Shown piece by piece: positions 1 to 64,000 of a DNA stretch of 64,000 nucleotides. The notes under the pieces are model-generated. The model had not been told where the DNA came from. It did not search any database and saw nothing but the letters and a program-made list of their open reading frames with translations. The DNA comes from Phoenix dactylifera (taxonomy: Eukaryota; Streptophyta; Magnoliopsida; Arecales; Arecaceae). How positions within the stretch are numbered: the first letter of the stretch is position 1; each line of letters opens with the position of its first letter. The stretch spans positions 9,446,745 through 9,510,744 of the forward strand of contig NC_052404.1 in the NCBI RefSeq assembly GCF_009389715.1, written 5' to 3'. Both the position numbers and the translations under genes were made by a program.

Positions 1-395
1 TAAAGGGTGGGATGGTTTGCAAGTTGTGTTGCAAGTTGGTAAGGCTGCCTTTAATAGATCCCCGTGGCCTCTTATTTATCATCGAACCCTCTCTACCTCC
101 CACCACCCCTCTCTTCCTCCCACCCGTTTTCTCACCAGACCCTTCTATCTTCCTCCTCCTCTTCTTCGTGGGTCGCTTTCCGAGCCTTTTCTTCAAATTG
201 ACCACACAGTGATTCACCACCAAAAATATTCTTGGCTAACACCAGCCCCTAATTCAGCCTTCGCTCACAAAGTTTGGCAGCAGACACGCCTGAAGGCGCC
301 AGCGAGAGAGGATAGATCCCAGAATCCTAAAAAAGGGGCTGAGGGGGTCAAGTATTATGAGGGAAAATAAAAAATAAAAAAAAGCCAAATTGTAT

Positions 396-955
396 GTACC
401 AATATGGCCATGCACCACACCAATTATTCTATCTCCTTCCTGTGAGACGAGTGCATTATAAATGAAGTCCATAAGAAAGAGATGGGATGATTGGTAGGAT
501 GCATGGCCACATGGTACCTGTAGTGTAGGATATAATTTCCTCATCTAGACCTTGATACAGGCTTCTAGGCGAATCGAAACTTTTTCTCAAAACCAAGACT
601 TCTTCTGGAGATAAATTGGAGCTGAAAATACTAGGCTTTTTAAAATTGAAATCTGGATTTCTTATCTAAGCAAATTATATCATAAACAGCATGCATTAAT
701 ATGGCCATGCGCCATACCAATTATTTCATCTCTTTCCTGTCAGCCAATCACCAAGATAAGCGCATTATAAATGAGATTCATAGAAAGGAGATGAGATGAT
801 TGGTATGGTGCATGACCATATGGTGCCGGGCATAATTTATCCACCTAGGCTTTGATATAGGCTCCTGGGTGAATTTAAATTTTTTCTTGGAATCAGGTTC
901 CTTCTGGGGATAAATAGGGGCTAAAAATAGTAGGCTTTTCATGATTGTAAATAAG
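396..955. repeat. Duplicated unit with a long imperfect hairpin
   Basis: Two diverged direct copies of a unit of about 255 bp lie at about 396-650 and 695-955. Each copy begins with a long inverted repeat. In copy 1, bases about 397-441 pair with about 474-518, sharing the core ATGGCCATGCA and CCAAT-ATT-ATCT blocks. In copy 2, about 697-739 pair with about 783-827. The non-hairpin parts also match (531-642 with 829-938, both ending near an AGGCTTTT block). I see no coding potential. It could be a foldback or MITE-like element, or the remnant of a locus that produces hairpin small RNA. Confidence 0.7.
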
Positions 956-3033
956 TATCCTGCTTCGAGCTTGTCAAGAATACATGGTTAGACCAAACCA
1001 CTACTTGCATAGACCTTCTACGCTCTCTGTTCTTCTTCTTCCCTCCGAGAATTGAAGAGCTTATTTTGAGAAAGAAAGATTTTATTTGTCAATCTCTTCT
1101 CAGTGTCATGGTATATGGCAGATAAAACTTGCCATGCTAATAACAATTTATTTTGAAGTGTGAACCTTCAAGGTCCTAGATCAAACAATTTTTAGGTTGT
1201 ACCGTTTGTAAACAACGGCAGACGCTCAACTGCATTCTTATCAAATCCATGAACAAACTGCTAGTTGTAGTTGAATTATAGATTAAAAAATTTCCCACCT
1301 AGCATCAGAGGACAGAATAACATGCAGTTGGTTGCAGGATAGATCAAAATCTAACAGACGTATGGTGGCTCCACTTGATCTTATCTTGTTTCTACTTAAG
1401 TCCAAGCGTATCTAAAGAAAAGATTGGAAATGATTAAGTTATGGTCCTCGCCTTCGATCTGTTTGGATTCTCTATTCCACCCTCCTGGTCAAGCTTGGTG
1501 CCCAGCCTTGGAAGGCATAAGCCAATGTTGAGGACCACCAAGTGATGGACAACTACAACTGGGGATCTGCAACAAGTTTCGAGGAAGTTGTCCCAAATCA
1601 TATCTACCAGTAAAGATGCACGAAAAGACCTCTTCTCCCACAAGATACGGCAACTTGATCTCTTTTTGCCGTGTTGGAAAAACATGCAGCAAATTAAAAT
1701 CTATTTACAAACTTCCTTCAGCCACAGGCCTTGAAAGATATACGATGAGTAACATATATAAAGTTGCATACAATGCTTTGGTGGAGCTCCTTACGGCCCC
1801 CTCTTTTTGTGCTTTTTTTTCTGGCGAAGAAGCCCCTTCACTTTTGATGTTCCCAAAATAAAGTTAGTGCTCCAAACCAGAATAAGATATCACATAGTGG
1901 TTTGTCACTAACTGTAAATTTACAATAGCTAATGGGTTCAAAGCTCCTTTCCCAGAGAGAAGGATAGTTAAACAGTGGTGCTTAAACTTTAAACAATTAA
2001 GCTGCTTTAATCTTTTAGGCCCAAAAGCACTAAGCTACGTGCATTATTTATTTATTTTTCACTCTAAAACCACTGTCTAGCCAAAAAGATATCTTCCATC
2101 CTAAGGATATTAAAGAGCATTGAGCTAAAACTCTTTGGGAAGCTTGTAACAAAAAGGGAATCACAGTTAGATGGAGTCTGAGTATCATAGAGAATTGATG
2201 ATCATGCAAGGAACGCTCAACAACTTTTTACAACAGTCAGAAATATCGAACTTCATAAAGAAAACAAATAACTTCGTACCCCTTGGATTGCAAATAAAGA
2301 GGATCTGGAGCATCAAAACAGCATCTCGTTTAATTCGAAAGCACTCGTCCCACAATGAGCGTTATCTCCTCGGACGCCGGATCATGTCGGAAGGGCCGGA
2401 GCTCGGAGATTTAGTGGAAAAGCCTAGGGTAGCCCCTTCTGATATTAATTTTATCAGACATAGGATAGGATGGTATATGATGCCCGACATTTCTGGTCCA
2501 AGCGATATCAAACCTGTGGGATCAAATGAAGAAGAGGCCAGGCCGGCTGGGCTATAGTGGATTGGGCTTTGCTCTCCTCACCCAACACAGTTGGCCGGCT
2601 GCCTTCGACCGAAGTTTGTGCTCCACTACCTTGGATCAAAAGGTGTCGCAAACTGTAGAAGACCGTTGAAGCGCTTCTTTCACTCTCCCTAAAAAATTTT
2701 TTTTTTCGTAAATACCTTCAACAAATTCAAATTTACATAAATACTCCCTTCAAATTTATGTTTATTTCTATATATCCATTAAAACACTGTTTTTACAGAA
2801 ATATTCCTAACATAACAGTCCTCCATTAATAAAAACCACATTTATTTTAATTAAAAATAAAATAAAACTTTGAAATTATTTTTTGTTATCCTCCATTTTG
2901 CACATCTACTTATTAAAAATATTTTAATCATTTTAATTTCAAATCATTAATTTTTTAACAATATTAGATGATATATATATATATATGTAAAAATAAAAAT
3001 AAAAAATAAAATAACAAAATAAATATTTTATGA

Positions 3034-3035
<2 letters not shown>

Positions 3036-3097
<62 letters not shown>
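3036..3097. repeat. (TA)n microsatellite
   Basis: An almost pure TA dinucleotide run of about 60 bp, preceded by a shorter TA run near 2972-2987. It lies just beyond the 3' end of GET4 and is probably length-variable. Confidence 0.95.
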
Positions 3098-3099
<2 letters not shown>

Positions 3100-3560
3100 A
3101 TTTTGAAGAGCAATAAACCGTTTGGTCTCAGCAGCTCCCACATTCAGGTCAGATCTGTTTATCATATATTCTCAACAAGCAACTCAACAATAGTTTCACG
3201 AACCAATATCCCTCTACAAATGCAAACCAAACAAATTTCAGCGTACCAAATTTGGGGAGCATAATTGATTGCAACATGCCTGATTATTTCATGAATGGAT
3301 AATTTTATTACAAATGCTGAAGTTATATTTAGACCTAGTTCACGATCAACAGAAGATAATAACAGTCAAATCTGCCTCTGAGCTGCTGTCCAGAGGATAT
3401 CCCCGCTATGATGCTTGTTAGGAGAAGACTGACTTCACTGATAGCTTGCGCAATTACTGTGTCGTCATTTCTAGACTGACTTCGCTCCAGAAAACTTCAA
3501 GCTTTGTGTCCAAGCTCGAGTCTTGAGGGTGGATAAGAATACGATTCTTTGCACTGCTCG

Positions 3561-6500
3561 TCACATCATCTGCCAAAAAAGATGTAATTCTAGCTCATGT
3601 ATCGGTGGGGAATGTAAATATTATCAGTGGCCTTCACAAATTTGCTCTTATCTTGCCAACTACAACCTTCAGCTGGTGGTCATACTGCTTTCAAACCTCA
3701 CATAATACTGAATATCATGAGTGCAAATCAATAGGACAGAATGAAACCTACAATTGTCTTCAAGATAGATAATCATGAATGCAAGTTTAAAACCTATAAT
3801 TGTCTTAATTAGTTTTATCAGACCTGAGAACCCCGACAGAAAAACAAAAAATTCGCAGTGATATTAAAGTAGGGTTTTCTTTTTTATTTCTCCAATGGAA
3901 AATGCTGAAAATGAGATTCAAGCAGCTAAAACATGTACAAATTGGTGGTTTTAGCATCAACAGTTGAAACTGGCAGTATTTCCAATCCATTCATGATGCT
4001 TTATCACATCCACTTGGATGGTTTTTTTGTAGCTTACACATCTTAGTTTCTTAAATTCTATTCCAGTTTTGTTTACTCACTTATTAAAGTAAAAACCTCA
4101 AACTTAAAACATAAAACTTAGACATCTGTTATAAATGTTTAGACTTTAGATAACTTTGCTTATTCAACATTAGAGGCTTCTTGTCAAACTATTGCATAAT
4201 ATAATATATGATCATGATGCCTCGCCTCTGCTACATACTGCCTCGGCATGTGAAACATTGGATTTCATAAAGGCCACTAAATGCTGCTGATGCAGCACTT
4301 AAATTCAAAGGATGAAAAATATATACGGAATAAAGTTGTTTCCATCCTCGCATTGGATGAAGAGACAATTTCAATTAAAAAGGAAAGGCATTGTCCAGAG
4401 GCCTTTACTACCAAAGTTATAAATTTTGTCTTTAATTCAAATAATTGGGATTTAAAAAATTAAGATTTTATTTTAGGATTTGTTTGGTAGCAAAAAGGGC
4501 ACCACAAAGGAAGAAGATCATGATATTTACAAATTCTACTTTTATTTATAAATTTTGAGTTCCATGTTTCTTGGAATATTTTATATGCTTCTAATACATT
4601 AAACATGGCACTGTAGAGATCTTTTACAAAATTATGAAAGGCACCGTAGCGATCTTATGGTAAACAATAGTGCTCTTCAGAATATGCACTTCACATGTCA
4701 GAGCCTTTTCAATAAAAACAATCAGTATAGCATCTACAACTAAAATGGCAACCATACCTACCTTGAAAAGATCGCTAAATATGCCTTGTAGGCCACTTCT
4801 GCGCCGCACTCCATAAAACTTCTCTGCAATTTCATCTAATAACTGCAAAATTATGAGTTATAACAAATATCATAGTCAGGTAAGTTGAATGAAACACATT
4901 CAATAAAAATATCAGAGTATCTAAAGTTTTACTATAAAAGTTTTTTTTTCCAACAAACACAACAAAAATGACTAGATAATAAGAGACTCTTTTTGATTAC
5001 GTCAGATGATAATGGGACACATTGTAGATCCTCTGCTTGTAAATTGCTTAGCATGCCATAGTCTTATAGAAACGAAATTTGCCAATAAAGCATTCTCCGC
5101 TAGCTCGAAAGCTATTTGCTTGGCACAACCCAAATTAGACGTGCCATTACAGGAAATGACATTACCATCAAACTTTTCCCATGAAAATTGAGCTATGTAC
5201 CCTATTACGACAAGGACATGACAAAAATTGTCTCCAGGTGAAGGATGGTATTAACATCAATGATCATGTAGAATACTAAACTCAAAAAGTCAATAAAATT
5301 CTCTCATGGAGCCTTCTTAGACTGATCTTGTTTTGGAAAACCATGGATTCTTAACATAAGCCAAACTCTGGAGAGAAAACATACTGAAATAATTAAGGAA
5401 GATACAACAGCTCTCCACTCGAACTAGCAGCCACTGCTAAATGGCTCTCCCAGCTACAGTATATCTTGATCACATGGACATTACACAATGTGGCTTAGAA
5501 ATTTTGAGAACCTTTTCATAGTCTTTCTTGGTAGATTATTGGAACAAGCTCTAGTTCTAATTACAAAGGATCTTATATTGCCCTGTTCCAAGAGGATGAA
5601 ACAGATACAAGTTGCGAGTCATACAAGAGGTTCGAAAACTGATGAGATCTATGAAGTCGACATTGGTTGAGACATCATTACCATTTAAAAATTAATCTGA
5701 AACAGATGCCAAACATAACACCTCACAAGATCAACGATAAATTTCAATGATTTCAGTCCTCCAAACGCATCCCAGAAGCTGCTAGCACCTAGAATTACCC
5801 TAACAGGCTGTTAGCGATGGTCTTGCCTAATTTTGGAAGATGCCTTGTACCAGCCCAACCTCCTCAGGAGTCTAACAATGCTCTTCCATTCAACTTGTTA
5901 ATCACCTTACTGCATTTTCAATGACCAGATATTCTACAATCCTTCTATCTAGAAGTGATGATTTTCAATCCCCCCCCCCCTAACTCAAATTAGAAGGCAA
6001 GAAGCAAAATTGTATTTGGTTACTGCAGTAAGACCAACGGACATTAGTGAAGGTGGTGGCTCAACCAACAGCCATAGGGAGGTGAAGGATGAGACATGAG
6101 ATCTGATGTCAGGTAGGATGGTGGACAAATGAATGAGGAAAGTGGGGGGCATTTGATGATGAAAAAAGAAAAAAACTTCAAAGATGCTATAATCTTATTA
6201 ACTTCACTGCACTTATGTTTTGGAATCATGAATTGATAGAAAGACATGGTTCTGCAGACCAAGCTTCCTTTTTGTAATCCAGATTTAGCACAAATCATGA
6301 ATGCAGACACGCACTTGCACAATATTCAGACTCATGCCTAAGGATCCCATCATTAATAATTTTTTAATATATTATATATACAGGAAAAAAGGATCAATAT
6401 TCCCATAATACAAATCCCCATTCTACTTTTAGTGGCACTTGTACAAGTGATAAAATGATGAAAAAAAACAGGAAGGAAGACTATATAATAATATCCCAGC

Positions 6501-9500
6501 AGCCTAATAAACCAGAAATTAGATGCTTTAAACCAACAATAGTTCTTCTATTGAGAAAAGAAAAAAAAAAATACCTCATCAAATAAAGGTTCCCGGTCAA
6601 TACTTGACTTGTACTTCTGCCTTAATATCTTAAGAAGTGGAAAAGCATCCCTTTCCAGCCTGCTTAACACGAAATCAAATACAAATATCAGTATTGTTTG
6701 TTCTCTACCAAAGCATCACACATACATAGATAAATAAAAGGGCATCCAAGTGCACAAGGCTCCTGCCACTGCGGGGTCTGAGGAGGGTCAAATGTATGCA
6801 GCCTTAACCCAGCATGCCGAGAGACTGTTTCCATGTTTTGGACCCATCATGGCCAAACTCCTGAAAAATCGACATGGACTGCATGCAATGTAAAAAACCT
6901 AAAGCCAAGAATCATGTGTTTTAGAAATCATTGATCTGTATACCAAGCGGAGACAAAAAAAACACATGATTTTTGGTTTCTAGATATTTTGGATGTTGAA
7001 GATCACGATGAATGGAATATATACAAAATTAATAACATCGTTGATTCTGCACTAATCTGATTGAAGCTTCAACCCTGCAACAAGTACTCTCTCTATCTCT
7101 CTCTATACACACACATACATACACATATTCATAACCTATATCTAAAAGTGGTAAGGTTCATCCTACATATTGTTTCATCCTAACCGCCATTTTGTCCCAC
7201 CGAGCCTAAAACATTAATTCGAATGACTGGGTCTGATATTAGTGGTGATTGGACTTTATTGGTTTCCATAGGTTTTTGGTGTGGGTTGAGTCAATTTGTT
7301 CAGACACCATCATTTAACTCCCAACAACCATGATGGAAAGGTGCTTAAAGACAAGTACTGATGGAGGACACAAGGCCATCATTGACTTTAGACAAGTCTC
7401 AAGCATCGTGCCAAGGGATGCTAGAGCAGAAGCTATGATGTTGCTATCCATTGGGAGGGCCGCCGAGCCATGTTGAACAGGTTTTTCTCCCCCCTCTCCC
7501 CTCTTTGTTTTAAATGTGCCTCTTTTCCATCTTAAAGTTGGATCCTAATATGTGGATAACTGGACTCCTTGGCCGATGATAGCTAAGGATATGGGATTCA
7601 TCTTTGGTGTCAGTTTTTCATTGTATTGGAAGTCCAGAGTAATGCTATGGGATTGTCTTTGTTATGTTTACCAATATGTTTGCGTGAGATTCCAGTTTCT
7701 TCTTTTACTTCCCCTTCTTATTTATTATCTATAATATATAATACCCTGTGGGTGGTCAAAAGGTTAATCTATTCCCGTCTAAACCTTCTGTGATCTTGCT
7801 TGCCTAACCGTTTGAATTTATATATTTGGAACTAGAATGGCTCAGAAGAACAACTAATCTTCGATGATTTTGAGGAACTGCTGGCTGTATAATATCCAAT
7901 ATATTTTAAAGTATCTTTATTCAAAGGGAGTGTTACAATCCTTAAATTCAAGGCAACAAAGCAAGTAAATAGGTTAAATCTTCAACCAACTCTTATGTCA
8001 ACCTTTAATTCTCATTAAACCTTTCTAGTGGTTTTCATTACAATTGTTCTTCATTCCTTCTTGAATGAAGATGGAAAGCTAATATTGCCGTGTATAACAC
8101 TTAATCTATTCTTTCTTTTCAAAAAATAAGTCTTAATCATATCTTAAAGTTGTGTAATGTTCATGTTTGCCTAGCTTTAATGCTTCTAGCTTGAGGATAC
8201 TTCTTGCAGTGTTTTGTGAGATATGTAGACATGCTCCAGTTCACCTAGAGCCTTAATGAATAACATGTTCATAGTTTTCTATATTTTTCTAATAAACTCA
8301 AAGTTTCATGGTTGTTATTTGAAATGAATGTTATAGAACATGTGAATGCGTCTTTCTGACAAAAAAATAAATATAAGAAACTCAGGTTGTTAACATGTGG
8401 ATGGAACACCTTGGTAACTTATTTTTTCCATATTATTTTCATGTTATTAAATGTACCCATGGTTTCCTTGCAAGCCAATCTCAAGCGTATTAAAGTTGCA
8501 GTCAATTCTTTATATGCATTTCAAAACTCTGTTGAGAAAATGATAATTAAATATCCTGCTAGATGCTCGTGTGTTGTTTGGAAAGTATATTGTTTTTGCC
8601 CACAAGAATTCTAGCAGGTTGGTCTATAACACTCGTACTTCCTTCTTCAGATGGAAATTAGAGAGGGGGCAACTTGCTTTTGTTTTAGTTGTAGTTTAGC
8701 TTTCAGTCATCCTTGTATATCGTGGTATTTCAAATTGTAGTATTCCTAAAGGAAAAACACTTTTTAAAGGCCAAGTAATAGAATCAACAATTATTACATT
8801 ACTATAAAAGCAAAGCCAAGATCAACGACTCTTCCTTGATAATCCCACAGCTCTAACCATCTTCTCTATTTATTTGTTCTTTTCTCTATTGTTGACTTTG
8901 CAATGTTCAAAATTTTTATTAGAACTGACGGTTATCTTATGCTGGATTCTATCAAATTTTACCATAGTGCAGAGATAGATTGGAATTGTAGATTTTACAA
9001 ATGGAGTTGGAAAAAGTAGTTCATCGTCTATTTAAAATTAAGCTAATGTGTTTCGGCTCACATTGTAGCCCAGCTTTCTCTTTTACTTAGGATTATTACA
9101 TTGTCATCAAACTATTGAAGAAGAGTTGCAAAACCCATTTGTGAGCATTATTCTCTCGTTCTAGCGACTAGCACATGCGGTGCACGTGCTCAACAAACTA
9201 GTATATTATATGGGTAGTTAGTGTTTTATGGTCCATAAGGAAAAATTTTGTATGTGTATAGACATATCAACAACTGCATGAAATTTTGCATCCATCCATA
9301 CATCTGGTATCATTTTGACAATATAGCAATTCTTCAAGGTTTCTTAGGTTTCAAAACTTGAGGCAGAAACTACAGAAGCCACAGAATATAGTGGTTGAGA
9401 AACAACAAGTCCATGGGTGAAGGACAATACTCTTGCCACGAAGTCTATCATTGATGTATCAACACTAGTTTACAAAAGACTTCTTTCACTTGAAAATTTG

Positions 9501-12500
9501 TTTCATTTATTCAATACTACAACTAGATCTACTAAAACTTGTCTGGAAATTGTTTTAGATCATATTATGGCATACATAATCTAGCTTTATATGAAAGAAT
9601 GCCTAATAAGATTTAGCACTTAAATTTGCACTTATCATGTTTTTATTGATATACTACCTCTTTCTCTTTCATTGTTTTTAACAAATTCTCAATTCCATAG
9701 ATTGAAAGTACGCCATTCCAGTCAATTTAGAGATGGATCTATTCACAGTTCCACTTTATGTAAAGTGCACATAAGCTAAAGGAACCCAGAGTAGTCTGCA
9801 ATTCTATTGGCTTCTCCTTTCTTCTTTTCTTTCTCTAAATTCAATGTCATCTATTTACAAATAGTAGTTAGTATATGCATATGTAATGAAGTTGTCCTAG
9901 ATCATGCTCTCTTGAACACATCATATGAAAGAGTTATTCGTAGCTTAACAATGCCTAGATTTCATTCTTTCTTATATGAAGAGATATATGTTTCTTCAAA
10001 GTTTACTATTTTAAATTTAAAAAAAAAAGAAATGGAGAAAAATCATTTAGTTGCTCTAACAAACTCCAGACTTTCATTTTTGATATTGCAAGCTATGCAT
10101 GGTACTGCCAACAGGCCTTCAGATATCCTTAAAAATGATCAAGCAGAAACGGGAAACAAAGAAGACTTACGTCCGTAGAAGATACTCGATAAATTGGGTC
10201 AAATCTGAGCAGGGGAAATCAAGCTGCTTGGATTCCAGTTGCTTTTTAAGCTCATCCATGAGGTAATTGGCATCTCTCAGGTTCCCTTGTGATAGGTACC
10301 TATCAAGAAAATGATGATAACACAATCTTGGCATATGACAGTTCAACTTAAGTTATTGACACATATGCCTAACCAATGTTCCAGCAAGGCCCATTTTCCC
10401 TTGTTTGCAAGTTATGTTGTACATCTGCTTTGTTATAAGATCTTTTTCCTAAATTTCTTGAACAGCCAATGTAATCAAGTATGGCATGATACTTGGAAGC
10501 AACCAGGATATATTTGCTCAAGGTAACACTGGCATTAGATTGTGTTACATAGGTGCATGACATCACTAATCATGGAGAAGTATCGAATATCAAGCAAACT
10601 TACAGGAGGACTGCACGTGCAATTGCTGCATCATCTTCCCCAGGATAGCACTATTCACAAAAACAAAAGTTCAGTTACTTAAAACGGCCTAGACAATTGT
10701 TATAACAGGGAATAGAAGATTAAAACAAGAGCAAAAGAAGGTAGTTTGAGTTGGATTCATTAGCTATGAAAATGAGACCATGATATTTCATGACCAAGAT
10801 GTCAATGCTGCACACAGACAAATGCTTCTCCAAATGCACATAATCAGACACACATACACACTATACAGAATGAATTTATAGTTCAAATCCTGACCCATTC
10901 AATAAAACAAGATATCATAAATCAAATGGAAAATACCAACAATGAAGGCATAAACAGCCAGATGTATGATGTATAAGAACAAAAATCACCTGACATGCCA
11001 AATGCATCATGCACAACCATGGTTTGTCATTTCATATTTACAGCAGACAAACTCATGTGAATGGATTTCAGAGGAGTTAAAAGGAGCAATTTCAACTAAT
11101 ATCAATAACTTGTTGCCTATGTTTCTTGACTGGCACTAAACATATTACATGCAATTATAATATGGAACTGTAATTCATCATTCTTAGCAGAGCTCAAAAA
11201 AATAAAAAAGATCGAAATTTCTTGTAAGTTTCGGTGGTGGGATGTTTAGACTGAAGAGAACAATGCCTTGGAGTGTTTAGACTGATGAGAAGAGTGCCCA
11301 CAAGTACTTTATCATGTTAGACTGATGAGAACAGTGCCTTGGAGTGATGAAATAAGTAGACGAGATTTAGTGCACCCCAAGTAAAATTGCTTAGGTTAGT
11401 TTATGGAAAAGGTCCAGGCCTTACCGTGCCCATGAAGTTCACTAGGGTGGAAGCAAACTTCTTTGGATCACTTCCATGAACAAAGTGGCTAGAAACTTTT
11501 GTCATGTCCTGTAGTGCAGCATGCAATTTAGAGATAGTAGTCCCAGAAAAAGAACAAGAAGAGGTGTGACAATTTGCCATTAATAAGTTTGAGATATCCA
11601 CAAAATATAATTTGTAATCGTTGATCTTTGTTGAAATGGTAGTCCATATTTCAACATACTGGCTCAGGAGATTCAGAATATAGATATTCCGCCAACATAT
11701 CATGCAATTGAGGAGATCCATTTTTGGGAGCCCCAAACTCAGCCGACCACCTACGAAAAGATAATGACCATTAGTAGTGTAAGTACATGCATAAATTACA
11801 TAAACGCATGCAAAGAAAAACAAGGTTTAGGAAATAAAGATACCAGAATCTATATTGAGCTTAGAAAGTTGGGTAGGAGTAGGAAGAAAACAAAGGGTAT
11901 AGTAAAAAGGCAGACGATGGCAACTTGATATATCTTGCAGACATCATTATTTTATGTAAGCAGATGATATACATATATACATACATACATGCATATATAT
12001 TGTGGGGCATTCCTTTCTGGCTTTTTTTTCTTTTGTTGAGGACTCAATATGCAAAAAGAGATTTGATTATACACGGAGCGGTGACAATAACTATGAAACC
12101 TGGACCTAACCATCGGGAATCAGTTATATCAAATCAGCATTTATAATACAGTTTGAGATTCTTTTTACTAGTTGCCATCACCTCAGCCTCCACCATTCCC
12201 ATTTGGGCTTGTCGCATTAGCAAACTATGCAATCTCAACAATGCAAAATGTAGATTCACTTTAGTGCAAAGATGTGATCAGCTAAATGATATTACAATAA
12301 GGCTTTGCCAGAGCAAAGGAACTATAAATTAGTTTTATGTAGGCAATACAGGTCCCATATGCATGTGTTGCCGCTGAAGAAACCAACTTCCTCTCCACCA
12401 AGACCATTATTATCTCTTTCCTTCATCAAGAATGTTGGTAAAAGTCATTATAAGCCTAGTATTTCAAATAGTACAAAAGTTCATTTCCATGATTTCCCAG

Positions 12501-13608
12501 GGTGATTTGAGAACTATGTTCTTTGAGCCCTCCTTTTAACATGGACAAGGCTCTTAGGAAATAATAAAAACACACACACATAGAAAAATAAAAACCAGGA
12601 TTCCAAAACTTGCTTAGAATAGCATGTAAATGATAAAAAAAAGACCAATGGTATCAGTGTGTCATCTTCAATTGATCAACAGCAATAACAACCAAATTAC
12701 CTAATTGCAGCTTTCAAAAATGATGAGCAACTCTCAACACGTAGTTTTGCCGCCATCAAAGCTTCTGAGAGCTTTTGCATGTCATCATCGTCATCATCTC
12801 CCGAGTTCTGTGGAAGAGGTATCTTTGGGAAACCTTGATAAATCTTCCTGAGATGATCTAAAGAGAACTAGCCAGTCATAATTGCAAATAACTAAAAAGC
12901 CTGGATTAGGCAAAAACTATCCATCTACATAAACAAGTATATGTTCTCAGTTTTAGCACCTAGAATAAACAGGTAATCAGATTCCCCAAAACCCTTGTTA
13001 TCTACAGCATATTGATTCTAAAGGACCCTAGCTCATGAGGCCTTTCCATATATAAATAAAGATAAATCATATCAGTCACAAACATTATGGCAGAAAATCA
13101 CTGGACTCATACGTCAAAGAAAATAGCGCATAACCCAGTGCATTACGCAGCTACAAAATTAACATGTTAAATGCAATACTACCAGTGTTACTATCCACAT
13201 AATTGAAAGCAAAACACATATAAGCTATATTGCACCAGCAGAAAAGAACCTCACCCAGAGTTTCTTCGCTATAGGGTAACTTTCCCTTGGCAAGTGTCTC
13301 CACAAACAACACAGCCAGTTCAGCCCCACAAGTAACCTGCAGCCATGGCAATTGTATAAGACAAAAGTTCCAATTTTCAACGGGAAATTGTGAAAACAAT
13401 ATAAAGCCTATAGTGGCTCAATCGGGCTGAACCATAATTTATTTCTTTCCAATGCGTTATTTCTGGCAACATATTGAAGGCTGCAGCAGATCTCTCATAT
13501 TATCAAGTATTGATGGACTATGCTCAGGAGGACAGGAGACAAAAGGATTTTAAGGTCAAATAAAAACTTATTTCAGGGAAAAAATACTTCAAAAAGTAAT
13601 GTAGAACC

Positions 13609-13653
<45 letters not shown>

Positions 13654-16600
13654 ATTAGATGGTAAGGGGAAGGATATAGCAACATTAAAATACCACATAT
13701 AGTAAAGATAAAATGTGATTTACCATTTGAAAGTATGAAAAAAGGGGGGCAAAATCATCAACACTGTTGCCCACAAGGAATTATTTCCCAAAGAATCAAC
13801 GGAAGCAATCAACAACTAAGAATGTTAAAATTACGAGAAGCAAGAGGGAAAAGAAGAGAAAAAACCTTGCAGTTGGAAACAGGAATTAGATTTAGCTCCA
13901 AGGCCATAACGAGTCTTGATATAAGTGTTCTAGAAATTAAGGGAACACAGTAAATTAAGGGATCCAACTGCCACTTCACTGATTTCTATAAAAGAACAAA
14001 GAAAAATTAAAACTTTCTTATCTTATAGCTCTAGGTAACAAGGCAGCATTCGTATAGCTAATTCAAAATTTGCAGTACATAAGCTAACTTGTAAAACAGA
14101 ATATTTTTGAGAAGTACACAAATTTTTGATAGCACAAGTAGACTTAAGTGCAAGGATTTTCAAATACAAAAAGTGTCTGAATATTTGTTAATCTTGACTT
14201 GCAATTGGCAGATATCCAAGTTGATAGAAAATTTCTCTATTATGTGATGGAAACCAGAAACCTGGGAATCAGCAATGGTTGATGATAAAGGGCTCATTTA
14301 GTTTCTTTAAAATTATTTGGAGAATATAAACAGGGTAACTCTTCCCCCTTTTGTCCTCCATCTGCTGTGGAAGTTTTAAGTTTCAAGAAAAAATGGAATA
14401 CATTAATTGATCTAAGCTCGGTGATTACAAAAAGATAGATAGCAAGAACACAAAATGCAATAGTTAAAATTATTTCAACAAAAAAATGCTGACTGGATAA
14501 GAGCTATTGAAAAAACTTATAATGATGGAGAATATAAGATGTGGGCTTGATTATTTATCCTAGTTAATTTGGGTGAAACGTGGTGAAACTTGAGTGTCAC
14601 TATATGGCCTTTCCTATATTAAGGAAAAAATAGATAAAGATAACTGTGGTCCCTTGATCAGAATGCTATGCTTAGATTAGCTGGGTTTTAGTTAATATAT
14701 AAACATGGCATTTGCAGTTTGTTTACAGGTGAATGTATAGTTGTAGACAACAAGATGAATGAAGTTACCACGCCAATGGTCATTATGATTGGGAGAAAAC
14801 TGGCACAGGACAAAGATAAGTGACTACCAGATCATCATTCCAGTTTCACTACAAATTTTTGCTCCCTCACATGGAAGAAGAGGCTAGCAAGACTGATTAA
14901 CCAGATGCCAACTGTCTATCTTATAATCCTTTGTCACATGACCTTCAGCCAAATGTACTTGGTGTTTTACATGATATATTAAGAATACTGCGCTGGCTCC
15001 TGCCCTGCTCAGACATGATATAAAAATCCTTAACGAACATATTAAATAGTTTCCACTTCCAACTTATGGTTCAGAGTTGGCTATTCAAGATTATGGTGAC
15101 AAATATCCTTTCAAGTGGATCTCCTGAACTCAATAACTACATGGCAGGCATTTTTAACCCTCCACCTTCGGAAAGCACCTTAACTATACTAAAGGCATAT
15201 GCGGCTGAAGCTATTCTTGCATCTCCAGCCCCGGCACCTCTTTCTTTTGCACCTCCCTATAGCCAGCCTGGAACTCCTTTTTGCTTTCTTCCTCTGATCT
15301 AATGAATGCGCATATGAGCCTTTATAGTAGAAGTAGAAGGGGCTTTCTTTCAGAACCTCTAGCCCCCCTATGACGAATTCCGGCGAAATAGAAGATCTAC
15401 GTGACCAAATTTTCCTGCTCAAAAGACTTTCTCTGATCTTCTTCATTCTAAACATGAAAGCATCAACAAAACTTCCCTTCCATATAGATCGTAGATTCGA
15501 ATGATTAGGTGATTTTTTAAACATTCCTTTCATGGGGACACAATTCGAAGTTAAAAAAAAAAATATTCAAGAAACTTATTTTCATGCACCTACAGAATGA
15601 ATGTTCTATATGCTTGAACGAGTGCCATAGAGATTACTAGACTGATTACTGCCCACTTAGTTGCTTGTAGTTAGGGCAACGAGAGCAATGGAACAGTGCA
15701 TTGCCTTGGCTTTATCTTCACTCTCTTAGTTTTTTTTTTTCTCTTCACTGTTTTCATCATGAACAAAATTTCCTGTGTCACTGAGAAGTCCTATTATAAT
15801 TAATTTTCTTCAAGGACATTATATTTAATGTAAGTTCATGGAAAAATATCCAGTCAGAACTTTTTTTCTACCATTAAGTAAAACATATTGCCAAACTTAA
15901 TTGTGTGTAAGAATTTATCCATGATCTATCAAGATATGATAGACTAGCTCGCTGGTTATCAAGTGGATCTTTTATTTAGGGAGGCATTCCAAAAAAAGAA
16001 ACTATCACGCAACTAACCTGCCCATGTTTCAATTGGATCAAAGCGCCTGCCTGAAGGATATCCAAGGCTTCAGAATATTTCTGAACAGCTATGTATCTGT
16101 TGCAGAAGATCAATATCAGCAACAATACAGATTTAACGATTGATCAAACAGAATAGACCATCCATGATCCAGCTACTCTTTTGTAGTCGCATCATGAGAC
16201 TGAACTGGATAGACGATGCTTCTTTACTTTTAAAAATAATAATCAATGCAAAATCAGCAAGCACGGTTATTAAGATTTCAAACTTTTAAATGATAAAGTT
16301 TATCAGAAGGCTATCACACACATTCAACTTTATCTCAAACATAAGAAAAGCTTTTAATTTAAGAAGCATGGACATGACCAGCTGAATACAACTAGTAACT
16401 CCAAACCTTGCGCTAGATGACTTGTATATCTGTTGGGCCGGATAATAATTTCCATCCTCCACCATCTTCTCCAACTTCTCTATAGTCTGCAATTACAAGA
16501 CAGTGCAACTTACATCAATCATAGATCATTTCTTTCATCCATTAGCCTTGAAATCCATGTGAAGCAGCAAAAGAATTACAAAATCAAAGTTTCTTGGAAA

Positions 16601-17039
16601 AACTAAAAAAAGGGGGAAAATGCGATCATGTTCGTGATCAAGAATCTCCAGGCTATCTTCAGGATAGCTACTCCAAGAACAGCAAGATTTCCAAATGAAA
16701 CCTCAAAGTTGTAATCGCTTACACCAGATTTTACTGCGTTTTCTATGTACTTCGTCTTTCTTAGTCCCGAAATCAATTTCGGCCGATCCAATGCCTTGAT
16801 CTAAGCCTGAAAGCTAGACCCTAGATCCCAGTCTCGCTACAGGCTAAAATCTCAAAACCCTAGCAAGAAATGATAAACCTTTGGTACCGAAAGCAACACC
16901 GTCCCGTTCTCGTTTCTATTCAGAGAAAAAGACCACAAATAACTAAGAAAAAGAGAAAGAAGAGAGAAATCGAAAGAGCGAAGAGAATCACCTCTTGCGG
17001 AGGGGGCAATTCCCCCCGTCTGACCCTCGATCTCGACAT
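3561..17039 (-). CDS. GET4: GET4, Golgi-to-ER traffic protein 4 homolog
   Basis: GET4 works with GET5/UBL4-like and BAG6-like partners in the cytosol and hands tail-anchored membrane proteins to the GET3 ATPase for insertion into the ER. Twelve coding exons on the minus strand: 17039-16992, 16486-16407, 16096-16018, 13336-13255, 12857-12701, 11750-11660, 11508-11425, 10650-10604, 10299-10171, 6659-6575, 4842-4762 and 3569-3561. They total 972 nt, or 323 aa plus stop, the usual plant GET4 length. All junctions are GT-AG and phases join cleanly. Diagnostic stretches include [14 protein letters not shown] near the N-terminus, [15 protein letters not shown], a DDDDD run, [21 protein letters not shown] and [15 protein letters not shown]. 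The protein is all alpha-helical solenoid in known structures, with no signal peptide. The start is set by MSRSRVRRG, typical of the family. The last coding exon contributes only Met-Met-stop. Introns hold an organelle insertion, a GA microsatellite and a possible Helitron. Confidence 0.95.
5971..5980. repeat. Poly-C run in GET4 intron
   Basis: A run of about ten C residues in the intron between GET4 coding exons 10 and 11. It is a simple homopolymer with no assigned role. Confidence 0.85.
7728..9201 (+). mobile_element. Possible non-autonomous Helitron in GET4 intron
   Basis: The 3' end looks like a Helitron terminus: an imperfect hairpin GCACATGCGGTGCACGTGC at about 9171-9189, then a short spacer, CTAG at 9198-9201 and a T. 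A possible 5' terminus TCTATAATATATAATA starts at 7728 after an A, which would give the A^T insertion site expected for Helitrons. No Rep/helicase is encoded. The 5' boundary is only a guess; the 3' end is better supported. Confidence 0.35.
13611..13652. repeat. (AG)21 microsatellite
   Basis: A pure AG dinucleotide run of about 42 bp in the GET4 intron between coding exons 3 and 4. It is an obvious length-polymorphism candidate. Confidence 0.95.
15185..15545 (-). pseudogene. rps19: Mitochondrial rps19 fragment in nuclear DNA
   Basis: Read on the minus strand, the frame at 15533-15189 contains [12 protein letters not shown], then RMKK, then [15 protein letters not shown]. These are hallmarks of the N-terminal half of plant mitochondrial ribosomal protein S19. 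After PEFV the similarity stops and unrelated sequence follows, so the C-terminal half of S19 (the KITEGKVGHKFGEFA region) is missing. The fragment sits in the GET4 intron between coding exons 3 and 4, in the same orientation as GET4, with no splice context. The local base composition is richer in GC than the surrounding intron. I interpret it as an organelle-to-nucleus DNA insertion (NUMT), possibly from an already rearranged mitochondrial region. The outer boundaries are approximate. Confidence 0.75.
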
Positions 17040-17241
17040 CTTTCCAAATCTCCCGATTCCACTCGACTCAAAGAAGATGAGAAGAAATCGTGGAGGAAAG
17101 AAGGCAATCGAAGCGAGCGCTCGGCGATGCAGAAAGTGCTCCCTCTCTCTCTCTCACCCTCTCAACCCACGCCACGAACTCACACGATACTTGTCCCTGG
17201 CGAAGGGCTTCAGCGGAGCCGGCTCCTTTGGGGGCTCACCG

Positions 17242-17249
17242 TTTATATA
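17242..17249 (-). promoter_or_regulatory. TATA box of GET4
   Basis: On the minus strand the sequence reads CTATATAAAC, a good TATA box about 200 bp upstream of the GET4 ATG at 17039. It predicts a transcription start near 17210 and a 5'UTR of about 170 nt containing CT/GA-rich tracts, which is usual in plants. Confidence 0.55.
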
Positions 17250-17524
17250 GCCGTCCTGTTGGGCATGTGCACTGCACGTACAACAAGATAGCCGCTCATC
17301 ATGAAAATGGTACAAATCGTAAGGCAAATATCCATGGCCCTGATGACGTTATCTTTTCCAAACGTGCTCGGGATATTCTTTGTTAGGCCTGGTGCACGAG
17401 GATCGTAGAAGGTAGATCTAGAGCCTAGCTAGAAGCAAATGTCTCTTGTACAGAGAACGAAAGAGCAGAAGGGTTTGGAGCCGGATCGGAAAGGCGAGAG
17501 TCGCAATCAGTTAATCTCTAGATG

Positions 17525-17900
17525 ATGGTAGATCCAGGGTTTGCCCACCGGCTGGAGGGGTGCTAGATTTGGTGGTTACGTGTCTATCCACGTGTGCTTT
17601 GTTCATGTGGAAGATGGTATAGGGCATTCTACCTACCTCCTAGCCAGGTCTGAGTTGCACCCACTACTTCGAGATATTTGGTGCCTCGTGGAAGAGTTCA
17701 TTTCGGGCTTCGTATGTGTTTCGGAAGATGAACAGTGCAACGGACTGGGTCGCCTCCTTTACAGCCCACTACTTTGGAAGTATTTTTTGGGGTATTTCTG
17801 ATATTGTGCCGTTGGCGTTAGATCGTGTTTTGTATTGTGACTGTTCTGGGCTTCTCACGGCTGAATGTAGTGAGAGGTCAACTTACCAAAAAAAAAAAAA
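17525..17900 (+). mobile_element. 3' end of L1-type LINE (RNase H remnant) with poly(A)
   Basis: Frame-broken coding remnants run in the plus direction: a HPLLRDIWCLV segment, then in another frame NSATDWVASFTAHYFG, then VLYCDCSGLL close to the end. This is the pattern of the RNase H domain and C-terminal tail of plant L1-type LINEs. The element ends in a run of 13 A residues at 17888-17900, as expected for the LINE 3' terminus. It lacks the reverse transcriptase and is 5'-truncated. Confidence 0.7.
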
Positions 17901-18149
17901 GGAATGCAAGATGATCATTTAAAAGTGAAAGATATGGATGCGGAATCGAAAGCTCTAAGTAGGTCATTTTTGGTAAGCAGAATGGAAACTGGATTATGGT
18001 GCTCAATTGAGCACTAACCCAAGCTCCACAAAGAGTGTTGGTAGATTAAGATAGTACGATGGTGGTCATAAAAGTTGAAATCTCCTAAAGAATGTGTAAC
18101 AACTCACCTACTGAATGAACTAGCTCCAAAAATGGATAACGCTTAAGCG

Positions 18150-18790
18150 CGCGACTCAGACCCGATCATTGGGATGAGCGCCACTCCAATAGCCCACTTG
18201 TCCAAAATGTACCGGAAGATAGAAACGATGGTGTTTTTAGACGGATTTGGGAAATGGCTACAGCCCCTAGAGTTTGTCTTTTCTTTTGGAAAGCGGACAG
18301 GGAGAAGATTACCTACCAAACAAATGTTGGAATCTAAGGTTTTTTTCTTCATCATTTGGATCCAAGAAGTGATCTTTGCAATGGGGCAATAGAGAATACA
18401 CAACATTGTTTGGTCAGTAATTCATCAACATTGTCCTTCAATTCCTGAGTTATCATCTTTGCAAATGCTGCTGGATTGGTCGTCAGTATTTAATTCAAAT
18501 TTACTAAACAAATCTATTGTTGCTTACACCGCATTGTCTATATGGATGGCACGAAATGATAGGCAATTCCAAAAAAAAAAAAAAAAAACAAGCCCCGATC
18601 ATCATTGAGGGAAGGTAATGCAGGGCAGGTTACATTTGTTAGGGACTTCACTGGCTCTGTTATTTATGCTAGTACTGGGAAATTCTCGTCAAATTCTGTA
18701 TCCCAAGCAGAAGTTCGAGCAACCTAGGAAGGAATATTAGTGCTTACTCAACAACTAAAATTTACAAAAATCTAGCTTGAAGAAGACTCT
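18150..18790 (+). mobile_element. Degenerate LINE remnant (RT zinc-binding and RNase H parts)
   Basis: In the plus direction, broken frames give IWEMATAPRVCLFFWKADR (about 18247-18303), resembling the zinc-binding region after the reverse transcriptase of plant LINEs. Then come LSIWMARNDRQFQ before an 18-base A run (about 18571-18588), and FVRDFTGSVIYASTGKFSS followed by a SQAEVRA segment, resembling the start of the RNase H domain. Multiple stops and frameshifts are present. This is a second, separate copy from the one at 17.5-17.9 kb. Confidence 0.6.
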
Positions 18791-19477
18791 TGGACGGTTA
18801 TTTAATGGATGCAGTCTCAGATATTCTGCAATGTGCTGAATTATTGAACTTCTTCGAGGCCTCCCAAGTGTTCATATAAGCAAACCAATCCGTTTACAAA
18901 TTTGCAGGCCTTCAAAATGACTTGATTTTCACGTCCTTTATGCCTGAAAAAATAAAACTCTGGTTAATAGTCGTGCTGCCGGAGTTTGTTTTCAAAAAAA
19001 ACATAAGAGGGAGAGAGAAGAAGAGGGACGAATGTGAGATTTTCCTTCTTTGAAGTTCACCTTTTAGCTAGGATGGCGACCAAGGAATGAAAACGAGTCT
19101 CGGTAAAATGCTGTGAGATGGGAAGCTTCCTGCAACACAAGAACTTTTTGTTTATACGTGCTTCCTATAACCCAGTATAGCACAGGAACCCATTCAACTG
19201 GGTTCTCCACGAGGATAGCACCCATCTACCAAATGCCCCGAATGAAACTAGAACGTCTACAGGTCCTTTTCAGATATAAGTGGAATGCATAATAATTTTT
19301 AAGGCTTAAAAACCCTTATATGAGATGGCAGTAAAGACAAAATATTGAAATTATATAAATATCAAGGCATCAAAACCTTTTAATTCCCCATGATAAAAAA
19401 ATAACCAAGGCAAATGCCTCTCAACTAAGAAGTTTAAAGATCTAGGCACTCTCACTAGACAACCCATAGTAGCACCT

Positions 19478-21915
19478 TCATGCACTCTCGGTCGCTGGAT
19501 ATTCGAACACCACATCTTTCCCACAAAGCTTGCGGTAGACTCCAGTGAATGTTTCCAGCTTATATTCGGTGTTGTTGCGTTCCTTTGGGTCCAGAAAAAT
19601 CTGTCACAAGAAAGCACCTGTTTTCAGTTTTGCACAGAAGTAGCTGCAATAAAGTTGTCAAACTGCAGAAATCAAGCATCACACATGATCGTTTACATTG
19701 TACATGATCTTGAAAAGAACAGAGATAGACCAAAAGAGAAGATAGAAAATTAATTATTTTTATAGACAAATAATGAGGTAGCATTAGAAAATAAGAACCT
19801 CCTAATCAAAATATATTTTCGCCTGGTAAGCTCATCCGGTCAATGATGCAGAAAACATCTTTAGATTTTTTCTGATGCTTTCTTTATCAAGGGGTGCCGA
19901 ACGAATCTTATCAAGATTATAATTATTAATTATTAATAGGCAGATTATAATTATTGATTATTAATAGGCAGATTATAATTATTAATATTAACAGGCGCAT
20001 CCGCCATTGGCAAGGACCAAACCAAAGAAACAGTTTATCAATTTGCTCCCCTAAAGTAGATTGCCCCAGCATCTAAAAAGGAAAGAATCATTGTCCCGCT
20101 TATATAAAAGATATAAACCTTTTGGACTCTCATATTCATTTTAAGAAACATTATCTCCACCAGAAGAAACAGACTCAATAAGCTGCAACTAGAATATCTA
20201 ATAAGAGAACTAGAGAAACATCAGCCAGAGAACCTTGATGATCTTGGATCCATCCAAATGATATCTTACACGCCTCCCAACAATTTCTGCTGGGTACACA
20301 ACATCTTCCAAGGTGGCATCATGAACAGCAGTGAGGGTGCGGCTGCGAGGGCGCACAACAGCTGAACCTTGCTTGGGTGGCCTCAATATCCTTCGTGTTG
20401 CAATAAGAATCACATCCTACAAGAGAAATCAGAGTCAGTAACATGACAAAAACTCAGTTTTGAGTTTATAAAATAAAAAACAAATATTAACAACAACAAC
20501 AACAACAAACATATGAGAAGCCTATGAAACTATTCTATTTGAAGGCCTTATAGGAATCTGAAATATGCAGAAATTGAAGATAGAGAGCTGAGAAAGAAAA
20601 ATTATCTTGATCACTTACCTATGCAATCAAATTGCAGCATCATACTTAGTCATAACCAAAGCACAATGTTTTCCATCACCTAAGGTGACTTTACAAATTT
20701 TACTTATTTTCTTTTAATTACTGAAAGAAAATATTACAATTGAAATTATGGAGAAAATACAAAATTCAGATATGCTTCGGGCCAAAGTTGGCTCATGTAA
20801 CCATAGAGCCAAGCAAGTTAATATTTTCCAGAAAGAGTTTTCAGCTTTGGGGAACTCCCTGCAATCTGCAATTCCATGTATCATGAACACTCATGGGGTA
20901 GCATACATACTTTAGCAGCAAAAATGCAAGGAGTTTTGCTGTTTCAACAGTCTGTTACAAAGAAGTGAAATCCATAAAATATTTCAACAGATCCTGTGCA
21001 AGGAAGTGAAATCCTTAAAAAACTATAAGACTTCAGAAAAGTGAAGTTGTTCCACAGCAAGCATACAACTGAGACGCTTAGGCAGATGTAACATCAGACA
21101 TTGCTGTGATGCCTGATTATTCCATTCTCTCCATTCCACTCATATTCACAGAGAAAGCAATGTTTTGAATAATTATCAAAACCATTTTAAGTATTATTCT
21201 ATTAGTAAAACCAAATATACCAGGTTGACCCTCTATTGATGAAGTTGAAGAAAAATCTAATAATGAAAAATGTTGTGAGACACATGAAAACCGTTTAGAC
21301 TTAGTGTACATTAGCATCAAGCATACAAGAAAAAATGATCTAAGAAACAAATATAGATACAAACAGAGAAACACTTGTGGTTCATCAAACATGTTTAAGT
21401 CTCTTGTTTCTTTCCTTGCAACAACAGTCAACTTGATTTCAAATGTCAAGAAGCATTACAAGTTAGAAAAAGGAAGCCTCACTTTGCCACTGAACTTCTT
21501 CTCCAACTCTCTTACAAGCCTCACATGAATCTTCCTATAGGCTTTCCGAAGTCTGTAGGGTATATGTATAACAACAGCTTTCCGGTTGCCAGCTACATCC
21601 ATTTGACTGCATCAAGTGACCCAATACAATTACAAACAACATCTCTAAGTAGTTGTACAAAGCATTCACACAAGTACAAATAAACCACGCTTACACTGCC
21701 GAATTGATGTAAAGGTCTTTCAGGTCACTCTTCAACTCCTGGTTACTGTTCTCCAAATAACATAATGCCTGCAATAAAACAACAAATTTTTAGAATCTAT
21801 GGGCAGAAGCTTAAAACATTTAAATTCGTGCATGACTAACCTGAGCAACACTCTCCTCAAACTCTGATGGCTCAAGGCCCTTGTCCTTCTGAATTTTCTT
21901 CCGTGCAGTAAACAT
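19478..21915 (-). CDS. RPS7: 40S ribosomal protein S7 (eS7)
   Basis: Structural protein of the cytosolic small ribosomal subunit, also needed for late 18S rRNA maturation. Five coding exons on the minus strand: 21915-21841, 21768-21695, 21606-21483, 20416-20234 and 19600-19478. They total 579 nt, or 192 aa plus stop, the standard eS7 length. All introns are GT-AG. Exon 1 gives [20 protein letters not shown]. Later landmarks are [16 protein letters not shown], the basic [34 protein letters not shown], the [19 protein letters not shown] stretch, and a C-terminal end with [12 protein letters not shown]. The family is near-invariant in plants, and nothing here departs from it. A 5'UTR intron separates the coding part from a leader exon ending at 22920, and the ATG is 24 nt into the second exon. 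It points away from the DUF538 gene, 2.4 kb away ATG to ATG. Confidence 0.96.
19914..19996. repeat. Three-copy 28-bp tandem repeat in RPS7 intron
   Basis: Units at 19914-19941, 19942-19969 and 19970-19996 share AGATTATAATTATT...AATAGGC. The first two differ at one base, and the third is 27 bp with a small change near its end. It lies in the last intron of RPS7. Confidence 0.9.
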
Positions 21916-21939
21916 TTTGATCAGGCCCACAACGTAAAC

Positions 21940-22919
21940 CTACAAAAGGGAATAGCAGAAATACTAAATCAAGAATTAAAACAACTAATACTATCAAAAG
22001 CCATCCTCCTTAAACAGCTTTTCAACCTTTCAAAAAAATTGTGTCTAACACTGCTTAATAAGAATATCTTGCCAATCATCTATGCAAATATGCAATCAAT
22101 AGACATGCCATCTCCTGTAAATAATGCAAATTATGTACTCTATAGTCCAACAGTAACGAAGAATGCCCTCGAAGATGATTTTAATAGGTCAATTTACATC
22201 CACAAGAAAGTTTAAAACAAATCCAACATATCAAGACCATATATCTGGGGCAAAGGAATGATACCATCAGCATGATTTTTTTACAAACATAACCAGTATA
22301 TTCGTAGCCTAACCATGCCAATACGACGCATGAATATAGAGCTAGAGATATATCAATGTAAAAAGAGTACAAGATGATATAGAATAACTAATATATGCTG
22401 AATCTTTCCAATTAAAAACCATATGGAATGCATTTTGTAAAACGGATATAAAGACATATACAACTGAAATTTCATAAGAAAAAAAATCTTTACATCTTAA
22501 ATGCGATCATAGTTATATCCGAAATATTAGTTTGATTCTAAGAGCATCAGCAAATCCGTAGACTGATGGTGTGATAAAACTGGATTTTCTGATAAAATGT
22601 TCAGTTCGATCCACACCTAAGCATACACCACATTAATAAAACTTTTTTAATTTCTTCCTGCTCAGTCTACGGCAATGAAATCCATAACGAAACCAGGATT
22701 CGATCAAATGACACAAGAACTAGAAACGGAAACAAAAAACATCAATTTTTTACAATGACAGTATTCAGAAAAAGCTCACAAGCGATGCTAATGGAGACAA
22801 AACTTTGAGACAACCGAAAATCCAGCAACAGAGGGATTGAAATCGACTCGTACGAGGCGTGGACCCGGAAAAGAAAATGAAAGCAAGGAGAACCCTAGCT
22901 TGTGGGGAGAAGGGAGTAC
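21940..22919 (-). other. 5'UTR intron of RPS7
   Basis: On the minus strand a donor CGCAAG|GTACTCC (exon end 22920) and an acceptor CCCTTTTGTAG|GTTTACG (exon start 21939) bracket a 980-bp intron directly before the start codon exon. Leader introns are common in plant ribosomal protein genes and often raise expression. The upstream DNA near 22985-23025 contains GGGCCC and GGCCC motifs like those at ribosomal protein promoters. Confidence 0.65.
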
Positions 22920-23339
22920 CTTGCGGGGAAGGGCGAGAAGCCGAGATGGAGCGAGGGAAAGAGACCGCCACGGCGCCTAGGATTTCTATTCGAGCCGAGG
23001 GCCATTATGAGGGCCCCAAGGGTTGGACATTTTTACCATTGCGCCTTAATATTGAGACTTGAGGCGATAATCGATATCAGAGCGCTAGATCGGTTGAATC
23101 GAGACCGTCCAACATCCTCGTCAATCACGGCGCTCTAAACAGAATCGGAAGGCCGCCAAATGTTCAGCATCACATGTGTTCTTTCTTTCTTTCTTTTCTT
23201 GAATACCTAGGATGGTAGAGATGGAGGCTATAGGCCCAATCTCCAAAATAATTATTATTAGTAGGTGTCAAGTTTTCGACATCTCGATCTTAGAGGCTGA
23301 GCTGTGAGTGGCATAGGCCGGTTTGAATTATACTTAGCG

Positions 23340-23565
23340 CGTTGCAGACTAGAATAGTCATGTTTAAGGATGATTCAACTACGGTGATCAATTAGATCCA
23401 CTGGCGGCGTGGGTGGGTGCCACCTTTTGCTTCGAAATATTCGGACCATGATTAGTGGCGGCGTGGCTTTCCAGACAAGTATATTTATAGAAAGGCAAAT
23501 GGGGTTGTGGATTGAGTGACCTTATATCGATCACTTCAGAGAAGCCTTATGGTTTAGAGAGAAAG
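23340..23565 (+). mobile_element. LINE RNase H remnant
   Basis: Plus-strand translation with stops reads KDDSTTVIN, then IHWRRGWVPPF, then YIYRKANGVVD followed by VTLYRSLQR. The order DDST...VI...W and Y.RKAN..D.V matches the RNase H domain of plant L1-type LINEs seen elsewhere in this window. It is heavily degraded and lies between the divergent RPS7 and DUF538 genes. Confidence 0.5.
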
Positions 23566-23971
23566 AGTTACCTAAAGCACTCCATAACTTATTGTTCTTT
23601 GGCTTTTTTTTGGATGTAGAGGCAAACTTAAATTCTACTCATTTATCAAAAATTTAATGTTGAATCTGATCTCTTTACTAAATATATGACCATCCATATA
23701 ATATATTTAATAGATAAATTATATTAAATTTTAAAATATTAAATAAATTTTATACGGGTTAAATGAGATTTAATTTTTTATGTAGGTTTTAAATAATTGA
23801 AATCTAAATGGACTAGATTATAATTATTTGGATTGACCTAACTATTTCTTGTGTTAACATGGGTTAAATGGATGAGAACTCTAAGAAACTGATTTATTAT
23901 AAATAGCCGAGGCGAAGTATATTATTGACTTTTTTTATTTTTGGTATGGCGGCCACATTACATTGCCCTTC

Positions 23972-23988
23972 TATAAATATAACACGTG
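23972..23988 (+). promoter_or_regulatory. TATA-like box followed by a G-box
   Basis: TATAAATAT at 23972-23980 is followed by AACACGTGGC, with the G-box/ABRE core CACGTG at 23983-23988. It lies about 330 bp upstream of the DUF538 gene start codon. Since the G-box is downstream of the TATA-like box, the arrangement is not a classical promoter. The role is uncertain. Confidence 0.3.
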
Positions 23989-24302
23989 GCCTCTTTTTTT
24001 TGGTAGGATTTCAAAGATGGCTGCGTATGAGGCAATCTATTCTTGGGCACTATCAGCTTCTGAATGTATAAAATTGCGATGGGCGACCTTTCCATTATCT
24101 GACGACCCTCCGAACGGTCTAATCCAATCAAAGACTTTCTTAGTGGAAGAAAAATCCTACTTTGATCGCGTCCCAGAAAAATCCACGAGCCTACCGCCCT
24201 CTCGCTCCCTCGTAGTTTTTCTTCTTGCCGCAGCAGAGAAAGAGAGGGGGGGTTTAGAACTTTGAGATTTTGGCTCCACAGGAAGGGGGGAGAGAGAGGG
24301 AG

Positions 24303-27300
24303 ATGGATGAGATACTGAACAAGGTGGGGGGCTACTGGTTGAACAAGAGAGCCAGCAAGGAGATCTCCTCCGTTGGTGATGACATCAACGTAAGCTGCCC
24401 ACTCTCCTCCATCTATCCGCAGTAGAATTCGGTTCCATGCAATTGTCCTTTTTCATCGCTTTGATTTGTTGTTCTCTCGCACTCGATCTGGCTAATAATT
24501 TGAATCAATTATCGGAGAAAAGGGAAGCTTTGATTTGAATAGAATATTGGGTTTTGGGGTTTAAATTGCGAATTAGTTGTATGCAGATGTTTAATCTCAA
24601 AGCAGAACTTATTATTGTTGGTGATCTTGTAGTCTAACACTCTAACCTGTATAAAGATCCTGTCTTTTTGTCTTTACTTGGAACTATTCATCATGAACTA
24701 ATGGGTTATTGAGAATTTTGTCCAGTCCAAACATGATCTAGATTTAATGCTATATGTCGAATAAATGAGTTCAGAACAGAGTTTTGCCCTTCAGGATCTT
24801 CAATTTATATGAGAGATTTGGTTAATTATGTCTGTCGTGGTGTGGGAAATTAAAGTAGAAAGTTCTTCCACAAGAATGTTGTTTTCTGATAACTGATTGT
24901 TATGGACAATTAGATAACGTATTGGTGCAAGAAGGATTACTGAAGCAAGTATGATGCTCAAATAAAATTTTTGAGGAGTTAATTGTGATTTTAGTGTTTT
25001 AGCGTCTCCTGTGAAGACTGGTTTTGGACAAAAGATATCCATAGGGTTGATTTCTAAGTTAAGAGGACAGGAACACATTCATTTTCAGATGGATTTAAGT
25101 TCTCATACTTTTAGATAAGTTGGAGATGATAAAGAGTTTTTTTCTTTTTCTGGAGAGAAGATAAAGAAAGATAACATGCTGGCTATCCTTAGTGGTTTTA
25201 ATGACAGGTATATTTTTTTGCCATATTAACCCTCTCTCCACTCATTGGAAATTGTGAGTAATTTGTGGTACTTGGCATATGTCCAACAAGTACTGACAGG
25301 ATCATAGGAAAAAGGCATCAGAAGAGTTTGTCGCTAAACCAAAAGAGGCTTCTCACTTGTTAATTTTGTATTGAAAGAATAATGATCTGGTATGTCAAGA
25401 TTGAAAGCGGCAAGATATGAGCAGATACATTTTCTAAAAACCTACTGATGTCACTAGTTTGGGAGTTTATGAGCAAGAGGGAAGGGTAAGAGCTAATGTT
25501 ATAAGAATCAAAGAGAAGTGTTTATCAATGAACATGACTCAAAAAAATCAGAATGCTATTTCTCTTATTAAATCTTGTCACCTGACTTTGTTTAAAAGCC
25601 ATAAGTAGTACCCAGTAATAATTTTTTTCAAAAAAATTTGGAACATAGTTGCACAGAATTTGGATGAACCCCTGTCTGATACCATGTCAAATATGCATGC
25701 CTATTGCAAGACAATTATTTCATCTTCCTTGGCATATGAAAAGTTGGTATTCGTATGATCTGCATCATTAACAGAGATGCTGGGGAGAGATTACAGTAGC
25801 TCCTGTGGCTGACAAGAGTGCTATATATCTTTCAGGACATCTAAATCTTTCATGAACATGTAGGTGCTGTGAATTCCTGGGAACTTTAGTTGAGGGATAC
25901 TCTTTGAAGATCTTTGTGCGTAGATGTTGGATTGACACTATGCACTGTTACAATAAATATCAAGGACATGAAAGTTAAGTGATAAGATTAGGATTAGACA
26001 TTTAGGACATGTTTGGTTGGGGGGAGTTGAACTCTAGAATAGGAATGGGAATGATCTCTCATTCCAGCTGTTTGGTTGGAGGTAGTCCCATTTTCATTCT
26101 AATTGCAAGAAGAAATGTGAATGCCTCAATCTCCCAAAATCCAATTCTTACTCTCCCCTAATATTCAAATCCCATTCCAATTTCGATTCCAATTCCGGTC
26201 ACAAACTAAATGCATCAAGGGATATAGCCATTCCGATTCCGATTCTAGTCATGAACCAAATGCACCTAAAAAAAATTGAAAAAAATGAAAAGGGAATACG
26301 AGGCACATGTGATAAAAATAAAATAAAAGAAAAGAAAGGCCTTGAGGAGTAATCTGTGAATTGTTCGCATCGATTTGTCAATTTTCGCTCGATCTTGTAA
26401 AGAATTTTTGGTTACGTATTGATTCATTTTTCAGATAAAGAGGGAAGGCTTATGAGGCAAAGTTGTGAGTTGCTCGAGAATTTCCTTATAGAACAACTTA
26501 TATCTTCGGTTACCAACTAGAAAATTGACTTTAGAATGATAAAACACTGTTCATGGTTGCCAGCTGATTTCTTTGGGTAGACTAAATGACAATAGTTGGA
26601 TTCAAAGAATTGGATGCAGCAGATAATACTAGTCTGAACAAGTTTGGAAGTCAACTATTTTTAATGTGTCTTGACTCGAGCACCTTGTAAGCTTGTAGAT
26701 AATTACTTCAGAACCACCTCACTTCCATGGTCCTTGGCTGTTGTTGCCCATGTCTGTGATTAATATAAGTCAAATATACTGTCAAATGATATCAAATTTG
26801 TCTCCTGAGCTAAAAGGAGAATCTGTGTTATTAATGGCTGGAGTCCACTGTGGTTAATATCTATTGCCAGCTAGACTGCTAGTACACTTATTATATCCGC
26901 TGGTTACAATTCTCAAATACTTGCGTTACAAAGGTTTCTTTTGTCCTACACTTCCAAGAGTATTAGAGATGCAATTGCTGCTTACATACTTGATCATTAG
27001 AGTTATTTATTTTCCTCAATAAGAGGTCATGATTTCTGAATGATGCACAAGTCAAAATGTTTTCATATTATGTTCATATCTGGACCAATGCTTTCTCTTT
27101 TAATACAGTTTTGAAGTGTCCATATGACTTTTCTCTTGTATTGACATAAGCTTTTGAAAATGATGAAATCAGTCACTTTCTAGCAGCATTGAAGGAGGAG
27201 CAAAGTGGTTGGTCAATAAACTCAAAGGTGTAGTATCCTTCTTCACCATTTGACATTTCAATTTGTTGTCCTCATTTACATTTGCAGTCTTAACGTTTTT

Positions 27301-28856
27301 GCATGTTAAGCAGTTCATTCTCTTCAGTGTAAGTAAAAAAAAATCCTCATAATGACTGGTTTTAGAGCAGGAGCCTTTGCTTCAGATTTCCCTTTGTGCT
27401 TATTGCATTATCTTTTTTTTCTTTGATGTGAATTCCTACCAATGTCGGTTGAAATTCATTTTATAAGTTTTTGCTATCTGTTGCACTTTCTTGAGTTTCC
27501 AAGGATGTAACCAAAATATCTATTCTGGGGAAGATGACTTGCATTATAGGGTTTGTACTTACTTGGTTCCTTTAACAAATTTAATGGCATCTATCTTATA
27601 TATGCCTCTTTTCAACATATAAGTGTATAACCAAATCAAATTTGTGCCTTTAACAAATTTAATTACTTTGGACGATCCATGAGTGCAATCTTGAGTCTGT
27701 AAAAATTTGCCGTTGCTATTTTCACCTACAATCAAGCTTGTTTCCAAAGGTTTAAGTCAACTCTTCTTTCTCAAACAAGTAATATCTAGAACTTTTTGCC
27801 CTGTCCAAGGCTCATATCACTGCATCTTTGCCTCATGCAGGTCATGATGCTTCCATTAGGCATTCGCTATATGTGATAGCCTACCTGTAGTGGTCTTGGA
27901 ATTTCCTTCAAGAATCTTTACTCTTCATTGAACTGATGCTGCTTTCATGTTCTGGTGGGACTGAAGGTGGCATCATTCAAGCCGCTAGGCATTGCAATTG
28001 CTTTGCGATGAGAACCACTGCGGCATGATGACCATGAGTTAGGTCATTGATGAAATGATGATTGTCTCAAGTGAAAAGTGAAAACTCGATTTAGTTGACA
28101 TCAGAGAACTACAGGGCCAATCTTGGCTAACTTGATTTCTGCTCCAACATTTTTTGGCTTAGACTATTGCATACTCAAAATCTGCTGTAACTGTCAAGGA
28201 AAGAGTTTTTCCTCTTGTTACTCTGGGGATATATGATAATATTGCTGCCGACTTCCCCTCTTCTCCTTTCTTCTGACTTATCCTTTTATGAATACTTCAA
28301 AAAAATGAAAGAATTTAAATATAAAAATTCTTTCTTTGTTTATTAGGTCTTTTTTTTGATAAATTCAATATGCATGGTGCATGACATGTCCTCACTACAA
28401 ACTTTTATTTTTATTCTTATTCTCATTTTTTCGTTTGCTATGACTGATGGCATGACTTGCCTCACTGAAAAATGAATAATTCCAGGAAAGATGCAGAAAT
28501 CCCTGCCTGATCTTCTGCAGGAGTATGATTTGCCAATAGGCCTCTTCCCTCGGGATGCCACCAACTATGAGTTCAATGAAGAGACACGGAAGCTCACTGT
28601 GTTTATACCTTCTGTATGTGAGGTTGGTTACAGGGACTCCTCTGTCTTGCGTTTTTTCACCAGTGTGACTGGGTATCTAGAGAACGGAAAACTAGCAGAT
28701 ATCGAGGGAATGAAGACCAAAGTTCTGATTTGGGCAAAAGTGACTTGTGTCACAACTGAGGGATCGAAGGTCCATTTTACCACTGGGGTGAAGAAAACCA
28801 GGAGCAGAGGTGCATACGAAGTCCTCAGAGATGGGATCAGCATAGACAAGTTTTAG
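24303..28856 (+). CDS. DUF538 protein, At5g01610-like
   Basis: Three exons, 24303-24389, 27173-27227 and 28486-28856, total 513 nt, or 170 aa plus stop. This equals the length I recall for Arabidopsis At5g01610, a DUF538 protein of unknown biochemical role with a solved structure. Exon 1 encodes MDEILNKVGGYWLNKRASKE. Exon 2 encodes SLSSSIEGGAKWLVNKLK. Exon 3 carries the DUF538 fold, with LPDLLQEYDLPIGLFPRDA, NYEFNEETRKLTV, the core PSVCEVGYRDSSVLRF, and the TKVLIWAKV strand near the end. There is no signal peptide, unlike many DUF538 members, so a cytosolic or membrane-peripheral location is likely. Junctions are GT-AG and phases join (AAA G|GA AAG). Intron 1 is 2.8 kb and holds a foldback element. 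The cellular function is not known; links to stress responses in other family members are only from the literature. Confidence 0.93.
26005..26266. mobile_element. Foldback MITE-like element in DUF538 gene intron
   Basis: The ends are inverted: the left end reads TTA-GGACATGTTTGGTT and the right end AACCAAATGCACC-TAA. The interior has mirrored GGAATGGGAATG and CCATTCC/CGATTCC blocks. The GTTTGG-type terminus next to TTA/TAA resembles Tourist/Harbinger-derived MITEs. The size is about 262 bp. No coding potential. Confidence 0.6.
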
Positions 28857-28859
28857 GTT

Positions 28860-31800
28860 GCTATTAAAATGGCAAGTATGTTTGTTATGTGAGCTAGGGT
28901 TTGTGACTGTTAAGTTTGTGAATATAGAACTCTTCATCCTTAAAACTTTGTACAACATACTTGTAGCAGAATGTGTCATTTTTTAGTAGCTCGCAAAAGT
29001 ACGAAGCTTGCGGTTCACCCTTTCAACTGCCTCCATATGTTTCATGAGTTTGCTGGATTCTAGCGCTGCCATCACCAATGGTGGGTTTGAGATGATTTGT
29101 TGCCTGCTTCCAGTTTCCTGCTCATATTTATTTATTAAGGTTGCTGCTCATGTTAAAGCAGAAAAGCTATGCGGCCCATCGCTGGGTTTTCTGTCAATTT
29201 CTTCATAACAGTTGCCGGTTGGTGTTCAACTCTTAGGCACCATTCCAAATGTTCAATTACTCTCGTCTATAGGATCTGTTCCAGGGCCTGTTTAGAATTC
29301 CACCATCCTATTCTTGTGATATCCACAACATGAGTTGGATTCATGAGCAAAGAAAGTAGACAGAATGTTGCGAGCTGTGAAGGGTAGGCAGTGCCAATTT
29401 CTCTTCTAACGTGTAGTTTTCAGGAATCATGATGCCTTGCGACTGCACAATTTTACAACTTTCGAATACTGAGACTGACTAATGCTCTAGTGCAACAAAG
29501 GAAGGGTGGCTGAACAATGAGTTACCATCTACTTAATACTGACTGATAATACTGAGATCTCTTCACTCTTCCTCCTGGTTTATTCATTGCCATCTACTTA
29601 AAAGGGCATGCACTACCAACTCACCTGAGAGCAATGGGCACAGCTGGTCTCTGTTGCTTATTCTACACAGAGAGATTTGGAACTTATAAACTCCCATTGG
29701 ATTCTCAACTAAAGCAAATAGACCCACCTTGTTGCTAGAATTGTTTACTGTTATTCCGAGAATAGTTTCCTGAGGATCCACCACTGGCCTGAGCAATCTC
29801 TCTTGAGCACCGTTAACGATCATCAATCTACTACTAATCCCCTGTCCTATGTAGCAGCTGCAGACTGGTATAATACACAGGGTGGATGGCTGTTGCATGG
29901 GGGTTGGTCTATTCACATGAGAACAGGGAAAGGACAGCGAATAGAGTGGTATTCAATAGCATCTTTCATGTAAAGAAGTAGAAGGTTGAATCTGAAATCT
30001 TTGTTTAAACTACCGGATGGATATATCATGTATGCTATAGAAATTAATGCCATGAGATGGCTTCTAGAATACAAGTAATTTCTCTTCAAATTCAGTTATT
30101 GATCTCAATCTTCCTCCCTGTATCCTACTGCCTTCATTAATCAATTTTAACATAAACAAAGTGCTGCTTCACTGCAGAGTTATCATAAAGATGTTGATAA
30201 TGTCGGCCGACTTACCAAGGACAGATATTCCCACATCCCTGCAATCATATACTGCTGAGTTTTTCCGTTTTGCTTTTTATTTTTTAACCAAGCCTGCTCT
30301 CATGAGTGGCTTTATACATGTGGATGGATAGTAACAAAACTATAAACTAACCCTGTAAACCAGAATATTTATGTAACTATTATAATTTAGAGAAATATGA
30401 TCTTGTAAACCAAGATCCGCCGTACCGGTACCGATCGACGTACCGGTGATGACCCAAATCGGTACGTACCGATTCTGTACTGGTCCATACCGGTACGAAA
30501 ATCGTACCAGCCGGTTTTTCAATGAAAAGCTTCCGGTACCGGATTCCACGCTGATCCAGTGTCGGTTCCAGCTCAAACCGATTCGTACGGGCCAGTACGG
30601 TGTACCATGCTGTGAACAATCATTGGGGCTTTCATGCCCACACCAAGGAAATAATCAGAAAGAACAACATGTTCTGTGACTCACCAGTCAGAATATAGTT
30701 TGTCACAAATATGAACATGATTGGGAATGACTGTCATATCGACAATCATATCCAAAACCATTCCCTGCTAGTAAAGCTGGGAGTTAGCAATGGCAAAGAT
30801 GGATCTTAATGCATGCATGATGACAGATGGATGTTAATGATCCAATGAACCGATAATGATTCGGCACCAAATAAGAGGTGTTTCATGTTTGGATGACTTT
30901 TGTGTTGCACATGGATAGCATGCACTGGCATCAAATTTAACACCATTAAATCACTGGTTTAAAGTCCACCAGCACAAGTAGTTAAGCTCTGAATAGAATC
31001 CTCTATTCTTATCTATGTACTGGATACAATAGTCAATTTAGTGGATGATTTATTTCCAAGGATCCAGAGTCTCTAGACTCTGTTCTCCCTGTTCTCTATC
31101 ACATATTGACCACACCAAATGCTGGCAGTTATTCTCCAGATGAAGCATTAGGGCATCTGAACAGCCCCTCATGCTATAAAAGAATAGCATGCTGGAGTGT
31201 CTAAAATCCATGTATGAAATAGTTGGCAATGCTCAGGCATATTTGAGAAGACAGAAAATGGAAGACAATAGCAAGATTGGTAAGAACAATTTCTACACCA
31301 ATGCAGGAACTTCAATAAGCCAAAATACAGTTCCTCATCTTTTATTATGTGAGTGTATACGTATGCTGATTTTACATGCAGATGTCCGTGGAAACACCTA
31401 ATGTAAGCACTCCTATAGATCTCTGTAAATAAGCTTATTATTAAATTAAAGCTAAATATATTGAAGCAGAATTTCAAGCAAACTGACGGCGCTTAGAGTT
31501 AGAAGAACGCATCAAAAAGAAGCCAGGAAGACTGAATCACCAAGCCTAATTATATATATATATATAGGCATAAGTGGAGTTCCAACTTCCTGAACGATCT
31601 ATTAATTCTGCTAGCCGGTGCTTTGAGGTGCACTATCTTGATCCTCAAAATAAGCTTTTGGTGATAATCAGCCCTTCTTGCATTTAAAAGGGAGGAAGAA
31701 AAAAATGCAAGCCAACTGCTTTTGAACAGTTAACAAAGAAAGTTTCATTCACAAGGCACACATGTCCTCTAATATGGTGCACTAGGTCATTATTTAAAAT

Positions 31801-32870
31801 TTACACCTGATTCGTCCACATTTAATTGTAGTACTTGGTCATCAAATTTCCTATATCCTGGAGAAGGAATCCACATGTAAATCTAACCCACTAATTTGAT
31901 ATTTTGACCAGTAAAGTATCATCTCAAGACATTATGGAGTGTTTGTGTAGGGTTCAGGCCAACAAAAGGTAGACAATTAAAAGGTACCAACACATGCAGT
32001 TTAGTGTCAGGAGAGAAAGGGGTACTATTGATGAAATTTCACAAAACACAAAGAATGGAGATGATCACTTCTATAAAGGTTATGGATTTGGTAGGTGAAG
32101 ATTATGGAAATATTGTGGAAGCTTGGGGGTTCCTACTTAAGTTGTTCAGTTGTTCTGCCTTCTTCTTGGACTTACTATGCTGCAAACTTTGGTTTCCCCT
32201 GGAATCATCTTGTTAGGGATGATGAAACTTCACAAGTGTTTTTTCTCTATTACCAACTCCTTGATGAAATCATCTTATCACTCAACCTGAGTATGTCTTA
32301 AATACAAACTCTAAAAATATGAAACTAGGTTTACAAACACTGCAGTATGGAGAGGATTCGGGAGAAGCCAAACTGAACTCTCTATGCAACATAAGAGGCT
32401 TAAAATAAAAAAAAATCTTGGTGCAAGCAATGCTGTTCAGCTTGCCAAAATTTGTGCACATAAAAAGTTTTGGAGAATAAGCGAGATCAAATATTTAGCC
32501 CAAAATGAGTGCTCAACAATTCAACCCTATTGGAATTCAAAGCCTAAAAAGATTTCCAACAAAGTTCCAACGAAGCATATCAATTTCCATATTTCCAGCA
32601 GTTTAAAGATTTTCAAGAAAGTAAAGATTTCTCTTTTGAAATGCAAATCATACTCCTAGAAGTGACAATTATGTCATACTCTCATAAGAATCGAGCTCAC
32701 ATCCTGTGAAGATATCGATGGAAGAAAACCAACAACGATGCTAAAATAATGAGGTGGTGATATCTCCATCATACTCATTTCGCCACAGATGAGGGCAAAG
32801 CCCAATTTTTTCAGCATAGAGAGTGATATAAAGTAAGATATATCATGATCAGATATTAAAGATCCAGCCT
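28860..32870. other. Intergenic region between the DUF538 gene and the acidic-protein gene
   Basis: No protein gene could be supported. The first 150 bases are probably the 3'UTR of the DUF538 gene. A minus-strand open frame of 110 codons at 29916-29584 is uninterrupted but has no recognised domain. A GGTACC-rich repeat lies at 30415-30615 and a short TA run at about 31550-31566. The rest looks like ordinary AT-rich spacer. Confidence 0.5.
30415..30615. repeat. GGTACC/CGGTAC-rich repeat
   Basis: About 200 bp packed with variants of the palindrome-like words CGGTACCG, GTACCGG and CGTACC, many overlapping and in both orientations. Weaker related words (GGTATCG, GTACCGAC) reappear at about 37395-37500. 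I read it as a dispersed repeat, possibly the end of a DNA transposon. No ORF of interest. Confidence 0.6.
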
Positions 32871-32873
32871 TTT

Positions 32874-33532
32874 TTAGTTCTGGGGAGTGGCCTCGCCTCT
32901 AAGTCCCCTGAGCTGATTCACCCACTGGTCTTCTGGTACTCGATTCACCCAATCCGGAGGGATCCCTTGGAACGAGACCCCCCTCATCGCGTCTACGATC
33001 CTCGCGGCGTTCTCTGGCGTCAGAGGCGCGCTCCTCCGGCTCTCGTCCTCCCTAAAAGCCCTCGAGATCGACGCCTCCCTCTCCCTCGCCCTTTCCTCCT
33101 CCTCTTCCTCGTCGTTGTGGTCGTCCTCTTCCATTCCTCCACCTTCGCCATCTCCATTCAGATCCAATCCCGAAACACCGTTCACCATATGGATCTGGAA
33201 GAAGCCAGGGTTAGAGTTCTGGCCGTGGATCGGACCGCTGCCGCCGTTGGAACGAACGGGGAAAGAGACTCCGAAACCTCCTCCATCATCATCGGAGTCG
33301 GAGGCGGAGCGGTCATCATAGGCGGAGATCGGGCGATAGTAGCCGTCGGGGCCGGCGACGTCGGAATCCGCGTCGGAGTCCGCGGCCGAGCCATTCTCTG
33401 CAGACATGGAAAAGAGACGAGGAGGGTTTTAGAACGGAGTCAAGAATCAAGGAGCCGACGAGGATAAATTAGGAACAAGGGAAGAATAGAAAAAGAGTTA
33501 CCGTGGAGGAGATCGCCTAGCGAAGCAGCCAT
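32874..33532 (-). CDS. Conserved acidic plant protein of unknown function
   Basis: Two exons on the minus strand: 33532-33502 and 33397-32874, separated by a 104-bp GT-AG intron. They total 555 nt, or 184 aa plus stop. Exon 1 encodes MAASLGDLLH plus one base, which completes a Glu codon in exon 2 (ENGSAADSDADSD). The protein has an Asp/Ser-rich N-terminal third, a glycine-rich middle, an EEDDHNDEEEEEERARERE acidic-to-charged segment (about residues 100-118) and a C-terminal block LTPENAARIVDAMRGV then SFQGIPPDWVNRVPEDQW, which looks like the conserved domain. No signal peptide or membrane segment; the composition suggests a disordered nuclear or cytosolic protein. I do not recognise a named family. 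An ATG at 33407 also opens the frame, but it lies inside the intron just before the acceptor. Confidence 0.75.
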
Positions 33533-33689
33533 TTAAGCGGAGGAGGAAAGGGCCGGGACGACGATGCCTCCGGAGGCCGGAATCGCTGCTCGAGATCAGG
33601 AGGTATCCCGTCACGCTCGGCTCGACGGTAGCTGTAAGAGGACTGGGTGCTAAAAAGGTCAAATTGGCAGAATTTACGAAATAAAATTA

Positions 33690-34110
33690 AAAAACAAGAG
33701 ACATGGCTGCCAGATAAACCAACATTTCATTCATATTTATTTTGTCTGATGAGTAATAGATATAAATTTTAATATAATAAAATATTTTATATTTAAATTT
33801 ATTTTAAACAGCTATGGACATAATATAAACATAAATATAAATATAAATTAAATAGTTAAATTTTATAATTGGTTAAAGTTATTACTAAGTAAATGACAAT
33901 TTAAGTTAATAGCATACTTATATATTTCTATTAAAAGTTGATAAATATTATATAAAATTATAAATAAAATCGGATATTTCTATATGTGTTGGATAACTGC
34001 CTATTTATATCTATTTTTTTATAGATATAAATATAGATATTAGTTGGATACTTAAACTTTTATATATCGAATAAATTTGGGTACGAAAGATATTATTTTA
34101 TTCACTTGCA
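33690..34110. repeat. AT-rich spacer with a 13-bp perfect inverted repeat
   Basis: A strongly AT-rich stretch upstream of the acidic-protein gene. TATTTATATCTAT at 34002-34014 and ATAGATATAAATA at 34021-34033 form a perfect 13-bp-arm hairpin with a six-base loop. A similar AT-rich texture occurs at about 23640-23830. Probably degraded mobile DNA. Confidence 0.55.
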
Positions 34111-34761
34111 CATCTAGTTGCTAGGAGGTGAATGGGGAAGGAATATGCTCCCTCTTGAGATTTTGTTTAATGGTATTTCTAGTCCTCATAATTTTTTTAC
34201 AAGCTTCGGATAGCAAAAAAACCTATGTTGGAAAGATTAACGTGGTAATTGTTTTACTGTAGACACAAGTCTTATGCCAAGGGAAGCTCTCCTCCTGTCG
34301 TACAAATTACAAGCTGGTAGTTTTCTGGAAATGGAATACAAGCTGACAAAATATGCACCACCATGAACATGCTTTGTCAAAAGGATCTTTTAAGATTTAT
34401 ATAGCAGTGTTTTGGATTGTCTTAGATTATCTCCATGCTCACGCATGCACTGCAAAAGAATCAAAATATGCTGAAATGTCAAGTGTTAATTTATCACTGT
34501 AGTCACTAGATTTTGCCTTTGAAGCTGGTCTTATGCCATTGGAAGATCCTCCTTGTGGTGCATGTTGTACCATACATCTTTTACTTGAAACCAAGACAAG
34601 TGCGTGAGAAGTTCTGCATACCACGGCCTGGAGGACGCATAAATACTAGCATATGACATCTCATCAGTTTACCTGCAATTTCTTAACATGACCGAGACTG
34701 GTTGGTGTTTTATTGTCAGGATCGAAATCGTCGGGACCGCTACCTTGACCACTAAATTGTT

Positions 34762-35109
34762 CTTCTTTTTTTTTCGCTAGGAAAAAGAAAAGAGGGAGGT
34801 GAGGAGAACCTTACTAGCATAGCAATCTCCACTGGCCCCTCCCCACTGGAGAATGTTCGATACGGATAGAACCTTTTTCACTCATACCCTCTCCACTCGT
34901 GAGAAGCCCCACCAGTGGGGCAACCCTTTTACGTATGAATACGTCACACCAGCATCACCTAAGTAATCGACAAACCAGATAGCGATTCCACCGAGCAAAT
35001 CAGGTAGGGGGTATCCGGTCTCCATATTTAATTGATGCCCGCGTGTTTCGAACCTAGGCCACTTTAATGGAATCAAAATTCCGTTCCCACCATGCTATTA
35101 TCTCGATGG
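34762..35109 (-). mobile_element. tRNA-derived SINE with target-site duplications
   Basis: Read on the minus strand, the element starts near 35109. It has an A-box-like TAGCATGGTGG (about 35100-35090) and a B-box-like GGTTCGAAAC (about 35053-35044), the spacing expected of a tRNA-type RNA polymerase III promoter. It ends in an A-rich tail seen on the plus strand as TTCTTCTTTTTTTTTTCG at about 34760-34777. It is flanked by TGACCACTAAATTGTT (34746-34761) and TGACCACTTTATTGTT (35110-35125), which match at 14 of 16 positions and are convincing target-site duplications. Non-coding. Length about 348 bp. Confidence 0.75.
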
Positions 35110-35830
35110 TGACCACTTTATTGTTTGGGCGAGGGATTTCTCTGCAGCTGTTTGGCTTAAAGAACGGGCCGATCCTACAGTACAGTGCATGGAGGAGTAA
35201 GGGAATGGTATTTGAGTAGCCTTGGGTTTCATTCCCCTTCTGTCATTTTTTTTTGGTAGCGCTATGAAAAGGATGATTTCCTTCAAGTAAAAACTAAATT
35301 TGTTGTTTGAGACGGGGAAGGTGACACTCCCACTTCCCACCGTATTTCTAAAGGAAAAAATTGAAAAAGGTACATCGCCATTTGGGGAAGTCATCACGCC
35401 AAGCTTTAGCAAAATTTGAGAAGCCCTTCATATCCTAGAACAAAACCTCTGTTTCTGCTGTTGATTCCAGGAATAAATCATATCTTTCAATCGTCAGCCA
35501 TAGTTGGCAGGCTTCCTTGCATGGTAGAACATGCACGCAAAAAAAAATTATAGTACTCCATAAGCTAAATCAAAGCAACTTGCATCCACATAATAAAGTT
35601 ATTACCGATATTATTTGAACAAGAAATTATACAAATAAATGTCATTAAATAGAGGGGGGGGGACAACAAGCCACATCGATTATGCTTGGCACAGAAAGCA
35701 GCACCCATGGAAGATGCTTATTTCGATTGGCCAAGGAAGCATATCACTATATAAGATTGAGGAACGGCTATCCTCGAAGACAAAGGGCGAAGAAAAAAGG
35801 CAGGGAAAAATATATCTTTCCTACTAAATC

Positions 35831-38800
35831 TCAGGAAAGCCTCTTTCGGTCATTGAACCCTTGAAAAAAGGACTTTGATGCTTCATATGTAGACCAGCAA
35901 ATAGCAGCCGCCGGAGCGTGGAAAAGCATCCTCGGCTTCCATCCCCTCAGGAGCCCAACATACCCATCGCGCCTTACTATGGTTCGTACAACCTCTCGTA
36001 TAGAGCTGCTAGAGAATCTGTCACAACCACAAACACCCTGTGGAACAACAAGAGACGATTACAGTCGAATCTTCAGCCAAAAAATTAGAGGGAAAAAAAG
36101 GTAATAGATTTGCAACAGATATAATGGTCTGATTCTAGAAAACCAATTAAAGGAAATCGTGAGTCATGTAAAACAATTAGCAAGTAGATGAGTTAACACA
36201 GTTCCAAAGTGACTTCATAACAAGGCAAAGATTTTTTTTTTCACACCAAATATACTATTAGTTTGCGTTAAAACAAAGCAGTAGGCCGCATACAAGTAAG
36301 CCTCATGAGGCTCAAGCTGCCTGTTGAAGTCCTACCACCGCATAAACCCGACACCAAAACAAAGAAACTCAGAAACACCACCTTGAAACAGAAAAACCAA
36401 CCCTGCCACCAACTCCTAACTACAACTAAACCATTCTTATTAGTCCACCCCCTACAGTCAGACATACTGCTCTACGACCTACACTCGGACTCATGGATAT
36501 TGATCCCTTCAATGGCAGCACGCTCCCCTCGGGACTCATCCATGGTGCTGAACTTGCCCTTGCGGCCCTCTGCCCCCAGCTGCTCCCTCCATGTTTGCCC
36601 TCCAAAGCTACGACCTTCAGCCAGATGCTCTTGGGACTCAAGGCTCTTGCCACAGACTCCACCAGGGATCACAATCTCTCCTTGCCTCGCACTGGCATCG
36701 GGCCCAGCCCTCTCCTGCTGAGTTGCCATCTATTGGCTCTTACCAACCACTGCCCGCTCTCTCAAAAGGAAGTACAAGAAAGAAAGATGTTTGTGTTTCA
36801 CTCCCACGTGCCAACAACTTGACTTACTTCCCTACAAGGCAAAGGCAATCTAACACCACAGACAATATCTAGAAAACTGCTGACATCTTGATAAAGTATG
36901 CTTTTCTTTTGGAGTGGAAGCAGATAGCAAGTCGAATGATCATTTTGATCAAGTTCTATCTCATACTGGATAGAAACAAACAAACAAAAAACCAGATCCG
37001 GACTTTAGTTACTTGCCACATACCAAGAAAATAGTAGTATCACCATTCCGAACTATGAACAGTATCTTAGTGCTCATAGGCTATTTCTTTCGACCAAGGT
37101 TATAACCAGGAAATTTGGGCTTATTCTGGAGCTTATCATGATCATGAGTTTGACTGGACTGTGGATCTTCAACAAATGCTTTGGTTTGGACAGGCAGCCT
37201 GGTCAGAGTTCAGCCTGTCACAGCCCTACATGGTAACCAAGATATGGAACCCACCGAGGAATCATGTGCTCAACTAGGAGAAAGAACTTTTTGACCAACC
37301 ATGTAGATTTAATAGCAACATACTGGCATTATTGACATAATTTCATAATCCAGTCATGGTGGCTAACAACCAACCATCAGGGGAATTGCTCAAACCAAGT
37401 ATCGGCACATACCTTAGTACCGACACTTGGTACAAGTGAGGTATCGACTCTCAGTACCCTACCAATACAGTACATCCTATATCAGGTAGTACAGTCCAAT
37501 ACAAAAAAATCTATGGTTCCCACGAACGATAAGAATTGGGTATATCCAGACAGACCCTAGATCCACATGGCCCACGGGCTTAGTTGACACAATTTGGCAA
37601 GGATTACGATGCCCTTTATTTACCAAAGTAATGCATTTGCAACAAATTCACAATAATTAAAATCTAGTTGCCTGATTTGGCCTGCAGGTCACCACCATCA
37701 CTCCCTCAAATTTAAATGATCATATGTTAAGAATTAAGATACCTAATAATTGCCTAAGTGAAAAATCAAAGACAAACCCTTCAAAAAATTTACTCCACTC
37801 CAAATAATCTGCTAAGTCATATCTGAAGCCTTGATGATTATAGTGTCACCTTATACCAACATGCATTTAATTGTGCTCCAATGTTCCAGTCCTAGGGGCT
37901 TGAGGATAGCTGCATGGGCCACCACTAACTTGCATCTAGGGACGCCTCCATGGGTCTTTCAAGCAACATCTTAACAAAACCAAAGCTTACATCTGTATGT
38001 TCGGGTACAAACCAGATAAATCATAAACTATGAGAAGGCACCATTAGAAGATTGAAGTGACGACAATCTCCATGCCCGTAAGCGTATTGGCCACCATTTG
38101 CCAAGCGGCAGGCACCTAGCAGATATCCTGGATTGGTACTATAAGTTTAACTGAGAATACCAAATGGTTCTCACAAATATAGTCATTGAGTATCTCAAGC
38201 AAGTCGGCATTACATAATGAAATATCTGAACATCTAGGCAATTGCCACGATCACAGTTGTTCTTTTTCTTTCGATCTCTGTTTTTCTTTTTTAAAAATTA
38301 ATGTGAGCTTAGAGTGTATGATCAGTCAGTAATCAAGGATTTGTTATGTCAAAGGATAGAAGTACGCGACTGTCCATTAGTGATGCACCTCCATCCATAG
38401 TTACAACAACCAGTGGAACTTGTAAAAGATCAATATATCTAATATAGGATAATAGCAATTTATCTATCAACTTAGTTTTTAATAAGACAGGTATCTCCCT
38501 ACTTTTCAATCTTGAGCTATAGTACATTAGAAGTTTTAACAACTGAAAGGACATCATCATCAAGCAGCAAATAGCTCATGCAAGGAATAAACATCAGTTA
38601 ATATCTTGTATGGTATGACAAGTTTGTATTTGTAAAAGTCCTAAGCACTACAACTTAATTAGGAACTCAAACCAGTTCAAGGCTAGATCATAAGTAAAAT
38701 CCATTAAGGCAGAGTAATTCAATGTTTAAGATATACCAATGCTATATACTAGATCAATTAAGTTGGATCGTGCTGGTATGACAACATGAAGAACATTTTC

Positions 38801-41340
38801 TTTATTTGCAGCATTTTGATAAAGTTCTAAGGAGCCGAGGAAGTGCAAAAGAAGGAAGAGCAAAGGAATAAGGTGGAAGAAAGTTAAAGATAATTAATCA
38901 AAATGAGATGTTCACTTGATTTATAAGCTATCACCTTCATTTTATATCGTGTCAGCACTTAGTGGAGATAGTAGGCTAGATGATGTGATTTGTGACAAGA
39001 ACATACAGCTTTGCAATACTTATTATGCTGATACATACGAGAATACCATGTTAATGTATGTTGTTGGAGTTCAATTTATGCATCATCTTAGATTCAGCTA
39101 TTCTTACACATGTTGAAAAGGCAATTCTAATGGTACGAAGCTTCGCTATTAAACAAGAATTTTTCTACTCTTCTAGTTTAATCACATGTCACACCATACA
39201 TATGACTGACAGATATCAGGAATGCATGCATCTTTATGTTATGAAATCATAGATCTCTAACATACGTTGTCTTAATTCTAGGAATTTTAGTGCAATATCC
39301 ATTCAAGTTCCACAAATAGGTCAGACATCATCTTTTTAGAAGGCTTTAAAAAATTTATCGTTTGAGGACCACGAGATTTTCTTCTTTTTTTTTTAAGTTT
39401 TCTTTTCTTCATACATACTTTAACCTACAGTCATAATTTTAGTAAGCATGCTCGATCTGACATTAGATACTGGTATATCAACCTTCAATTTTACTTGCCC
39501 ACTTGAAATAGATGAAGAAAGGCATAAGGCTACAATGACATGATGCAGGAACGAGGGACTTTAACGGACCTCACTGTTATGTGTTAATGAAACCATACCC
39601 TTATAGTCATACAAAAATTTAAGTTCGCCATTGTTTATACATTCAAGTAATCTAGAAGTGAAATCAGAATCTTTCTATATGGTAAGTGATTACTACAGTT
39701 CACCTCCAACAAGTTATTAATATACATCTTCATGTTCCTCACCCTCTTTTTAAATTCCTCTATCCATTATACTCATCACATGTAACTTCCGGTTTGGCTT
39801 TTAACATTGTGTCAGATGGAATAAAATCCAAAACTTTGTTTAAAAATTTCACTATCACACACCAACATCTTATGGGTGATTCTCCAAGCAAAATTGCCTT
39901 TAGGGCCATGTACAAGCACACCCATATTGAGTTTACTTGAATCTGGCAATATCTCCTTAAATAATGGATAAACAATCAAAGAATTTATTGAGCAGTTGTT
40001 TGCAATAATGAGAAAAATATTCTTCATGGCTTCTTTCATCAAAGTGGAACCAACAACTTGACAATCCTCTTCTCCTCTCCATTGGTTACAAGTCATAGAG
40101 CTCCACTGCACTGAGAATTTTCCTTTAAAGTTGATGATAATATTATTAAGGAATTGCCATTTGCAAGATTCCAATAAACTTATTATAATAAAGTTCCTTC
40201 TAATTGGACCTCCTCTACTAATGTTGTGACCATGCGGAGATTCCATCTTTCACCAGAACAGAATAATATTTTAATGCCATTTATGTCATTCGTAATTAAT
40301 TAGTTACGAATATTTATCATGTTCTCTATAAAGGTGGATTCGTCTAATATGATGCATGATGCATGGTTAACCCCTTTTGACTTACTTGAAGAGCATCATC
40401 AGCAACAGTCTCACCATGCTCAACAACTTCATTACAGAAACAAACATCTGAAACAGTAACTAATTCAGACCTCCAAAAATGGAAATAAAACTTAATAGAA
40501 TAAATCCCAACTCAGCAGCAAAAATAACGGAAAAAAATAATTTATAGATTTAGTGATAACATAAAATCTGCTGAAAAGCTTTACCTGGCACTGCAACTGG
40601 GTTTTGACCACATCGAGAGGAGTGGTAACTGCCGCCGCCAAGGCTCCAGCAGCGGCCCCAGCCGTGGCATGCACGACAAGCCTCTCATCATTGGCACTGT
40701 CAGGCGAAACCTCCGTCAGCCCCCTCTTTACCGCCTCATAGGTCGCGAAGTGGACCGCCGTATAGGGGGCGTTCATCAGCACCGTGGTCCGGTACGATGC
40801 GTAGAAAGCCCCGAATCCCTCCTCCCTCAGTACCTTCCCGACGCAGTCGGCGACCCCCTTGTATGGACTGCTCTTGAGCTGCAGCCTCTGCTTCACCGTG
40901 TCCATGGGAGTGAACACCGCATCACTGGCTACAGTAGCAAGAACCCCCGACGAGGCATGGGCGACCGAGTTGTTGGGGTTCCCCTGGGAAAGGAACTCTT
41001 TTGAGATCTCGTAGACGGAGAAGTAGACAGCGTGGGCGGGGCCGGCGCCGAGACCCATGGCGCCGAGGCCGCGATAGAGGCCGAGGGGGCCCTCAAGGCG
41101 GAGGACAGAGCGGAGGGCCTGGCGGAGGCCGACAGGAGGTTGGCAGGGCGGGGAGCCGGCCTGCATCCGTGTCTTGAGGGTGTCAACGGGGAACATGGCG
41201 GTGTGCTCGACGACGCCGGCGACGGAGCCGGCGACCATGAACTGCCAGAAGTCGAGGCCGTCATGGGAGACGCTGAGCTCGCCGGCGGGCGCAGGGGGCA
41301 GGAGGTCCGGGGGCCTGAACTTTGGGGACGCGTCGGCCAT
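35831..41340 (-). CDS. Mitoferrin-type mitochondrial carrier
   Basis: Inner mitochondrial membrane carrier of the SLC25 family, of the MRS3/4-mitoferrin group that imports iron for Fe-S cluster and heme synthesis. Two exons on the minus strand: 41340-40585 (252 codons) and 36037-35831 (69 codons including stop), for 320 aa. All three carrier signatures are present: PVDTLK at about residue 51, PMDTVK at about 145 and PLDVVK at about 241. They mark six transmembrane helices in three repeats. Exon 2 begins [12 protein letters not shown], then [16 protein letters not shown], and ends with [20 protein letters not shown], which is typical mitoferrin sequence. Substrate specificity is inferred from the family. 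Exon 1 is very GC-rich while the 4.5-kb intron is AT-rich. The intron hosts an Em retrocopy in the same orientation. The start is the first ATG of the conserved N-terminus, MADASPKF. Upstream bases 41341-41600 are probably 5'UTR and promoter. Confidence 0.94.
36231..36833 (-). pseudogene. Processed retrocopy of an Em (group 1 LEA) mRNA
   Basis: The minus-strand frame 36729-36472 (85 codons plus stop) reads as an Em-type late-embryogenesis-abundant protein. It starts [11 protein letters not shown], has [11 protein letters not shown], then [24 protein letters not shown], and ends [14 protein letters not shown]. Em proteins protect cell contents in drying seeds. Compared with the family, five residues between EG and RKG of the 20-residue repeat (usually YQEMG) are missing, and conserved Arg residues are replaced (RSFGGQTW for RSRGGQTR). 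No intron interrupts it, although Em genes usually have one. A run of ten T on the plus strand at 36232-36241 is the poly(A) tail, and ACAAGGCAAAG is duplicated exactly at 36220-36230 and 36834-36844. It is therefore an L1-type retroposed copy within the mitoferrin intron. The frame is intact but expression is unlikely without a promoter. Confidence 0.88.
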
Positions 41341-41899
41341 GGAGAAGAAGAACTGGATCTAAGGTTCGGGTTAGAACTATCAGGCAATAAAAGGGATTGG
41401 AACCGGCGATGGAATCGCTATCACGGTTGTCTCACTACACAACAACAGCAATTTAGGGGAGGGGACGGGGGGGAAGGAGTCACATCGGATCAAAAGGAGG
41501 CGGAGAGTCATCGGAGGGAAGGGATTGGATTGGATCGTAGCGGAGACATAAGGGTGGTGGTGGTGGATGGAGCTTTCTTTTCGCGGTTTCGCATATATTC
41601 TTTCTTCCGTCCCTGAGGCTCTTATACTTTTCTCTTCGATGGTTATTTATTTATTATTTTTTCAACAAGTTTGGAGTCCGAGACAAAGAAGGGGAGAGAG
41701 ACGAGGCGAGAGAGAGGAGGACGCGAGCTGCCGCCTTTGATTGAGGGTAGGGTTTTGTAATTGGAAGGGCGCGGCGGGGCCATCTATCAAACACTTTCGG
41801 CGCATTTGGGTGTGGGTCTTTCCCACAAAATTAGAATACTGCCCAGCAACCGAGTACGTTTACAATAGGCAATTTACAGCCGTTGAAATATTAGTCAAT

Positions 41900-42270
41900 T
41901 GACACCTCGGCTTCAGCCCGGGAGGTGGAGTTGAGAGCAGCCTGACTTGAATTATGTGCGACGTGCTTTATAGATAAGAGAGGTTCTTCTTGAGGGTGAC
42001 TCTACGATGATCATTGGATGGATCCTGCATAGTTCAGATGAGGTCGATGATTACCATCCGTTGTTGAAAGACATTCGGACCATAATTTGTGATTAGATGA
42101 CTATTCAGACAAAGCATATATTTAGAAAGGCTAATAGAGTGCAAATTAGGTGGCATCTTTTATCACCAACCATTCAGAAGACCGCCTATAGGTGGTTGGA
42201 AAAGGTGGAGTTGCTAAATGCTGAGGTATTACCTTTTGATTTGTTTAACTATATTCGTCCACGCTATGTT
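41900..42270 (+). mobile_element. LINE RNase H remnant
   Basis: Plus-strand translation with stops contains REVELRAA, then FLEGDSTMIIGWILHSSDE, then HPLLKDIRTI and HIFRKAN. This is the ordered set of blocks of the plant LINE RNase H domain, including the EGDS catalytic motif. It has in-frame stops and shifts. It lies upstream of the mitoferrin gene. Confidence 0.65.
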
Positions 42271-42699
42271 TGATACTTCAGTCAAAATATATATATATAT
42301 TAGTCAATTACATATATAAGTATATGGCAGCATGTAGTGCAAATGGTGTACTAATTTTAATGGTTCCTTGGGATCTTCTCGTGGTTTTCCAAATTTTATT
42401 GTGCTTGCAAGCATTGTACTTCTACCGCTTGCAATACCAATTTTTGGAAGTAAAATCCACGGTATAAATCAAAGTTTATAAACTAGTGGGATAAGGATAT
42501 CCTGGATTCCAGCTATCTCGGATTGCCCGGTAGATATCCTTTCTATCTCTTTCCTTATTCTTTCCTATTTATTTCTTATGTACTTTTTTTTCTCCTTTCT
42601 TTTTTTTTTATTTGTTTCTTTTCTTTCTTCTACTCCCTTCATTTATTTTTTATCTTTTTCTTCTTCTTTCATGCATGAATAAATTTTGATGTCCTGTCC

Positions 42700-43200
42700 C
42701 TATCTTGGTCCATTTTTTAGTAAAAATGGCACTATAGCAAAAAAAAAAAGTCTATATCGACGGAATTTTACTAGTACTCAATAAAATATATTATTATAAA
42801 TGCTCTCTGGTAATGATTTTAAGAAATACCATAAAAAATATATAATGTTACAACGATTTGTTATTAGTGTTACTATAAGTTATTATATTTCAACAGTTTT
42901 TTATAACCTTTATAACAAATTATATTCTATACTAATAGTTTTAAAATTTATTGCAAAAGGTTTATAATATTGTTAAGATTATTATGGATGTTGCTAATTT
43001 TTTTTATATTATGACGGTACCTTGTAAGAACAATAATTTTTGGTTAAATAAAATTATTTGGCAATATTTTTTTCACAATACTAACTATTTATCGATAAAA
43101 TAAATTTTGGCATCTATTTATCATTGTACAACAAATGATTTTATTGTCATTTATTTATAATTTATTTTATTGTAAATTAGTATCAACAGGTAGTAGGAAA
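42700..43200. other. AT-rich spacer, possible degraded DNA transposon
   Basis: About 500 bp of very AT-rich DNA, with recurring TATAAC/TTATAA and ACGATTTG/CAACAGTTTTTTATAACC words. The texture resembles the terminal repeats of old CACTA-like elements, but I could not find terminal inverted repeats or a target-site duplication. No ORF. Confidence 0.3.
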
Positions 43201-43494
43201 AATTCAACAGGCCAGTTTTTTGTTATGATTTTAACTACTACTATATATCTTTTTTTTGTTACACTGCAGGACGCGATAGCCAAAACACTCCGATCAGACT
43301 TATAATCCTGGAATATAGTATAGCGGAATGCTAAATACACACACAAGTGGGGAAATATAGCAAATGGATGGTATATTGGAGTTATACAAAATATCATAGC
43401 CCCTCAAGCACATGCACATTAATGTGTGAACTCACACGCAGTTGCATAGATTTATCCAGCTTTCCAAACTCTCGTAGGATCCTTATCAAGCTCT

Positions 43495-44020
43495 GTGCAG
43501 GCAGTTTTCATCCGCTACTTGCACCATAATCCTAACCAACCAATGATTATTTGGGTATCTCGTCCAGCCGAGTTAGCGACTAAATTTGTGTTTGTTTTCT
43601 GGGAGCTCCCACTTCCTTGCTTTCTTAAAATAAACTTTGATGACAGTACTACTGAGCGCAGTGAGAGAGGGGGTGTGAGTTTTGTCACCAGAAACCATCA
43701 TTTCAGATTTGTGGCGGCTGGCGGACGATGGATTATGGACACCTCAATTACTAGAGCGGAGCTGCGGGCGGCATGGAAGGGCATCTCCTTTGCGAGGCGC
43801 ATTCTAGGTATGGAGTGCATCCACCTGAAGGATGATTCGGCCTCTGCGATTGAGGAGGGTCGTGTACGACATTCTGAGTCGGACGGACAGTTCTTGCTCC
43901 TTGACATTCGACGAATGGTTGGAGAGTGTAGCTCCTTTAGGGCCACTCATATTTATCGAGAGGCTAATATGGCAGCCGACTAGGTGGCCTCCTATGCGGT
44001 GCATCACTCGGAAAAAAAAA
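43495..44020 (+). mobile_element. LINE 3' end with RNase H domain, one stop, poly(A)
   Basis: The best-preserved RNase H remnant. A continuous frame 43495-43983 contains LPCFLKINFDDS (first catalytic Asp), RGGVSFVTRNHHFRFVAAGG, ITRAELRAAWKGISFARRIL (Glu), IHLKDDSASAIEEG (second Asp) and THIYREANMAAD. The frame then meets a TAG at 43981-43983, followed in frame by VASYAVHH, a continuation of the domain, so the stop is a disabling mutation. An A run at 44011-44021 looks like the 3' tail. The RT portion is absent: a 5'-truncated insertion. Confidence 0.8.
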
Positions 44021-44378
44021 AAGAAATATATATATATCGTTCCAAATGCATTTGGCTTGGTAGGGGAACTGGGGAAGGGACCATTTCCATGCATATCACC
44101 CAACGGTAGGAGACAAAATCTTGGCCCACGGCTGCGGTCGTACCCTCCACACGTTACGAAACAAGAGTTTTGGGAGGTCGCGATCTCGCCGCCTTTCTTC
44201 CGCGTGCACGACAAACTTGAGCCGGACGCCTCGCACTGCCGAACGATTGGCAGTTACCCCATCCAGGTGGAAGAAGAATAAACTCCCACGCCTCTCTCGA
44301 TCAGTCGATCTCCACAGCTTCTCTCTCTGGATTTTATTCCCTTATCTAATTCCTATTCCTTCATCCACTGAAGAAGCG

Positions 44379-44570
44379 ATGTCGACACTACTCAGCAAAG
44401 TCCAGTTTTATACGTCCTTGTCGACACTACTTAGCAGTCTTGTTTTATATGTCGCTGTAGTTGAGTTCTCTCTTATCAGAATCAAGGTTAAATGGAAGCT
44501 GCATCATTATAGTTACAGGAATTTGCTGAAGGTTTGGAAGGAACACAGAGACTCACAAATAAGTGAATAA
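44379..44570 (+). other. Small open frame resembling an orphan first exon
   Basis: An ATG at 44379 opens 63 codons: MSTLLSKVQFYTSLSTLLSS then LVLYVAVVEFSLIRIK, predicted to contain a membrane segment, then basic residues. GC-rich, CT-tract DNA upstream (44100-44370) looks like a plant promoter and leader. A possible donor AAG|GTTAAA lies at about 44486. An internal duplication (GTCGACACTACTCAGCA and GTCGACACTACTTAGCA) gives the repeated STLLS. No further exon was found, so this may be a stray gene 5' end carried in repetitive DNA. The protein is not recognised. Confidence 0.25.
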
Positions 44571-44919
44571 CATATGTGAGTGATCGAGTGATCATAAATG
44601 AACACAGTATTCTTGATTTCGGTTATCAGAGAACAAGTCAGAGAATCATTCAGGCTGATGAAAAATCATACTTGGAGAACATTGTTACCATCCGGCCCTT
44701 TATACCGCTTGCCAAGACCAAAGCACATTCAAAAAGACATATCCCAGAATCAAATTTAAATATGTTGAGTTAAAATGATGAAAAATAATCGACGATATAG
44801 AGCCGGCTAGTAGTCAATGTCAAAGCCATGCTAGTGGCTGAAGTACTGATGGAAAATGCCCGAATAGCTAAGCATTATCGGTATCGATCAATTATTGAGA
44901 GTCTAGATTGTGCTATAGT

Positions 44920-46110
44920 TTTCACAATGATTTGTTTCAAACAACTATAAGACTGCAGATTTAGATGAACTTATATGTATTTTTGTATTGGCAGGATGTT
45001 TTATGTAAAACTCTGACTAAAAGTCTGCAGATCAGAACCAAGATGTGCTAATTATAATACTTTTGAGTTCTACATAAGAACTCCCAAAGTCGGCAAGCCG
45101 TCAGCCGATTTGCGTTTGAGTAGTGCAATTTTACAAATTAATCTCTGTCTAATGTTGATATTATTTATTTAGTATATATGTATATAATATTGGCTTGTAG
45201 TAAATTGGCCGTGCAGGAAGGTGAGGTACCTATAGGCACTTCACAAGTCGCATTCTAAAGTTGGATGCTTTTTAAATTTTAGTTGCTAGTTTTTTAGTGG
45301 AATAATTTTGACAAAGTTTAGTTTCAACCGTAAAACTAAAACTTTTGAGGATTTATATATAATTATATATTTCTTATCTGTCAGGGTGTTTTATATAAAA
45401 TCCTGAGACAAAGTTACGCAAATGACTAGAGCAATTTTACATATAGCCCCCCATATTGATATTATTAATATGCGATATATAGGATATCGAGTTTTTGAGA
45501 GTAAATAACAAAATAGCTATGGCCACCTCCAAATAGTTGCATTCTAAGGTTGTGCGCTTTTGAAATAGTAAAATATTTTTGGCAATGATTTGTTTCAACT
45601 ATAAAGATAAAAGCTTTTAGAGATGTATGCATAATTATCTGTATATTTTTATCTTAGAGGTGTTTTATGTAAAATCCTGAAGTCAAGTCTTAAACCGAAC
45701 CTAATAGTTGATATTTCTAAAAGTTTGGGTTGTTTTGTAAATTGCATAAAGTCGGTCAAGTGACTGCCGACTTATGCACGCATAAAGCAATTTTACACAT
45801 AGAACCTTGTATATTGATATTATTACACTTACCAGCTAATGTCCTTTTGACGGTGTAAAGTACCTACGCCCGTTTTAAATAGTTTACTTCTTAAGTTGTG
45901 GGCTTTTTAAATTTTAATTGCTTAACTTTCAGTAAAATAGTTTTGACAATGATTTGTTCTAACTATAAGGTTAAAACTTCTTAAGATCATATGATATGTA
46001 CTTTTCAGTCGTACAGGGTGTTTTATATAAAATTCTAATGTCTAGACACAACAGCAGATAGCAATATGCAACAATTATAACTTGATTAACTTCTTAGGTT
46101 TTATGTAAAA
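44920..46110. repeat. Degenerate four-copy tandem repeat
   Basis: Four diverged copies of a unit of about 270-390 bp. The motif GTTTTAT(G/A)TAAAA recurs at about 44998, 45389, 45660 and 46019. A motif ATGATTTGTTTCAACTATAAG or close variants recurs at about 44929, 45318, 45578 and 45950. GCAATTTTACA...TTGATATTATT recurs at about 45125, 45431 and 45786. The order of motifs is the same in each unit. It ends about 250 bp before the helicase start codon. Confidence 0.7.
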
Positions 46111-46351
46111 CAGCAAAAGTCAGCGAGGAAATTGAACTCAATAGTTGAAAAACTTATATATATGTAATGTTAATTGCTGCGGAAATTACTTCACACTTTA
46201 CAGTAGTATTTTGCGAAAAACACCCTCTCAAAAGTTAACATTATTTCATATTAGTACGGAAGGCGGGCAGGTGCCCTGGAGTCCCTCCTAAAAACCCTAG
46301 TGCGAGCACCGAAACGAGAAAGGCCTCCCCGGCGAGAGAGGAGAGGCAGTC

Positions 46352-49300
46352 ATGGCGGAGTCCGAGCCCTCGAACCGAGCGCTGACGACCACTCGCTTCT
46401 CCGAGCTGAAGCCCCCTATCTCGGAGCCCGTCATCCAAGCCCTAACCGCTGCCGGCTTCCACCTCTGCACGCCGGTGCAAGCCGCGACCATCCCCTTGCT
46501 CTGCTCCCATAAAGATGTCGCCGTCGACGCCGCTACCGGCTCCGGGAAAACCCTAGCCTTTATCGTACCCTTTGTCGAGATCCTCCGCCGAGGCCCCTCG
46601 CCCCCCAAATCCCACCAGGTTCTTTTCTTCTTATCTCTATGTGTCTCGATCTATAGTTGGTTCTTAAATTTTTAATTGTTGGCTTTTGGTTCTTGAGATA
46701 GATTTTTAATTTGGACCTGCGCAAAATTTGATCTTGGAATTCTGCCGTGGATTTTTTAATTTGATAGGATGGGGGTGAAGTAAGGGAACTCGCACGGCTG
46801 ACCTTTCTTGGAATTTTTTTACTGAAAAAAAGCTTTTTTGGATTGCAAATGCTTGAAAACCTAAAGAATAGGAATGGAAAAGGCAACTTCTTACAATTGT
46901 GAATTATCACCAAGAAAGGAATTGTCTATTAAGTTTCTATTGTTGGAAATGTGACCTAGCGACAAGAAAGGGAAAATGGAAGAAAAAGGGATGTTATTGA
47001 GTTGATTTTGTTTGCTGTTATTGGGAAGGATATGCACTTGGGCGGAGTTGGGCATGTTTAATTTATTTTCAGGTGATTGTTGTGAGAGAGTCTGGTGATC
47101 ATGAAGATCCTGGAAATGGTATTGTTATTGATAAAATTCTGCTTGGATATGCTATTTGTCACTTATATTTAAGGATATGGAAGTAGGCAGAACTCTTTTG
47201 GCAATGCTATTCTCATGTGTAGCTCAAGAGGACACCTTAAGATGAATCTTGAGACTTTAAAATACTATCTGAAATTAAATATGTTGGACTTCTACTGGGG
47301 AAGACTGAAATGAGATACTTGTTTGCTTTGGATGAGACCATCACAGTTCGTCTCAAAATATTATCTTTAGCTGGAAGAGATTAGAATAGATATTCTCTCT
47401 CTAGAGCCCATTAGAATTGGTTTGAACTGTTCGAATCGAGGCAATACTTATAAGATTGATGGATTGGCTGTAACTGAAACATATCAGACCCAAGGCTAGC
47501 TGAAATGGGTTCTGAATTCCTACTCTTCAGCCTCTTTAGAATCCTTTGATGTAATAAACTTCAAGCTTGTGCCAAAGAAAAAAGGTAAAATGTAAAATAG
47601 AACGAAGGAATGTTTCAGGGGCCCCTTGGTTGACTATCATGAGTCACAGTTGTTTTGTACAATGGACTCTTAGGCAAAATCAAATTTATCACTTATTATC
47701 TTTGAGAATATCATGTGTACTATCGCTCCTCATTTGTCAGATGTTATTAAAGTCAGGGTCAAATTGTAAATAAGGTCAAATTGAGTCTTATAGAGGATTT
47801 AAAGATAACCATATTTTATATGAGTAAAAATACAGTATTACATATTTTTATAGTATGAGTAGAAAAGCTACTATGTCTACTTTCCACATTTTTTTAGCTT
47901 TATAGCTTAGTTGATTTGGTGTCTGGATTAACTCGCCTACAATATTCATTGCATAGTATTGTTGGTATATTTACTGTGCTGGTCATTGATTGACATGGCT
48001 AGGTATGCAAAATTTCGATCTTTTTGTTGTTGTCTGCTAAAATAGGCATGCTTATGTAAAATGATTTCCTTTGTATATTAAGTTATAGTCATGCAAGCTA
48101 AAAGGTTTATGATAACTGACAACCACCATATGACAATACCATTCATACATTTGCTTTTTGTGAGTGCATGTATGCTGGGTTGTGCTTCTTATTGTGCTAA
48201 TATTTCTGGAAGTTTCCAAATGAACACATGGCTTGCATTTTTTTTTAAAATTTATTTAAACATAAGAAATTTTGATTGCTGGTTTGATGGAAATAAATTG
48301 ATTATTTTTGGCACATAATTGTTGTGGTTACAATTTGACGACATTTCTTATAATTATAATGATATCATTCAAGGGTATCTAAGTGTGCACCTGTGTATAT
48401 CAGGTCATAGGAATGATAATCTCTCCAACGCGTGAATTATCATCACAAATATACCATGTTGCACAGCCTTTCTTCTCAACGATGCCTAATGTTAAATCTA
48501 TGCTTCTTGTTGGAGGGGTGGACATTAAAACGGACATCTGGAAATTAGAAGATGAAGGTGCAAACATTCTAGTGGGCACACCTGGAAAGCTGCATGATGT
48601 GATGGAGCGTCTAGACATCCTAGATTTCCGGTCACTTGAGGTATTCTTTTATGTTTATTGGTTTGATTCATGTAATAATTTAATTGTTAAAGATAAAGTT
48701 GTAAAAAATAGGCATGGATTACTTAGAAAGGACAATGAATGATCAATAGAGTTTAGTTGACTCGCCTATTTTTCCCTATATATGAATGTATTTGCTCTTA
48801 TATAGATCCATGATGCTATAAGAAAAGTGATTGGCTTAAAAGCATCAATCATATATTAAAAGTTTCATTCTTCATGGCTTAGTCTAATCTTCCTATGGCT
48901 ATAGTAGATGTGCCAACCCTAGCATTGTAGTGCAAACTCGTATTTTTAGTTCTGCGTCAATCATGCATGCCCACTAAATTCTCAATATGGTAATATCATG
49001 ATACATGAGGGCTTCCTGCCAAAGAAAAAGGAAAAAAAAAACAAACAGAAAATAGAAAATATGCAAAGGCGCCAACTGAATTGTTCCTTTTGATCATAGA
49101 TGTCCTCCAAACCATGCATCTATAGGATTACGACATCTAATTACCTTTCATGCTTTTTATTAATATGGTTCCAAAGCCTTATGTATATATGTATGTATGT
49201 ATGTATGTATATTGCTGACTCATGACATACCATCTGCAATGCCTTTAAAAATCCTGTCCATTTGTGTTTGTATTACATTCAGGGAAAAGTGATTCTCATA

Positions 49301-52300
49301 TGTGAAATATACATGAATGGATTGAATGTGTGTGGGCAGTGGGCAGTACACAGCATGAGAGATTTGTTGTCTGCTAGAAATTTTTTTGCAGGCATCTGAA
49401 GGTTTGCTTTGTCCCTTGTTAGGTGGGATGACATCTCTCAATCTACCATTCCATATTTAATGTCTCCCATATGAACACCATGCATATGCCTGTTCATATC
49501 CTAACACCGCATTTTAGATTCTGATGCATATATCGACCTCTTTTTTATTGTTTATTTTTATTTTGGCTACCAACAGATCCTTATTTTGGATGAGGCTGAT
49601 AGACTCTTGGATATGGGATTTCAAAAGCAAATTACATCTATCATTTCTCACTTGCCGAAGCTCCGTAGGACAGGCCTTTTTTCAGCTACTCAAACGGAGG
49701 CAGTTGAAGAGCTCTCTAGGGCAGGATTAAGAAATCCTGTTAGGGTTGAAGTTCGAACAGAAGCTAAACCACTACATACTTTGGAATCTTCACAACAATC
49801 AACCACTTCTAGAACACCTTTGGGACTTCATATTGAGGTATATTCATCAAAATATCTATTAATGTAATTAAAGTTTTTATTTACGAATTCACTAAATACT
49901 CTTTTGTTGAGCATTCATCATCTATTTATTTTTGTTATTGATGCATTACACATGTGAACAAATTCATTTTTCTCAATATTCTTTTCATTTTTTTGATAGA
50001 TCTTTCATGTAAATCTGTATTGACATTGGTTTTTCTATCCGACATGCTTGATCTTTCATTAGCCTGGGTGTTAATTATTATCAATTGTCCTTCCCCTGAA
50101 CTTCGCTATAATGCTTAAGACTTTTGCCTGAAGTTATTTTTTGCTGAAAATACCTGGTATGTCACGTATCATTGGGTGCAAGGGCAAAAATGGTGGACTA
50201 TCGAAAAATTTGATGTCCTATTTTGGTAATGATTTTTTTTTTCATGATGAGTTGTATATTGTCTTGTTATTACATCAGTAAACTTGATAGCTTTATGTGT
50301 ATGAGAACATTATATAGTCTAATTATAATCTTTATTTGTTACTAAGATTTTAATTTGTATTGCTGAAAGGTTTATTGGTTCCAAATCAGGCATTTATAAG
50401 TTCCTGAAGATGAAAACAAGCTTTTCAGCATTTGATTACAACAATTATGCAGAAACCAGTCATAAAAGATCTATTTCTAATCATTATTGCTATAAATTAA
50501 AATGGAATTTTTAAGGAGCACGTAGGATTTTTTATTTATATTTTTATTAACCGACCCAACTAGTTTGGGACTAAGGCTTAGTTGAGTTGTATAGGAATTT
50601 TTTTTTTATTGATATGTTCTGCATAATGAAGGCAGATAATGTTATTCATTTACTAGGGAAGAGCATGATATGAGGCATTGACATATTACGCACCTTGATT
50701 GATTTAAAAGGTGCATTAGATCGCTTGATTAAATATAGCCTAAGTCTTGCTAAAATTTTCCTTGAGCAAAATTTCTAAATGCTGTCTAGTTATTGGTGAA
50801 TCTGGAAGTTTAGTGTTCGTAAAAAAATTATGACCTTTAGTTTGTGCGGTGTCTTGTATATATCACTTGCCAAAGATCATTCATGATTAGAATGGTCAAT
50901 TATTTTCTCTACCTAGTCTGCATGGAATAATTGAAGTTTTCAGTTACAAAAGATGCCTATCAAGCATTTCCTGTTCAAACTCTATCTGACAGCTGATCAA
51001 TGATAATGCTATAACGATTGATATTTCATGGAGTGAGCCAATATTTCAAATGCCATTTATGATAAATGTACTATTTGTCATAAGTAAACCAAGCACTTAA
51101 ATAATACTTCCAAATTTCACCAAATTAAGATGAGGTTATGTCATGAGGTGGCTTGATAATGTGTAAAGGCTTTATGCAGGTTGAGAGTGCAAAATCTTAA
51201 ATATTTATCAACGGATATAAAAGGATTTAGAACTTAGAATTAGGGCTTAATAATTAAGGTTGAGCCTTTTTCTGTGCTGTTCTATTACTCCTCCTCATGC
51301 TTCCTTCCACTTTGTGGATTTGAATTGTGAGCAATGTAAAGTGCTTCATCCCTTCCATTAAATTCTGTTCCCACTTTGTGCTTCAAGATTCAGAAAGAAC
51401 AATGGGATGCAGGAAACTTTCATGGAAGTAAAAGAAAGTTTTTGTCTGTGGAGCATGCCTCGATTGATAGGAGTTGTGGTGACAAATGAGCAATAAAACA
51501 GATCCCCACCTAGTAAGGATTTTGGTAGGTTTCTCTTAAACTTTGACGGGGAAATAAAATCTTCACGACCACTAACACTTCTTTTAGGCATATTTACACT
51601 ATAGTCAGATATAGTTTCTTGGTGTATAATAAAGTGTTATTTGAAGCATATTATGCTAATGGTGTACCAATATTATATAATTTTTCTCCCCTCTCAATTG
51701 CTTCACTTAAAACTAATTCTAATCTTTTTTTGTGCAGTACCTGATATGTGAGGCAGAAAAGAAACCATCACAGCTTGTTGGTTTCCTGTCACAGAACATA
51801 TCAAAAAAGATAATTATGTAAGAATATGCATGATCTAATAGATATATTATCTGCCTTTCTATCCACATGCTGAATGTGGCATGACTATGATGCATCGCTA
51901 ACTTGTTACTTTAATTTCTCTATATGTTTCTGATTACAGCTACTTCATGACATGTGCTTCTGTTGATTACTGGGGGCTTGTTCTTCCGCAGCTCGCTGTT
52001 CTCAAAGGTTGTCCACTGATTCCTCTTCATGGGAAGATGAAACAGGTAAGGTAGACAATATAGCAAGATAACTTGGTCGTCTTTAACATTTTGAAAGGCT
52101 AAACGCATTTGGATTTGGCAACCTGTGCTTTTCTTTGAAGATTGCAAGGGAGAAAGCATTAGCATCATACACGGCACTTTCAAGTGGTATTCTGCTATGC
52201 ACTGATGTAGCAGCAAGGGGACTTGACATTCCAGGTGTTGATTGGATTGTGCAGGTAGATCCTGGTGTTGTTAGTCCAATAGATTCTCCCTTAAGTAAAT

Positions 52301-55300
52301 TTTTGCAGTGATCTGTTTTCTCAATCATATCAATTGACACAAGTGGAATCTTAGCTTAGAATTTTAAAAGAGGAATCATTAGTGTTCTTAGTTATGTAAG
52401 TTCATATTGGCATCATCTTTGCATTTTGTTTCCATGAGAAATTCAACTAAAATGGTAAAGCAAGATATTCCTTTTTTAACAAACAGGAGACCATGAAGAA
52501 GCATTACGATTAGGTGATTTGAGGGACCTAACAATCCAATGTTGGGGAATAATATGTTTTCGGTGCTAATTGTAGAATGCTATCGCTTGCAATTTGGAAA
52601 AACTGATCAGACCTGATATGAAATCTTATTGGTGCAAGTTGAATAATGATGACATGCAATTTTGAGTTTACCTTGGAAAATACATCATCTTTCATTTTAT
52701 TCTGAATTTAATCGAACTTTACACATATGGGTTGTGATAAAACTACCTTACGTCTCACTTCTTCAAATCTGTCCATTGCATGGTTGAATTCGTTAGTAAT
52801 TTTTAAAGAGCCTCAAGAGTCCACAATTTTCAAGTTTATTTTTCAAGCGATTAGCGTGATATCTTTAGGCCTCTTTTGATACAAAGTCAAGATTCATTGA
52901 ATCATTGGTTGTAGTTTTTATTAAAATGATCATGAGCGGCCGTGTGCTTAGAAAGGAATTTGATTTGTGATATTTTTATTAAAATTCATTGAAGATGAGA
53001 TTTTCCTGATAGGTTGAAGTATTATTTTGCCAATCTTTCAAAGGAAAAGCATTAGATGTACAAATTGGGCTCTCTTAAGATGAGGATGGCCACAAGGGTT
53101 CTTACATTGTGTTTGCCACAAGCACTTGCTAACTTTTTGAGAACGGAGCAAGTATTCCAAGTCATTTCATCTTTTACTCCATTAAGTGAAAAATGTTCAA
53201 TCTCATCTACATCACATTAAAGAATGGTTGGCTGTTGAGGTTATTGACCTCATGAAGTAGATTACAATTCTAGATAACCAGTATCTCGTGGAGTTCTGAC
53301 CATGCTAGCAAACAATTTTGTGGCATTATCATGTTTTAGTCTACCTAATTTTCTCCTTTAGTTTTTAGAGCAGAACTACATTTCAGGTTCCACGATTTTT
53401 TTTTTTTTTGTGGCTTTTCTTTAATTCTTTTGTGTGTGTGGGGGTTTTTTTTCCCTGTGGGTGGGGTGGCTCAAACACAGCTTCCGGCAGCTTTGACGAA
53501 TATCCTGTAATCTTCATCCCAGAGGTCAGCAGCCTTGATGTTAGCTGACAATCTATATATTTTTCCTGAAATTTTCCTCTTGCTGCATCAATACTTTCCT
53601 TTTTCTGCTATTACAATCAAACTCCCATTGTCTTTCTTGTGCTTTTCATTTTTTTTTTTCTCTTGCCTTTTCATGTACGATGCTTGACTTCTCCAACATG
53701 AGAACACAAATGGCATGCGTTTTTCCTCACCTAACTTTCATGTCCGAAAATCAACATTAAAATAGATTAAACAAACAAATTGGAGAGATGATGGTCAAGA
53801 GCTTATTGTTATTCTTGAATATGTGTGGGAAAGACCTGTAATGAAATTCGTTCCAATATTAAATAATGAAAGTGACCTGTTTTTCTGGTCAATATATATT
53901 TTAATTATTTGAGTTTAACTTTACTATTTGCAGTTGAATATATGTGAAATTTAATAACTTGAGAAGTAGTCTATTAATTTTAATCCCCTTTCTGTTATCT
54001 TGTGGTTCTATATAGATCTTAATATCTACCATAATGTCTGCATTTTTTGAGTTAGGAAATAGATTAATAAATTAATATGTTGAACGTGCAGTATGATCCC
54101 CCTCAAGATCCTAATGTTTTTGTACATAGAGTTGGTCGGACTGCACGAATTGGCAGACAAGGAAGTGCTATTGTATTTCTGTTACCAAAGGTTTGCTTGG
54201 GCATACATTTTTTGTACTACTAAATTCCCCCTTGAAAAGTTATGAGTTAAATGATATTTACTTGCAGGAGGATGCTTATGTGGAGTTCCTGCAGTTAAGA
54301 AGGATACCTCTTAAAGAAAGGAAGTGTTTCAGTGATGCCTTGGATGTCATTCCTCAGGCGAGTATCTGTCTTTCAGATCTATATCTTATGATTATATTTT
54401 CATTTGCATTTGTAAAAATATCAAGTTTAATTTGTGACATAACTTTTCATTTCTGAGAGGTGTTTCTGGTATCCAAAATCTATAATGTTGTAGTTGATAG
54501 GAATCTTAAAAAGCGGAGCAGATGATAGTGTATCCATGAAATCTACTGCAGATGCTATTGAAACGATCCAGTTCATGACATTAGTCGAATCAAATTGACT
54601 TTGCCAGCTGTGAAACCTTTTGTAACTTTGTTAACCTATACCAACTTGTTGGGTTGGTTTGATCTCTAAAACAGCCAGCAATAAACCTTCACTCTTCTCT
54701 AAAGAATGGGTGGCAACTTTCCTTCAGATCACTCCAACCATGAAAAAGGTAGGATTTATATTTGTCACACACTCACACTTGATTGCAACTAAACACTGCA
54801 TGATGAACTTTGCGAGCTGCAACAACAGAGAGTGCGAGCTGCAACAACAGAGAGTGCGAGCTACCCTGAATGGATGATTTCTGCATTGAACACTTGAATG
54901 GGGGGAAATCTTGACAAGTGTCTTAACATATATCTGTTATAACAAATAGTTCTGAGGCAGGTCATGTATATTTAGTTTGTCTGGTAATGGTATGCAAAGG
55001 TGTGTAGCAAGAATTCAAAGTAATTTTTTATACCTGAAAGCCAACCCTTATGTGAAGAAAGGTTATTGTCATGGGATGAGAGACAAGTGCTTAAATTCAA
55101 GAATCTGATGTCACATATTTTTCATTTTTATGTAGTTCACAGAAAGGTTGTAGTTGCTTGCTGAGTCAGCAGTGCAGAAACTGTCTGTCGGATCTCCTTT
55201 ACGTGACTATTGATTCATTTTATTTTTTGTTTTATTTCCATTTTTAGAAATGTTGATTGTTCAGTTATTTTGTGTTAGTACATCCCTTAAATCTTTTATC

Positions 55301-58300
55301 TATCACTTTCTTAGTTGATGCACACACTTGCACTCATGGACCATGGTATGCATGAATTTATAGATGCATGCGTGGACGTATACACATGCATGATGCAACT
55401 GCTTGTCAAGTTGGTACCTATGTAGTGTTGTCTTCTTCATTCTCATTTTTGATGTTTTCAAAATTGTACTTTGTAAGTCTATCAATTTATTTGAGATCTA
55501 ACAAATAATATGGTTGTGGATTTTCCCTTTTTATACTTGTTAGTTGAACTTGTCTTGCCAAATTTCAGAGATACTTAACTAGGTATCAACTTTCAAGATT
55601 TGACCAACCTATAGGGGTCCTGTTTTGATTCCACGAGAAGCCCTTGGTGCTACTAGAACAGAATGAATTAAATGTACTTTTCCTAATCGATGAATTATGG
55701 CCGAGAGGAGACCACCAGTGTCCATGACCTGACCACCTTACAACCTGTGATCAATCTAGAATAGTTCTCTATACCTCATTATCATCAAGTGGTCAAACTC
55801 ATCTAATCCATACATACTCGAAATATGTACCCACCTACATAAACAAATGTGATACTGTTTGCCTTTTATCTTTTTCTGTAATCACTTGGCAGCTCTCACT
55901 TGCCCTCTTGACTATTTTTGAGCATCTTGGAGCTTTTGCTTGGTGCATGCTATTTGCAGATAATATAGTTAGTGGATAAAACTAAGGTTAAAGTTAATTG
56001 TAAGTTAGAATTATGGAGTGGATTAGAAAATAAAAGACATAGGTTAAATAGGATCAAAACGGAATGTATGGAATGCAATTTTAGTAAAATTAGAAATAAA
56101 TATGATTGTGGAGTGAAAATTGAAGATCATAAAGTTTCTAAGAATGATCATTCTTGATATTAGGTTCGATTATTCATGTGGGAGGGGAGATTGAAGAGGA
56201 TGTTATCAATTGGATCAGAGCAGGTTAGTTAAAAGAGAGAAATACAACTAGATATTATGTGATCATAGGAATATGCCAAGTTGAAAAAAATTTATAATAC
56301 AACCATAGGACTAGCTATGCTTTATGGTACATAATGTTGGACAGTTAAAAATAACAGAACAAGATAAGTTTGGCCAAAATGAGAATGTTGATATGGATGT
56401 ATGGTTACACAAAAAAGATAAAATAAGAAATGAAGGAGTGATTCGATATATGTAGAAGGAAAGAGAGGTAGAGGTAGACCAAGAATCACATGTGATGGAG
56501 TAGCAAGGAAGGACCTAATTTTGCTACATCTTTTAGAAAGTGTGGTCCTAAACAAAGCAGCATGAAGGAAAATGATTCGTGTAGCCTGATCTCGTTTGGG
56601 AGTAAAGCTTAGTTGAGTTAAGTTGAGTCAGTGGCTTTTGCTTGTGATGTCATGGTAATTCCCAAGCTTTCTTGGCACTGTATTCAATATTTTTCTCTCT
56701 CGGAGCTTCTTGATCTAGAGCTGCCACCTCAAGCCAGTTTTCTCCAATTTTGAAGTCTCGTGCTACCTTTTGTTAGTTTGTTTTGCCTTGGTTCCTTTTC
56801 TTTCTTTTTTCTCACATCAAGATATTTCAATACATAAAGTCATATTAGAATCCTTTTTTCGTTCCTCTTGCTTTTATTTTGAGTTATTTTGATAGCTTTA
56901 CTGTGTTTATCATCAAGTTTGACTCACCAAGAATTTGATGCTTTCTTTTTGCAAAACATGTTTCCTGTTGGGTAACTGTAATGCCCTGCAGACATCTTGA
57001 AAAATCAGTATCACTTTCTTAAAGTTTGGCTTCTCTTTGTGAGCATTTAAATTGTTTGGTCAATTACCATTCTGCTTGCATGGAGAAGAGTTGTATGTAG
57101 GGTCATCTGCTCAGGTCTTTAAAATGAGGTGATTGTTGTTGATAATGGCCAGCAAGATTTTATCTTATGTTCTACGTACGCCTGGAATGTGACCTCTACA
57201 TCTATTTGCTGTTATTGCATTTGTCACCCTGTGCCTGCTTTGTGCAGGTTTCGTGATAGGAAAACTTTATAGCTTATATCTATGACTCATATAATCTGGC
57301 CTGCAATCACACTACAAAAGATGAACAAAACTCCAGAACCTTTTTTATTTTTGCCAGTCTCATAGGTAGGCTTTATGTATTTAGAAGCTCCATTGAAAAA
57401 GGATGCCAATGACCAGCCTGCCCAAAGTCTGTTATGCTGTATTCTTTCCATTATGCATTTGTCTTTTTTAATTCACAATTCTTGTCTATAAAGAGTGCAA
57501 TCACGCCCTTAATCTATGTTTAAAATTTATACATCTTTATCAAATCAAACTGCTACTCAAAGATCATCTTAAAGATGATGAGAATCAACTGTAACAGATA
57601 AGATCTGCTGCAAAAGAAGATCGTGATGTCATGGAGAAGGGGCTTAAAGCATTTGTGTCATACATCCGTGCATATAAAGAGCACCACTGCTCGTACATCT
57701 TCAGGTTGTCATAATCCCTTCTTTCTTAATCATCTATAATTTTTTTCCAAGTTCTTAATAGCTGCCTTTCAGGTGGAAAGAACTAGAAATCGGGAAATTG
57801 GCCATGGGATATGGCTTACTGCAGATCCCTTCTATGCCAGAGGTGAAACATCATTATCTCTCAGTTGACGGTTTTTCTCCTGATGATGATATTGATGTTA
57901 CTCAGATTAAGTACAAGTAAGCAATTTTTTAGAGGCAATATTAGCTTTCCAGTCAGCACCATCTTTGTGGTTGTCTTTGGGTGGCATTGCCTGTTCCACC
58001 ATTGCATTACATGCACGAGGCTGTTGCGCCCAGGAATGATTCGGCTTTTCCTTTTTGCAATCCTCATTTCTTTTCCTAACATTGCTTACTAATGTTTGGA
58101 TTTAGAGACAAGGCTAGGGAGAAACAAAGGCAAAAGGCTTCACAAAGGAAGGAAGCAGAATCCCAGCAGGGGCCAAAATCAGAAAGAGTGAAGCAGATCC
58201 CAAATGGTTCTATTCCTGTTACGAGGAAGAAAACAGGTAGGCAACGCAAAGTGACTCGGACAAAGGAGGATGATGAAGAGTTAGATCAGGACTACCGCTT

Positions 58301-58562
58301 ACTGAAAAAGCTAAAGAGGGGGGAGATTGATGAAAGCGAGTATGAAAAGCTTACTGGTTTTGGAATCTTTGAGGAACAGGGTTCATCAGATAGCAACGCA
58401 GATGACCCTGGTGTGAAAACCTCTATGGTATACAAAAACAGAAAATCAAAGCTAAAACAAAGAGGAAATGCGAAAAAATCTGGAGGAAGAATGGGGGATC
58501 GCAAAGGTACTAACCGCTTGAAGATGAAGTCAAAAACCAAGATCAATAAAAGGAAGAAGTAA
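46352..58562 (+). CDS. RH18: DEAD-box RNA helicase, RH18/Spb4/DDX55 group
   Basis: ATP-dependent RNA helicase. The yeast and animal relatives (Spb4, DDX55) act in the nucleolus in 60S subunit assembly. Eleven exons: 46352-46618, 48404-48640, 49577-49837, 51738-51817, 51940-52045, 52141-52254, 54092-54190, 54268-54357, 57598-57704, 57773-57916 and 58106-58562. They total 1962 nt, or 653 aa plus stop. Motifs in order: Q motif around FSELKPPIS, motif I ATGSGKT (61-67), PTREL (97-101), DEAD (173-176), SAT (204-206), ARGLD (342-346) and [11 protein letters not shown] (367-377). Then comes the Spb4-type C-terminal extension with [20 protein letters not shown] and a long lysine-rich tail ([24 protein letters not shown]) likely to hold nucleolar localisation signals. 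All phases join. Intron 8 uses a GC donor. Rice RH18, as I recall it, is of similar length. Introns host RTE-type LINE pieces. Confidence 0.95.
49178..49212. repeat. (TATG)n microsatellite
   Basis: A tetranucleotide run TATGTATGTATG within helicase intron 2, about 30 bp. Simple repeat. Confidence 0.85.
50547..50600 (+). mobile_element. 3' end fragment of an RTE-type LINE
   Basis: The words CCGACCCAACTAGTTTGGGA then CTAAGGCTTAGTTGAGTTG match the 3' terminus typical of plant RTE LINEs and resemble the end of the larger remnant at 56.6 kb. A severely 5'-truncated insertion in helicase intron 3. Confidence 0.6.
54812..54862. repeat. 22-bp tandem duplication
   Basis: Perfect tandem copies at 54812-54833 and 54834-54855 (GCGAGCTGCAACAACAGAGA plus GT), followed by a partial third copy (GCGAGCT). 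It lies in intron 8 of the helicase gene and looks recent, because the copies are identical. Confidence 0.95.
55965..56635 (+). mobile_element. RTE-type LINE reverse transcriptase C-terminal remnant
   Basis: Plus-strand translation gives [20 protein letters not shown], then ECMECNFSK, then with interruptions AMLYGT and CWTVKN, and [11 protein letters not shown] followed by VARKDL, and finally RKMIRVA. These are the blocks after the RT active site in plant RTE LINEs. It ends with GGAGTAAAGCTTAGTTGAGT and a short TTGAGT-type repeat, which is the usual RTE 3' end. Multiple stops and frameshifts are present. Inserted in helicase intron 8 in the sense direction. Confidence 0.8.
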
Positions 58563-61500
58563 CACGTTATAATATGCCATGCTGCTTTATGATTGCTTCT
58601 CGATGATTCAGATTGAGTCGCAGAGATTGTGCAACATATAAGCCGAAGTGACTTGATTGAGCTGGAGCCAGATCCAGCCAACGTGGAAATAGCTAGTAGT
58701 GTCTTATGAGTCATCTTTGCACTAGACCCATAGTGAGGCAGCCATGCAGTTTTGGGCATGTCGATAGCTGTAGTCTTGCTGGGTGATATTGTTTTGTTCT
58801 ATGGCTTCTCAAAACAATCCTTGGACTACTGATCAAAAGTAAGGATGCGACATGGGCAGAAACAGGTCCAAATTTTAATGGAGGCAGTAACTCGAGTTTC
58901 CGCTTTTAAAGGTGCTAGGAGGAGGCTTGTTTCCCCTATAATTTAGTTTTGTTACAGCACTTCCCAAATTCGCCATCTTAAGAAGATAGAGAACTGTGAA
59001 CAACCTCAGGTATCTACAGAGGGCTGTGTACCTATCTGAATTCTTGTGACATTTAAGATGCAAGAATGGTGAGAAACGTTATATCTGCTTCTACTGGAGA
59101 GTTCATGGATCAATTGAATTGAATTACTTTTATTGGTAATTTATGGTAGATGTGGTTAAATTAGGACGGCAGCATCCGCAACTGCGAGCTTGATCTAGCA
59201 TCCATATTCACCATATCAGTCACAAAAATTAGTCATTTTCCAGCTTGTATTGTTGTAAGGAGCCACTTTGTAATGACTTGTCGACTCTACGGCAATCACA
59301 GGAAACCTGATCAAAATTTTCCGAAGAATTTGATATGGCTAACAATGTAAAAGCAAATATTTATTTGGTCAGGTTTTGCATCCTTCTCTCAAGGCCATGT
59401 GTTCCAGCTTTCTCTCACCATTGGCCACCCTATATTTGCTTGTGATCTACACAGCTTTGAATTGATCTTAGCAGGGTGATTGCCAGAAAGTTTGGATGCA
59501 GATCTTTGCTTGGAGAATTATTTCCTTTTGCCACCTCACATTGTTAGTCTACTTGAGGCATATATCAGAATGTGGTGATTTTACCTAATTTATTCAAGAG
59601 AAAAGAAGGAAAAAAAAAGCTTTTCCATCTGAACACGAATCACTCCTATTACCATAACCAAAAAAAAAGAGCTCATGTTATCGTCGCTATGGTGCGCCCA
59701 ATATTGACATCAGAAAGGAATATTTGTATCAATAATGAGAATTATGCTGTTGATTTCACCTGAATTACAATAGCAAGCTATTATTAGAACATGAGTTAAT
59801 TTCATCTAAGCCATTTGGATAAAGGGAAGAACAAACTTCTGACGGTTAAAGAACACTTTTTTTAAAAAAATTCCTGTTTTATCACTATGAGCAAGGATCC
59901 AGGGACCCAGGAAGGATTGCATATGGAGGTCTTTCGAGTTATTAATTTGGTGCAAGTCCAAGTTAACTTCCATATGGAGCTCAATGACATTTTACAAGGT
60001 CAGCTTTAGAAATATTCCAAAGAAATGGCCTCCAAACAGCAATAAAAAAAACAAATCAATTATCAGGCAAACCCACAGTTGGAATGTACAGAAGATAGAT
60101 TAATACACCCTCCAGGTTTATGATGATTAACTAGATCTAGTTAAGTGAAAAAGGTCGAGGAGTCAGAATTAACACAGCGGAACACATAAAGTAAACAGAT
60201 GCAAAAAATGTGAAATCCAATGAAGAGAACAAGACAAAAGGCAAAAAATAAAGGATTAATGTACGAGATAAATGAACAGCCAGCCAGCTAAGCCCAAAGC
60301 ATTAGCTTGCAAATTTCTCATCCCATTCTGCGATGAACGTTCCCGACACCACCATATCCATGAAAACACGAAATTATAATAAACTCATCTCCTTCGAGTT
60401 TAGGATTCTTTCCCTGAAGCACATCCTAAAGAATCTTTCTTGTAGTAGTCCCTCCTTTAATAAACTTCTAGGCATTTCATTTGCTATCATGACAATAGGA
60501 ACATTTTCCTTTTTAGTGAATATGCGTGACTTTTTTTTTTGGAAAGGAATGCTGCGATAAAAAACGGAGATGGAAAGCATCGTGCTGGTGGAGGGCGGCG
60601 AGCGCTCCACGACGGCTTTTGACCTAAAAAGTCGTGCATTCTTCGATGCGATAGTCGGACCTATTCTTTCTTTATCAATCAACTTTGTCGAGCATCTTCT
60701 CTTGCCCGTTTGTATCGCCGGCAGCAGCGTTCGCAGATACCGGCGATGCAAGACCCTTTTGCCTATTTTCAGCTGGAGGGTGTTTTTTTTTTCCCTTGTT
60801 CTTTTTCTTCTAATTCTTAGACTTCTCGACGTATTGTGACTTTGGAGCTCCCTATCTAGATTCTTGATATCACATAATACTTTGGCTGGTCATGCTCAAT
60901 TTAAAATATAAGTGACGCCAACCTAATGTGGAGAAATAACATTCCCCACATTATATAGACATGTATATATAAAAGCAACAATAATGGGTCTATTGGTCAA
61001 TTCAGTTAAAAATTCATCTATTTAAAAGAATAGCTTTGTTATTTTTTATTGCCCTAAAACTCAACTCAATAGCGTTTGCAATAAACATTGCATCAATTGA
61101 AGAGGGCAATGTAGCATAGAGATTTTTTTTTTCTTTCTTATTTTAGATGATGGGAGACTTAGTCTTCAAAAATTTATTTATTTTTTTTGCTATAACGAAT
61201 GATTCATACAGTTCTAGTATGTATACAACAAAAAAAAATTAAAGAATAACAAGTCTCGAAGCATTTTAGGCAACTCTCTCTTCCCAACCCATAGGGCCGC
61301 TCTGGAGTGACGAGTGATCGGCAATATACGAGGCCACCCTTTCGAAAATTTATTCAATTGAGATAAGTAACAGAGTTTTTTTTTCTTCTTCTGATAAAGA
61401 GAGAGTAGAAAAGAAAAACCAAAAGGAAACCACCTCGTGAGCCAGAAGATTGAAAAAATCAACGACATGAAACTATCTTTGTTCACCTTTCTCTCATATA

Positions 61501-64000
61501 CAAAGGCATTAATGTATTTTGACATTGTTGGAAAGGTACCCCATTAGGCATTGGTTTGATCATTGGATCCCCCTAGTTTTTGGTTCTTATTGCGCCATGT
61601 TCTTGGTCCAAGTATTTTGCTTTTGCTTGTTATATACGTAAATGATCAATCATTTTTGCATTGGATATAAGACTTATGTAATATTTGATCATTTTTGCAT
61701 TGACCGGACTTAAAGAAAACTGGAAAAGTAAAATTGATTGGCTTGCTAGCTAAACCATAGAATAAGTTGACATGGTTTGGCTTCAATCTCATGGATGTTT
61801 TGTGAAGAATATATATGAAAGAATTATTAAATTTGATATGCATTATCTACTCATGATGTCTATATTTTCTCAAAACTTTTGAGATCATGTGATTGGTTAA
61901 CATGAATTTAGGACTTTGTCTTCAAATCTCCTACTTAATCGGTTACAATATTCTCATTCTAATTTTGATAGTCAGTTCAATTAACAACTAATCATCCTTA
62001 ATTAAGAATTGGGAAGGTTACGGAGTTCAACCAAATGGATCGCCTATCCATACATTGGTCCACCATATAATGATTATTCATAAACGGATAAATAATTAAC
62101 CATGCAACTTTTGTTGATGCATACATATTAACTATGCCAGCTGATATATCCACTGATATAGTGAATGGTCGACCTAGCTCCCTCTTCTTTGCAATCAGAG
62201 ATTTTGGATACAAGTTTTGAATGATGCATCTGCCTCCCTTTCTACTGCAACAGTAGCACTTATATTGCGCTAGTTTAAGTTTGAAAGAGTAGTGCATTGA
62301 TTTGATCCTTGCTCTGTAGGTGTGGAACTCGATGTGGACGATTCATCTAGATGTGTTGAAGACTTTAGTCTTGTATTGAAAAAAGAAGGTATATGCATGA
62401 GTCCCCTGATATATCATGAATATTACGGGACAACAAGTGTCCTGATGGGAAGTCACTGTTTTGGATGGTAGTTGTCCTGGCATTGTTAGAATTTCATTTC
62501 AAAACTTAGCACGTTTTCTCCTATTCTAAATTATTTCAGAGGAAGTGAAAAATAAATGCAGCAGAGCTGCAGAAAGCTTTCCACCACCTACACAAAAAAA
62601 AGGAAGCTTTTAACCAAGTAGTCCGGATCCTTATAATTAAGCAGCAGCAATGAGGAATGCAGCCTCATTGGATCACAAGCTATCGAGCGTCTAGAGTCAT
62701 AATTACCTGCTTGTAAGGTCACTGCCCAGACCACGACTTGACATGAAAAGGAAGCAGGAAATTTGAAATGAAAAGAGTTTGAAATCTAGACCAAAGACGC
62801 CATATTTTTCTCCTGGTCGACCTCAACCACAAAATATCTCCGCTTCCCTCCTTTGCACCTCGATCGAGACCACTCGGTCATGGGATGTCTCTCTCTGTAC
62901 TTTCTCGTCACAAATATCCCCTGCCACCCACCATCATCAAAGAAGCAGCTAAAATCTTAATAAACAGAGAGCAAAGTACCTTTAGCCTGGTCTTTTCTGT
63001 GCGTTGAGCTTGCGAACCTCGTACCTTTATCTTCTTGGGGAACAACCGGCTCTGGCGCTTCTCCTTATGTTCGAGTACCCGAGCTCTTCGTCTCTCCCTT
63101 TGTTCCATTGTTGGCACTTCTCCTACCTAAAAATATAGTAGAAGATAATTTGAATGCACCAAAATTATAAAAAAAAAAACCTACACTCTCAAGTTCAAGG
63201 AGAAGGTGCTCTTTGCTTCCCAAAACCCTACATTCTCTCCTTTCATAGTGAATCCATCGTTGAAGCTCCTGTGGGTGCTTATCTCATCGTCTCCATCTTG
63301 ACTGACTTTACACCGAGTTTGTCCCCAAGCCGTGAAATCCCACTCACCTTCGCCATCTCCAATATCTCAAGCTCTTTTGAATTCACCCATGATATCAATC
63401 TCACCCTCCATCGTCGTGTCGAATGAGTCGGCGACACTGGCATCTTCCATGCAAGGCTCTTCCTTCTGGGTTCTTAGAGGAGGTTTGAGTCCCCCCATCT
63501 CTTTTGAGATATTTATCTGTGCCTTTTTCTTCCTAGCTCCCTCCATTTATCATACTAGGATGGTACGTCCATGCATATATGCATGGGCATTTCTCCTTGC
63601 GATTGCCCTGGTAATCCTACGTGGCACCTTATCAGATGGAGATTGGTCAGTATGTGGAAGGCCAGATTTTGGAAGGAGGGGGAACTGCATCTTCTGACCT
63701 TCTCCCTTGGGGGTCAGTTTGGCCCATGAGAGGCATGTGATGTAATGGGTGGGGCTGCGGAGCTGAATGCAACCGTGAAAGCGTTGGGTGATAATTCATA
63801 AGGAAAGCCAATCTTGCATTCAGGACTAACCTCTGCCTCTAGAAGACTAGAGTTTGGTTTTTGCCATGTCCAATTGCCTGTATTGGTTTAATTTAACATG
63901 AATGGCTCAATTTTGCATGAATGATTTGGATTAACCTTTGTTTAGATAAGAATTTTGCCAAGCTAATTTATTAGTATAACATTTTTTTTGTCCATTTAAT
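58563..64000. other. Gene-poor flank downstream of the helicase gene
   Basis: The first few hundred bases are probably the helicase 3'UTR. Beyond that I support no gene. Notable but unresolved: overlapping open frames on both strands at 60333-60839, a basic minus-strand frame at 63117-62908 that could end at a splice donor (GCTAAAG|GTACTT), and a plus-strand frame at 63332-63697. None has a recognised domain. The 62.8-63.8 kb part is GC-richer and may be repeat-derived. Confidence 0.45.

Follow-up and report, generated by a model that had tools for sequence, protein, structure and literature searches.

The window analysed here, by which we mean the whole 64-kb stretch C13:9446745-9510744 of the Phoenix dactylifera genome (773,078,369 bases, 2,391 contigs), contains on its minus strand a mitochondrial carrier gene, classed at the level of the carrier family only (Mito_carr). 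The intron of this gene houses, at 36231-36833 on the minus strand, what is now close to proven to be an intronless copy of an mRNA of Em (LEA_5), a seed-drying protein. Listed along the minus strand, the features are:

40585..41340, minus strand: host gene exon 1 (mitochondrial carrier), from the ATG to the donor; Pfam Mito_carr 1.3e-57 on 40495-41340
36038..40584, minus strand: host intron with the insert; donor GTAAAG, acceptor CACAG
36834..36844, minus strand: 5' target-site duplication, reading CTTTGCCTTGT in minus-strand orientation; an exact repeat, with a partial single copy at the empty site on C3
36730..36833, minus strand: copied 5' untranslated leader, 104 nt; BLAST does not cover its first ~43 nt, for which the alignment comes from MAFFT or visual reading only
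36802..36810, minus strand: CACGTGGGA word in the copied leader, absent from the leaders of both parents
36472..36729, minus strand: Em (LEA_5) frame, open, 85 codons plus stop; from the ORF and Pfam LEA_5
36614..36615, minus strand: position at which the phase-1 intron of the parents (142 bp in C13, 91 bp in C3) is absent
36242..36471, minus strand: copied 3' untranslated region, 230 nt; from the alignment with the Em genes
36232..36241, minus strand: poly(A) tract, A10 (T10 on the plus strand); read from the sequence
36220..36230, minus strand: target-site duplication on the 3' side of the insert; an exact repeat, set by the C3 empty site
35834..36037, minus strand: host gene exon 2, to the stop codon; Pfam Mito_carr 4.8e-11, exon 89% identical in the C3 homeolog

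Four further frames in the window match Pfam profiles. One, upstream of the carrier gene at 43495-43980, resembles RVT_3 (reverse-transcriptase-like, RNase H type; 4.3e-11), and the others match DUF538 (28491-28856; 7.1e-28), MEA1 (32874-33407; 2.2e-6) and a DEAD-box helicase exon (46352-46675; 1.6e-10).

A first-pass annotation of this DNA had proposed a processed Em retrocopy at 36220-36844, and the element is present at exactly these coordinates, in the sense orientation within the host intron as that annotation had stated; the host gene itself it had labelled mitoferrin. Its description of the parts also proved accurate: the 85-codon frame is open (36472-36729, minus strand) and matches the LEA_5 profile (PF00477) with an E value of 4.6e-26 and 91.8 bits against a gathering cutoff of 40, the poly(A) tract is an A10 at 36232-36241, and the 11-bp repeat ACAAGGCAAAG matches exactly between 36220-36230 and 36834-36844. 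A single extra base (36231) lies between the A10 tail and the 3' repeat. The repeat has two copies on that strand of the 64-kb window and its reverse complement has none; when boundaries of this kind were placed at random in the window, with 3 bp of slack on each side, a shared 11-mer was obtained in 29 of 200,000 placements. A longer, imperfect target duplication of 19 bp (ACTTC..., 84% identity) was considered and rejected, because the 8 additional bases belong to the copied leader at one end and to the flank at the other.

To identify the source of the copy, we searched the whole genome at the DNA level with the retrocopy, which yielded 17 listed matches, including the retrocopy itself. Among the matches listed are two Em genes, each with two exons, on C13 (9872732-9873350) and on C3 (3499396-3499973); beyond these and the retrocopy, nine matches belong to a repeat family, C10 and C14 each hold a short fragment, and C3 has a fragment of leader plus start. 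The Em count depends on this single search, which scores the best candidates, and the genome thus has at least two Em genes. Both carry one GT...AG intron at a common phase-1 position (142 bp in C13, 91 bp in C3), in line with PMC11902115, which describes a single phase-1 intron throughout the LEA_5 genes compared from tigernut, rice and Arabidopsis, and which also reports that the LEA_5 family of oil palm expanded via the whole-genome duplication p. The retrocopy reads straight through the intron position, with the introns of both Em genes missing exactly, so that the proposed processed origin stands against two intron-containing genes, and an intronless parental Em gene with the same flanks, the case that would have spoken against it, is not what these two genes represent. 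The five-residue gap and the lost Arg residues noted earlier are likewise real against both Em genes: a 15-nt in-frame deletion follows codon 54, and conserved LEA_5 positions are lost, e.g. G26C, R42F, R47W, the five residues after codon 54, and F88C. The retrocopy therefore resembles the Em / LEA_5 (group 1 LEA) genes in its profile match above cutoff and in being alignable along both of them, but differs in lacking the intron and the five residues, in its many altered conserved residues and in showing no constraint. In exon 1 of the C13 Em gene (L009:3862-3880), one extra G (GGTGGGGACC) breaks the assembled frame, which may reflect the actual sequence or a fault in the assembly. Only 389 kb separate the retrocopy from this gene on the same chromosome, and the chance of a random landing so near one given gene is about 0.1% (by hand).

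A third Em gene was also considered as the parent, on the grounds of a leader word, GAAACACAAACATC, that the retrocopy shares with the leader fragment on C3 and that is missing from the C13 gene; this candidate was set aside, as a similar word occurs in the C3 gene, which makes the word probably ancestral.

Collinearity, in reverse order, of the C13 and C3 Em genes and the host region directed the search for the host gene's sister to C3. Exon 1 of this sister is located at C3:3997220-3997975 and is 89.7% identical. The intron of this sister gene provides an empty site: window positions 37366-36851 correspond to C3:4000686-4001228 and positions 36226-36161 to C3:4001231-4001296, with 2 bp between the two blocks in C3. 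When the flanks are joined, with the insert and one repeat removed, and aligned to C3, GCCTTGT appears once, representing the last 7 of the 11 repeat bases, while an 8-bp gap in C3 removes the first 4 repeat bases and the 4 bases preceding them. The repeats accordingly lie outside the insert as delimited by the C3 empty site, which answers the concern, raised with the original proposal, that the 11-bp repeat might be misplaced relative to the homology boundaries. The homeologs themselves differ by a dS of 0.36 in the carrier coding sequence and a K2P distance of 0.31 over 2,928 aligned intron sites, values in line with the Ks of ~0.32 given for p in coconut in PMC7822834, and we thus date them to p. 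The insertion thus postdates p, barring an almost exact removal from C3.

These observations led us to a reading that we regard as very probably correct: an L1-like processed retropseudogene, i.e. a post-p copy of an Em mRNA in a carrier intron, whose frame is open by chance and shows no detectable constraint. The template would have been a spliced, polyadenylated Em (group 1 LEA) mRNA from an Em gene of the C13 lineage; L1-like (target-primed) machinery would have carried out its reverse transcription and its integration into the carrier-gene intron, in sense orientation, leaving the 11-bp target-site duplication and the A10. This event would have followed the palm p whole-genome duplication, its age being roughly two thirds that of p; the copy would have brought no promoter along and would have evolved since then without detectable constraint, its short frame staying open by chance. 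The lost intron, the tail, the duplication, the empty site and the relaxed pattern of substitutions are all directly shown; we infer that the enzyme belonged to the L1 clade, that the insertion took place in the germline or the embryo, and that the retrocopy is not expressed. In its present state it looks like a decaying, unused copy.

L1-mediated retroposition leaves a poly(A) tail and a target-site duplication of roughly 7-20 bp, and the A10 fits this pattern, as does the 11-bp duplication with its length within the range. The claim that the combination is diagnostic of L1 can nevertheless be upheld only in part: it agrees with the tail and the duplication, but before the insertion the target was GC/CTTT (sense strand) rather than TT/AAAA. 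The machinery is here called L1-like. It is this non-canonical target site that gives some room to another route of retroposition, through the machinery of LTR retrotransposons, an RTE-clade LINE or the capture of a cDNA at a broken DNA end, which we consider unlikely. An 11-bp duplication with a poly(A) tail is unlike the LTR pattern, and the empty site shows that nothing was added beyond the copy and its duplication, hence no LTR flank; for the RTE route, the elements of this clade in flowering plants are described in PMC3747384 as ending in (TTG)n or (TTGATG)n.

The 5' end of the insert bears on whether a promoter accompanied the L1-like copy. Counted from the first base of the TATA box in C13, the insert starts ~31-35 nt downstream, a value that varies with the alignment, as the leader is weakly aligned: 37 of 103 leader sites differ from C13, the BLAST match starts only at copy position 55, and the MAFFT and by-eye alignments are 4 nt apart. 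The exact mRNA start of the retrocopy would thus fall at a weakly aligned position. Within the stretch scanned, every ACGTG word of the C13 Em gene is found upstream of its TATA box, and the same applies to C3 as far as it was scanned; neither the TATA box nor the parental ACGTG words are included in the retrocopy when it is compared with the C13 and C3 Em genes, within a weakly aligned leader. The CACGTGGGA-type word reported near the 5' end does exist, but at 36802-36810 and not at 36805-36813, and the alignment shows no counterpart of it in the leader of either the C13 or the C3 Em gene. As the word sits in the copied leader and in neither parent, no ABA promoter element was carried along from the promoter, contrary to the earlier suggestion. 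This case illustrates that a promoter-like word inside a retrocopy need not stem from the promoter of its parent.

The age of the copy and the selection acting on it were estimated from three sequences (retrocopy, C13 and C3), with changes polarised by a simple majority of the three; gapped sites, sites differing in all three sequences and the one extra C13 G, the latter to keep codons comparable, were left out. The retrocopy branch carries 24 polarised changes in the coding sequence, 21 nonsynonymous and 3 synonymous, against nonsynonymous:synonymous counts of 4:6 (C13) and 8:12 (C3), or 12:18 summed, on the Em gene branches (Fisher's test, p = 0.0006 against both Em genes and 0.009 against C13 alone). 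In this three-sequence count the retrocopy branch shows no synonymous excess and thus no signal of purifying selection. The 24 changes over ~255 sites correspond to ~0.10 per site, which is close to the 0.108 of the 3' untranslated region (a three-point estimate by hand), as expected without constraint. Relative to half the intron divergence since p (0.155), this puts the age of the retrocopy at roughly 0.65 of that of p, give or take a counting error of about one fifth. At the two rates quoted in PMC7822834, 2.61e-9 and 7e-9 per site per year, 0.10 per site translates into ~38 and ~14 million years, respectively. The view that the open frame marks the copy as young or retained is not borne out on either count, given ~0.10 substitutions per site, about two thirds of the time since p, and the 21:3 pattern on its branch.

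The alternative that the copy is a functional retrogene, transcribed alone or spliced from the carrier pre-mRNA, with a shortened, Arg-poor LEA_5 protein being kept or positively selected, has several features in its favor: an 85-codon open frame with its ATG and stop near the parental positions, a sole coding indel that is in frame (15 nt), a nonsynonymous/synonymous rate ratio of ~2 on its branch (by hand) and a sense orientation inside a gene. We nonetheless judge it very unlikely. The 21:3 ratio does not significantly exceed the neutral expectation, under which at most 3 of 24 changes would be synonymous with a probability of 0.050-0.126 across six settings, and because this synonymous deficit is non-significant, positive selection is not shown. 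Moreover, coding and 3' untranslated rates are about equal, conserved LEA_5 positions such as those at codons 26, 42, 47 and 88 are lost, and no promoter appears to have been copied. Under neutral models with 24 changes, no stop arises in 45-59% of cases, and no frameshift in 6-38% under assumed, unmeasured indel ratios; the product of these ranges gives a chance of ~3-22% that the frame stays open, subject to the same assumed ratios. On these models the open frame would appear lucky and would require no selection.

Some oddities accompany the L1-like retropseudogene, namely its target site, its clean repeat and tail, the branch lengths, its nearness to the C13 gene and the extra G in that gene, and none of them overturns the retrocopy reading. 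The poorly conserved leader and the 8-bp gap at the C3 empty site also count against it to some extent. For the 22 repeat positions to stay unchanged at ~0.10 per site, the chance is ~0.11 (by hand); an exact repeat, a pure A10 and an open frame at such an age are jointly unlikely, but the case was picked for its cleanness. The branch of the C13 parent seems to be about twice as long as that of the retrocopy (dS 0.156 vs 0.081, 3' untranslated region 0.20 vs 0.11, by hand). The case shows that an open frame and an exact target duplication do not imply a young or useful copy. As for the idea that a DNA-level duplicate of the C13 Em gene later lost its intron precisely, its one attraction is that this gene lies on the same chromosome only 389 kb off, and it can be discarded as next to impossible, because the A10, the 11-bp duplication and the homology ending at both boundaries would each need a separate explanation, neither TATA box nor promoter appears to have been copied, and the empty site with one partial repeat contradicts it.

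The process behind the L1-like copy is already known, and the palm copy is an unusually clean example of it. PMC3747384 mentions many processed pseudogenes reported in flowering plants and poly(A) ends in almost all plant L1-clade LINEs; according to PMC7935947, processed pseudogenes are a minority in five plants. PMC4838847 presents Arabidopsis and cassava retrocopies that bear poly(A) and target-site duplications, termed L1-like there since most depart from TTAAAA or from other features, and the same source states that monocot cases would be no surprise. Like the dicot examples detailed there (Arabidopsis R_AT4G31900.1 and cassava R_cassava4.1_019865m), the palm copy has lost its intron and bears a poly(A) tract; unlike them, it has a duplication of 11 bp and not 13-15 bp, is much older (the dicot copies are young, with >95% identity to the parent) and comes from a monocot, and its target does not match the exact TTAAAA of the cassava retrocopy. 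With mammalian L1-mediated processed pseudogenes, as characterized in PMC3747384 and PMC4838847, it has in common the tail, the duplication and the near-full-length mRNA, but not the TT/AAAA target. Owing to the homeologous empty site, the palm copy is better documented than most. For L1-like retroposition in monocots it offers an example whose hallmarks can all be checked apart from the target motif, and the empty site within the same genome, in a sister gene from a whole-genome duplication, also bounds the age of the retrocopy. Such sisters could serve as built-in empty-site controls for cataloguing old palm retrocopies.

Other Em-derived sequences occur elsewhere in the genome. On C10 (L016:2698-2860) and C14 (L019:2890-3040), Em coding fragments of 81 and 79 bp extend across the exon junction and lack the intron; Em leader-like sequence directly follows the coding piece, so that the order is scrambled (permuted). 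This leader-like part matches by BLAST at 16/16 and 17/19 bases in L016, and by alignment only in L019. The C10 and C14 regions match each other over more than 3 kb, with a K2P distance of 0.207 over 3,037 sites, coding included, and the duplication from which these regions arose is apparently no older than the Em fragment. The C3 fragment mentioned above (L011:2025-2103; C3:11419024-11419102) comprises an Em leader and the first codons, is 85% identical to the retrocopy and sits just past the 3' end of a long PPR-like frame, which we take to be a PPR; no further Em sequence was found around it at this C3 locus. Together, the fragments of L016, L019 and L011 suggest repeated copying of Em mRNA. 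One could go further and propose that heritable retroposition in palms has used Em mRNA as a template time and again, because the plant germline stems from the embryo and Em mRNA is highly abundant there; we offer this as a speculation and rate it as rather unlikely, although, if true, the retrocopy load of a plant would mirror the mRNA pool of the embryo (or the male flower).

The idea of many additional Em retrocopies did not hold, as 9 of the 17 listed matches belong to a repeat family that carries a piece of the Em 3' untranslated region and are not retrocopies. Its members (L012-L015, L017, L018 and L020-L022, on C16, C17, C15, C4, C14 and C3; e.g. L012, oriented 1339-2632) measure ~1.3-1.8 kb, of which ~110-180 bp match the Em 3' untranslated region and downstream DNA, i.e. 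a captured gene piece. The family ends in TAAGGCTGCAAAT...ATTTGCACCCCTA, with both ends found in 5 of the 9 copies, and is presumably hAT-like, judging by its form; three of the five two-ended copies are flanked by 8-bp repeats that are alike at 7 of 8 bases.
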